A DNA stretch of 64,000 nt from Anaeromyces robustus (taxonomy: Eukaryota; Neocallimastigomycota; Neocallimastigomycetes; Neocallimastigales; Neocallimastigaceae): NCBI GenBank assembly GCA_002104895.1, contig MCFG01000063.1, forward strand, positions 138,501 through 202,500, in the 5' to 3' direction. The stretch's first letter is position 1. Every line of letters begins with the position of its first letter. Below are positions 1-64,000 of this stretch, in pieces. A program made the position numbers and the translations under genes. The notes under the pieces were generated by a model. The model was not told the origin of the DNA. It searched no databases and saw only the letters and a list, made by a program, of their open reading frames with translations.

Positions 1-1882
1 CACTAATACAGAATTATATTTTATTGATGGTTATGATAATAAAAGAATTATTACATGTACAACTAATGGATGTAAAACAAATGATAATTTATCAAAAGAA
101 AATTATAAAATTTATAAAGATGGTTCAGATACTACAAAAATTATTCTTTGTACGGAAAAAGGATGTTTCTCAAGAGATCGTATGTTATTTATATATTAAA
201 TAATATATATATATACTTATATTAAATTTATATTTATATGTATATATTGAAAAAAATATATAAACTTATATTAAATTATCTATATATATATATATATATA
301 CATTATAGCTATTCCATTTTGTATAAATGTTTCTGATGATTTACCATGTAAAAGCATAAATGATGAATTAATTATAAATGAAGTAGAAGATGGAAAATAT
401 TGTTTTAGTCTTGATAATTATATTTATTTATCTAAGAAAACAAGTGAGAACCATGGATCATGTACTCTTGAATATGGTGGTGGTAGTAAAACTGGGAATC
501 TATTATTAATAAAAAGTGGAAATGGTTACATTAAAGGAGATTATGGAATTGATAGTTCAGGAATTATATATGAATGTGATATTAGTACGTGTGAACAATA
601 TATATCAACAAATTATGTATATGAAGAAGAAGATGATATATCTTTATATAAATGTAATGAATTTGGAAATTGTTCTATCGATAATTTTATTAAATCTGGA
701 TATTATCTTTATGGAAAGCCAAAGTATATAAATTCCAATTATATTTATACATTATTAATGTATTGTTCAGATAGCACCATTAATAGTTGTTCTATTATAA
801 CTCAATTACCCAATGGCTATTTTTTAGATAATAATAATCCAAAAAATTTAATATATTGTAATTCAACATCATGTATTACAAAAGGCGGAAGTAGATTAGA
901 AGGACATGCTTATATTGATTATAATAAAGAAGATAAAAGATCAATTATTTATTGTAAAAATGAAAAATGTCAATCTAAAGATATGATAAATCAATCCAAC
1001 AGTTATGAAATATATTTTATTGATGCAACAAATATAGATAATATTATTACATGTAATAAAATAACTGGATGTATATCAGAAAATAAATGTTCAAATTTAA
1101 CCACAGAAAAATTATATTTTGTAAATGCTTTAAATGGTAGAAATAATATTATATGTAGTAAAGAAGGTTGTGCAACTGGTGAAACCACAACATCTTTATT
1201 TTACACAATAATTGACTCTATGAAATATACTATATGTTATAATTTTATTTACTTTGTTGGTGAAGTTTATAATGCTTTTATTAATCTTGTAATACCAGAA
1301 ACTGAAGATGAAGATGAAAATAAAAATGAATATAAAGATGAAAATGAAGATGAAGATGAAAATGAAGATGAAGATGAAAATGAAGATGAAAATATAACTG
1401 AAAATGAAGATGAAAATATTACTGAAAATGAAGATGAAAATATAAATGAAAGTGAAAATAAAAATAAAAATGAAAATGAAGGTAAGAATAAAAATGAAAA
1501 TGAATACGAAAATGAAAATGAAGATGAAGATGAAAATGAAAATGAAAATGAATACGAAAATGAAAATGAAGATGAAAATGAAAATGAAAATGAAAATATA
1601 ACTGAAGATGAAAATGAAAATGAAAATGAAAATATAACTGAAGATGAAAATATAACTGAAGATGAAAATATAACTGAAAATGAAGATGAAAATATTACTG
1701 AAAATGAAGATGAAAATATTACTGAAAATGAAGATGAAAATATAACTGAAAATGAAGATGAAAATATAACTGAAAATGAAGATGAAAATATAACTGAAAA
1801 TAATGATGAAAATGAAAATAAAGATGAAGATGAAGATGAAAATGAAAATGAAAATGAAGATGAAAATGAAAATAAAAAATAA
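1..1882 (+). CDS. Scaffoldin-like Cys-rich repeat protein, 3' part, with acidic D/E/N-rich tail (two exons, 5' end outside window)
   Basis: Reading from base 2, the frame runs to base 179, then resumes at 309 after an intron and stays open to the TAA at 1880-1882, giving at least 583 residues. The first 370 or so residues are repeats of about 35-45 residues. Each has paired Cys in a pattern like C-x(3-5)-C, followed by an aromatic stretch such as NGYFLD, SGYYLYG or ELYFIDG and then an IIxC strand. This resembles the repeats of the large cellulosome scaffoldins of anaerobic fungi, which bind dockerins. After a hydrophobic stretch (encoded near 1205-1295) the last 190 residues are almost only Asp, Glu, Asn with Lys, Ile and Thr, built from units like ENEDENIT. 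The C-terminal anchor usual in scaffoldins is not evident. The scaffoldin assignment is an inference; 'secreted Cys-rich repeat protein' is the safe minimum. Confidence 0.62.
180..308 (+). other. Intron (129 nt) in the scaffoldin-like gene
   Basis: The intron opens with GTATGT at 180 and closes with TTATAG at 308. It is nearly pure A+T, and the unspliced frame would stop within 20 bases of the donor. Joining base 179 to 309 makes a Pro codon and restores one frame, with the Cys-repeat pattern continuing on both sides. Confidence 0.8.
1298..1876 (+). repeat. Coding minisatellite, GAA/GAT/AAT codon repeats
   Basis: A tandem array based on hexanucleotide GAAAAT/GAAGAT units, in places arranged as 24-nt units that include an ATAACT or ATTACT block (residues ENEDENIT). 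All units are multiples of three, so copy-number change would keep the frame. Confidence 0.9.
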
Positions 1883-3573
1883 ATAATAATTAATTAAAAA
1901 AAAAATTTTTTTTTATTTCGTTTTATTTTTCATTGAATTTTATATCTTTAAATTTTTCTCTATTAAAAATTAATTTAAATCAGAATTAAAATATTAATAA
2001 ACTTTATATTTTTTAGAAAAAAAAAAAAAAAAGAAGTTGATATATGATATTTATATATTAAAAATAATATCATATCAAAAATTTAGATATTGTTTTCTAA
2101 ATTTAATAATTTTAATTTTTAATAATTTTTAATAATATTTTATTAATTTTATATATATAATAATAATTATTTCATTAATACTATCAATTCTATTAATAAT
2201 TATCTTAATTATATAATTCAATTTAACATTTACCAACATTTAATTAAAATAAAATAAAAAATTTTGAACTTTTAAAAAAAAAAAAAAAAATTTACAATTA
2301 AATTCTTGAATTTAAATACACTATTGTTATATAAATATGCAAATAATGGAAAAACAAAAATAAATAAAATTAAAAATAAGTATTTATGTATATAAAAAAA
2401 AAAATAAATAAAATATATATTAAAGTAAAACAATTATTATCGTTTTTTTTTTTTAATGGCAAAAGAAAAATTATATATATTTTAACTAAACTAAGGCAGT
2501 TAATCTTTTAATTGTATAAAAATTTAAATTAATATTATATTAATTGTATTAATATTATAATATAATTAAATAAATAAATAATATTTATATAAAAAATATT
2601 ATAATATTAATATATTTATTTTATATATATAATTTTATATATATAATATATTTTATTAAATGTACTATAATATATTATAATATATAATCAATATATTTCA
2701 TATAAATAAAAAAAGTCAAAAGACCCCCAAATGAAAAAATGTAAAAAATGTATAGATACTTCTAATATTATTGGATTTTTCATAGATATTATAATATATT
2801 ACAGTATATTATAATATATTAAATAATTTTAAATTTATTTAATCTGTACTTTTTGACAAAAGTACAGAATTAGAATGATTTTTTATTTTCTATGAAGCAA
2901 GCTTTTTATATTAAATAATAATTTTAAAATTTAATTAAAATTTAATTAAAAAAAAAAAAAAAAAAAAAAAAATTGTAATAAAAAAATGAAAGTATTAATC
3001 TTTTTACTATGTAACTTAATCCTAAATATTGTATTATAACACTTTTTAAATAAATAAATATGTATATATTATATAAATATATAATATAAATAAATAAATA
3101 AAGATTATTAATTATAAGAATAATGTAATAATATTAATAATAATAGTAATAATAAAATTAATTAATTCACAATAGAATCAAAAGGCAGTAAAAATTATAT
3201 ATATAATTTGAATTTAATAATTGAGAAATAATAATGTTAATAGATAATAAGCTAAACAATAATTAATATTATTTAATATTATTTATTTAAAAAAATAAAA
3301 AAAAAGAATATTTATTAAGCAAAAAAAAATATAAAAGTGCTTGCTTTTCACCATTAATTTTTGAAAATTCAAAAATAATTTACTATATAATATTAATGAA
3401 ATAATTAAAATAAAAAAAAATAATAATATATAATTATAAATTATATAATAAAATTGTAAAAATCTACTCTTTTTTATAATTAATTAAAATAAAATAAAAT
3501 AAAATAAAATTAAATAAAATAAAATAAATTCTTTTTATATATATATTTAAGTTAAATAAATAAATAAATAAAA
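1883..3573. other. AT-rich intergenic region
   Basis: No coding signal. It holds poly-A/T runs (near 2018, 2274, 2951) and one perfect hairpin at 2843-2868: an 11-bp stem, TCTGTACTTTT with AAAAGTACAGA, and a TGAC loop. A run of AAAAT/AAATA units lies just before the next start codon. Confidence 0.6.
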
Positions 3574-5700
3574 ATGTTATTTACTCCTTCTAAAAATATT
3601 AAAAAATATTTAAAAAGAAAAGGATATAAAGAAGTTAGTAATGATATTCATGAAATTTTAATGAATTGTTTTATTCAAAACAATACGTCCAAATTTAAAT
3701 TAATACTTAAATTTGCTGAAAAAAATAATATTATTTTAAATATTAATGAACAAAATAAAAAAGGTGATTATCCTTTATTATGTTGTTGTTCTCTTAATAA
3801 TATTGAATTAGCTAAATTATTGATTAATTATGCTAATAAAAAAAATATAATTTTAAAAATAAATGAACAAAATATGAATGGAAAATATCCATTTTTATGT
3901 TGTACATTTAATAATAATATTGAATTTGCAAAATTATTGATGAATTATGCAAATCAAAAAAATATAATTTTAAAAATAAATGAACAAAATTCGAATGGAA
4001 AATATCCATTATTATATTCTATTTCAAAAAATAATATTGAAATGATAAAAATAATAATGAATTATGCTAAAAAGTATAATATAATTTTAAATATTAATGA
4101 AAAAGATAATGAAAAAAAGTATCCACTTTTTTTATCTATAAGTAAAAATAATTTTGAAATTACTAAATTATTAATGGATTATGCTATCAAAAATAATATT
4201 ATTTTAAATTTAAATGAAAGTGATAAAGGGATAGATTCTCTACTTATATTAAGTTCTTTTAATAATAATATTGAAATATCTAAATTATTAATGAATTATG
4301 CTGAAGAGAATAATATTATTTTAAATATTAATGAAAGAGGAACTTTATTTCAAAATGCCTTTTCAATGAGTGTTTTAAATGAAAATATTGAATTAATTAA
4401 ATTAATTATTAATTATGCTAATAGGCATCATATTATTTTACCTATTAATGAATTTGATGAATATGGAATTTATCCATTTTTATTTTGTACTATGAAAGAT
4501 AATATGGTGATGGCTAATCTTTTAATAGATTATGCCAATAAAAATAATATTATCTTAAAAATTAGTGAAAAAGGTATTAACGGTTATTATCCACTTTTAT
4601 GGGGTACAGTTAAAAATAATTCTAAATTTGTAAATTTAATTCTTGATTATGCTAAGAGTAATAATATTATTTTAGATATTAATCAACAAAATGAGGATGG
4701 ATATTATCCAATTTTATGGAGTGCTATTAAAGACAATATTGAAATATTTAAAATAATAATGAAATATGCCAATGAGAATAGTATTATTCTAAATTTAAAT
4801 CAACATAATCATCAAGGGGATACTTCCTTTTCTGTTAGTATTTATAATAATAATATTGAAATGACTAAATTAATTATGGATTATGCTAATGAACATAATA
4901 TTACTTTAAATATGAATCAACCTGATAGTAAAGGAGGTAATTCATTAATATGGAGTGTTTATAATAATAATACTGAATTAACAAAATTAGTTATGGATTA
5001 TTCCGATAAAAATAATATTATTTTAGATATTAATAAAAAAGCAGAACAAGGACTTTATCCCATATTAATGAATGCCTTTCTAACCAATAATGAAATTACC
5101 CAATTATTAATAAATTATGCCGAGGCACATAATATTATTTTAAATATTGATGAAAAAAATGATAAAGGAGATTTCCCACTTTTAAAATGTATATCTAATA
5201 ATAATTTGGAAATGATTAAATTATTAATCAATTATGCCGAAAAAAATAATAGGATACTTTCGATTAATGAACAAAATAATATTGAAGAATATCCAATATT
5301 AGTAAGTATTAATGAAAATAATTTGGAAATGATTCAATTTTTAATAGATTATGCGAATAATAAGAACATTATTTTAAAAATGAATGAAAAAAATAAATTA
5401 GGATATTATCCACTTTTATTATGTGCTTTAAAAAATAATATTGAAATGGCAAAATTAATTATAGATTATTCAGAAAAGAATAATATTATTTTAGAAGTTA
5501 ATGATAAAGAATATAGAAAAGGATATTATCCTATTTTTATAAGTTATACTATGAATAATAATAATGAATTAACTAAATTATTTATTAAATATGCTAATAA
5601 AAATAATATTAAATTAACAGCAAATATGAATATTTTATATGAAATATCCAAAATTGATAATGAATTTTCAGAATTAATAAAAATTAACAATAAATTATAA
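3574..5700 (+). CDS. Divergent ankyrin-like repeat protein, 708 aa
   Basis: One uninterrupted reading frame with about 17 repeats of 36-38 residues. The consensus reads roughly INEQNxxGxYPLLxSxxxNNIExxKLLxxYAxKNNIIL. The G-x-Y-P-L-L core sits where ankyrin has G-x-T-P-L-H, and ExxKLLxxYA matches the second ankyrin helix, so I read it as a strongly drifted ankyrin solenoid. There is no signal peptide or membrane segment, which suggests a cytosolic interaction protein. The first 30 residues are basic (KKYLKRKGYK) and the last 40 lie outside the repeats. The ATG follows an A-rich leader with no upstream in-frame ATG nearby. The protein is very rich in Asn, Ile and Lys, as expected for this AT-rich genome. 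Its partner is unknown. Confidence 0.75.
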   Translation: MLFTPSKNIKKYLKRKGYKEVSNDIHEILMNCFIQNNTSKFKLILKFAEKNNIILNINEQNKKGDYPLLCCCSLNNIELAKLLINYANKKNIILKINEQNMNGKYPFLCCTFNNNIEFAKLLMNYANQKNIILKINEQNSNGKYPLLYSISKNNIEMIKIIMNYAKKYNIILNINEKDNEKKYPLFLSISKNNFEITKLLMDYAIKNNIILNLNESDKGIDSLLILSSFNNNIEISKLLMNYAEENNIILNINERGTLFQNAFSMSVLNENIELIKLIINYANRHHIILPINEFDEYGIYPFLFCTMKDNMVMANLLIDYANKNNIILKISEKGINGYYPLLWGTVKNNSKFVNLILDYAKSNNIILDINQQNEDGYYPILWSAIKDNIEIFKIIMKYANENSIILNLNQHNHQGDTSFSVSIYNNNIEMTKLIMDYANEHNITLNMNQPDSKGGNSLIWSVYNNNTELTKLVMDYSDKNNIILDINKKAEQGLYPILMNAFLTNNEITQLLINYAEAHNIILNIDEKNDKGDFPLLKCISNNNLEMIKLLINYAEKNNRILSINEQNNIEEYPILVSINENNLEMIQFLIDYANNKNIILKMNEKNKLGYYPLLLCALKNNIEMAKLIIDYSEKNNIILEVNDKEYRKGYYPIFISYTMNNNNELTKLFIKYANKNNIKLTANMNILYEISKIDNEFSELIKINNKL

Positions 5701-6536
5701 AAAGAGTATCAAATCAAAAAAAAAAAAAAAAAATAAAAAATAAAAAAAAAATAAATTTAAAAATTATAAAAAAAATAATAATAATAAGTCATGATTATTT
5801 TTTTTTTTTTTTTTAATTTATTTTTTTTTAATTTGTTTTATTATATAATAATGATTTCCAAAAAAATAAAAAGAAAAAATAATTATAAAAAAGAGTAAAA
5901 ATAAAATAATAATAAAAAAATTAAAATAATAATAATAATAATGAAAAAATAAGTTACAATAATGCTACATTAATAAAATAGTAATAAGATGAATATCTAT
6001 ATATCTATATATCTATATATAAATGTATATAATATATACATATATAGATAATTAGTACTACAAAGATAACAAATATTAATTCATAATAAAAAAAATTTTT
6101 TTCATAATAATATAAATAAATATACATTTAATTTAAGAATACCTATCAATATCAAAAATAACATTAATTTAAGAATACTTTACCTATATAATTAACAATA
6201 TCAATAAAAATATTAATTTAAGTTAACATAAATAATAAATAATAATAATAAAAAAAAAGAATAAAATTTCTAAATGTGTATATATATTTTTAAAATACAC
6301 ATTTTTATAATGTTTTTTTAAAAGATATACTTAATAATAAAAATAATTTTAACAACAAAAATACATATATATATATATATATAAGTATTTATATATATGT
6401 ATATATGTATATTATAAATATAATAAAAACATTAAAAAAAATGTAATAAAATATTAAAAAAAATAATAATTATTATTATTATTTTGTTCATTATGATTAT
6501 GATTTACTACAATATATCATATCCTAACTACCTATT

Positions 6537-6542
6537 ATGTAT

Positions 6543-6589
<47 letters not shown>

Positions 6590-6595
6590 TTATAT

Positions 6596-6630
<35 letters not shown>

Positions 6631-6636
6631 TTATAT

Positions 6637-6699
<63 letters not shown>

Positions 6700-6706
6700 T
6701 ATATTT
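6537..6706. repeat. (TTTA)n microsatellite
   Basis: About 170 bp of nearly uninterrupted ATTT tetranucleotides, with only a few interruptions of the form TTATATT. Confidence 0.9.
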
Positions 6707-7317
6707 AAACAAATAATTAATTATTAATTATATACTAATAAAACATCAATATCATTTTTATTTTATTAATGTTCATAGAAATTAGAATTTATTCATTCTT
6801 TTTTTTTTTTTATATATTAATATTATATTTTTAATTGAGAATATATATTCAAAAATATAATATTAATATAGTTATTTTTTTTTATTAATTATCATATTAA
6901 TAATAATAATAATAAAAATAAAAAAAAAAACTATTTTACCATAAATATAAAATCAAAAAAATAATATAATAGATTATATTTTACTTTTTTTTTTCTTTTC
7001 ATTTTTTTTATTTTAAATGTTTATGCAATAATAAAATTTTAAAATTGATATATTTCATATCATTAATTTATTTTGTGTGATGTGATTATATTTAATATAA
7101 AAAAAAAAAAAAATAAATTTCAAAATATAAAAATGGTTAGAAGATTTTAATAAAAATAATAATAATCAAAAAAAAAAATTTTTTTTTTTATTATATATAA
7201 ATGTATAAATAATAATAAAAATAATGATGTTTATAATAATAATAAATAAAAATATTATTAAATTAAAAAATTAAAAATTTTATTCATATCTCTCTCTAAA
7301 TATATTTCTTATATATC

Positions 7318-7394
7318 TTATCCGATTATAAAATAATATGAGATATATATAAAATTAATTATAAGATATATCATATTATTTTATAATCGGATAA
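7318..7394. repeat. Perfect 24-bp inverted repeat
   Basis: The arms are 7318-7341 (starting TTATCCGATTATAAAA) and 7371-7394 (ending TTTTATAATCGGATAA). They are exact reverse complements, separated by 29 bp of A+T. The shape fits a small MITE-like or hairpin element, but I see no clear target-site duplication. Confidence 0.75.
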
Positions 7395-7640
7395 TGTTCC
7401 CAATACCTCTTATATATGGTTATTTCATTATATTAACATTTCACAAAAAATAGACTATATATAAAATAATAATACTAATACTAAAACCAATAATAATATA
7501 ATAAATATAATTTTAATTAAATTTAAAATTCCATTCAATATTACCAATACTATTAAATACCATTAAATATATATTAAATATATATTTTAATAATTAAAAT
7601 TAAAACACTACATAAAATATATGAAATATTATGTATATTA

Positions 7641-7676
<36 letters not shown>

Positions 7677-7926
7677 ATTTTTTATTTTATTTTATTTTAT
7701 TTAAATTTATGACCGTCTATGATTTATATTTTAATTTTAATTTTCTTTCTTTCCTTTATATTATTTTTTTTTTTCGTTTTTTTCTTTTTTCTTTTTATTA
7801 TTTAATTTTTTTTTTTTTTCATTTTTCATTTTTTATTTTTTTATTTTTCTAATTATTATTTTTTTTTAATTTATCTATTTATTTATTTATTTATTTATCT
7901 ATTTATTAATTTTCAATAAAATTCAT

Positions 7927-9078
7927 TTATTCCTTTTTGGAAGCATTCTTCTTTTCGTAATCGGCTAATAAATTTAAAATATATTCAGATGGATTATCAT
8001 AACCTTCTGGATTAGTTGATTGCCATCTCCAAGCATCAGCACACATTTGTTCAATATTATATTTAGTAAACCATTTTAATTCTTTATTAGCTTTAGCTGA
8101 TGAAGCAACAAGACGATCAACATCTCCTCTACGACGTTCTGCAATTTTATATGGAACTTGCTTACCAGCAGCTTTGCTCATAGCAGCAACAATTTCTAAT
8201 ACAGAGAAACCATTACCATTACCCATATTATATATAAGAGTACGATCATCTATTGGAGCACTAGCACCATTACGATTAACTTCATTTTCTCTTAATTTTT
8301 CAAGAGCAGCTAAATGACCATCAGCAAGATCAGTAATATGAATATAATCTCTTACACAAGTACCATCTGGTGTATTATAATCATTACCAAATACACTTAA
8401 AATTTCACGTCTACCTACTAAAGTTTGAGTAATATATGGAATAAGATTATTTGGGATATCTTTTGGATTTTCACCAATTAAACCAGTAACATCAGCACCA
8501 ATTGGATTGAAATATCTAAGGAAACAAGCTTGACCTTTTTCAAAAGATTTCATTTTTTCAGTAATAATTTGTTCAGCCTTATATTTAGATTCACCATATG
8601 GATTAATTGGTTCAATATTACAATCTTCAGTAAGAAGATCCTTACCTCTACCATAACCATAAAGAGTAGCTGAAGATGAAAAAACAATATTATGAACATC
8701 ATGTTCCATCATACAATCTACAAGAATACGAGTAGCTTCAGTATTATTTTGCATATAAACATCTGGAATTTTAAATGATTCAGCTACTGATTTTAAACCA
8801 GCAAAATGAATAACAGCCCAGAAATCATATTTATCAAAAACTTTAGTTAAATCTTCCTTATTACGAACATCACATAAATAGAATGGAACTTTTTTACCTG
8901 TAATAATTTCAACTCTTTTTACTGAATCTTCTACTGAATTACATAAATTATCGACAACAACGACATCATGACCATTTCTACAAAGTTGTAAAACTGTATG
9001 AGAACCAATAAATCCAGCACCACCAGTAACTAAAATATATTTTCCTGGAACAGGTTGAGAAACAAAACTAGAAGACAT
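7927..9078 (-). CDS. galE: UDP-glucose 4-epimerase (GalE type)
   Basis: A 383-residue extended short-chain dehydrogenase that interconverts UDP-galactose and UDP-glucose in the Leloir pathway, in the cytosol. The N-terminal NAD-binding motif TGGAGFIG is at residues 18-25, and HFAGLK is at 91-96. The SSSATLYG strand is at 134-141, and the catalytic YGESK (Tyr161, Lys165) follows. Further on come YFNPIGA, CVRDYIHITDLA and the C-terminal RRGDVDRLVAS substrate-binding region, all in family order. The length is slightly above the usual 340 because of short N- and C-terminal extensions. No mutarotase domain is fused, unlike yeast Gal10. It is intronless. An A/G-rich leader precedes the ATG. Confidence 0.95.
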   Translation of the reverse strand: MSSSFVSQPVPGKYILVTGGAGFIGSHTVLQLCRNGHDVVVVDNLCNSVEDSVKRVEIITGKKVPFYLCDVRNKEDLTKVFDKYDFWAVIHFAGLKSVAESFKIPDVYMQNNTEATRILVDCMMEHDVHNIVFSSSATLYGYGRGKDLLTEDCNIEPINPYGESKYKAEQIITEKMKSFEKGQACFLRYFNPIGADVTGLIGENPKDIPNNLIPYITQTLVGRREILSVFGNDYNTPDGTCVRDYIHITDLADGHLAALEKLRENEVNRNGASAPIDDRTLIYNMGNGNGFSVLEIVAAMSKAAGKQVPYKIAERRRGDVDRLVASSAKANKELKWFTKYNIEQMCADAWRWQSTNPEGYDNPSEYILNLLADYEKKNASKKE

Positions 9079-9504
9079 TTTTCTTTTTCTTTTTTTCGTT
9101 TACTTTTTTTTTTTTTTTTTTATTTTTTTTTTCCAAATAAAAAATGTATTAATATATAATATTTTCATTTTTAATTATAAATTTATATATATTAAAAATT
9201 AAAAAAAAAAAATAGTAAAATATTTAATATTTAATATTTAATAATATTTAATATAAATAAAATAAAATATATTATATTATAATATTATATTTTTAATGTA
9301 TATTATATTACAATAATAGATAAAAATGATAATTTATATCTTTAATTATTTAAAAAAAAAAAAAATAATTAAAATATATATATATTTTTCATTTCTTAAT
9401 TAATAAATATATTTATATAATCCCTCCATTGTTTTTAATTACTTTATTAAATTGTATAAGTAATAGAAAAAAAAAAGATGAATAATAATAATTAATAATT
9501 ATAA

Positions 9505-9752
9505 CTTCCTTATTTCCTTATTTCCTTATTTCCTTATTTCTTTATTTCTTTATTTCTTTATTTCATTATTTCATTATTTCTTTATTTCCTTTTTTCTTTA
9601 TTTCATTATTTCCTTTTTTCTTAATTTCATTATTTCATTATTTCATTATTTCTTTATTTCTTTATTTCTTTATTTCTTTATTTCATTATTTCATTATTTC
9701 TTTATTTCTTTATTTCCTTATTTCCTTATTTCCTTATTTATTTCAATATTTC
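9505..9752. repeat. Octamer tandem array, (YNTTATTT)n
   Basis: About 30 units of eight bases. The last six are usually TTATTT, and the first two vary among CC, CT and CA. Runs of one variant (CC, then CT, then CA) lie together, as expected from local expansion. Confidence 0.85.
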
Positions 9753-10547
9753 ATTATTATACATTTATTTATATTTTTCATTTTCATTATTTTAAAGTTT
9801 ATTGAGAAAATAAAGTATTTTAAAATTTAAATATTAAATTGTATATATTTGTTAATTTTGTTTGTGTTTTTTTCATTTTATCAGATATTGTATTATTTTT
9901 TTGAATTTTACTGGGATTATTCTTCTTTATATCATAATTTTATATATAATTATTTCATTTTGTTTTTGAGAAGAAAAAAAAAAAATTTAAAAAAACAATA
10001 TTTATAAAAATAATAAATATTATTTTTTTTTAAATCTTATTTGTATTTTTATCATATATAAAATAACGGGAAGTTTATGTTTTTTTAAAAAAAAAAATTA
10101 AAAAAAAAATTAATAAATAAATTATTACTTTCAATCAGATGTTATAGTTTTGTTTGTTGATTATTTTATTTATTTACTTTTTGAATAAAAAAAAATAATT
10201 TTTTTTTTTGTATTAACCATTTTTTTTTTTCGAATTTTACTTGCATTTATATATAAAATTTAAAAAAGTTTAATATTAATAATATCTTATTAATTATTAA
10301 AAATTATTAAAAATTATTTAAAAATTATTAAAAATTATTAAATTATTAAATTATTTCTATAAATTTTATTATTTGTATTATTTGTATTATTTGTATTATT
10401 CTATAAATTTTATCATACATTATTTATAATTATAATTCATTAATCAAATAGAAATATTTATATAATATATTATGTAATATAAATAATGTAAATAATGTAA
10501 ATAATGTAATAATGTATGTATTATAGAATAATAAAATTTTAGAATAA

Positions 10548-10603
10548 TATACATAATATACATAATATACATAATATACATAATATACATAATATACATA
10601 AGA
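10548..10603. repeat. 9-nt tandem array, ACATAATAT
   Basis: About six near-perfect copies of a nine-base unit. On the minus strand they read as Tyr-Val-Tyr codons, but there is no other sign of coding. Confidence 0.8.
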
Positions 10604-10919
10604 TACGTAAAACACTTAATACATTAATGTAATATAATAATTTAATAATTTATAATTAATATATAATATATATAATATACAATACCAAAAAAAAATGTGG
10701 TACTAAAAAATATTAAATAATAAAAATAAAATTGAAATTGTTTTATTTTAATCTCCATAAAAAAAAAAAAAAATACAAAATACAAAATATAAAATAAATA
10801 TAAAATAAATATAATAAATATTATAATGTAATATATAATAATTAATATATTAATATATTATTTTATATTATTAATAAGATTTATTTATTTTTTATTTATT
10901 CTATGGAATAAATAAAAAA

Positions 10920-10974
<55 letters not shown>

Positions 10975-11192
10975 ATGATCAAAAAAATTAAATTAAAATT
11001 AAAATTAAATCAATAAATATTAAATAATTATATATATAAATTAATTAATAGATTACAAAATTTTAATATAAATAAAAATTATAATTATAATGATGAAAAA
11101 GAAAAAAAAAAAATAAAAATTTAAAAATTTTAACTTTTCAAAAATATAAAAAAAAAAATTATTTGGATAATTATAAAAAAAGACCACATGAA

Positions 11193-11265
11193 TACCCGAA
11201 CCCGGGTTCGAACCGGAGACCTTTTCCGTGTAAAGGAAACGTGATAACCACTACACTATTCGGAT
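11193..11265 (-). tRNA. tRNA-Val (anticodon UAC)
   Basis: The 73-nt cloverleaf folds well. The acceptor stem is ATCCGAA with TTCGGGT plus discriminator A; the D-arm is GTGTAGTGGTTATCAC. The anticodon stem is TTTCC with GGAAA around the loop TTTACAC, giving anticodon UAC. The T-arm is TCCGG-TTCGAAC-CCGGG. Box A (TAGTGTAGTGGT) and box B (GGTTCGAAC) for RNA polymerase III are present. There is no intron and no encoded CCA. It is one of the most GC-rich spots in the window, typical of a cytosolic tRNA in an AT-rich nuclear genome. Confidence 0.95.
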
Positions 11266-14261
11266 ACATGTCAAAGATTAATGATACAATATTCCCTTAT
11301 ATACACATTATTTCTAAACCCATATTTTTAAACCTTTTATCCCATATAAACTAACATTTAATAAAACTTCTTTATAATATTATTAATATCTTAAAACATA
11401 ATAATTTTATTTATATTAAAAATTATTTTTATATTATCAATATTTTATTAATATCTTAAAATAAATTATAAATATTTTATTAATATCAAATAAATTTTAT
11501 CAATACTTTATAATTAATATTCTTATAATAAATTTTATCAATATTCTTATAATAAATAAATATTATTAATATTTTATATTAAATAAATCCTATTAATATC
11601 TTATAATAAATTCTATATCTTTATTAATATTTTAAATAAATCTTATTAATATTTTATAATAAACTTTATATATAATAAATAATATTTTAAATAATATTTT
11701 ATCAATATCAAATATTTTATAACACTTTATTAATACATTTTATTTATATTCTTATAACAATAATTATTAATATTTCTAATTCTAACCTTTAATAAATTTA
11801 ATACTTCAATATAATTATAATAATAAATATTTATAATAATAAATATATAAATAATTATAATTAAATAATACTATCCACTCTTTTCCCTTTTTCCCTTATC
11901 CTTTCCCTCCAACTTAAAAACCCTGGACAAATACAGAAAATAAATATTCTGTATATTATTAAAATAAAATAAAATAAATAAAATAATAAAAATTAATTAT
12001 AAAATAAATGAATTATTTATAAAATGTATAATACAGAAGTTAAATGTATTTCTGTATAAAAGTATAATATTTATTTTTAATTTTTATTTAAAACACTAAA
12101 TAGATTAATAAAATAATTAATAATTAGAATAGAAAATATTAATAAATAATAATAACAATAATAATTAATATTAAAATAAATCTTAGAAAATAATGTTTAG
12201 AATAGAGAATTATATTATAAAATAAATAATAATAATTAGATTAATTAAATAAATAATAATAGTAATAATAGTCGAAAGACTATAATAATAAAATTCATGT
12301 ATTATAAAAGGAGGATAATTTTTCTTTCTTTTATAAAACGATCAATAATTTGTATTTAAAAATAAGAATAATAAAAAATAAAAGAAGAGTTAAACAAAAG
12401 ATTATTTTATTTTTAATTTTATTGATTCATTAGTAATAATTATTTAGTATATAAGTTAATTATATTTATTGTTTATGAATATACATGTTTCCTGCATCAT
12501 TAATGATACAAGATAGTTATATAAAGAATGAGTATATGGTTCTATAAATAAATATTCAATCATATTATTGGATAATAATATGTAAATGATTGGATAAATA
12601 ATTAAAATATAGATATAAAAGAAAAATAATAATAATAAAATTAAACGAGGACTTTTCCTGAGTTAGGGAATTGCTCCAGATAAGTATAAAAGAATTTTTA
12701 GAAGAATTTTATTATCAATATTTTATAATTTAAAAGAATTATTATTTTCAACACAAGGTTTTCAATATTAATTTTCAGAAATAGTTATTATTGTCATTAT
12801 AAACATGTTTTAAATAGAATTAATATTATATTTAATTATTGGAATAAATATATTTTATTTATAATTATAATTTAAATGTAATTAATTATTTTTAAATAAA
12901 TAAATAGTCTATTAAAACATAAAATAAATATCTTATTATGAAAATATTATATTGTCGTGTTCCCCAACTGTCGCGTTCCTAAAATATATTAAAGATACAA
13001 AATAAATATCAGTATCATTAATTTTATAGTATTTCTATAAATATTTATTATTTCTAAATCCATATTTTTAAATTCACGCGAATATTAGTGGATTTTAATG
13101 GATTTAAAATGGAAATTCATTAATAGTTGAGTTGAAATTAAAAAAACTTTTTTTATTTATTGACTAATCACTTAAAAAATTCAATTTTCAATGAAAATAA
13201 ATTGAATATTAGGAAAGATTTAAAAATTATAAAAAAGGATTCCACGGTTGGAACAAATAAAAATAAATATAAAATAAAATTCAATTTAATTTAACCCATT
13301 AATAAATTAATAATAATAAAAAAATAAATCTGTAGAAAATTAATGATAACTCACCAAATATTGGAGATTTTTCCTCCATTTCACTCTGATTTTATGTTCA
13401 TCAAGAAGGTCTGCTTGAGAACAACAACATATCTGAATTTCAGCCCATTTGGATATATTAGATTTTTTTTAAAGAAATTTAAATATATATAAATATAATT
13501 TAATTATTTAGAATGGCACCATATTCTAAATAGAAAATTATAATTTATATAGATATAGATAAAATCTTTAAATCAATAATTATTTTATTATTATAATAAT
13601 ACAGAATTTGGAGAAAATAAGTATTATTATAATAATAATTTTTTTAAATATTATTTAAAATAATTATATTAGTTTTAGATAAATTAAAATGGGTATTTCA
13701 ATTATTTAAGATCTTAAAAGTATTTTTAAATCTTTAGAAATTTTTTAGACTTAGAATAATATAATAATTATTATATTAATAGTTTTAGAAAAAGTATAAA
13801 TAGGAATTGAATTTACAAATTCTTATAATCTTTGTAAGATTATTAATCTATTAACCTAGTAACTAAATAAACATAATAATCTAATTATTTACTTTAATTT
13901 TTCTTAATTAATTATTAATAAAATAAATTTCTAATAAAACATATTAATTTTTTTTATTAATAATTAATTAAGTGTCTAATTATAATTTTAAATTCTTGTG
14001 TAATTATAATATAATTATTTATTTAGATTGTTTAATTAGTTATTTTGTTATTAATTAAACATCTTAACCTGACTATTGTTTAAATCAAATTACCTCAACT
14101 TAACATGAAAACCAATTATTAATATGGAATTAATATGAAATGAACTATTAATAAATTTGAACTTTGTATATAATTTATTATGATTTCATATATTAATGAA
14201 TATGTCAAAAAAAAAAAAAAATTAGAAATAAATTATATAAATTATAATTATTCATTTATAA

Positions 14262-14305
<44 letters not shown>

Positions 14306-14516
14306 AATAATAATGATAATAAAATATTAAATTTAAGTAAAAAACAAATTAATATTGATATATTAATTTATTTATTATTTTTTTTTTTAAAATAAAATGA
14401 ATTAATTTATTTTAGAAAATATCTATAGGTTTTTATTTAATAGGGTTAAAATAAATATAAATATATATTATTTTAGATATTATTAAAATAATTTTTATCT
14501 AATATATTTTTCAATC

Positions 14517-14550
<34 letters not shown>

Positions 14551-14770
14551 ATTAAAATTTAACTTTTTAAAATTATTATTTCATTTTTTTTTTCATTTCT
14601 AAAAGATTGATGATAAAGAAAAAGAAAAAATTCTTTCTTATAGTTTTATATTTACAAAAAAAAAAAAAAATTATAGAATATATAAATATTTTGAAGAAAA
14701 TTTTTTTTTAATTTTTTAATATTTATATATATATATATAATTAAAAAAAAAAAAAAAAAAAAAAAAGAAA
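11266..14770. other. Intergenic region, with a more complex patch at about 12240-13470
   Basis: Most is plain A+T. From 12240 to 13470 base use is more mixed, with short GC-containing words (for example near 12650, 12955, 13075 and 13365-13450), suggesting a decayed gene or element. I can only support the short fragment at 13340-13462. A perfect 18-bp inverted repeat lies at 13585-13602 and 13621-13638. A small stem (ATAGTC with GACTAT) with a GAAA loop lies at 12268-12283. Confidence 0.5.
13340..13462 (-). pseudogene. Short coding-like fragment, function unknown
   Basis: A 40-residue open stretch on the minus strand has balanced composition unlike the surrounding A+T. It includes KWAEIQICCCSQADLLDEHK followed by IRVKWRKN. 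It has no start codon, and a GTGAGT donor-like site follows codon LQYL. It could be an exon relic or a transposon fragment. I do not recognise a family. Confidence 0.25.
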
Positions 14771-15532
14771 ATGGATTTAATAAGTGAAAATTCAGATATA
14801 GAGTTTAATAATATTTTTTATTTATCCGATTTATCCGTAAGTGGTAAAGGAATTGTGGATCCAGATGATATTATTTTATTAGAAACGGAAGAAAAATTTA
14901 CATGCGATGACAGTATATATTCTATAGAAATAGAAGAAGGAATTACTGAAATTAAAGCAGGATTTTTTGAAAAATTTCCATCACTTCAAGATTTAACTTT
15001 ATCCTTTACGGTAAATCATATTGAAATGACCAAAGAATTTGAAAATCTTCTTCAAAAAAATAATATTATTATTCATGGTGAATATGATACGTTTGCTGAA
15101 GAATTTTCTAAAAAATATAAATTAAAATTTATACCCTCGGATATAATATTAACAGAATATAAAAATCCTAATGGAGGAGGACCTTTTAATAAAATAATAT
15201 TAATATTAAAATTTAATCAAGAAGGAAAAATATGGATTTTTGAAGAAACAATTAGTTCAGGTAATTCTGTAGGGAATCTAGGAGGAGGAGAAGTTAATTA
15301 TGATATACCAAAAAGTTTCTTTTTCGATGATAATACTAATACTAATACTAATAATGATAATAATAATTATCATATTAATAAGAATTGTACGATAGAAAAA
15401 TTTTCAGAACATTTTAGTACTTGTTATCGTAAAGATATATTAAATAATCAAAAACTTCAAAGATTTTTTAAAAAATTAAAAGATAGACCAGAAATTGGTC
15501 AATTCTTTAAAGGATCGGAATGTAACAATACA

Positions 15533-15567
<35 letters not shown>

Positions 15568-15637
15568 AAATAATAATAATAATATAAATGAAAATTGGTT
15601 TATAAGGAATGTTCAAGATTATATCCATAAACAATAA
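14771..15637 (+). CDS. BspA-type leucine-rich-repeat protein, 288 aa
   Basis: Residues 45-125 resemble the BspA/LRR_5 leucine-rich repeat. The pieces are IEIEEGITEIKAGFFEKFPS, then LQDLTLSFTVNHIEM, and a closing HGEYDTFAEEFSKKYKLKFI element like the 'G-x-x-G-S-x-A-E-x-Y-A' ending of bacterial repeats. Residues 125-185 form a glycine-containing beta-rich segment (NPNGGGPFNK, GNLGGGEVNYD) that I do not recognise. Two Asn runs (encoded near 15330-15370 and 15528-15590) split the C-terminal part. There is no signal peptide or membrane segment. BspA repeats are common in rumen bacteria and in anaerobic fungi, so bacterial origin is plausible but not shown. The ATG follows a long poly-A leader. Confidence 0.6.
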
Positions 15638-16165
15638 ATTAGGGTTAGTTATAATCATCATCATTATCATAATAATAAAAAAATAAAAAAAAACAAATAT
15701 GATAATCATCATCATCATCATCATCATCATAATAATAATAATACAAAAATACAAATTTTTTTATATATAAAAAAATAAGTTATTAAAAGAAATGAAATAA
15801 AATAAAATAAAATAAAGTAAAAATAATATATAAATATTATATATATATTATTTTTAATCATATAATAAAATAAATTATTTATTATTATTATTATTATTAA
15901 TATTATTATTATTGTCATATTTTTTTTTAATTTTATATTTTATTTTGTCATTTATTTTATTTTATTTTTTTCCCTCCATTTTTCTTTCTTATATATTACA
16001 TTTTATAATTATATCTTTAAGGGATTTTTATTTTTATTTCTTATTTTTTATTTTTTATTTTTTTTTTTAACTATTTATTAATTTTTAACTTTTATTATTA
16101 TTTTATTTCTATTTATTTTTTTTTTCTCTCTCATTAATTCTAATTTATATAATTATATATATAAT

Positions 16166-16200
<35 letters not shown>

Positions 16201-16270
16201 GGTTTTTAGATAGTTATAATTTTTTTTTTATTTTTTTATATATATATAATTATATATATTATTTTAAAAC
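15638..16270. other. Intergenic region between convergent genes
   Basis: Low-complexity A+T with an ATC/TCA repeat near 15655-15730, AAT repeats near 15880-15915 and TA repeats near 16150-16200. No gene seen. Confidence 0.6.
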
Positions 16271-19200
16271 TTAATTTCTTCTATTATAAAAGTTATTATT
16301 TGCATCATTTTCATTACTTAACATCTTTAATGATTGATTAAAGAAATAATTATTTGGATTGCTTTCAATTGGGTCAATATATTCTTCATTTTGATGATTA
16401 GTAGTATTATTATAACTATTTAAATAATCGTTATAACCATTAATATAATTATTAATATATTCATTATTATAATTACTACCATGACTATTACTACTATTGG
16501 ATCTATTTCTATTCTTATTCTTATTTTTATTAATTTTTTCATCTGAATATTCATTAATATTTCTATTACTATTACCATTACCATTATTATAATTGTTATA
16601 ATTGTTAAGGTTATTGAAATATTTAACACTGTTATTACTATTATTAATATTATTGTAACTATTCATTTTATTCATACTATTACTGTTATTCATAATGTTG
16701 TTATAACTATTGTTAAAACTATTGTAGCTGTAGCTATTAATTTTATTAACACTATTCATATTATTAAAATTATTAAAACTATTACTGAAATTATTGGCAT
16801 TATTTTCATTATAATTATTACTCTTAGTTTTTCTTTTTTTAAACAAAGAAATTCTACCTTCTCTATCCATATCTTTATTATAATCCTTTTTTAAATCTTT
16901 TTTCAAAGGAATAAAATCTGCAAGATTAATAGTGGTATTAAAATAATCATTATAAACACTATTTCCTTTATAGGTACCATTTTTTATTGGATGTTTTCTT
17001 ATATATAAAAGTCTTGATCCAACTAAAAGATATGCACAATAAAGTGAACTAATTAAATATACGCCATGAGCAATAGCAAAAAGATATATATTATTAAAGT
17101 TGAATGTCGCTAAAAATATAAATGTAATTTCATAAACTACAGATGCAAATAAGAGTAATACAATGAATAAAATAAATTTAACTTCTCCAAATTTTCTTGA
17201 AACTTGAATTGTTTTGATGGTCATAACAATCATACTAATAAACTATATATATAATAAGTAATTAAATTAATAAAATAAAATAAAATAAAATAAAATATAT
17301 ATGTTAGTAATTATTTATAGATTATTATTATTATTATTAGTATAAATATTATTATTAATCTATTATTATTTATTATTTATTATTTATTATCTATCAATTT
17401 CTTTTCTTTTTTTTTTTTTTTTCTTTTCTTTTTTATATATTATCTATTATTTATTATTAATTTATTATTATTTATTATTTATTATTTATTATTTATTATT
17501 TATTATTTATTATTTATTATTTATTATTTATTATTTATTATTTATTATTTATTATTTATTATCTATCAATTTCTTTTTTTTTTCAAAAAACTTACCATAA
17601 TAACACTATAGATATTTGCAAATAAATAATATAATAACATATTTTGATAAACACATAAATTAAGACGTAATGGTAATAGTGTTCCAAAGGTTCCAATATA
17701 GAAATCATCATTAAAAGCTACCATTCCACATATTAATATAAATAAAATTAATATAATAAAAACATATCTTATTAAACGTTTATCATTAACTTTTTTACCA
17801 TAATTTACTTTAGAAAGATTAGTATAAATATAATATATACGGAAGATAATAGAAATCATAGGCAAATAAATTAAATTGATACTGGTTACTTTAACAACAT
17901 AACTAAGACGACATGCTGTTTTGGAAACACTACTTAGAGCAAAAATATAGATAAATGAAAGACTTATAATCATTCCAAGAATGGTTAAACAAGATAAGTA
18001 AGGTGAAATTGCTTTTAAATAAGGATGTTTTCTATATCGAATAACCATTATGATGGCTATCACTAAGATTAATATACCAATAAGATTTATACCATTAATA
18101 ATAACAATAGGTGTTTTCATATCCGACATTGGTATTGGTTCAAGATCTAAGGTATTTAAAAAGGTTTCTTCAAGAACAGTATCATTATTTTTAATTAATC
18201 CATCCTTTATTGCTGGAGGTACTACCATTCTTATTTCCATAAAATTTGCCGTATTTTTATTTTTTTTGAAAAATTTATTAACTTGAATAGGTTTAATGTC
18301 TTTAAAAATATTACATATAACAGGATTTTTTGTACAATAGGCATTACTATATTCATTTTTATTAAAATTTTTTAAATCAAAAGTTGGTATCGTACCTAAT
18401 ACTTCAGCTCGATAAAGTTGAATTTCAGGTGAGGTTAATTGAAGAGCTATTTTTACAAGATCATTTTTTGGTTTTTCACTATTATTATTAATAATTAAAA
18501 ATTTTTCTTTTATCGTAGAAAAATTATCTGGTAAAGAATTGGCTAAAATGGCAATATTTGGGTTATCTATTAATTTTTTATAAAAGGATGCTTTTCCTTT
18601 AAGAAATATTTTTTCATTATTAATAAATGAATAATAGGCTTGTTCTGGTGTAGTTTCTAATGTTTTTTCAATATTTTGACCAGAATATTTTATAGTATAA
18701 TTTCTAAAGGAATAAAATAATTCATCCAATTTTTTATTATTTTGATCTCTATTATAAAATATATCAAATGATTTAACATCATTTTCTTTTGGTATACCAT
18801 ATTTATAACTAATGAATTCATCAAAAGCACTTAATATTTCATCATAATCTTTAAGTCCAATACTTAATATACCTCCAGGTTCTAAATAAGAATCATATAA
18901 AACATTGGTATTCAAATTATCTTTTGTTAATTCTTTTTCTGAAAGTATATCTTTTATTGCTTCATATTTATTATGATAATATAATAAATTAAAATCTCTT
19001 TCATATGGAAGACCAAAAAATCTTTTATTTTCAAAACGAGGGTCTTTAAAATGACCATTATTTAATATATCAGCATCATGATGCTTAGTATCCTCTTCTT
19101 TTACACCATGGTCATTTAAATCTTCATAATAGTCTGTTATTCTTCGTATTAAATATTTTCCATTTAAATATATACTTTTTACAAAAGAATCATCACTAAA

Positions 19201-19584
19201 TATAAAATTATTATCTAAAATCATCATATCAAATTTTGATTCTTTTAACTCTCTAATTGTACAATTAAAATTTTTTGGGTAATCTTCATCGAGTACAAAA
19301 TTAGTACTAAAGAACATTGGATGTTCATAATCTTGTATAATATCTTTGCCATCATCAGCAACAGGTTCACAAAATGAAAAATTTATATCATAATTATTTA
19401 ATGAACTTCTAGTACTAAAATATTCTTTTATTATTTGATTGTAATTTTCTAAATAACGACTTTCATTAATTTCAGGTCTACTTAATAAAATATTTATGAC
19501 TTTTTTATCTTGAGCATTAACTATATTAAAACAAAATATTATAAAATATAATATATTGATTATGTTTTTATATATTTTGTACAT
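16271..19584 (-). CDS. Class C-like G-protein-coupled receptor with solute-binding-type ectodomain (two exons, about 986 aa)
   Basis: Exon 1 runs 19584-17596 (663 codons) and exon 2 runs 17242-16271 (323 codons). The splice is phase 0, joining IYSVIM to FISMIVMTIK within transmembrane helix 5. A signal peptide (residues 1-24) precedes an extracellular region of about 460 residues. It has pieces typical of extracellular solute-binding folds, such as FFGLPYERDFNLLYYHNKYE, GKASFYKK and ALQLTSPEIQLYRAEVLGTI. Seven membrane helices follow: about 491-515, four more through residue 670, then FILFIVLLLFASVVYEITFI and YLFAIAHGVYLISSLYCAYL. RKHPYLKAISPYLSCLTILG resembles GABA-B/class C receptors. The cytosolic tail of about 220 residues is extremely Asn/Ser-rich. 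A role in sensing sugars or other nutrients is inference. Receptors of this architecture are expanded in anaerobic fungi. Confidence 0.8.
17243..17595 (-). other. Intron (353 nt) in the GPCR gene
   Basis: On the minus strand the donor is ATG|GTAAGT (intron starts at 17595) and the acceptor TATATATAG ends at 17243. Exon 2 then reads TTT ATT AGT ATG in frame. Without splicing, exon 1 would end after nine unrelated residues in the middle of a membrane helix. The intron holds a 7-nt TTATTTA array (about 17455-17563). Confidence 0.85.
17455..17563. repeat. 7-nt tandem array, (TTATTTA)n, inside an intron
   Basis: Roughly 15 near-perfect copies of the heptamer. Shorter runs of the same unit lie at 17358-17392. 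Confidence 0.85.
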
Positions 19585-20511
19585 TTTTCTTATTTATATA
19601 TAAATATATTGATTTTAGTGAAAAATATTGAAAAAAAGTTTTAATTTTATTTTATAATTGTTTAATTTTAAAATATAAAATTTCAATAAATAAATATTTT
19701 CAATTAAATTTTTATTTTATTTTATTTTACTTTATTTTATTTTAATTCTAAAAATTTTATTTATAATTATTTAATTGAATTTTTTACTTTTATTTTCTAT
19801 TTTGGTTAAAAAAGTAATTTTTTATAAATTAATTTTCACTTTTTTGTTTTTTTATTTATTTAATATAAATAATGGTATATTTTATTAAAAAACTGGTATA
19901 ATATTTATAAATATTTTAGAGTTTTTTTTTTTATATATATTGCTATATTGTTATAATTTTTTTCTTCTTTTTTTTTTTTTTTAAAAAAAAATATAAATTA
20001 GATTACTATAAAAAAAAAAACTGTATTAACAAATTAATAAATAATTAAAATATTTTTTAATTAAAAAAAAAAGAAAGTTGATATAATAAATAAAAAATAT
20101 ACTAATAAATATATAAATTATTTATAATTTATCTTTTAATATTTTTTTCTTTCTTTCTTTTTTTTTTTTTTTTTTTAAAAGTATACTTTTACATATACGC
20201 TAATTATTAATATATGTAATTATACACTTTTTATTTATTTATTTATTTTTATTGGGAAAAAAAAAAAAAAAAAAAAAAAAAAGAAAAAAACTATAAAACA
20301 TAAACTATTTTTAACTCTTATATATGTATTTTTTTTTTTTACTACAGAATTCATATGAATATAAATATTTAATTAAAATAAAAAGTTTAAAAACTAAAAA
20401 AAAAACTAAAAAAAAATTACAAAAGTCAAAATATTATATATTAATTAAAAAAAAAAAAGTTCAAAAAAAAATATAGAAAAAAAAAATTAATAAATAAATA
20501 TATCTTTATGT

Positions 20512-20543
<32 letters not shown>

Positions 20544-20903
20544 TTTTTAATAAATATTGGATAAATCAATGATTAACTATCATATCAGAAATTTAAATTA
20601 TATTGTTAACCAATTAATTAAATTAAAATTAAAACGAATTAAAAAAAATTTTTATATTCAATAAAGTTAAATAGGAATTTTAATTTATAATAAAATTGAA
20701 AATTACAATTAAATTATAACACAAAAGATTAAAAAAAAAATGAAAAAAAAAAAAACGGATTTGTTGACAATAGAAAAATAGTATAATTATGAATCATATT
20801 ATCCTAATATATATTTATAATGGAACATTAGAATAACTATTTAAAATTTTATAAAGCAAAATAAAATTATGTTAAGTAAACTAAATAAATGAAATACATG
20901 AAA

Positions 20904-20948
<45 letters not shown>

Positions 20949-21759
20949 ATATAAATAAATAAATAATTATATAAATAAATAAATAAATAAATCTATAAAT
21001 AAATAAATAAATCAATAAATAAATAAATAAATCAATAAATAAATAAATAATTATATAAATAATGATATTATTTATATTAGTATTTAGTATATATTTAGTA
21101 AATAAACCATTGAAATATAATAATAATAATATTATTATTTAATTGCTAATAATTAATAATTAATAATTAATTAATAAATTAATTAATTAATTTATAATCT
21201 ATAGTTATATATTATAAAAGGTTTTTTAACAAAATACAAAAAAAAAGATATTATTAATTATTCTTCTTTTTTAATTAATTATTTCTTATTTATTTATATC
21301 ATATTTATTTATTTATTTGTTTATTTATTTATTTATTTCATTATAAATTTATTAAAATATATGAATAAAAATGATTCACTTTTTTATATATTTTATATTA
21401 AAATAATAAAAAAAAATATTAAATGATTAACGGATAACATTAAAAAAATCAAAATTGATCAACAATTAGGTAAATTAAGTAATAAAAAAAAATGAAAAGG
21501 TAAATAAAAAATAGAATAAAACTAACGAAACTAAAGCTAAAATAAAATATTCTAAGCATTGTACTTTCTAAAATAATAATAATAATGATGATAATAATAA
21601 TAATTGAATAAATTCTTTAATAAATTAGTGATTATTTTTGCTTCTATATTTTGTTCTTTTTGTATTAAATATTTAAATTCATTAATTAATTATTTATTTA
21701 TTTATTTATATAAATAATTTATTAATTTATTAATAATATATAAATATATATATATATAT

Positions 21760-21790
<31 letters not shown>

Positions 21791-23702
21791 TAGAATAAAA
21801 AAAATTTTTTTTTGTTCATGGAGAATAAAATAAAAAAAAAATTATTTTTTTCTTTTAGTACATTATTTTGTATTTAATATTGAATGTCTACCTAAATATA
21901 GTAATCCACTTTCCCTTTTTTATTACTTTTTTTTTAAAAAAAAAAAAAAAAAAAAATTTATTTTTTTGTTACAATTTTAAATAATATTATATATCAATAT
22001 ATTAATATACAATAAATTTATATTTTAATATATTAGAATATTAATAATTTTATTATTAATATATTAAATTTTTTTTAATAAAAAAAAAACGGAGTAAAAC
22101 CAAATTAATGTTACACAATTTTTATAATAATAAAATAATAAAGTTAAAAATTTAAAAAATATGCAATAGAAAAAAAAAAAAAAAACAGCCTTATTTTTGA
22201 AATTTTAAAATTATGCAATAATAGTTATATATATATTTTAATATAAAATAATATATTACGAATAAATAGGTATTATGTATACATGATGTATACATTAATA
22301 AATCAAAATATAATTTAAAACTTAATAATAATTATAAATAAATAATAATATAACTTTTAATAATTATTTAAATAATATAGTTAATACTATTTAAATAAAA
22401 TATAATAAAATAAAAATTATATATATATAATTATGTACATTAAATAGAATAATTAATGCTTTTTTTTTTTTTTTTTTAAAAAAAATAACTTTATCCATTA
22501 ATTATAAGTAAAATAGGTTTTATTAGTTATCATTTAAAAAATAAAATAAAAAATAAAAAAATATGTATCATGTATAAATACATTAATTACAATTAATTTT
22601 AATTTTAAAACATTAAAATATCAATAATATATTAATTCAAAAAAATTGTTTTATGTTATTCTGGGTTAATAATTTTTAAATTCAAATTAAAAGAAAAGAC
22701 ACAAAAAAAAATCACTTTTTTTTTTTACTATTAAAAAAACATTTCTTTTTTATATCCACTATTTAAAAATATTATTTTTATTTTTTTATTTATATTTTCC
22801 CTTCTATTTCTATCTTTTTTTATCTTTTATTATTTAATCTATTTAATGATGATTGTTTCTTATATATTTTTATTTTATATGTTTTTTTTTTGTTTCATTT
22901 TTTTTTTAATTCTTATTTCTATTGTTTTTTTTTTATAAAGTATTTAATTATATAATTAATTATTTAAAATATGTTAACTATGATTAATAAATATTATATA
23001 TAAATAAATAGATAAATAAATGTTTATTATATTATATTATATTAAATATTATTAAACTATTATATTATATTATATTATATTATATTATAATATATTATAA
23101 TTTTTTATTTTTTTTTTTTTTATTTTTTTTTCTACTTATTGTTCAAAAAAAGAAAAAAGAAAAAAAAAAGGTTAATTTTTCTATTGTTTAATAAAGTAAA
23201 TAATTATTATTAATTAAGTAATTAAAAAATCTTTTTTTATTATTTAATTTTTTTTAATGATTTTACTATTAAATAAACTTTTTTTTTTAAATCTTAAGAT
23301 AAATTAAAAAATTCATAAAAAAAATTTTTTTTTTATTTTTTTAAATTTTATTTCATTTAATTAAAATTTGATTTGTGTAAAATTTTTTTATTATTTTCCT
23401 TTGTGTTTTTTTTGTTTATTAAAATTTTTTTATTCTTTTTTCTATTTTCTATTTTTTCTTTTCTATTAAATAAAAAAAAAAAGAAACAAAAACAAAAACA
23501 AAAACAAAAAACAAAAAACAAAATACACAAAGAAAAAATGATAAAATTTTTTTAAAATTAATTTAAAAAAAAAATTTTTTTATTATTTGATATAATTTAT
23601 TAAATATAAAAAAAAAATCATTCCATTTTTTATTTCTTGGATTAAGGGACACATTTTTATAGTGTAGAAAAATTTATGCTATTAACAAAGTAGACAAACT
23701 AA

Positions 23703-23733
<31 letters not shown>

Positions 23734-26240
23734 AATAAAAGTAGTTATTATAAATAAATAAATAAATAAATATAATAAAAGTCATTTTAAAAGTATAATA
23801 TTATTATTTATTATTTTATTTATTATTTTGTTTATTATTTTTTTTATATGTGAACATTCAATATAGGAATTACCCAAAATATTATATACCATATCAAAGA
23901 TACATAATTTATATACAGTTTAAAGATAATACAATGTAAAGATAATGTGTCAATATTCCATAAATAAATTATTTCTGTTAATTGAAATGATGGAAATATG
24001 AAAAACTTATTAATTATCTCTGATTTATTTTTATTATTTTAAATAATAATATTATTATTTTAATTAATTAATTAATTATTATTTATTATTATTTATTATT
24101 ATTTATTAATATAAATATTAATGTCCGTTATTATATAATATTAATTTAATATATGACTAATATTATTTTTTAATTTATTTAATAATAATATCATAAAAAA
24201 TATCATAATAATATCATAAATTAATAATTAATTTTTACAAATAATTTTATTGAATTAAATCATTATTTAAATCATTATATATATTAATATATTTGTTAAA
24301 TATATAATTATTATAATGTTTAATAAACAATTATATACTTTCATATATATTTTGAAGTAATTATTCCTATATATTTATATATATTCATATATATTATCAA
24401 TATTATTTAATAAAATTTTTATTTTTTATTTTTTATTTTTTTTTTTTCTATTTTCATTTTATCATAAATTTATATTTTCATGTTAATATTATTAATTATT
24501 AATTTGACATAATATTAATTATTAATTTTTTTTAATATTCATTATTCATATATAAAATATTTAAAATATTTAAATTTAATTAAATTAATCTAATAATAAT
24601 AATGTCTTTAGCATAAACCAACAGAAATTCATAAAAAAAAAAGAAAAAAACCTTTTTCATGAAAAATAGTCAAATTAATAATACATAAAATATAAAAAAT
24701 ATAAAAAATATAAAAATAAAAAAATTAAAAATAAAAAAAAAAGAAGAAAATCTCATATTAATTAATATTAATATTGTATTAATCAATAAACTTTTATTTT
24801 GATAATATTATCTAAATTTACTTTGATAATATTAATTATTAATTATTAATTATTAATTATTAATTATAAATGTTACATCAATTATCAATTATAGTTTATT
24901 AAAAATATTAATTATCAAAGATTTAATTTAAATTATATCGGTTTAGTTTATGTATTTCTTTTTTTATTTTATGATGAAGATATTTATTTATGATATTTTA
25001 TATATATATATATATTTGTTTTTTTTTTTATAATTAAAGGATTAAAATAATAAAAGTAATGTAATAATAAAATAAAATTAATAATAATTATTTTTATTTA
25101 ATTACAAAGTAGATTATGAATCCTCAGCAAGCAAAGAGACTAAAAAATATAATAATAAAATTAATAAATAATTAATTTTAACAAAGAAAGAATTTATCCC
25201 CATTTTATGAGACAAAAATATATTAAAATGACTTCATAAAGTTTATTTTTTTTTTAATATATAATGAAACTTATAATATAAAAAATTGAAACTTTGAATA
25301 ATGATTAATAAATAATTATAGATAATAATAATAATAATAATAATAATTGATAATAATAATAATATGAACTATTGTAATAATAGATAATAATAATAATAAT
25401 AAATAATAATAATAATAATAATAATAATGAATAAATAATAATAATAAAGTAATAATGATAATAATAATGAATAATTGAATAATGAATAATAAATAATAAT
25501 AATGAATAAATAATAATGAATAGTAATAATAATTAAAAAAATAATAATAAATAAATAATAATAAAAATAAATAATAACTATTGTAATAATGATAGAACAA
25601 CTATTATAATAAACAATGAATATATTATTTAAAAGCAAAAAAAAAAGTTTTTATTTCATATAATAAAAATTATTTTAAAATACAACTTTAATATTATATA
25701 AAATAAATACATTTTTAATTATAAATAAAAGTCCTTTAGTCATAATTATTTTAATAAATATACATATTATTATTTATTATTAAATGAAAATCTAAGAATT
25801 GTTATAATATCTTTAATCTTTATATATTGAATGAAGAAAATATATTAGAAAGACAAACATATAGAAATAGAATATGAAAAGATGTATAATCTAAATATTT
25901 AAAGTTCTATGAAAAAAAAAAAAACTCATCCTTTTAGAAATAAAGTCTTTAAAAACTTCATTTAATTAAACATTTTAGAATAAATATTTATATCTTCAAA
26001 TTGTTAATTCAAAGTATTCAAACTCTTCATTTTCATTAACATAATATTGGATAAAAACTATTTTTTTTTATTTTATTCTATAAATAGAAAAACATTAATG
26101 TATAAATAAAAGATATTTATAATATATGTCAATGTTGTATATATCATAAATATTATACAACATAATAACATTTAATTTGTAAATATTATAAACAATTATA
26201 TACTAGTAACTTTTTATTAATTATTTAATTTTACTTTTTA

Positions 26241-26271
<31 letters not shown>

Positions 26272-26326
26272 TTACCTATTTCACTGTATGATAATACATA
26301 AAAACAATATATCCATACTAACTCTT
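19585..26326. other. AT desert, no gene seen
   Basis: Nearly 7 kb of A+T with AAAT/TTTA arrays (about 20905-21050, 21300-21340, 21755-21790, 23700-23770), TATTA runs (about 23020-23090), and an AAT-rich stretch at 25316-25600. Reading frames here encode only simple sequence. I see no intact or broken gene. Confidence 0.55.
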
Positions 26327-26430
26327 AATTCTTAATAAAGAATTAAAGTATAATTGATTTATCCTATTCTACTTGGATCGATAATAGGATTGGTATTTGC
26401 TCTACTAGACTGTTCTACCTGTGTTACCGG
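26327..26430 (+). repeat. Dispersed repeat, copy A (hairpin plus CCTATTCYACTTGG motif)
   Basis: Begins AATTCTTAATAAAGAATT and continues AAAGTATAATTGATTTATCC then TATTCTACTTGG. It matches 59427-59520 in the same order, and the minus strand of 63223-63268, with a few substitutions. The similarity fades after about 100 bp. Confidence 0.65.
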
Positions 26431-26500
26431 GATTAACGTTTCTTGGAGAGGTTGGTTTTGTTTTGAATTTATTAAACAATATATATGTTATATTGTCTTT

Positions 26501-26538
26501 TACAGCTCTATTGAATGATATCATTCAATAGAGCTGTA
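26501..26538. repeat. Perfect 38-bp palindrome
   Basis: The 19-bp half TACAGCTCTATTGAATGAT is followed at once by its exact reverse complement, with no spacer. Its base composition is richer than the surrounding A+T. Confidence 0.9.
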
Positions 26539-26929
26539 GATCACAATAAAAATGGAGATTTTGTATATGTATCAGAATCAGTCTGACACTTATACAACTA
26601 TTTCCATTATTTTTTTATATGAATAATTGTCAGTTATTTTATTAATACTAAGGTTCTCTTTAATTAAAGAAAAAAATATAAATTCAGTACCTATTAACAA
26701 TTTTTTCATTTCTATTATTAGAACCCTAAAGGATCGATATTACATATACTATTGTTCCAATTATTAAAACTACATTTATAACTCATAACAATATTATTAA
26801 TTTTTTTTATTATGTACACTATAATTATCACTGGACACCTATAAACTATTAAAAAGATTATCTAAAAAATAAAAATAAAAAATAAAGTTTCTATCTAAAT
26901 CGAAGAAATGGTTAATACAAAAATTTTTA

Positions 26930-28010
26930 AATAGGAAATAATTAAAATAAACCAATGGTCAATTCTTTGATAACTATCACTATAGAAACAGCATGAACAA
27001 CAATTAGGACAAATGATATTAATTAATTTGTCAGCTTTAACTAACTCTAATATCAATTTTATATCCAAATCTTGCCCAAAATATTCACCTAAAAAACCTT
27101 TACTATATTCAGGAAATTCTAAGATTTAAACTTTAAGTAATTTCTTGAATTTTCAAAATTATTCATTTTATAAATTTTAGCTTTAACTTATTTATCATTG
27201 TTCATGTCCCTCTCCCAATAGAAGTTCATAATTTCTTTAGGTAGAGGATGAAATAATATTGTTTAATTTATTTAAATTCTATTCTTTATCTTTTCGACGT
27301 TGACGCCCTTGAAGCCACTCGGAGTGTTCTTATTGTTATTATACCAATTGAGAAGAATCCGAAAGAATATATTTTACAATTGGCATAACAACAGTAAAAA
27401 AATACGATAGACCCACAATATCCGGAACAGGAAACTCGGATGAACCTTTGAAAAGTTGTCCATGCCATTGACTCCGTCCCTCATCCATACCTAGTTTATC
27501 AAATGCATAACCACCCATCAAGGAAAGTGTTAAGCATCAAGTAATATATATTATTTTCATAATCTTCGTCTGAGTCCTCAGAAAATCCCAGTGATTTAGT
27601 TTGATTAATTACGGTGAACTTCAAGTATAAGTCAACATTGTGTTTAAAAAAAGTATCTCTATTCTGTTCAATGGCCTTACAATTGAATATCTAATGGGAG
27701 AAACTTTGCATTTTTTTCATCACAGTAAGGGCAGCAGCACGTAGGAAAGCTTTTTAAGAGAAGACTTATCTTTAAGTAGAAACTTATAGTTAAATTGAAA
27801 ACCGCTGGCGTATTCTCATAATCCAGAAGAACCCCAGTTGGGTATTAGGGATTAGGTATGATAAAACAAGATCCTGTATATCTTTGGAAGGTCCATATTT
27901 ACATTCCAAGTATATAGAAGCTCTTTTAGAAGAATTCTTTCTTCCCATATTATCGGTATTTTAAATTACTACTCGCCCCTTTTAGGTTCAAATAAGACTA
28001 AAACCAAAAA
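26930..28010 (-). pseudogene. Decayed protein-coding region, family not recognised
   Basis: Coding-like fragments lie in different minus-strand frames, broken by stops and shifts. In order they are: one with KNSSKRASIYLECKYGPSKD (about 27940-27800); one with a Cys cluster TCCCPYCDEKNAKFLPLDIQ (about 27745-27690); one with KAIEQNRDTFFKHNVDLYLK and GFSEDSDEDYENN (about 27680-27540); one with GGYAFDKLGMDEGRSQWHG (27521-27339); and one with ICPNCCSCCFYSDSYQRIDH (about 27110-26960). Composition is far more balanced than the neighbouring desert. The paired Cys clusters could be metal-binding, so a transposon-encoded or zinc-finger protein is possible, but I cannot name it. Boundaries are approximate. 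Confidence 0.45.
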
Positions 28011-28351
28011 AGCCCAATCTATATTTAATAGAGGATTATTTTGGAGTCTTGGACACAAATCTATCAACCCTAACCCATATACCTATTCCATTTCTTGCGA
28101 ATTTTTGGTTCATTCCCTTTTCAGCGATTTGTGCTATAGCTCAAATTCGTCGTTTCGATAAGTGGGGAAAATCTTCTTGTATTATTAAAGAACTAATCAC
28201 AAATATTCCTACCATGCCTTATTATTATTCATGGACTAAAGAATCTCGTATCCTAAAAAAGAAATTAACAGATCTTACAAAAGAGAAAATTATTGATAAG
28301 TATAAAACTAGAGATGTGCTAACAAAAAAAAAAAAAATCAGAAAAATTTAA
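28007..28351 (+). pseudogene. Coding-like fragment on the opposite strand, unknown product
   Basis: The open frame from about 28007 to 28351 includes KPNLYLIEDYFGVLDTNLST, a hydrophobic segment IPFLANFWFIPFSAICAIAQ and a charged end (KLTDLTKEKIIDKYKTRD) running into poly-Lys from an A-tract. The first ATG is at 28049. Composition is balanced. It may be the end of an element whose other part is the minus-strand relic next to it, or an independent small membrane protein. No family is recognised. Confidence 0.35.
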
Positions 28352-28437
28352 AAATGAATTAAATTTGTTATTTATATATATATATATATATATATTATTT
28401 TTTTGTAATTTTTTTTTAAAATAAAACAATTGTTTTT

Positions 28438-28640
28438 AGGATTAAAATAAAACCATTTCTTTTCCTGTTTTATTTTATTTTTAGGATTAAAGTAAAACCA
28501 TTTTTTTATCTGTTTTATTTTATTTTTAGGATTAAAGTAAAACCATTTTTTTATCTGTTTTATTTTATTTTTAGGATTAAAGTAAAACCATTTTTTTATC
28601 TGTTTTATTTTATTTTTAAAATCAAAATAAAACCATTTTT
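28438..28640. repeat. 45-bp tandem repeat, about 4.5 copies
   Basis: Units begin AGGATTAAAGTAAAACCATT at 28438 (variant), 28483, 28528 and 28573, with a degenerate partial copy from 28618. The middle copies are almost identical. The spacing is exactly 45 bp. Confidence 0.9.
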
Positions 28641-28765
28641 TTTAATTAATTATAACAATATCATTAAAATTTATATATATAATATAAAAAAAAATAAAAA
28701 AAAAATAACGAAAAAAATTACTATATTAAATATTTGAATGTAGTAAAGTATTTCAAACACATTCG

Positions 28766-28815
<50 letters not shown>

Positions 28816-29315
28816 AAATAGTTTATTATTTTTAATTAATAATTTGCATTTAATTTAAATTATAAATACATATTATATTTTTTTTTAATATTAATATTTC
28901 GTATTATTTTTCTTTTATATTTTAGATTTTTTTAAATATAATATTTAATAAGTAAATATAATATTATTATATTAATTGAATGATAATAATGATATCATTA
29001 TTATTAAATTTATAGGATTATCAAAAATTATATAATAATTTTTGAAATTTTAAAAAATATTATATAAAATAATAATATTTAATATTATCATTATTATTAT
29101 TATATAATATTAATATTATGATAAATGATGATGATATTATTATTTTTTTTTAATATTATAATCATAATGATATTATTAACAATAATAATAATATCATTAA
29201 TCATTAATCATTTAATCTATTAAATAATCATTAAATAATAACATTATATCTTTTTTCCTTATTATATTATATTTTATTATATTATAATTTTATTCCTTTT
29301 TTATTTTCTATTTTC
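28641..29315. other. AT-rich intergenic region
   Basis: Contains a 41-T run (28767-28807) and many short TAATAT/ATTATT words downstream of the muramidase gene. No gene seen. Confidence 0.6.
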
Positions 29316-30329
29316 TTAACAATAGTTATTAATGTATTTTTCTCTGGCATCACAACGATTCATCCAACCTTGTAAATATTGTCTTAAATTAGAATTGTTA
29401 GCAACAGCATCTTTAAAATCTTGACGACTAATACTATTTAATAAACGAGCATAAGTTTTACTATCTCTATTACCAATTGGATTATTAGCAACAACTTCTT
29501 TAGTTCTATATGGACCATTTAAGGAATAATCAAGACATACAAAGTAAGCAGGTTGTGGAAGATTAGTACAACCAGCAATAGAACCAAATAATTTTTCATA
29601 AAGATTAGCTGTACCTTCTTGGAATTTATCTTTATTTAAATCATATGCACATTTAACAAATAATACGGAATTATAACTACATTTATTAAGAGCATAATTA
29701 TAATAACTTCTATTCGTCCAACCAGTTTGTGGGGTAACTCCCATACAAGTATAACCAAGTTGACCTTGATACCAATTACCTGGATCACCACTCATATTTT
29801 GACATCCTCCTTCATTTTGGAATATTTGAGGTAAAGATTCATAAGCTTTAGATTTGCCTGATTTAGTAGCATTTGGATTTCTAACCGTTGGACATGAAGA
29901 AGTAACCGTACCACCACCAGTAGTACCACCAGTAGTACCACCAGTAGTACCACCTGTACTTTTATTACTATTTGGAATACAAAGTTTAACATTATTACTA
30001 CCAGGACATTCAGCGGTATTAGCTAAATAATTTTTATTTAAATTACAATTTTTAGTATTTATACAAACACCAGGGGTTTTAAGAGTTTCTCCTGTAGTAA
30101 GTTTAGTAACTGATTTAATACAACAAATAACATCATCTGGATCATTTGGACATGGCCAATTTGGATAACTACCAGCATATCTTTCATATTTAGCCGTTTG
30201 TCCAGTACTATTACAAGAATATTTTGGGACACAAACTCCTTGTTGACTTCCCTTATAACATGGTTGATCAATATAAGCAAAAACTGGGGAAGCTAAAAAA
30301 ATAGATAATAATTTGAAATTAAAACGCAT
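29316..30329 (-). CDS. Secreted GH108-like N-acetylmuramidase (lysozyme) with Cys-rich N-terminal modules, 337 aa
   Basis: It likely cleaves peptidoglycan outside the cell. A signal peptide (residues 1-18, ending PVFA) leads to two small Cys-rich modules (about 24-70 and 88-118) ending in ICCIK and KLCIP. A Gly-Thr linker of TGG repeats follows (about 124-140), then the catalytic domain (about 146-337). NEGG (Glu173) followed by GDPGNW and MGVTPQTGW matches the E-G-G...D-x-G-x-x-T-x-x-G-V-T pattern of GH108. QYLQGWMNRCDAREKYI matches the family's C-terminal 'GWxNRxxxRxxY' region. Glu173 is the expected catalytic acid. GH108 enzymes are mainly bacterial and phage proteins, so horizontal origin is likely. 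The extra Cys residues suggest adaptation to secretion. The substrate is inferred from the family. Confidence 0.75.
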   Translation of the reverse strand: MRFNFKLLSIFLASPVFAYIDQPCYKGSQQGVCVPKYSCNSTGQTAKYERYAGSYPNWPCPNDPDDVICCIKSVTKLTTGETLKTPGVCINTKNCNLNKNYLANTAECPGSNNVKLCIPNSNKSTGGTTGGTTGGTTGGGTVTSSCPTVRNPNATKSGKSKAYESLPQIFQNEGGCQNMSGDPGNWYQGQLGYTCMGVTPQTGWTNRSYYNYALNKCSYNSVLFVKCAYDLNKDKFQEGTANLYEKLFGSIAGCTNLPQPAYFVCLDYSLNGPYRTKEVVANNPIGNRDSKTYARLLNSISRQDFKDAVANNSNLRQYLQGWMNRCDAREKYINNYC

Positions 30330-32828
30330 TTTTTTTTTTGTTTTTGTTTTATTTTACTTTTTTCTTTTTTATTTTATTTTTTTTAATAATTTATAATTAT
30401 TAAATATATATATTTATAATGATGAAAGAAAAAAAAGATATTTTTTTATGAAATTTCATCTCTATTTATATCTTTTTTTTTTCTTTTAATAATATTTATT
30501 TTTTTATTTATTTTTTAATTATAATCATATTTATTTTTCTTTAATTTTTTTTAATTATAATCATATTTATTTTTATTTAATATGAATTTAAATAATTATA
30601 ATTGATTTAATTTCTTTTTTTTATCTTTTTTTTTCATTTTTTTTACTTTTTTTTTCTATTTTTCTATATTTTATTTTGTTTTATTATATTTTATTTTATT
30701 ATATTTTTTTTTTTCATTACAAGATAAAAAATTATTGGTAGGAAAGTTTAAAAATTAATTGTTAAATCTCTAATTTAATTAAAATTTATAAAGATTAAGA
30801 TGAAATTTAAAATAGTAATAAATTTTAATTAATTATATAAAATTTTATTTACTATTAATAATAAAGAAAGAAAAAAAAAAGAAAGAAAGAAAAGATGAGA
30901 AAAGATAAAAAAAAGATTAAGTAATAAATAATTCTTTATTTTTTCATTATGTATATATATAAAACTTTTCATAAAAAAATTTTTTTATATTTATTTATAT
31001 ATCAATATTAATATTATTACTCATAGAGTTAAAAAAAACTTGATAAGTAATTTTATAATAAATTTTATTAAATATTAAAAATATTTAAAATTAAAGAATT
31101 TTCATACTCAATTAATTTAATTAAATAATAAATTATTATTAAATTAAATTAAAATAATTAAAATTATAAATTTAATTACAAAGATTAATTCTATAATTAT
31201 TATAATTATTATTAATTATAAAACTTTTTATTATAAAAATAATTAATAACAAGAAATAACTATTAATAAATATATTCTTTAATTATCTATATTTTTATAT
31301 ATAATATAATATTAATATTAATAATAATTATAAATATAAGATAAAAAAATAAAAAAAGAATATTAAAAGAAAAATGATTAAGAAACAAATTAAAGAAAAG
31401 TATTTTTGGTTAAATATTATAAATTAAGATATTATTTTAATAATTAATTTCTTTTTTTTTTATTTTTTTTTATTAAATTAATAGTTAAAACTTTAACTAT
31501 TAGTTATAAAGTTTTATAATTAATGAGTATTAACAATTTTTTATAAATAATTATTAATATATTTATTAATGTTAGACAATTAAAGAAAAAACAAAGGATA
31601 TATTTAAAGAAAAAAAAATATAAAGTAATTTATATGGGTAACATATAAAATTTTTTCCTGTATTATATATATATATTTAGTTTTTTTTTTATATAAAATG
31701 ATAAAATTTATTACTTTAATATTAATTATCATTAAAAGATTAAATTTTTTAAATTTTTTAGGTTTAAGATTAAAGATGATTTATTAAGTAAATATTTTTT
31801 TATTATAGATACTATAAAATAATAAAAAATATATAAAAAAAATTTTATAGAATTTTTATGAGAAAATTTATTATAATTTTTTTGTAATAAATAAACCATT
31901 AATAGGTATTAAAATAAAAAAAATTGTTATTAATTAATAATAAATTTATATATATTTTTGTAAAATAACCAAAGATGATTAATTAATAAAGAATTATAAC
32001 AAAAATTAAATATTAAATTTGATAATATAACAAATATTAAATATTAAATTTTTTTGATAATATAACAAATATTAAATATTAAATTTTTTTGATAATATAA
32101 TAAAATGAAAAATGAATACTAATTATTTCTGAACGTAATGATATCAATTTATTAATTTTTTCTTCATCCATTTTATTATCATTATTACTATAATTTGAAT
32201 TCGTATATTCTAAAATATGATCATTAATAAAACAAAAATATATCATATTGTATAGAACATTTATTCAAATAAATGAATGTTTTAAATGATTATTAATATT
32301 CACATAATTAATAATAATAATATAATAAGCATAATAATTGTTTCATAAAATGAAAGAAAAACAATAATAAAAAATATTATTAATAATTTTCTTTTATTTA
32401 ATTATATTAATTAGTTAATAGATTAATTACAATATAAAAAAAGTCTTTTTATTATTTTATGATTCATACTCTAATTATGTTACAAGATTTCAATATATAT
32501 TTTTATTTGTTTTTTATTTGTTTAACTGTTTTTATTTCATTAATATTTTGTTTCATTTTGTAATGGGAAAATTTATTATTATATAAATAAATAAATAATT
32601 AATTAATTAAATAATTAAATAATTAAGTATGTATATAATAATATAGTTTATTTGAATAATATATTCCAAGATTTCATATATTTTTTTTATTTATTAACAT
32701 TATTTTTTTATTTCAACCGTTACATTATTTCAATTTTTATTGTTACATTATTTTTATTTCAATTGTTACATTATTTTTATTTCATTTATATTTTGTTTCA
32801 ATTTGTATTTGAAATATTTCTTATTATA

Positions 32829-32903
<75 letters not shown>

Positions 32904-34407
32904 AAATAAATAAATAGTTTATATGAACATAGATTCTAATTTAAAGATATAAGATTTTTTTAAAAGAAAAAATGATTTAATTTAAGTAATATTTGTGTAA
33001 CCTTTATCTATTATTCTCTGGTGAAATCAGAATATTAATTGATATTCTTTTAATTAATAGAGTTACTATTTATTGACAAATTTAATAAATTAATTTTTTT
33101 TTAAAAAAATTTTTTTTAATAAAATGTGTTTGTTAGTATCCCATAAATAATATATTATTATTATAATATATAATAATAAGATAAATCAATAATAAAAATG
33201 AATAGTATATAATGTTAATAAAGATTTATTCTTTCATATAATAATTATTATACTATTAAATATAATAATGATTAATTATACACAAAGCATAATTAATATA
33301 TTTATTATTTATAATTATTAATAATTGAAAGATATTCATCTTTATAATTGTAATATTAATATATTATAATTTATATATAAAATATAATAAAAAACTATTA
33401 GATTAAAACACATTATAACATATTTCTTTTATTGAATAAAAAATTGTACATATTATTATGTTTAATTTCTGCATTTCTTTTCCCTTTTTCCCTTTTTTCC
33501 TTTTTTTCCTTTTTTTCTTTTTTTTTTTTTAAAAAAATTCCAAATTTATGTCAAAAGAATATTTAAAAATAGAATAATCAAAGAAGAAATTAAAAAATTA
33601 TTATTAATTTAAGTTTTCTTTTTTTTTTTCTTTTTCTTTTTTTCTTTTTTCTTTTTTTTTTTTTTTTTTTTTTTGATTTTTTATTCTTTTTTAATTTATT
33701 AATTAATTATTAACTATAATAATTAATTAATTAATAATTCTAATATATTAAACTACATAATTTTTTTTTTCTTTTTTAAAAAATTTTAAAAAGAAAAAAA
33801 AATTAAATATATTAAAAATAGAATTGTATTATCTTTTATATTTTTTGTATTAAATTAATATTTTAAATATTTTTTTTATTTTATTTTTCTTTTTCTTAAC
33901 CTTTTTTTCTTTCTTATTTGAATAAAAAAAACGGTTAAGAAAAAAATTTTATTTATTTAAGCATAACAATATATATAATTGGAAATAAAATGAAATATAA
34001 AAAAAAACAATCAAAAAAAAACATGAAATAAAATATTTAAAACTTTTTAATTAATTTTATTATTTAATTGTGTAACCTTTGTTATAATTTGTCATCATTT
34101 TCTTTATATTTTGTTTTAAATTTTATTATGTTTTAATTTTATTTATTAATTTATTTATTTATTTATTTATATTTAATTTATTTATTTATTAATTTATTTA
34201 TTTATTTATTTATATTTAATTTATTTATTTATTAATTTATTTATTTATTTATTTATATTTAATTTATTTATTTATTTATTTATATTTAATTTATTTATTT
34301 ATTAATTTATTAATTTATTTATTTAATTATTATTTATTTATTAATTTATTTATTTATTTATTATTTATTTATTTATTTATATTTATTTATTTATTTATAA
34401 ATAAAAA

Positions 34408-34442
<35 letters not shown>

Positions 34443-36307
34443 AAATATATCATGCATACGTTAATTAAAAAAGAGGAAAAAAAAAAAACATAAAAACTGT
34501 TTCTTTTCTTTTTTTGTCTTTTTTTTTCTTTCTTTTTTTTTTTTTTTTTACCATTTTCATAAAAAATTATAATTTTTAAAATTTTTTAAAAAAATTTATA
34601 TTTACATAAATTTAATATGTATTATACATTAATCATTAAAAAAAAAATTTATATAAAGTTATTAAACTATGAAAAAAATAATAAAAGGTTTTTTATTCTG
34701 TATTCTAATTATTGGTTTTAATTATTTTTTTATTATTATTAATATTATTCTATTCATTATTATTAATTTGTACATTATTTTATATTATATTTTAATTAAT
34801 TATTAATTATAGATGATGATCTGGAAATTACTTAGTAGGCATTCTTTTTTCTTTTATACTGAAAAAATATTTATTTTTACTTATGTGTACATCAATATTT
34901 TTGTTTATGTTTAATGTTTATGTTTATGTTTATTATTTTTGCAACTTTTGTCTCTTTTTTTTTTTTATTTTATTTTATTTTGTAATAAAGGCTAAGTAAA
35001 ATATAAAAGGAAATATTTTTATTTTTTCCATGTTAATTTTATATTAATTGTTTTATATCCATGTTATGTTTTACATTATCAATATAAAAAAGTATAGAGT
35101 ACAAAATGTATACAGAAAGAAGTGGATATAGTAAATGTTTTAATTTTTTTTTTTTTTTTTTTGATCTACCATTATCAAAAAGTATTTGTATTTGTATTTG
35201 TTTTTTTACGTCAATGTTTATGTATAAATTAATCATTAAATAATAAAAAATATTATTAAAATAAAAATTATTATTATTATTATAATTATTATAATTATTA
35301 TCAATTATTATTATAAATAATAACAATTATCCTATATATATAATAAATATATATAATGAATATATATGTAATATTAATCTATATATTAAGTATTAATTAC
35401 GTATATAAAATTATATATCTAAAAAAGGTTTCATTTTCGATTTTAATATGATTAATTTTTGTATTTTTAGGTTATAGAAAAACAATATCTAAAATTATTT
35501 ATTAATAAAATAATAAATAAAATTACAATAGAATTAAATAATATAATAGAATTAATTATTATATATAGGATATTAAATAAATAAACCTTCTATATAAAGA
35601 AGGTGTATTGTAAAATTGTTCCAAAATTGCAAATACTAAAATTTTATTTGTTTTTGTTATATATTAAAAAAAAATTTTTTTTTTCATCTTTTCAATAATT
35701 TTAATTATTTATTTATTTATTTGATTTATATTCATTTATTTAATATATTTTATACTTTAATTAGTTAATAAAAAAATTTTTTTTAATATTTTTGTACTTA
35801 ATTTTCATTATCTACATTAAAACTTTATTAATAAAAATTTTTCATTTAATTCCATTTTTTTTTTTTTCATTAATTTCAAATGAAAACTTTTTTACAAATT
35901 TATTTTATTGTATCATATTAAAAAAATATGATACAATAAAATAAAATAAAATTATAATTGAATATAAATACTAAATATTTTCCTCTATTTTTTTTTTTTT
36001 TCTCATATTCCAAAAAAAAAAAAAAAATATTAAAAATAAAAAAATTAAAAAAGTATTATAATACTTTTTTTTTAATTTAATTAACATAAAAGGAAATAAA
36101 ATAAAACAAAATAAATAAATAAAAATAATAACAAAAATAAAAATAAACAAAAAAAAAAAATAAAACAAAAATAAAAAATTAAAAATAGACAAAATAAATA
36201 ATAATAGAAATAAAAAAATAAAAACAAAATCAAAAATAAATTAAAAAAAAAATAAAACAAAAATAAAATTATATATTCTAGTGAAATAAAATAAATTAAT
36301 AATAAAA
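30330..36307. other. AT-rich intergenic region, 6 kb
   Basis: No gene recognised on either strand. It contains AAAT arrays (about 32831-32912), a TTTA array (about 34140-34395), several T-runs and a perfect 21-bp hairpin at 35899-35945. Frames here encode simple sequence only. The last 350 bp are A-rich with AAAATA/AAACAAA words, which probably include the CotH gene's promoter and leader. Confidence 0.55.
35899..35945. repeat. Perfect 21-bp hairpin with 5-nt loop
   Basis: The left arm 35899-35919 ends TTGTATCATATT; the right arm 35925-35945 begins AATATGATACAA. The spacer is AAAAA. It lies about 360 bp upstream of the CotH start. Confidence 0.8.
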
Positions 36308-38278
36308 ATGAGATTTAATAAATTATTTACTGTTTTAGGTTTATTAGGTACTTCATTAATTAAAGCTAATGCTTCAAGAAGTGACTTCTATGGTAAAAAT
36401 GATTACCGTCCAGAATTATTTAAAATTTTAGATGATCATATTGCTACTATTAAAATTGATTTTGATAATGAAACATGGGAAACCATGAAACAAAAATCAG
36501 TTTTAGAACCATGGGATGCTGGTAAAAATGGTGAAAAGTATGGTACTACTAATGCTACTTTAGAATTTTTCGTTGAAGGAACTGATTATAGAGTTGATTT
36601 ACAACCAGGAGATTTCAACTTTTACCTTGCTGGTAAAGGTAGTCGTAACTATGGTAAACCAGGTTATAATATTAAACTTGAAAAAGGTTCTATTTATGAT
36701 GTAAAATTACTTCGTCTTCGTTCTAACATTCGTGATGCCACTTTAATGCGTGAAAAATTATCTTCTGATTTACTTTATAAAATGGGTGTTAAAACTACCT
36801 CTACTAATTATGCTAATATCATAGTTAATGGTGAAGATATTGGTTTATTTGTTCTTACTAACAAAATTAAGAAAGATTTAATTAAGAAATATTTCAATGA
36901 TAAAACTATTAATGATCTTTATGAATGTAAATTAGATTATGCTAGATTTGAAGATAATAGTATTATTGAACATTGTAATAATATTAAGGATGAACTTGTA
37001 GATGATAAAGATGATCTTCAAAATTTAGTTGATGCCGTTAACAATGCTAAATCTGTTGATGATATTAAAGATTTAATTGATATTGATGCTGTTTTAACTA
37101 CTTTTGCCTTTGAATTTGTCACTTTATCTTGGGATCATTTCTTCATTCTTGGTCATAATTACTTCTGGTATAAAAACCCACAAAGTGGTAAATGGATGAT
37201 GATTCTTAACGATTTCGATGAAACTTTCTGTCAAGATATTTGGTCAAATTATTTCACTGATGATAGTAGATATATTAGTAAACCATATATTCCAAACCTT
37301 GAATATCTTAATTTACCAAACTTAGCTGTTCGTGATATGGATTCTGGTCATAAACTTGTTAAATTACTTATTTATGATGATGATACTCGTTGGCGTGAAA
37401 TTCTTGGGGAAGTCGTTAAAAAGGCTTTCAATCCAAGTGTTCTTTTCCCACGTATTGATGAAATTGCTGAATTAATTCATGATGATCTTGCTGTTAGTCG
37501 TGAAATTCTTGAAGAAACTGGTCGTGCTAGAGGTGTATTTAATACTGCTGGTTATGATCCAAAATGGACTGTTACTCAATTTGAAGATACTACTAACTAT
37601 ATTAATTGGGCTGCTAATAATGGTGCTAGTCGTAGTTATGGTTTAAAGTTCTTTATTGAAGAACGTTTCAAATACATTTGTCATACTTATGGTATTAATC
37701 CAGAAACTCTTGAATTAATTCAACCACGTCCAGTTGTTTCCTTCTGGGGTATTAAAAATAAATATCCATTTGCTTGTCCAGAAAGTGAAAATTGTTATGT
37801 TGAAGGAAATGTTAAATTCTCTTTCCCAGATCTTGATAAAGAATTATATATGCAAGAATCTTACAATGCTGATGCTGAAAAGAATAAAGATCCTCAAGAA
37901 TATCAATATGTTCCAACTTATCATGAACAAGGTGAACAACAATCTCCTGTAAATGATGCTACTACCACCACCACTACTACTACTGTTGTTGTTGCTGAAC
38001 CAACTAATGTTGAAACTACTTGTTGGTCTGAAAAACTTGGTTATCCATGTTGTAACAATAGTTGTTATGCTTTTACCACTGATAATGATGGTGAATGGGG
38101 TTATGAAGATGGTCATTGGTGTGGTGTTCCAGCTTCTTGTTCTCAAGAAAAATGTTGGTCAAAGAAATATGGTTATGAATGTTGTCAAGGTTGTACTGCT
38201 TATGAAGTTGATGAATTTGGAAAATGGGGTTATGAAAAAAACCACTGGTGTGGTATTATTGAAGAAAATTGTCAATAA
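36308..38278 (+). CDS. CotH-kinase-fold protein with two C-terminal fungal dockerins, 656 aa
   Basis: A secreted cellulosome component. A signal peptide (residues 1-22) is followed by a CotH domain (about 40-480). Supporting segments are HIATIKIDFDNETWETM, a strand with FYLAGKGSRNYGKPGYNIKL, KLLRLRSNIRDATLMREKLS, and IIVNGEDIGLFVLTNKIKKD. NDFDETF (301-307) lies where CotH proteins carry the metal/ATP-site Asp. A Thr-rich linker (about 552-571) leads to two dockerins, 572-611 and 616-656. Each has the CW-x(7)-CC...GxWGYExxHWCG pattern. CotH proteins with dockerins are abundant in anaerobic fungal cellulosomes, but their function there is not known; kinase activity is known only for bacterial spore-coat CotH. 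Codon use is noticeably more GC-rich than in neighbouring genes, as expected for strong expression. Confidence 0.9.
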   Translation: MRFNKLFTVLGLLGTSLIKANASRSDFYGKNDYRPELFKILDDHIATIKIDFDNETWETMKQKSVLEPWDAGKNGEKYGTTNATLEFFVEGTDYRVDLQPGDFNFYLAGKGSRNYGKPGYNIKLEKGSIYDVKLLRLRSNIRDATLMREKLSSDLLYKMGVKTTSTNYANIIVNGEDIGLFVLTNKIKKDLIKKYFNDKTINDLYECKLDYARFEDNSIIEHCNNIKDELVDDKDDLQNLVDAVNNAKSVDDIKDLIDIDAVLTTFAFEFVTLSWDHFFILGHNYFWYKNPQSGKWMMILNDFDETFCQDIWSNYFTDDSRYISKPYIPNLEYLNLPNLAVRDMDSGHKLVKLLIYDDDTRWREILGEVVKKAFNPSVLFPRIDEIAELIHDDLAVSREILEETGRARGVFNTAGYDPKWTVTQFEDTTNYINWAANNGASRSYGLKFFIEERFKYICHTYGINPETLELIQPRPVVSFWGIKNKYPFACPESENCYVEGNVKFSFPDLDKELYMQESYNADAEKNKDPQEYQYVPTYHEQGEQQSPVNDATTTTTTTTVVVAEPTNVETTCWSEKLGYPCCNNSCYAFTTDNDGEWGYEDGHWCGVPASCSQEKCWSKKYGYECCQGCTAYEVDEFGKWGYEKNHWCGIIEENCQ

Positions 38279-40075
38279 ATTTTTTTAAATAAAAAAAAAA
38301 TATTAAAAAATTATATATAAAATAAAACATTTTAATATATTGATTATATAGTTTTATTTATATATAATGTACAATAAAAATAAAAAATAAAAAAAAATAA
38401 AAATAAAAGAAAATATTTTTTTTTCCTTTTAATATTTTCTTTATAATTAAAACTTTTAATAATTTATTTTGAAAGTAAATAATTAAAAGAATATGTATGT
38501 ATATTTAAAATTATTGAAGCATAGATAGAAAAAAAAATAATATAGAATTCATAGAAGTAAATAAAAGATATTAATATAGATATTTACTTTAAAAAATAAA
38601 AATAAAATTAGATTAAATTATAAATAAATAAATAAATAAATAATAAAAAGTAACTAGAAATTAAAATAACTAAATTAAAATAAAAAATAAAAAATTAAAA
38701 ATAAAAAATAAATAATAAAAAATAAATAATAAATAATAAAAAATAAAAATTAAAAATTAAAATAAAAAATAAAAATTAAAATAAATATTAAAATAAAAAA
38801 TAAAAAATAATATTTAAAATAAAAATTAAAATAAAAATTAAAATAAATATTAAAACTAAAAAAAAATAAAAATTTTATTTATCTAAATCTTTTCTTTCTA
38901 ACAGTTCAGTAAATTTTAATATATAATATATATAAAATTTACTTTTTTTTTTATTTATTAATTAATTAATCTTTTATATTATAGAAATTAGATTTATTAG
39001 TTTATATATCCTCTATTAGAGGCGTAAATTCAAAGATGAATGTACTTATCTTGCCTTCTTAGGATTTAGAAGAAGGCTTATGACTCTGTGGACCTAATCT
39101 ACATATCTACATCATTTTTTCATGAAAATTGAATTGAATTAATAGTATTGTTAAGGGTTATTATGTTATTATGGTTAATATAATAATAATTCATTAAAAC
39201 TAATATTATAATATTATATGGTATATTTAAATTAAAAATTCAAAAGTATAATATATTTTATACTTTTAATATTTTCTTTATAATATATTTTATACTTTAT
39301 AATATTTTTTTTATATACTGATTAACAAGGAAAAAAAGAAGAAAAAAAAAAAGTTATGTTTATTAAAAATTTTAAAAAAAAAAGTCTAATATTTTTTTTT
39401 CTTTTATTTAATAATATATTTTTCTTATTTTTAATTTTTATTTAATTTTTATTTAATTTTTATTTTTTTTAATTTTTATTTTTTTTTATATTTTTTTTTA
39501 TTTTTTATTTACTATTTTGTTTTTAATTTTTTATTTTTTTTATCTTAATTTTATTTATTTATTTAATTATTTAAATTTCTTTTTACTTTATTTTTATCTA
39601 TTTATTATTTAATAAATCATTTATTATTATTTATAATATTTATGAATTCTATTATACTTATTTTTTATTATATCTATTATTAAATCATTTTTTGTTTACT
39701 TTTTTTTTTTTTTCTTTAATAGATATATTTATATTTTTTCTTTAGTTTAATAGATAATTCTTATTATATTAGATAGATAAAATATTATTTAGATATTATT
39801 TTTTGTTACTATTAATAATATATATTATATATCACTAGAGTGTTTAATCCCTAGAACTTATATATACATTTATAATAGATTTATATTATAATATAAATCT
39901 ATTATTTGTTGTTATTATTTATTAAATAATATATATATATTTTTTTAATTAGGTAATCATTATCATTATATATTATTAAAATTAGTATTTTAACAAAATT
40001 TGACTAAATTAAAATATTCAATTAATTATTTCATTAATATTTTTATTAAACTATTTACTGTTTGATTCAATAGGT
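38279..40075. other. Intergenic region between convergent genes
   Basis: Mostly A+T with AAATAAAAAATA words (about 38640-38870). A short GC-richer island at 39001-39120 holds two small stems (CCTCTA-T-TAGAGG, and CCTTCTT with AAGAAGG). I cannot assign it to any RNA family. No gene seen. Confidence 0.55.
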
Positions 40076-43000
40076 TTAAACATTCCATAAATTGAAATAA
40101 AATACTTGATCATCAAGCTTATTATTACAATCATTCATAACTAAAACAGAGGCATCAGAATTTGATACTCCAATACATTTATTCTTTGATGAAGATGATA
40201 AAATAGAATTACCTTCACGATAAAATGTAGTTCCATCTTTTTCACATTCTCCTAAAATTAATGTTCCTTTAGTAGCATCTGAAAGCATAATACAATAATT
40301 GGAATTAACTTTTGAACGGAATTTTCCATTATGTGTATAAGGAATAGACCAAAGAGTATTATTAGAATAATCACAATCGTTAAAAGTAATTGGAGTACCT
40401 AATATACCTGAAGTATAAATACATTTATTCATATTTGCATTATATAAATAATATATTTCAGTATTAGGAGAAAGTGTTGGATTTGATGTAGGTTCAATAA
40501 TACCACACCATTCATCATTTTCAGCACCCCATTTACCATTTTCATCTACATAAATTACAGCTGTATTTTCAGGAGAACAACATGGATAACCTAAGGCTTC
40601 AAAATAACAATCAGTTGATATAGTTGTTGTTGTTGTTGAAGTTGGATTATGATCCCAAACAAAAAATTGTTCTTCATTATTTTTAACACATTTATTTAAA
40701 TTTAATTCAATTTCATTATTATAGAGGTCATTAGAATTTAAAATACCAATACATTTATCATTAGATAATAATGAAATAAAGTATCCATCATTATTATGTT
40801 CTAAATTAGCTTGTTCATCACATTTACCTAAACTAAGTGAACCTTCATTAATATTTTCAACACGTAAACAATAATCAGGATAAGCCATAGAATAGAAATA
40901 ACCTTTACGAGAAGATAATACCATCCATTTTGAATAATTTGAATCATCACAAGGTTTTACCATAATTTTTCCACCATTTATATTTTCTGGAGCATACAAA
41001 CACTTATTAGTAAATGCATGATAGAACCAATATACATTATAACCAGGTTTAGGAGTAACCGGTGGTTTAATAGTAGGTGTAGATGGTGTTGCTATTGTTG
41101 TTGAAATTAATGATGTAGTTGTAATAGGTGCATATTTAAATTCAGAAATACCCATATTAGGATTACTTTCAATAAATCCTTTAATAGAATTAATTATTTT
41201 TCCATTATCTAAATTTTCAATAATCCATTCAGAATAATCATTTTTACTTGTTTCAAAATTCAAAGTATTACCATTTAAACAATGATCGTTAGGATCCACA
41301 TTATTCTTAATACAAATAAATTTATTGTCAACTATTTTGAAGTGGATGTGATGATTGATTTGATCATCAGCTTTACTACATTCAATCATTCTTCCATTTT
41401 GAGAGTTCATGGCATATAAGCATTTACCAGTAGCATCTAATACAAGTTGATCATTTTGGTAGGTCCATTCACTGTGATTACAATCACCCATTAAAAGTAC
41501 ATCGGTATCTGAATGTAAATTAGTGATAAGACACTCTTGAGTTTTTTTGTTACGAATACGAAATTTAGAATTAGTTACCATTTCGCCAATACCACACCAT
41601 TCACCATCTTCAAAACCCCAAGAACCATTATTATCAGTATAAGCAACTGCAGGATTTACAGAAGAACAACATGGATAACCTAAAATACTAAATGAACATC
41701 TCTCATAACCAATGCCACATAATTTACCATTTTCTATACCCCAATTACCAATTTCATCAACATATTCAACTTGAGTGTTTTGGTTAGAACAACATGAGAA
41801 TCCGCGTTTAGCAAATCTTGTTGAACAAGTTAAATTATCATATATTTTAGATTCTAATATTTTAGGAATAAAATCATAATTACCATCTATACATTTAGAT
41901 CCATTAATTCGTGAACAAATTTGTCCATCTTTAATAGTAAAATCTTCATATTTGTTATTTTTATTACATTCATCCATAGATAATTTATCATTATCATAAT
42001 TTAAACATTTACCATCATATTTTGAAATAATGTTAAAGTATTTATCATTTTTATCAATACTCCACTGATTTAATTTATTTTTAATACATTTGTAATTAGT
42101 TTTTATTAAATCTTGTTTTCCATGCTCATCAATTACTATTTTACGTTGAAGACAGGCTTCTGGATTTTCATTATTTTCACTTCTTTTAACAGATGATGAA
42201 AATTTCGAATTAACAAAATAATATATAGTATCTATAAATCGAGTAATATTTTTTAAACTAAATGCATTTGGAATAGAAATATTATTAGTTTGATATATTT
42301 TACGTACTACATCTGGACTTGGAAAATCTAACATAATCCATTGATTATAAATTGTTCCGTCATATTTAACTAATCTCTCATTCATATATGAAGCTGATTT
42401 TTCTATACTCGAGTCAAAAAGTGTATCCATTATAAGAGAAAAATACCCTTTTTCTCTACTTGCTCTTCCTATATTCATAAAATTTAAAGTAAGTACATTT
42501 TTATGGTTTGTATCATTAAATCTGTTAGTTTCTGAATCAGGTAAAATTATATAATTTGCAGTATCATTTCTAGATTTAACATTATTTGTTAATACATCAT
42601 ATACCATGTCCCATTTATCATCTTTTTCTAAATTATAATCGTCTTGAACACGAAATACACTATTACCATATATTACTGGTAAACATTTATCACCATCAGT
42701 GTCACGAGAACTATCAGAAGTTGTAGATCTATATTCATAACAATCTCCCATTTCTGGTATATATATTGTTTTACCTATTTTTCCTACATTATTATTTTCA
42801 GTAAAATTATAATATAAATTATAACGTGTTAAAAGAACTATTTTGCCTTGTGCATCTTTAAGTCTTGGCATTGTATCATTACTATAAAAAAAATCTTTAA
42901 ATAAAATTTCATTATTTTTTTCATCTTTAATAACAGTTGAATTTAGAATTGTATTTAATGCAAGTATATTTTCAAATTTTTTTGGTACACTAGTTATTTT

Positions 43001-43435
43001 ATTTGGAAGTTTTTCACTTTTAACTTGAACAATGATTGCTTCTAATGGATGATGGATTAAAAAGTTAATACAATCTTCTAATACTTCACTTAAATAAAGA
43101 ATATCTGAATCATCATAACATGTCATTCCATTATGAGTAATATGTATCAAATTAGCGGCATCATCTTCATCTATTGTGAGTCGTAAATCGAAATATCTAA
43201 TACCATATTCTAATTGTTCTTTAATAGTTAATGATTGAGCTTCCGACCAAGGTGCATTAGTCCATTTTGTATCGTAAGCTCCACTATCATGAGTACCTGG
43301 AATATTAATTTGGTTAAGTCTTAAGGTATCATCAGAAATAAAACTCATCCAATTAGCATCAATATCCAATGCATTAATATTATTAAATAATAATATGTAG
43401 CAATAAATAAAAATATAATGAATAATATTTTTCAT
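40076..43435 (-). CDS. Secreted PI-PLC-like phosphodiesterase with three dockerins and beta-trefoil lectin blocks, 1119 aa
   Basis: A signal peptide (1-22) is followed by a phosphatidylinositol-specific phospholipase C X-type domain (about 25-400) of the bacterial kind. GTHDSGAYDT carries the first catalytic His (His49), IRYFDLRL carries Arg80 and Arg85, and HITHNG carries the second His (His101). The rest is a mosaic: beta-trefoil (ricin-B-type) carbohydrate-binding repeats at about 425-535, 625-740, 800-930 and 990-1119; dockerins at 537-575, 580-616 and 943-980, each CC-rich and ending WCGI or LCGI; and a Thr/Pro linker at 771-797. The dockerins imply docking to the cellulosome. The trefoils probably bind polysaccharide or glycoconjugates. 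The enzyme may cleave PI or GPI-type lipids; the substrate is not shown. The X-domain's bacterial character suggests horizontal acquisition followed by addition of fungal modules. Confidence 0.88.
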   Translation of the reverse strand: MKNIIHYIFIYCYILLFNNINALDIDANWMSFISDDTLRLNQINIPGTHDSGAYDTKWTNAPWSEAQSLTIKEQLEYGIRYFDLRLTIDEDDAANLIHITHNGMTCYDDSDILYLSEVLEDCINFLIHHPLEAIIVQVKSEKLPNKITSVPKKFENILALNTILNSTVIKDEKNNEILFKDFFYSNDTMPRLKDAQGKIVLLTRYNLYYNFTENNNVGKIGKTIYIPEMGDCYEYRSTTSDSSRDTDGDKCLPVIYGNSVFRVQDDYNLEKDDKWDMVYDVLTNNVKSRNDTANYIILPDSETNRFNDTNHKNVLTLNFMNIGRASREKGYFSLIMDTLFDSSIEKSASYMNERLVKYDGTIYNQWIMLDFPSPDVVRKIYQTNNISIPNAFSLKNITRFIDTIYYFVNSKFSSSVKRSENNENPEACLQRKIVIDEHGKQDLIKTNYKCIKNKLNQWSIDKNDKYFNIISKYDGKCLNYDNDKLSMDECNKNNKYEDFTIKDGQICSRINGSKCIDGNYDFIPKILESKIYDNLTCSTRFAKRGFSCCSNQNTQVEYVDEIGNWGIENGKLCGIGYERCSFSILGYPCCSSVNPAVAYTDNNGSWGFEDGEWCGIGEMVTNSKFRIRNKKTQECLITNLHSDTDVLLMGDCNHSEWTYQNDQLVLDATGKCLYAMNSQNGRMIECSKADDQINHHIHFKIVDNKFICIKNNVDPNDHCLNGNTLNFETSKNDYSEWIIENLDNGKIINSIKGFIESNPNMGISEFKYAPITTTSLISTTIATPSTPTIKPPVTPKPGYNVYWFYHAFTNKCLYAPENINGGKIMVKPCDDSNYSKWMVLSSRKGYFYSMAYPDYCLRVENINEGSLSLGKCDEQANLEHNNDGYFISLLSNDKCIGILNSNDLYNNEIELNLNKCVKNNEEQFFVWDHNPTSTTTTTISTDCYFEALGYPCCSPENTAVIYVDENGKWGAENDEWCGIIEPTSNPTLSPNTEIYYLYNANMNKCIYTSGILGTPITFNDCDYSNNTLWSIPYTHNGKFRSKVNSNYCIMLSDATKGTLILGECEKDGTTFYREGNSILSSSSKNKCIGVSNSDASVLVMNDCNNKLDDQVFYFNLWNV

Positions 43436-43737
43436 TTTTTATTTAGTATATAATTGATATAAAATATATATATTATTTTATTTTTATTTTTTTTTGTTTA
43501 TTAAAAAAAAAGGTGAATTTTTTATGCTTTTATACATTTTGGAATTGATAAAAAAAATACAATACTTTATGTAAGAAATAATTGAAAAAAATTTTTTCTT
43601 TTATTGTTAAAAACTTAAAAAAATACAAATGCAAGCTAAAATAAATGCAAGCTATAATAACAGCAACTACAAAAAAAAATCGCAATCAAAAAGAATATAA
43701 ATAAGATTATTTTAGAAAATTAATTATTCATTTTTGT

Positions 43738-43771
<34 letters not shown>

Positions 43772-44264
43772 GAAATATTTAAAGAAATAATAATATTAAT
43801 ATATTAATAATAATACATAAAATTTAAATTAACATAATATATAATTAATAAAAAATTTAAAATTAATGAAATACATAACAAAAAAAAAAAAAGAAATAAA
43901 ATAATTTTTTTTAAAAAACAAGTGTTGATTTAAAACAAATTTTTGATAATTCTATCATAGTTTATTTCCAAAAACAGAAATTATTATATTTAATTAACGA
44001 TTATGTAATTTTATGTAATTTTATGTAATTTTAATTTAATACATTTATAAAAATTTACATTTTTTATCGTAATTTATTTATTGCCATAAAAAGAAAAAAT
44101 AAATTATTTTTTTGATTATTAATATTAAATATTCATTATGAGTTTAATCTTTATTATATCTCATTAATTTACAGAAAAATTAATGAGATATAATAACAAA
44201 ACCAAAGAAAATGTTATACAGCTTTATTTAATTATTTATTAAATTATTTATTATTATAAATAAA
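43436..44264. other. Upstream region of the PLC gene and AT-rich spacer
   Basis: Contains a short direct repeat (AAATGCAAGCTA at about 43626 and 43642), a T-run near 43739-43769, and a perfect 20-bp hairpin at 44151-44196. No gene seen. Confidence 0.55.
44151..44196. repeat. Perfect 20-bp hairpin with 6-nt loop
   Basis: The left arm TTATTATATCTCATTAATTT (44151-44170) and the right arm at 44177-44196 are exact reverse complements; the loop is ACAGAA. It lies about 70 bp from the older SINE copy. Confidence 0.85.
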
Positions 44265-44277
44265 AACTTAATTTATA

Positions 44278-44685
44278 TTTTTTTAATAGACTTATTATGT
44301 ATTATCACATGAATGTATTTGAATTATATTCCATGCCTTACTTTTTCAGCCCTTAGTATGTTCACATGTTTTACATTTGTACTTAAACCCTAACTTAATA
44401 ACGGGTCCAATCTACAAACCTCACATACTAACAGTGATTACCAAGGAAATAGATAAATAATAGAAATTCGCACCCCATATTATTAGGATTTAGTTCAATT
44501 AATATTATTTTATGATATCTGAGTAGCTACTCCTTAAATACTTAAACCTGAAGCAACCAACTTACCAGAGTGTAAAAATCTATTACGTTGAAAAACCACT
44601 GTGCTTAGGGTAGATGCAATATTGAACCATAAGTCTTATGTATGCTAAAGATATGACTTTACAACCAGAATAGAAACTGGTCAAC
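44278..44685 (-). mobile_element. tRNA-derived SINE, older diverged copy
   Basis: About 408 bp, alignable along its whole length with 46190-46590, sharing for example CAACCAGRATAGAAACTGGT, ACTTAAACCCTAAC, TAATAACGGGTCCA and CACATGAATGTAT. The minus strand is the sense strand: the 5' end is GTTGACCAGTTTCTA and the 3' end is a short A-tail (44278-44284 as T). It is flanked by imperfect 13-bp duplications, AACTTAATTTATA (44265-44277) and AACTTGATATATA (44686-44698), with two differences, as expected of an old insertion. Its box-B-like GGTTCAATATT keeps the GGTTC core. Confidence 0.75.
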
Positions 44686-44698
44686 AACTTGATATATA

Positions 44699-46175
44699 AA
44701 ATTTTATTATTTTATTTATTTTTCATACTCAATATATTATATTATATTTTATTTATATACTAATATAGATGAATAATCTATTTATTATAATAATTATGTA
44801 TATTATTTCTTGTTATGGATTATTAAAATTTTTGAAAGACAAAATTTTTAATAAACTAACATTTTCAAAAATGGTATTATGAATTTTTATTATTATTATT
44901 GTTATTATTATTATTAGTAGTAGTACTAGTGGTATAAGCGCATTTTATAGCATGATATATATAAAATAGGAATGTATAATAATTTATATCTTTTGAATCC
45001 TCTTAGAAAAATGGTATACTTATCTAATAAATTTATAAGTTATATTAAATTCTTGGAAATTATTTCTAAGAAAATTCATAATATTTTTAGAAAGTTTATT
45101 ATTTAACAAGATAATAATCATATAATTAATTAATACTATTTATTATATTATATTATATTACGTTATATTATATTAAATTATATTTTATTTATTTACAATT
45201 TGGTTATATATTTAAGTATTTTTTAATTGTTCATTTATATAGTTTTTAAATTATAACTAAATAGTAGACGGAAAAATAATATTATATTTCTTATGTTTTA
45301 TTATATATTAAAATATAAAAATTCTCTTAATACTATATTATTTTTCTTTTTTTTTTTTTTTTTTTGTTTATTATAAATAAACATTCTTATTACAACAAAT
45401 ATATCATCTTATTATATATAATAATAAAATATTATTAAATATTAAAATATAAAATCTTTAAAACTTAAAACATGCAAATACACATAAAGAGATTTTTATA
45501 AAATATTTAATATATATATTTTATCGATTATTTATTTTTTATGAGTCCCGTTATGATGACTAATAATCACAATATTTTATTAATTTTTCTGTATATTAGC
45601 AAAAGCTAAAGAAAAAAATTATACTGCCTTATTTATTTATTAATTAAATTATTCATTTTTATAAAAAGCTTATTTTTTAGATAAAAAAATTTCTTTATTA
45701 ATTTTTATAATTTAATCAATCCACTCTTTATATTTATTTATGTTATATATATATTAATATAGATGAATAATCTACTTATTTATAATAATTACATATATTA
45801 TTTCTTGTTATGGATTATTCAAATATTTTAATTACAATTTATAATAAAGTTCTCAAATGTTACTAATTTTTCTTTATAATAAATGTATGTTGTATTTTTG
45901 TTATTGTTGATTTGTACATATTTGATTTATAACATTTTTTTTTTAAAAAAAATATTTAAAAAAAAAAAATAAAAACAATTTTATATTAATTAAAATTTTT
46001 TATTCCAAATATACTAAAATATCACAAATAAATGAATGATTTAATCTAATTTTTTTTTCAATTTTATTTGTTTAATAAATTAAAATTAAATTAAAAAGAA
46101 AAATCTTAAGTAGATGATACATATATTGTATAGTTTATATAAATTAATATATTTTTTAAATCTAATTTTCCATTT
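44699..46175. other. AT-rich spacer between the two SINE copies
   Basis: Contains TTATTATTGTTATT repeats (about 44889-44917), a TATTA run (about 45138-45183), and a duplicated segment: ATTAATATAGATGAATAATCTA-type words occur near 44762 and again near 45752. No gene seen. Confidence 0.5.
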
Positions 46176-46189
46176 TGTTGACCTATAAA

Positions 46190-46590
46190 TTTTTTTTTTT
46201 TTTTTTTTTTTATAGACTTATCATGTGATTTTTCACATGAATGTATCGGAATTAAATTCCCTGCCTTACCTTTTCGGCGTCGACGCCCTTGGTATATTCA
46301 TATATTTTACATTTGTACTTAAACCCTAACGCTAACTTAATAACGGGTCCAGTCTACAAGCCCCACATATGAATAGTAGTCACCAAGGAAACCGCCCAAT
46401 AATTTAGAGCCGCACCCCACATTATTAGACTTAAAGATCTACTCAAATACTATACCTGTGCACTACCTTGCCACAGTGTAAAACCCGTGAAGGAGAAAAC
46501 CACTTGTGCTTGGGGTAGATGCGGTGTCGATCCAGAAGCCTTATGTATGCTAAGGAAACGCCTTAACAACCAGGATAGAAACTGGTCGAC
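46190..46590 (-). mobile_element. tRNA-derived SINE, young copy with poly(A) tail and perfect target-site duplication
   Basis: A GC-richer 401-bp element lies on the minus strand, starting at 46590 (GTCGACCAGTTTCTATCCTG) and ending in a 22-nt A tail (46211-46190). The 5' part looks like a tRNA: D-arm-like TGGTTGTTAAGGCG (46572-46559), an anticodon-arm-like CCTTA-GCATACA-TAAGG hairpin (46555-46539), and box-B-like GGATCGACACC (46533-46523; 10 of 11 against GGTTCGANNCC). The body is unrelated to tRNA. Perfect 14-bp duplications TGTTGACCTATAAA flank it at 46176-46189 and 46591-46604. This is the signature of LINE-dependent retroposition. A 21-bp-scale similarity to 27289-27312 may point to a partner element. 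Confidence 0.85.
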
Positions 46591-46604
46591 TGTTGACCTA
46601 TAAA

Positions 46605-48492
<1,888 letters not shown>

Positions 48493-49081
48493 AAGTCTAA
48501 CATTAGCAAGACTTTAGAACTTATTAATACTGAGGCTAATAAGGATTCAGGAAAAACAAAGATACTATTTATTCCTAATTACATTCAATACAACTTAAAC
48601 TATGGAACTGATGACAATGCCTTTGATATTTCAGTAGTATATCTTGGAAATGATTCAAGTAAGACTATCTTTAACAGTATGAAAGTGGAAATAAAACTTT
48701 TCTTCAAAATTATAATTTGTAGTGCTGGTAATATCTTCTGTTTTCATGATAAAGGTAAATTTGCTAAACATTAGGACAATTTAATTAATAAAGTTGCTCC
48801 AATCCAGAATAAATTCTAGAATATTTCGATAATGGAAAATATATTCAATATAATGTTGGTATTGCTGATGAACTTGATGGACTTGATTCTCCTCTTGAAA
48901 ATCTTGCTGAACAAGATATTAAAATGATTTATAATATTTTATATCAAATTCTTATTCAAGATAATATGTTACTTTCCGTTTCTGAAGGTGTTTTTGATAG
49001 TATTTAAACTTCTTATTATGATCTTTTCAGAGTTGAAAACGATAAAATATATGAATATTGAGATGTTAATCATAGCTGATA
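48493..49081 (+). pseudogene. Decayed gene of unknown family
   Basis: The frame open at 48493-48771 encodes sensible sequence (SNISKTLELINTEANKDSGK, then IQYNLNYGTDDNAFDISVVY) before a TAG. After a frame change, 48819-49004 encodes EYFDNGKYIQYNVGIADELD, GLDSPLENLAEQDIKMIY and LLSVSEGVFDSI before TAA. The same frame continues through another stop with TSYYDLFRVENDKIYEY. Two or more stops and at least one frameshift mark it as a dead gene. The composition is that of a true protein and not of the AT desert. I do not recognise the family. Confidence 0.6.
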
Positions 49082-50416
49082 ATTCAACTTGGAAAAATAA
49101 TAATGGACTATTTAAAAATTATTCTTTTCATTAAACTGTGTTAATTTATTGAAAAAAGATAAAGTATAATAAGTTTATAATTATAAAATCATACTGTTAT
49201 TTTATATAGCAATAAATCAAAAGTTTTAAATAATATTAACAATCTTTATATATAACCATTCATTTTAATATTATTAATTTATTTATATTTAATATATTTA
49301 TTAATTTATTTGTTTTTTTTTTTACATATTAATTTATTTATTTACCCATCTTTATTTGTTATTATTATTATATAATTATATATTTATTAAAATTTAATTA
49401 GTAATATATATTATAATTGTATGAATAAGTTATATTAATTTATTAATTAATAATAATTTTTTAAATAAAAATAAATTTTTTAAATATATGAAATAATTTT
49501 CCATAATCTACTTAGATAGAGTATTTGTTATTATTAATGATTATCCTTTATATAAATTTCATGAAATAAATGGTAAAAACTAAATTTATATTCAATTTGA
49601 AGAAATGAAATATTATTAAAGAAAAAATATATATAGTTAAGATAAATAAATTACAAAAAAGAATTTTATTATTAAAATTAAATTTACCTTTTTTCTATAA
49701 AATTTAAATGAAATCTATAAAATAATATAAACTATTTTTTAAAGAGTTAATTAAAAAATAAGGTAACAATATTATGCTTATATAAATGTATTATATTTAT
49801 ATACAACTTTTTTATAAATAATTAAAAAAAAATCATAACCCGTTCGATAATTTTGAAATTAATTTTTTTTTAAAAATAGAATTATATTATTTCTTTATTT
49901 ATTTAAATTAATTATATAAATTAGTTCTAAATTTAATTAAAAAATAATACTTTCATTTATTTTACTTAATTTTTTTATTTTGATTTTAATTTATTTTCAA
50001 GATAGTTGTTATATATAAATATTTTATATATTTATATATATATTTATTTATTTTTTAATTTTTAATTTATTATTTTATTTTATATTACTTTATTTTATTT
50101 TTTAATTCTATTTTAATTTATTTTATTTTAATATATATTTATATATATTATATTTTATAATTATTTATTCATTTAATTTTTATTACTTAATTTATTATAT
50201 TTTAATATTCAAAAAGATTAATACTATTAACTATAATAAATATATCAATGAATATTTTATTTTATTTTATTTTATTTTTTTATTTTTTTTTTTTGAACGT
50301 TCTAAAATATATTATTTTTACTTAATTTTTTTTATTTTATTTTAAATTTTATTTTTAAAACAAAATATATTTTAAGATTAATATTTATCATATTATTAAT
50401 TTATATATTTATTTTA
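49082..50416. other. 3' flank of Cys-rich gene copy 1
   Basis: A+T-rich. The stretch from about 49497 to 50416 is similar, with many differences and indels, to 57494-58028 beside the other copy; both share AATGGTAAAAACTAAATTTA and TTAATTAAAAAATAAGGTA. No gene seen. Confidence 0.6.
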
Positions 50417-51268
50417 TTATATATTATTAATTATTAATCTATATATAATAATAAATATTATAAATAAAATAAATAATAAGAAAAATATTTTAACATATAT
50501 TCTACTTTTTGGAAACACGCAATAACAAATACAGCAACTAATTGGTATTATTATAAATATTAATATTAATATTATGTAAATAATTGTAATATCTTTAGCA
50601 GTAACAACTTGAACATCATTATCAGTGTTATTATTAACATTGTCATCATCCCTTTTAGAAAGAATAATATCATTCATAGTGCATAAACCATGAATACTAC
50701 ATTTTATTGAAGAACATTCTTCATTAGATTTACATGTGTCATTATATGGTTTACCACAATTCATAAATGATGTTTTATCATTTTCATAAATATTATCACA
50801 ATGAACTATTGGATTTTTATCATTAAAAACACAATAATTATTAAAACATTTATTAGATAAACATTCAGAATTATTAATACATTTTACAGATAAGCATACA
50901 TTATCAATACACTTAAATGTAGGGCAACTATTTAATTTGGCATTATCATATGTACAAGTATAAGTATTGTATAATAATAAAGTTTCATTTTCATCTGGAA
51001 ATTCAATAAATGGTTTAGTATATTCATTATCTACGAATGCACAAGTATTATTTTTGCAATAATAACTAGTATGAAATACATTAGTTTGATTTAATACATT
51101 TTCTTTATTTAATATTTTTTCTTTATCATAAATATAAATAAAGTCGTTATTTTTACTATAATTAGTGATATTATTGTATGTATAAACTATTACATCATTT
51201 ATAGTGTGAGTGTAAATAAATTGAATATTAATAATATAAATAAAATATAAAATAAATAATTTATACAT
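50417..51268 (-). CDS. Secreted/membrane Cys-rich protein, copy 1 (283 aa)
   Basis: A signal peptide (residues 1-20) precedes an extracellular Cys-rich region of about 200 residues with spaced motifs such as CIDNVCLSVKCINNSECLSN and KCFNNYCVF, and the later CGKPYNDTCKSNEECSSIKC. The pattern C-x-S-N-x-E-C-x-S-x-x-C recurs and looks like small disulfide-bonded knots. A dibasic site (SKRDDD) and an Asn/Asp stretch follow. Two hydrophobic segments (about 224-250 and 258-280) flank a CCICYCVF patch. The function is not recognised; a surface-anchored protein is likely. It is nearly identical to the gene at 58029-58880; the five residue differences all lie in the last 65 residues. Confidence 0.8.
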   Translation of the reverse strand: MYKLFILYFIYIINIQFIYTHTINDVIVYTYNNITNYSKNNDFIYIYDKEKILNKENVLNQTNVFHTSYYCKNNTCAFVDNEYTKPFIEFPDENETLLLYNTYTCTYDNAKLNSCPTFKCIDNVCLSVKCINNSECLSNKCFNNYCVFNDKNPIVHCDNIYENDKTSFMNCGKPYNDTCKSNEECSSIKCSIHGLCTMNDIILSKRDDDNVNNNTDNDVQVVTAKDITIIYIILILIFIIIPISCCICYCVFPKSRIYVKIFFLLFILFIIFIIIYRLIINNI

Positions 51269-51270
51269 TT

Positions 51271-52819
51271 ATTTAAAAAGTATATAACTTTATATAGTTA
51301 TTATATTTTTTTTATTATAAATAAATTTAATCAATAAATAGAATTCTAAATATTACTAAACTATTGATTTATATTTTTTGTTTGTTTGTTTATTTTTAAT
51401 ATTTGATGTTTTTTACTCTTATTTATAATTTTTTTTTTTTTATTTCCTCTCACTACATATATATTAATGCTACACAAAGTATAATTTTTGTATGAAAATA
51501 AATAAAAAAATATAATTAAAAAAATAATTAAAAATAATTAAATATATTTTTAAAAAGCCAAGAAGATTATTTATAGTAAAATTAAAATTTTTGTAATTAA
51601 AAATGACAAAAACTTTAATCTTTTTTTTTTTTTTTGTTATTTATTTTGTTGACCTTTTATAATAAAAATTAAAAAAAAAAAAAAAGAAAAATAAAATATA
51701 ACAAAATTAATTACAAAAAAAAAAAAAAAAAAGATAACAAAATTTTTATAGAATAAGAAACATTTCCTTCAATACCTTTCAAGAAATAAAATTAAATATA
51801 TAAATATATCACTTGATTACACGTGTTTAATATATTCTATGAAAAATTTTTAATGTATATGCATGAGTTTTAATTAAGAGTTAACATAAATTATAAAATT
51901 TTTGGGAGTATTGCATTTCGACATAATCTATGTTTGATGGTTTTTTAATGTATTACAATGTGGCTTATAAAAATAATGAATAAGGTTAATATATAAATGA
52001 ATAATAAATAAATAAATAAATAAATATAGAATTTAATCTTGACCTTAAAATTTAAATTTAACCTTTGTATTTTATACTTTTTTTTGGTATATTAGTCAGT
52101 TTATTGTTACTTGAAAATTACATTAAAATAAAAAAATATATATGTAATGAAAAAAATTATAATAATACCATACATTTTTTTATTAAAATTATTTCTCGTA
52201 TTTTAAATAAACAATAATATTATTATAAATATTAAACAATTTCACTTTGCTTGATTATTATTATTTATAATTAAAATTTTAGCTTTGAAGTTGATTTATT
52301 GAAAGATAAATAAATAGTATAAATTAAAATTGACTTCAATATAATTTAAATATTTTTTATAATCATCTCTATAGCTATTTTTATTATATATATATATAAT
52401 TAAAATAGTTATAAGGATATAATAATTTTTAATAAAATTATTAAGTAATAAGAGTGATATTGTAAATTAAAAATAAATAATATTCTTTTAAAAATATTGT
52501 AATATATTTTTATAATTCAAATATTTGAATTATAAATATGAAGTTTACATTTCATTTAAATAAATATATTAATTATATTACTTCATAATTTAAATAAAAA
52601 TAGAAATATCAATAAAAAAAGATGTTGTTATAACAAAATTTTTACTTCAAAGTTAACTAAACAATCATATAAATTTTATATTAGATTTTTGAATATTTAA
52701 ATTCATATAATATATTTTATTTTATTTTATTTTATTTTATTTTATTTTATTTTATTTTATTTTATATGTACTTGTAACTTATTCTACTTTACTGTTTATT
52801 TTATTTTATTTTTTAACAA

Positions 52820-52850
<31 letters not shown>

Positions 52851-53013
52851 ATATCAAAAAAAAAAATATGATATATAATAGTATATATTATTAAAATATT
52901 TAGTAATAAAATATAGATTTTATATATTTTTATTTCAATAAAATAAAATGGAAAGGAAAACTAATTAAAGAATTGAAAATAATAAAAATAAAATATAATT
53001 CTTAACAGAAAAT

Positions 53014-53068
<55 letters not shown>

Positions 53069-53480
53069 TTATTTTTTTTTTATTTTTATTTTATTCTTTT
53101 AATGATGAAAATACTATAAATAAAAATATACGTTGAAAAAAGTGGCGTATTTCATATTTTGTATTTATATTACAGAAATTTATGTCAATCATACATAAAT
53201 TATGTCGAAATGCCCCACATCCAAAATTTTTATAATAAATTTTATAAATAATATTTTTCTTACAATTTGATATTAATAAATAAATTATTTTATGTCCATT
53301 TTATGTATATTGCAATACATTAAAAGTAATGTATAACTAAATTATATAATAATGTATATTAAATATGGCGTACTTAACAAAAATGATATAAAATTATGGT
53401 AATAAGGAAAAAAATTAGTATAAAACTGTGTAAAAATATATAATTTTTAACAAAAAATTTTATACATTAAACTTTATTAT
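51271..53480. other. Insertion-like spacer with diverged inverted repeats
   Basis: This stretch separates copy 1 from sequence that directly follows copy 2, so it looks inserted or retained on one side only. A diverged inverted repeat (51891-51937 against 53185-53235) shares the 15-bp core ATTATGTCGAAATGC. TTTTA (about 52708-52764) and TTTA (about 53017-53070) arrays lie inside. No gene seen. Confidence 0.5.
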
Positions 53481-53665
53481 ATAATTACTCAATTAGTAAA
53501 TTCTATTTTGAATAAAAAAAGTTCATATATTAATTGGTGCAAACCATATAAAAATCCATGTAATTCTAATGATGAATGTTCTTCTAAAAAAATCACTAAA
53601 TATAAAACATGTAATATGCAACTAAGTGGTCTTAAAGAATGTGATAATTCAGAAAGTCTTGGATA
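53481..53665 (+). pseudogene. Fragment of a third Cys-rich paralogue, opposite strand
   Basis: The plus-strand frame encodes SYINWCKPYKNPCNSNDECS followed by SKKITKYKTCNMQ. It aligns with SFMNCGKPYNDTCKSNEECS, SIKCSIHGLCTMN of the two full copies. Only this module survives; the frame then runs into a TTTA microsatellite at about 53677. The ATG at 53508 does not make a plausible gene. Confidence 0.6.
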
Positions 53666-53679
53666 TAGAATGATTATAT

Positions 53680-53726
<47 letters not shown>

Positions 53727-54273
53727 TTATTATTATTATTATTTTTTTTTTTTTCGTTTATTTTTATTATTATTATTATTATTTTTTTTTTTATACTTTT
53801 TTTGGATTTATATAGAAAATTTAATTTTTAATTGTGTAACAAAGAATAAATAATAGATTTTTTTACATTATTATACTTTTATAATTCTATTTTTTTTTAT
53901 TTCATTAATTTTTATTTGACTTTATTTATTAATTTTTTAAATGTAATTTTTATTTTTTTTGTTATTTTTCTTTTCTTTTTTTTTTTTTAAAATAAAACCT
54001 TATTGGAAATACTCCGTAAAAGTAAATAGAAAAATAAAATAAATACATTAATTTTATTATATTAAAGTACATTAAAATAAAAATATTTATTAATGATATT
54101 TAATAATTATAAATAATTAAAATAATAATTTTTTTAATTATTATCATTAATAAATTAATAACTATATTGAATAACCTTTATTAACGTGTATACTTTAGTA
54201 TATACTTTATTAATTATATTAGTTATTAAATATAAATATTTTTTTCAGTACTTCTTGGATTTTTATATATTAA
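53666..54273. other. 3' flank of the subtilase, duplicated beside copy 2
   Basis: 53900-54200 is similar to 58960-59290; both share AAAAGTAAATAGAAAAATAA and TAATAATTATAAATAATTAA. A TTTA array lies at 53677-53727. No gene seen. Confidence 0.6.
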
Positions 54274-56960
54274 TTAATTTATTTTTCTTGTTTTTAAATT
54301 TTTTTTTGAAGTCATCTTCTTTATTTTAGACTTTTTAATTAAAGTAAATTTATTGTGACATTTATTTGTATTTCCATTTATAAATGTACTTGACATTGTA
54401 GTTGTACTTGTAGTTGTACTTGTAGTTGTACTTGTAATTATAGCTGTGTATCCATATGTATCTATTTCTGTATCTATATCTATGGTAGTATCGGCATTTG
54501 GTAGATCATTAGTTTCAATTATTGATGTAGATTTATCTGTAATTGTTTCTGTAGGTGTAATTATAGCTGTATCTGTTTCTATTTCTATATCTCCAATTGT
54601 ATTTGTTTCTATTTCTATATCTGAAATTGTATCTATAGATGTATTTATAGTTTCTCCATAAAAGTCACAATCATTATAGAGTATTTGATACATTAATTCA
54701 TTATCCATATATATATTATCAATCATATCTCTTAATGAATAACTTTCAATAATTACACAATTAGGAACATATCTATCTTCATGATGATAATATGCTTGAC
54801 ATTTATCCGAAATGACAATATTACATTGTTCTGAACGTTTATTTTCATCTGATGAAAGTTCATTAATAACACATTCTTTATATTCTGTTAATTCTTTATC
54901 ACAATTTTCAATAATCATTTTTTTATTTTTTTCTATGTAATTATTACAAGTTTCATTACTATAATTAAATGTTTCTTCCAAATTACCAATTGTTTTATCA
55001 ATATATGATTGACAATAAGGATAATTAATAATATATTGATTTTCATTATAGAATGATTGACATTTATCATTTTTAAATCCTATACAAAAATCTTTTAATT
55101 CATCATCATTTAAATATGATACGTCATCGATATAGCATTTAAAATATTCATCTGAGTAAAATTCATCTTCACATAATTTAAAAATTTCTTCTGGTTTAAC
55201 ATTACATATTGTTTTATAAATATTAATATTATTATCAAGGATATATTGATCATCACCAGAAATAAAATAATTATTTCTAGAAAAAGAACAAGCAAAACCA
55301 TTTTGATTAAATTCATAAAATTCTTGACATTTTTCTGATTTATAAATTTTACAATTCTGTAATAATTCATCATCAGTCATATTTGAATTATAAGTTAGTA
55401 AACATTCTTGATTCTTTTCTGATTTTAATTCATTTTCACAATTTGAAACAATATTATTTACAGTTTTATAATTAAATGAAGATTCATTACTACATATAAA
55501 ATCATTATTATATTTGATATTTAATATATCTTCTTCTTCTTCTTCATTTGAATAACAAGAAATACCAGTTTCATAGAACTCTCTACATTTTTGAGATTTA
55601 TATTTAGTACATTTTTCTATGATTTTTTTATCATCTTCTTCAGAAGAAATACTAATAAGACATTCATCAGAATATGTTAATAATTTTTGACAGCTTTTTT
55701 CTACGTTATTTGAAATAGTTTGACATTTATTTTTACTATATTCATATACTTTTTCAAGTTCTTTCGAATCTTCTGGAATATATTTTCCGTAATATTTAAA
55801 GGCATTACATATAGATAAATTTTTTATTCCATTTTTATAAAATTCTTGACATTTTTCAGAATTTAAATTTTGACATGTTTTGTTAAGTTTAAATTCATCA
55901 TTCAAAGATTCATTAATATTGTTATCAATTTTACAACTTAAAAAAGTATTATATTCTTTTTCACATGAATAGTAAAGAATTGTAGAACATGCCGTTGAAT
56001 AGTCATTAAAATTCTTAAAATGTTTAAATGTTTTATGTTTTTCAGAAACTGAGCAAGAAGAATTATTGTCGTTTTTATTTTTATAAAATGATGTACATTT
56101 ATCTGACATAAAAGTCAAACATTTTTTTATTAAAGAATCGTCAAAATCAATACCCCCATTGTTATAATAATAAAATGAATTTGAATTCATTAATGAATTA
56201 ATTTTATCTAAAGGAATATCAATTATACATTCTTCATTTTCTTGAATTTCTTTGTCACATTCTTCAATAGATTTTTCTGTTGAAGTACAAAATCCATAAT
56301 CTTTTTGACATCCATTTTCAATAAAACATCGATCATTCGTTTTAATATTATAATTAACACATATACCTTCTTTAGTACAACATCCTTCAGGACAAATAGT
56401 ATGATAATCGGATGAAATACCACATTTAATAGCATTATCATCTGGTGAATAACTTATCTTCTTACCATTATTAACAAGTCTATTTGGTGTATCTTCTGAA
56501 CCTAGATCTTTTATAACATTCTTTATCGACATATCAATTAAAGTTTGTCTCATTAATTCTTGATTAAATTTAATTTCAGGATGTTCTGATATAATGGTAG
56601 CAACAATACCTGCAACCATTGGTGTAGAAAATGATGTTCTTGTATTTTCTCTTAAAATATCAGTATCTGATTTCATGGCAGATATATCAATAACATGACC
56701 AGGAGTAAAAATATCAATACATCTTCCAAAATTAAAATAATCTGCTCTCTAACTATTTCATAATTTTTAATTTCATAATCTACTGCTCCAACTTTTTTCA
56801 GTTTATTATATACAGAATATTTATAAAAAATATTAGTATATTTTGTTGAACAAACATTTTTATTTTCATTACCAGCGCAAACAAGGAAAATAAAACCTTC
56901 ATTTACTAAATCATTAATTTTTTTATAATTATTAATGAATTTTTTATTGTTGTTAAGATG
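54274..56960 (-). pseudogene. Truncated, frameshifted subtilase (S8) with CBM18-like and Cys-repeat C-terminal domains
   Basis: The open part (56676-54274, 800 codons) begins inside the protease domain. TRTSFSTPMVAG carries the catalytic Ser (Ser15) in the GTS-M-A-T-P-H-V-A-G position. Upstream, in another frame, LVNEGFIFLVCAGNENKNVC carries the oxyanion Asn; the two frames meet at an AG run (56744-56750) that looks two bases too long. Further upstream the Asp and His motifs are absent and AT repeats take over. Downstream of the protease, residues 85-130 fit the hevein/CBM18 pattern (CG...CPEGCC...C...GCQKDYGFC). Six or seven repeats with S-x-K-C-Q-x-F-Y follow, then Thr-rich runs and a basic tail. 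The gene is probably dead, but the long intact 3' frame implies recent loss or use of a different start. Confidence 0.7.
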
Positions 56961-58028
<1,068 letters not shown>

Positions 58029-58880
58029 TTATACATTATTAATTATTATTCTATATATAATAATAAATATTACAAATAAAATAAATAATAAGAAAAATAT
58101 TTTAACATATATTCTACTTTTTGGAAACACGCAATAACAAATACAGCAACTAATTGGTATTATTATAAATATAAATATTAATATTATGTAAATAATTGTA
58201 ATATCTTTAGCAGTAACACCTTGAACATCATTATCAGTGTTATTATTAACATTGTCATCATCCCTTTTAGAAAGAATAATATCATTCATAGTGCATAAAC
58301 CATGAATACTACATTTTATTGAAGAACATTCTTCATTAGATTTACATGTGTCATTATATGGTTTACCACAATTCATAAATGATGTTTTATCATTTTCATA
58401 AATATTATCACAATGAACTATTGGATTTTTATCATTAAAAACACAATAATTATTAAAACATTTATTAGATAAACATTCAGAATTATTAATACATTTTACA
58501 GATAAGCATACATTATCAATACACTTAAATGTAGGGCAACTATTTAATTTGGCATTATCATATGTACAAGTATAAGTATTGTATAATAATAAAGTTTCAT
58601 TTTCATCTGGAAATTCAATAAATGGTTTAGTATATTCATTATCTACGAATGCACAAGTATTATTTTTGCAATAATAACTAGTATGAAATACATTAGTTTG
58701 ATTTAATACATTTTCTTTATTTAATATTTTTTCTTTATCATAAATATAAATAAAGTCGTTATTTTTACTATAATTAGTGATATTATTGTATGTATAAACT
58801 ATTACATCATTTATAGTGTGAGTGTAAATAAATTGAATATTAATAATATAAATAAAATATAAAATAAATAATTTATACAT
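58029..58880 (-). CDS. Secreted/membrane Cys-rich protein, copy 2 (283 aa)
   Basis: It has the same layout as the gene at 50417-51268: signal peptide, Cys-knot-like motifs, a dibasic/Asn-Asp linker and two hydrophobic C-terminal segments. Compared by eye, 58220-58882 and 50608-51270 show no base difference, synonymous sites included. Differences appear only in the last 190 or so coding bases (Val to Gly, Leu to Phe, Ile to Val, Leu to Ile, Ile to Val) and in the flanks. The function is not recognised. Confidence 0.8.
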   Translation of the reverse strand: MYKLFILYFIYIINIQFIYTHTINDVIVYTYNNITNYSKNNDFIYIYDKEKILNKENVLNQTNVFHTSYYCKNNTCAFVDNEYTKPFIEFPDENETLLLYNTYTCTYDNAKLNSCPTFKCIDNVCLSVKCINNSECLSNKCFNNYCVFNDKNPIVHCDNIYENDKTSFMNCGKPYNDTCKSNEECSSIKCSIHGLCTMNDIILSKRDDDNVNNNTDNDVQGVTAKDITIIYIILIFIFIIIPISCCICYCVFPKSRIYVKIFFLLFILFVIFIIIYRIIINNV

Positions 58881-59426
58881 TTGTTTAAAAAATATATAAC
58901 TTTATATAGTTATTATAATTTTTTTATTATAAATAAATTTAATCAATAATTTGAATTCTTTAAATTAATTTTTTATTGTAATTTTTTTTTTTTTTTTTTG
59001 TTATTTCTCTTTTTTTTTTTTTTTTTAAATAAAAAAAAAAAAAACCTCAATAAAAATATTCCCTTAAAAGTAAATAGAAAAATAAAAATATTATATTTTA
59101 ATAAATACAATATTTTTATTACATTAAATATCATTAAAATAAAAAAATTTATAAAATTTATTAATATGATATGTAATAATTATAAATAATTAAAATCGAA
59201 TTTTTTTTAATTAGTATCCTTTATAAAAAATTATTAACTTTATTAAATAAACTTTATTAATGAGAATTAAATCTTTGTAATTACCAATATTAATAAATAA
59301 AATTTTTAAAAAAACTTGTTTTTAATTATTATTATTATTATTATTAATGTTATGTTATCATTATTGTTAAAATAATTAAGTTATAAATAATTTAATTTAC
59401 AATAATTTCATTTAAATGTAAATTCA

Positions 59427-59520
59427 ATCAATTTTACTTTAATTCTACATATAGAATTAAAGTAAAATTGATCTATCCTATTCCACTTGGGTAGGAAATA
59501 GAATCGGCTGTCCTACTGTG
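59427..59520 (+). repeat. Dispersed repeat, copy B, starting with a perfect 21-bp hairpin
   Basis: The arms 59427-59447 (ATCAATTTTACTTTAATTCT plus A) and 59452-59472 are exact reverse complements around CATA. CTATCCTATTCCACTTGGGT and a GC-richer stretch to about 59520 follow, matching copy A at 26327-26430. Confidence 0.75.
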
Positions 59521-59787
59521 TTATCAGCATATATTTATTTATATTATATTATTATATATATTTTACATAAATTTTATCTATTTATTTTATATATATATTT
59601 TACATATATTTTATTAATTTATTTTATATATAAAAATACCATTTTTTATACATTTTTATATCAAAAATACCATTTTTTTATATTTTTATATATAAAATCA
59701 ATTTAATTTTTACAAAAATAATAATAACAAAAACATTATTATTTATTATAAGTTTTATTTATTTTTATTTATTTTTTACTTTTTTTT

Positions 59788-60062
59788 ATTATTATTAAAG
59801 GTATAGAATGTTCTATAGTTCTATAAATGTATATATTAAATTGTCAAATGAATAATGTATTAAATAATGTATTAAATAATGTACAATATATAAATAATGT
59901 ATTGTAATAGTATAAAAGAAGAATATGTAAAATATTCTTTAAAATATCTTTCTTAACATTATAAATAAATAATATTAATATATTATAAGATATATTTTTG
60001 ACATAAATAATAATATTTTTATTATTATTATTAAAGGTATAGAATGTTCTATAGTTCTATAA
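59788..60062. repeat. 39-bp perfect direct repeats 236 bp apart
   Basis: Both copies (59788-59826 and 60024-60062) read ATTATTATTAAAGGTATAGA then ATGTTCTATAGTTCTATAA. Each contains the small stem TATAGAA-TG-TTCTATA. Confidence 0.85.
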
Positions 60063-60666
60063 TATATAATAAATAATAATTATTATTATTATTGCTAAAA
60101 TTTAATTTTTTTTATATTTTTATTTAATAATTTTTATTTACTTGTTTATTTGTACTGCCTAAAATATCATATAGTAATTATAGAATATATTATTTATTGA
60201 AATTGTATTTTCTGTGATAATGTTAAATTAATTATGATATTTTTAATATAATAATATATGTTCATTAAAAAATATAACAATATGTATTAGAATATAATAT
60301 GTTTAATATAAAGTTTTTCAATATTTATTTTAAATTTTTAAATTAATAAAATAAAAAAAAATATATATATATATATAAATATAAATTATCACAATTTTCC
60401 CCAAAAAATTTTTTTTTATTATTAAAAGATTTAGATAAATCAATACATATAATTTTAATAAATAATATTGAACAAAAAAAAATAATAATTAGATAATTTA
60501 GTGTAAATATTAAAAACGAAATAAAACAGTTATCATTATTATTATTTTTTTTCTAAAAAAACATATTATAAAAATTTATAAATAAAATTTATATAAATAA
60601 TTATATTATATTTTTTATTATTATTTTTTTCTTTTTTAAATAATATTTTAATTTTAAAATAATTAA

Positions 60667-62823
60667 ATGGAAAAGTTAACTAATAATGATATTAACAGTT
60701 CTCTATGGGATTATCAAGAAGTTAAAAATAATTTATTATTTCAAATTAAAGAAAATAATTATGATAATTGTATGAAAATTGTTGAAAAATATGAAGATAT
60801 CTTTAGCCTTCATTTCAATGATGAAAAAAATGATATAAAAGATTTTGTAAAATAATTAAATGATGTATTTGTTAATACTGAATATATAAAGGAATTTTAT
60901 GCTGCTGAAAATATATTAAAAAAGGAAATCTTTTCTGATGTTCTTAATAAATTTAAAGAAAGTGATGTATTAATAAGAGCTTGTCAAAAAATGAACATGA
61001 ATACTATAAAATGGCTCATTAATAAAATGAATATAAATTATTGTGTTGCTGATGAGAATGGTATGACTGCTTTAATGTATGCTACTGAAAAATGGCCATT
61101 AGTATTTGTAGTAGAGAAATTATTAATTAAAAATAGGGATAGTCTTTTTATTACAGATAATGAAGGAAATACCTCATTATATCACAGTATTCATAATTTT
61201 AATATATTTAATAGAATTCTTTACGTCACAAAAGATATTGATCATATAAATAATAATAAAGAAACCATTATTTATTACTGTGGTAAAAATAAAGTATATA
61301 TTCCATTTAATGGTATATTAAAGATTCGTGATATAAATTTAAAAGCTAATCCAAATGTATTTATTGAGGAAGGAAAAAGGGTATTCCCAATATTAGTTCA
61401 AAATGATGATGATAAATTGTTAAAATATTTAGCTATACAATATTGCGCAATTTCTACTATTACGGGTACAAATATAATTAAATGTATCATTGATGATATT
61501 GGTGATAAATTATTTTCCATTTTAATTAAGAAATATTATGAAGCATATTTATCTGGTGATAAAGATTTATTTAATAATTATATTCGTATGCTTAAAGTTC
61601 TTATTTTTGATTTAGAATGTAATGTTAATTGTGCTATTGATGAAGAAGGTAATACTCCTCTTATGTTCTTTTTATTGATTGAAGACTATGCTTCTGCAAA
61701 TTATATGTTATCCTCTAAACCAGAGATTGATCTTTTAGTTAAAAATAAACATGGTATTAATGCTTCTTTCCTTTCTTTGTTCATTAAAGATGAAGAGAAG
61801 AAATTAAAAATGAAATTTTTAGAACATCCTTCTTTTGATAACTTTTTCCTTGATGAAAATAAAAATTATTTAATTACTCATTTTATTGTTAGAAATGCTT
61901 ATGATGAAGCATTACAAGTACTTAGTAAAAGTAAATACTTGTTAACCGTACAAAATGAAAAAGGAGAAAATACTCTTACTATCGCAATTAAATCTGGTCA
62001 TAGTGATATTTTACAAGATATATTTTTCCATAATGAAAGTTTAAATCAACAAGATACTTTCGGAAATACCGCACTTCATTATGCCATTGAATTAAAAGAT
62101 AAATATGCTATAATTATTTTAGCCTATTATGGTGCAGATACTAATATTAAAAATAATGAAGGTAAAACAGCTATGGATTTAGCCCATGAATGGAATGATG
62201 AAACCATTTTTGAATTATTGAATCATCCAGTAGAAGCCCTTAAGAAAAGGCAATCTAAAGTAAAAAAATTCTTTTCTAAATTGAATAAGGATTCTAAAGA
62301 TTCTAGTAAAAATAATTTATCATCTTCTACCGGTGAAAGTAGTAATTCAGATTTAGATAGTAGTATTAAAAATACGGATGAAGAAGAGAAATTTAATAAT
62401 ACTTTGAAAAAGAATAAGAAAATATTTTCAAGTTCATCGAGTATCAATAATAATAAATATTTGAATGATTATGAATATTTATTAAATAAAATCAAAACAG
62501 TGTATTCCATTTCTAATAATGGTACATCTGCTATTAAAAAATTAAATAATTTATACTTAATTAACAAAACATTAATTGATTATATACCATTTTATTGGGC
62601 ATTTTATTTATCATTAACTGCTTGTGTTATGGGATATCATTGGGAATATAAAAATGTTTATTTAAGTATAGATATTTCTCTTAAACCAGAGGTACCTGGT
62701 GATTTTATTAAAGGTAAAAAAGCTAAAGAAGCTGAGGATATATCATCCTATGCATCAACGAATGGAATCGGATATTCAAGTGATTTAGATTTCTGTGATA
62801 GTATTGATGATTTAATGTATTAA
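60667..62823 (+). CDS. Ankyrin-repeat protein with an in-frame TAA (or a 45-nt intron) near the start
   Basis: The frame from ATG 60667 is open except for TAA at 60853-60855 and continues in the same frame to 62823, for 718 codons in all. Downstream ankyrin repeats include DENGMTALMYATEKWPLVFV, DNEGNTSLYHSIH, DEEGNTPLMFFL, QQDTFGNTALHYAIELKDKY, AIIILAYYGADTNIKNNEGK and TAMDLA. A Ser-rich charged stretch (encoded about 62280-62400) and a C-terminal segment with FYWAFYLSLTACVMGYHW follow. A candidate intron (GT at 60847, AG at 60891, 45 nt, phase 0) would remove the stop and keep the frame. Otherwise this is a nonsense allele, or translation starts at 60991 (610 residues). There is no signal peptide; it is probably an intracellular interaction protein. 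Confidence 0.7.
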
Positions 62824-63152
62824 AATGTTAACTATAGAAAAAAATATATATATTTTTGATTTATTATTATTTAAATTTAAACTTTACTTTTATTTCTTTT
62901 CCTTTTTTTTAATAAAGAAGAAAAAAAAAATAGAATAAGTTTTTTTTCCTAGAAATTTTTTTTTTAACTCCTATTGTAATATATTTTTTTAATTATATCC
63001 AATATTTAATATTTAAAAATAAATAAAATAATAATTAAATAATAAAAATAACAAAATTATATAATAAAAATTATAATAAATATTTGTGCTAATAATATTT
63101 TGATGGAACAATTTTTATTTTAATTAAATAATTTTATATATTAATTATTTAA

Positions 63153-63186
<34 letters not shown>

Positions 63187-63191
63187 GAAAT

Positions 63192-63194
<3 letters not shown>

Positions 63195-63226
<32 letters not shown>

Positions 63227-63268
63227 GGATAGATCAATTTTACTTTAATTCTATATTTAGAATTAAGG
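63195..63268 (-). repeat. Dispersed repeat, copy C, with poly(A)-like end
   Basis: On the minus strand it reads TTAATTCTAAATATAGAATT, AAAGTAAAATTGATCTATCC, TATT, then a 28-nt A tract. The body matches copies A and B; those continue past TATT, whereas this one ends in A's. It could be the 3' end of a retroposed copy. Confidence 0.65.
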
Positions 63269-63593
63269 GCTGTATGGATTTATTGTTTTTAAATATTATT
63301 ATACTACTTTTTTTCCTCCAGTATTATTTACTATTATCTATAATATATTACTGGTTTTTTATTTTTTTTTAGTATCATTTTTTTTCATTATGTGTTTTTT
63401 TATGATTCATGTATTTTAATATTTAAATTCAATAAAGTTGACGTACAAATTGTGTGCCATAAAAAAAAAAAAAAATTTTTTTTTTTTTTTTTTTGAAAAT
63501 TTTTTACTTTTTGTTTATTTTTAAAAAAACAAGTAAAAAAAATATAATTTTAAAATCATTATTAAAAAAATAGTAAATGAGGTGTTAAAAAAA

Positions 63594-63662
63594 AATGATG
63601 AATGGTATGATATCATTGAATCTACACTAAAACCAACACCTCCTCCTATTACTGAAATATAA
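63594..63662 (+). pseudogene. Relic of a dockerin end and linker
   Basis: This frame encodes NDEWYDIIESTLKPTPPPIT followed by EI and a stop. It parallels the PLC protein's third dockerin end and linker, ENDEWCGIIEPTSNPTLSPN followed by TEI, with the conserved Cys changed to Tyr. It is the only GC-richer patch in this gap and has no start codon or upstream module. Confidence 0.45.
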
Positions 63663-63779
63663 ATACTTTTTTTTTAGAAATAAGTCAATAACAATAAAGA
63701 ATACCTAAAAATGAAATAGATATTCTTTAAAAATTTTTTATAGGATAAAAATATGTAAAAAAAAATAATATAATTTAAA

Positions 63780-63833
<54 letters not shown>

Positions 63834-64000
63834 TTATATAATTATTATTATTATTATTAATGTTATGTTAAGATTAATTATTAATTAAATATATAAATGA
63901 ATAAGGTTTAGGTTTAGATGCTAGTCGTTTATTAAATTTACTTTTAATAAAGATAAATTTATATAAATTTTATATAAATGATATTCTATATGTCTATATA

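What the first reader, a model, noticed from the sequence alone, without database searches (positions are those of the whole stretch)
46176..46604. Young tRNA-derived SINE with 14-bp target-site duplication in an anaerobic fungus
A GC-richer 401-bp element ends in 22 A's (minus strand) and is bounded by perfect TGTTGACCTATAAA repeats. Its 5' end has a D-arm-like, an anticodon-arm-like and a box-B-like segment in tRNA order and spacing. This indicates polymerase III transcription and LINE-driven retroposition. I know of no well-described SINE family in this phylum.
Basis: partly seen in the sequence, partly recalled or inferred. Interest (0 to 1): 0.75.

Follow-up and report, generated by a model that had tools for sequence, protein, structure and literature searches.

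The report
Young SINE retrotransposon in anaerobic fungus
This is one of dozens of nearly identical short jumping-gene copies (a tRNA-headed SINE) in an anaerobic gut fungus, which appears to be copied by an L1-like element whose 3' end it shares; it is a new family of a known kind.

Summary
The 401-bp element (46190-46590, minus strand; A22 tail; perfect 14-bp target-site duplication, TSD) belongs to a dispersed family in its own 70.2-Mb genome. There are 66 places with the head motif and 140 with the tail motif; reversed controls gave 0.

Of 30 fetched copies, 26 have exact TSDs of 9-20 nt at or within 3 nt of the 5' end. Two share flanks, so 25 of 29 separate sites. Swapped flanks: 4.4% of 870 pairs. 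Mean divergence of 27 copies is 0.5%. The head aligns ungapped to the genome's tRNA-Ala(AGC) over 46 nt (0 of 1000 shuffles), nearly as well to tRNA-Val. Box B is intact, box A degenerate.

New here: the 3' part shares 45-49 nt at 88-92% identity with the coding end of a LINE in the same genome, whose best solved relative is human L1 ORF2p. The window copy has a 42-nt deletion found at no other place. An older copy (75.6%) lies 1.5 kb away.

Transcription, the LINE's clade and trans-mobilisation are untested.

The parts
46190..46590 (-). SINE copy (401 bp including A tail); 5' end at 46590
46591..46604 (.). target-site duplication, 5' side of the element
   Evidence: perfect 14-nt match
46176..46189 (.). 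target-site duplication, 3' side of the element
   Evidence: perfect 14-nt match
46190..46211 (-). A22 tail
   Evidence: A runs of 8 to 62 or 66 in other copies
46523..46590 (-). tRNA-related head (element nt 1-68); nt n corresponds to tRNA position n-6 (counted by hand), so the 5' end lies about 6 nt upstream of the mature tRNA start
   Evidence: ungapped alignment with own tRNA-Ala(AGC) (L093) and tRNA-Val(TAC)
46566..46577 (-). degenerate box-A-like segment (nt 14-25)
   Evidence: position by tRNA numbering; consensus recalled
46539..46555 (-). anticodon-arm-like 5-bp stem and 7-nt loop (CCTTA GCATACA TAAGG)
   Evidence: sequence; CTTAGCAT identical in own tRNA-Ala(AGC)
46523..46533 (-). 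box B GGATCGACACC (own tRNA-Ala: GGATCGACGCC)
46441..46445 (-). junction of a 42-nt deletion (GAG microhomology; the lost segment holds a 7-bp hairpin, seen by eye)
   Evidence: alignment; exact junction at 1 of 61 places
46243..46291 (-). 49-nt segment shared with the 3' end of the coding sequence of an L1-like LINE
   Evidence: 87.8-91.8% identity over 45-49 nt in 8 LINE loci
46212..46242 (-). rest of the 3' tail with hairpin CATGTGAAAAATCACATG and end AAGTCTATA(n); weakly alignable to the LINE 3' UTR, whose end is CCTAGTCTA(n)
   Evidence: 6 of 2000 shuffles reach the score; folds
44282..44682 (-). older copy of the same SINE, 75.6% identical, full length
27272..27311 (-). decayed 3' remnant of the partner-type LINE, with the shared segment
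   Evidence: 82.5% over 40 nt

Best explanation
A recently amplified tRNA-derived SINE. Shown: the unit is dispersed, non-coding and about 420 nt plus an A tail. It has a nearly fixed 5' end, its own TSD at most sites, a tRNA-Ala/Val-like head, a middle of unknown origin, and a 3' part sharing sequence with a LINE of the same genome. Inferred: RNA polymerase III starts at nt 1, driven by the internal promoter (strong box B, weak box A), and reads through the element. The RNA's LINE-like 3' end and A tail are then taken by the reverse transcriptase of the L1-like LINE (or a close relative), which nicks a T-rich site, primes on the A tail and copies the RNA. Complete copying leaves a full element between TSDs; early stops leave 5'-truncated copies. 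The window copy is one such insertion that also lost 42 nt.
For: Copies: 40 scored of 340 first-look candidates; 66 head-motif places, 60 of them exact; 140 tail-motif places at up to 3 mismatches; reversed controls 0. TSDs: 26 of 30 loci at 9 nt or more, that is 25 of 29 separate sites since L015 and L020 share flanks; in a second set 25 of 30, against 4.4% of 870 swapped pairs. Target site: T at -2 in 23 of 26 (background 0.44) and A at +4 in 21 of 26 (0.42), best of 20 positions apart from -1. Youth: mean pairwise divergence 0.0052 over 27 copies, 17 of 351 pairs without substitutions. 5' truncation: 39 of the 100 listed tails have no head-motif hit upstream, and both of the two fetched begin inside the element. 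tRNA head: score 36 with tRNA-Ala(AGC), 34 with tRNA-Val(TAC), 0 of 1000 shuffles each; of the other five tRNAs, Ala(CGC) is reached by 14 of 1000, Cys by 135, Thr, Arg and Glu by 581 or more. Terminator: of 28 own tRNA genes with a T run of 4 or more within 40 nt, 26 have 5 or more, so T4 need not stop Pol III here. LINE: 8 of 8 fetched loci of the 771-nt RT class share the segment; 44 places carry the LINE version; the LINE has RVT_1 and a borderline APE-type endonuclease and A tails.
Against: No RNA evidence. Box A matches its consensus poorly. ARAGORN and Rfam at E up to 10 find no tRNA in the element, and its head folds as a long hairpin rather than a cloverleaf. Two TTTT runs lie inside it. 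The older copy's head no longer scores as a tRNA (14 for Ala and Val). Beyond the 49-nt block the LINE similarity is weak, and the block is coding in the LINE. The LINE segment's fold is matched by 141 of 200 shuffles and the old copy's tail by 69 of 200. Another LINE class (762-768-nt RT) was not read, so the true partner may be a relative. 4 of 30 loci lack a TSD of 9 nt (one at a contig end), and neither of the two fetched 5'-truncated copies shows one. L015 and L020 lie in duplicated DNA, so some copies spread by duplication or are counted twice. The assembly holds no empty site for the window copy.
Confidence: 0.88

Rival explanations
1. A SINE (as above) moved by relaxed, poly(A)-only recognition: the LINE machinery only needs the A tail, and the shared 49 nt is a relic of how the SINE was assembled, not a recognition signal. 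This rival concerns the recognition step only and does not exclude the best explanation.
For: Both LINE and SINE end in A runs. Mammalian L1 works so (PMC3747384, passages). The older copy has a damaged first hairpin yet was inserted, though the damage may be later. The LINE segment and the old tail do not fold better than shuffles.
Against: The segment is kept near the 3' end of both the old and the young copies, where paired SINE and LINE tails usually sit. The young SINE tail folds better than 199 of 200 shuffles.
Confidence: 0.4
2. A Pol II-derived or other small-RNA-derived retrocopy family whose tRNA likeness is decayed and without function.
For: Degenerate box A, no cloverleaf, no Rfam match, two internal TTTT.
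Against: Box B intact, and a 46-nt ungapped match in tRNA register. The 5' end lies about 6 nt upstream of the tRNA start, as a Pol III start would (recalled). No AATAAA before the A tail in the reference copy (sequence).
Confidence: 0.1
3. Not retroposition: a repeat spread by segmental duplication, or a non-autonomous DNA transposon.
For: Near-identical copies. L015 and L020 share 1,505 nt of flank at 99.9%, and four further locus pairs share stretches of 250 nt or more away from the element.
Against: In 32 loci only the L015/L020 pair shares flanks up to the element. TSD length varies from 9 to 20, A tails vary and 5' truncations occur. No terminal inverted repeats are seen by eye.
Confidence: 0.02

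Closest known systems
tRNA-derived SINEs of other fungi: AfuSINE2 of Aspergillus fumigatus (PMC5063351), Mg-SINE of Magnaporthe and SINE2-1_BG of Blumeria (listed in PMC3747384), Foxy of Fusarium (named in PMC5063351)
   Same: tRNA-related head, and for some a 3' end shared with a LINE: AfuSINE2-1a with I-1_AF and I-4_AO (Tad1), Mg-SINE with MgL/MGR583, SINE2-1_BG with Tad1-24_BG; for AfuSINE2 also TSDs and a tRNA-unrelated region
   Different: A tail (AfuSINE2-1a ends in ACT repeats); 66 places with a near-identical head here against low copy number for AfuSINE2; the partner shows no RNase H match and its best solved relative is L1. No sequence comparison with those families was run, so difference in tRNA and body is assumed.
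L1-clade SINE/LINE pairs with shared 3' ends: maize ZmSINE2 and ZmSINE3 with LINE1-1_ZM, Chlamydomonas SINEX-3_CR with L1-1_CR (PMC3747384, passages)
   Same: About 50-80 nt of shared 3' sequence; the Chlamydomonas pair ends in poly(A) on both sides
   Different: Fungal host; the shared block lies in the last codons of the LINE frame; whether this LINE is in the L1 clade is not settled
Mammalian Alu and B1 with L1
   Same: A tail, TSD, L1-like reverse transcriptase
   Different: 7SL-derived, and no sequence shared with L1 beyond the A tail (PMC7245038 and PMC3747384, passages)

Membership tests
tRNA-derived SINE (SINE2) | short, non-coding, dispersed multi-copy unit | tested here: met
   66 head and 140 tail places; longest open stretch 51 codons in the reference copy
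tRNA-derived SINE (SINE2) | tRNA-related 5' head | tested here: met
   0 of 1000 shuffles reach the score with own tRNA-Ala(AGC) or tRNA-Val(TAC); which of the two is the source is not settled; seven tRNA types compared
tRNA-derived SINE (SINE2) | internal Pol III promoter, boxes A and B | tested here: inconclusive
   box B intact, box A degenerate (consensus recalled)
tRNA-derived SINE (SINE2) | Pol III transcription | not testable with these tools
   no RNA data; T4 runs inside are compatible with the mostly T5+ terminators of own tRNA genes
tRNA-derived SINE (SINE2) | variable-length target-site duplications | tested here: met
   26 of 30 loci, 9-20 nt, 25 of 29 separate sites; control 4.4% of 870
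tRNA-derived SINE (SINE2) | A-rich or repeat tail | tested here: met
   8 to 62 or 66 A
tRNA-derived SINE (SINE2) | LINE-derived 3' end or evident LINE partner | tested here: met
   45-49 nt at 87.8-91.8% in 8 LINE loci; the rest of the tail is weak
tRNA-derived SINE (SINE2) | mobilised in trans by a LINE | not testable with these tools
   needs a cell assay
Partner LINE as L1 clade | APE endonuclease and reverse transcriptase in one frame | tested here: met
   L088: PF00078 133.4 bits; PF14529 borderline, 27.0 (cut-off 27.4) for the whole and 28.8 on the N-terminal part; the locus starts inside the frame
Partner LINE as L1 clade | reverse transcriptase groups with L1 rather than Tad1, CR1, R1 and others | tested here: inconclusive
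   best solved match human L1 ORF2p 107.8 bits, R2 76.9; no other clades available for comparison; no RNase H match

The most novel reading that the evidence does not exclude
A SINE/LINE pair from anaerobic fungi in which an L1-type LINE recognises a specific structured 3' end (partly coding) plus poly(A). This would put sequence-specific ('stringent') L1 recognition in the fungal lineage and support it as the ancestral state, with the relaxed recognition of mammals derived.
Probability: 0.25. Interest if true: 0.65.

Novelty: new member of a known kind. Interest (0 to 1): 0.45.

Why it matters
In the paper listings searched, no SINE is described for the anaerobic gut fungi (Neocallimastigomycota). 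A family this young, with a likely partner LINE in the same genome, gives a natural insertion marker for strain typing and a test case for how L1-like enzymes choose their RNA. The review PMC3747384 (passages) argues that L1-clade LINEs of the green-plant ancestor were sequence-specific, from a few pairs in plants and an alga; a fungal pair would test how far back that goes.

Tried and rejected
Rfam on 1 kb round the element gave no match. The one hit of a 20-mer in bacterial and archaeal genomes (L094, a planctomycete) is a chance 21-nt match in 67% GC DNA. Two viral-contig scans found nothing. An empty site for the window copy was sought and not found; the other matches were 67-83% AT-rich likeness. 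A sister copy with the same 42-nt deletion was suspected on C346 (100% identity over 262 nt), but one search shows undeleted-type letters there, and C346 is absent from the head list, so it looks 5'-truncated. The deleted segment as a spliced intron was rejected by eye: no GT-AG in any register at the junction. The -1 T preference at the target site was not counted, because A is excluded there by construction. PMC8406330, which holds 'sine' in a listing, matched only an author name.

Full report
Observation. The element was read on both strands. It occupies 46190-46590 on the minus strand, ends in A22 and is framed by perfect 14-nt repeats at 46176-46189 and 46591-46604. The family's 424-nt reference copy is 41% GC, against about 14% in the flanks of the copies. 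ARAGORN found only a tRNA-Val elsewhere in the window, and Rfam found nothing in the 1 kb round it. The host genome is 70.2 Mb in 769 contigs; the window encodes CotH and PI-PLC/lectin proteins with CBM_10 domains, which I recall as the dockerins of anaerobic fungi. No species name was available.

Copies. A DNA search of the own genome gave 340 first-look candidates and scored 40, with 41 rows at 87-100% identity. The head 26-mer occurs at 66 places within 2 mismatches, 60 exact; the tail 26-mer at 140 places within 3 mismatches; reversed controls gave 0. Only 100 of the 140 tails were listed. Of these 100, 61 have a head hit upstream on the same strand and 39 do not; one of the 39, on C701, does have a head that the pattern missed because of a 1-nt gap. 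Two headless copies were fetched: L091 begins at reference nt 169 and L092 at 357, and neither shows a TSD of 9 nt or more. Of the 66 heads, 5 lack a listed tail.

Retroposition marks. Thirty loci were examined. In 26 of 30 an exact TSD of 9-20 nt lies at the 5' end (at offset 0 in 21 of the 26, within 3 nt in the other 5) and at the end of the A run. The other four are L011 (contig end), L019, L021 and L027. A flank comparison made as a check shows that L015 and L020 lie in duplicated DNA (99.9% over 1,505 nt on one side, 98.4% over 306 nt on the other), so they are one insertion seen twice: 25 of 29 separate sites have a TSD. Four other locus pairs (L003/L026, L027/L029, L008/L027 and L008/L029) share stretches of 250-792 nt that do not reach the element, and L002/L003 share 53 nt. 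An earlier count that included L091 and L092 and left out L011 and L026 gave 25 of 30 at 9 nt or more, against 4.4% of 870 swapped flank pairs. A runs range from 8 to 62 or 66, though the longest may include flanking A. At the target, T stands at -2 in 23 of 26 and A at +4 in 21 of 26, against about 0.44 and 0.42 in the flanks; these are the strongest of 20 positions apart from -1, where A is excluded by construction. This fits a T-rich nick as made by APE-type LINE endonucleases (recalled).

Age. Twenty-seven copies (leaving out the window copy, L011 and L027) have mean pairwise substitution divergence 0.0052, maximum 0.0192, and 17 of 351 pairs show no substitution. A second copy in the same window, 44282-44682, is 75.6% identical to the young reference, and one on C47 is 79% identical to that old copy (40 of 177 candidates scored). 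The family therefore has older remnants and a recent burst.

The window copy. It lacks 42 nt present in the other fetched full copies; the old copy has a related segment there (by eye). Its junction sequence is exact at 1 of 61 places; the other 60 have one mismatch, and of these the 40 whose letters were shown have the undeleted form. The ends of the lost piece share GAG, and the piece contains a 7-bp hairpin, so reverse-transcriptase skipping or a later small deletion are both possible.

Head. The genome has one place matching the tRNA-Ala(AGC) pattern exactly, read in L093. The SINE head aligns to it without gaps over 46 nt (score 36) and to the window's tRNA-Val(TAC) over 49 nt (score 34); 0 of 1000 shuffles reach either. 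The other five tRNAs scored 12-21, reached by 14 (Ala-CGC), 135 (Cys) and 581-924 of 1000 shuffles. Element nt n falls on tRNA position n-6. Box B is GGATCGACACC, one letter from the tRNA-Ala version. Box A (nt 14-25) is degenerate. Two TTTT runs lie inside the reference. In 35 distinct tRNA contexts, many of them copies of one tRNA-Arg, 28 had a T run of 4 or more within 40 nt; 26 of those were 5 or longer, so 7% were exactly 4, against 36% in shuffles. T4 may therefore be read through here.

3' end and partner. The RVT_1 search gave 150 scored matches of 463 candidates, mostly in two length classes, about 480 and 762-771 nt. All eight fetched loci of the 771-nt class (L080, L082, L085-L090) share 45-49 nt with SINE nt 342-390 at 87.8-91.8% identity; none of the other 22 fetched RT loci does. 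In the LINE this block lies in the last codons of the frame, and the LINE ends CCTAGTCTA(A)n where the SINE ends AAGTCTATA(A)n. The remaining SINE tail aligns to the LINE 3' UTR only weakly, with 6 of 2000 shuffles reaching the score. The LINE version of the block occurs at 44 places within 2 mismatches, and a decayed one lies in the window at 27272-27311. The LINE has a reverse transcriptase and a borderline APE endonuclease. Its best solved relative is human L1 ORF2p, 107.8 bits, ahead of R2 at 76.9, but its endonuclease part alone finds no LINE endonuclease of known structure, and no other LINE clades were available for comparison. The young SINE tail folds better than 199 of 200 shuffles; the old copy's tail is matched by 69 of 200, the LINE block by 141 and the LINE 3' UTR end by 33.

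Literature. Whole-word SINE with Neocallimastigomycota gave three unrelated papers by title. Related searches listed no SINE from these fungi; one search listed only 25 of 4,028 papers, 12 of 121 and 12 of 181. Read: passages of PMC6416283 (no Neocallimastig- term), PMC8778642, PMC6414434, PMC12341934, PMC3747384, PMC7245038 and PMC8406330, and abstract plus passages of PMC5063351. Subscription papers and Repbase were not searched, so 'first' is not claimed.

Verdict. A genuine, young, tRNA-derived SINE family with a likely partner LINE: a new member of a known kind. The step from shared sequence to mobilisation, and from box B to Pol III transcription, is inference.

Noticed in passing
window 44282-44682 (-): Older full-length copy of the same SINE, 75.6% identical to the young reference, 1.5 kb from the reported copy.
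   Followed up: yes
window 27272-27311 (-): Decayed 3' remnant of the partner-type LINE.
   Followed up: partly
window 50417-51268 and 58029-58880 (-): Two near-identical 283-aa frames about 7.6 kb apart (by eye), suggesting a recent duplication.
   Followed up: no
window 29316-30329 (-): Weak match to glycosyl hydrolase 108 (E 3.6e-5), recalled as a bacterial or phage lysozyme family; possible horizontal gain.
   Followed up: no
window 40076-43435 (-): PI-PLC-X domain with ricin-type lectins and three CBM_10 domains in one frame, an odd cellulosome-type protein.
   Followed up: no
L031-L055: Many near-identical tRNA-Arg(TCT) genes, clustered on C151, C219 and C378, several loci with a tRNA-Glu just upstream.
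   Followed up: no
G000:C136:19520 and 21124 (+): SINE head and tail motifs on the same strand 1.6 kb apart, perhaps a copy split by another insertion.
   Followed up: no
L015 and L020: Two loci with the same SINE insertion and 99.9% identical flank over 1,505 nt on contigs C457 and C279: an allele, a contig overlap or a recent duplication.
   Followed up: partly
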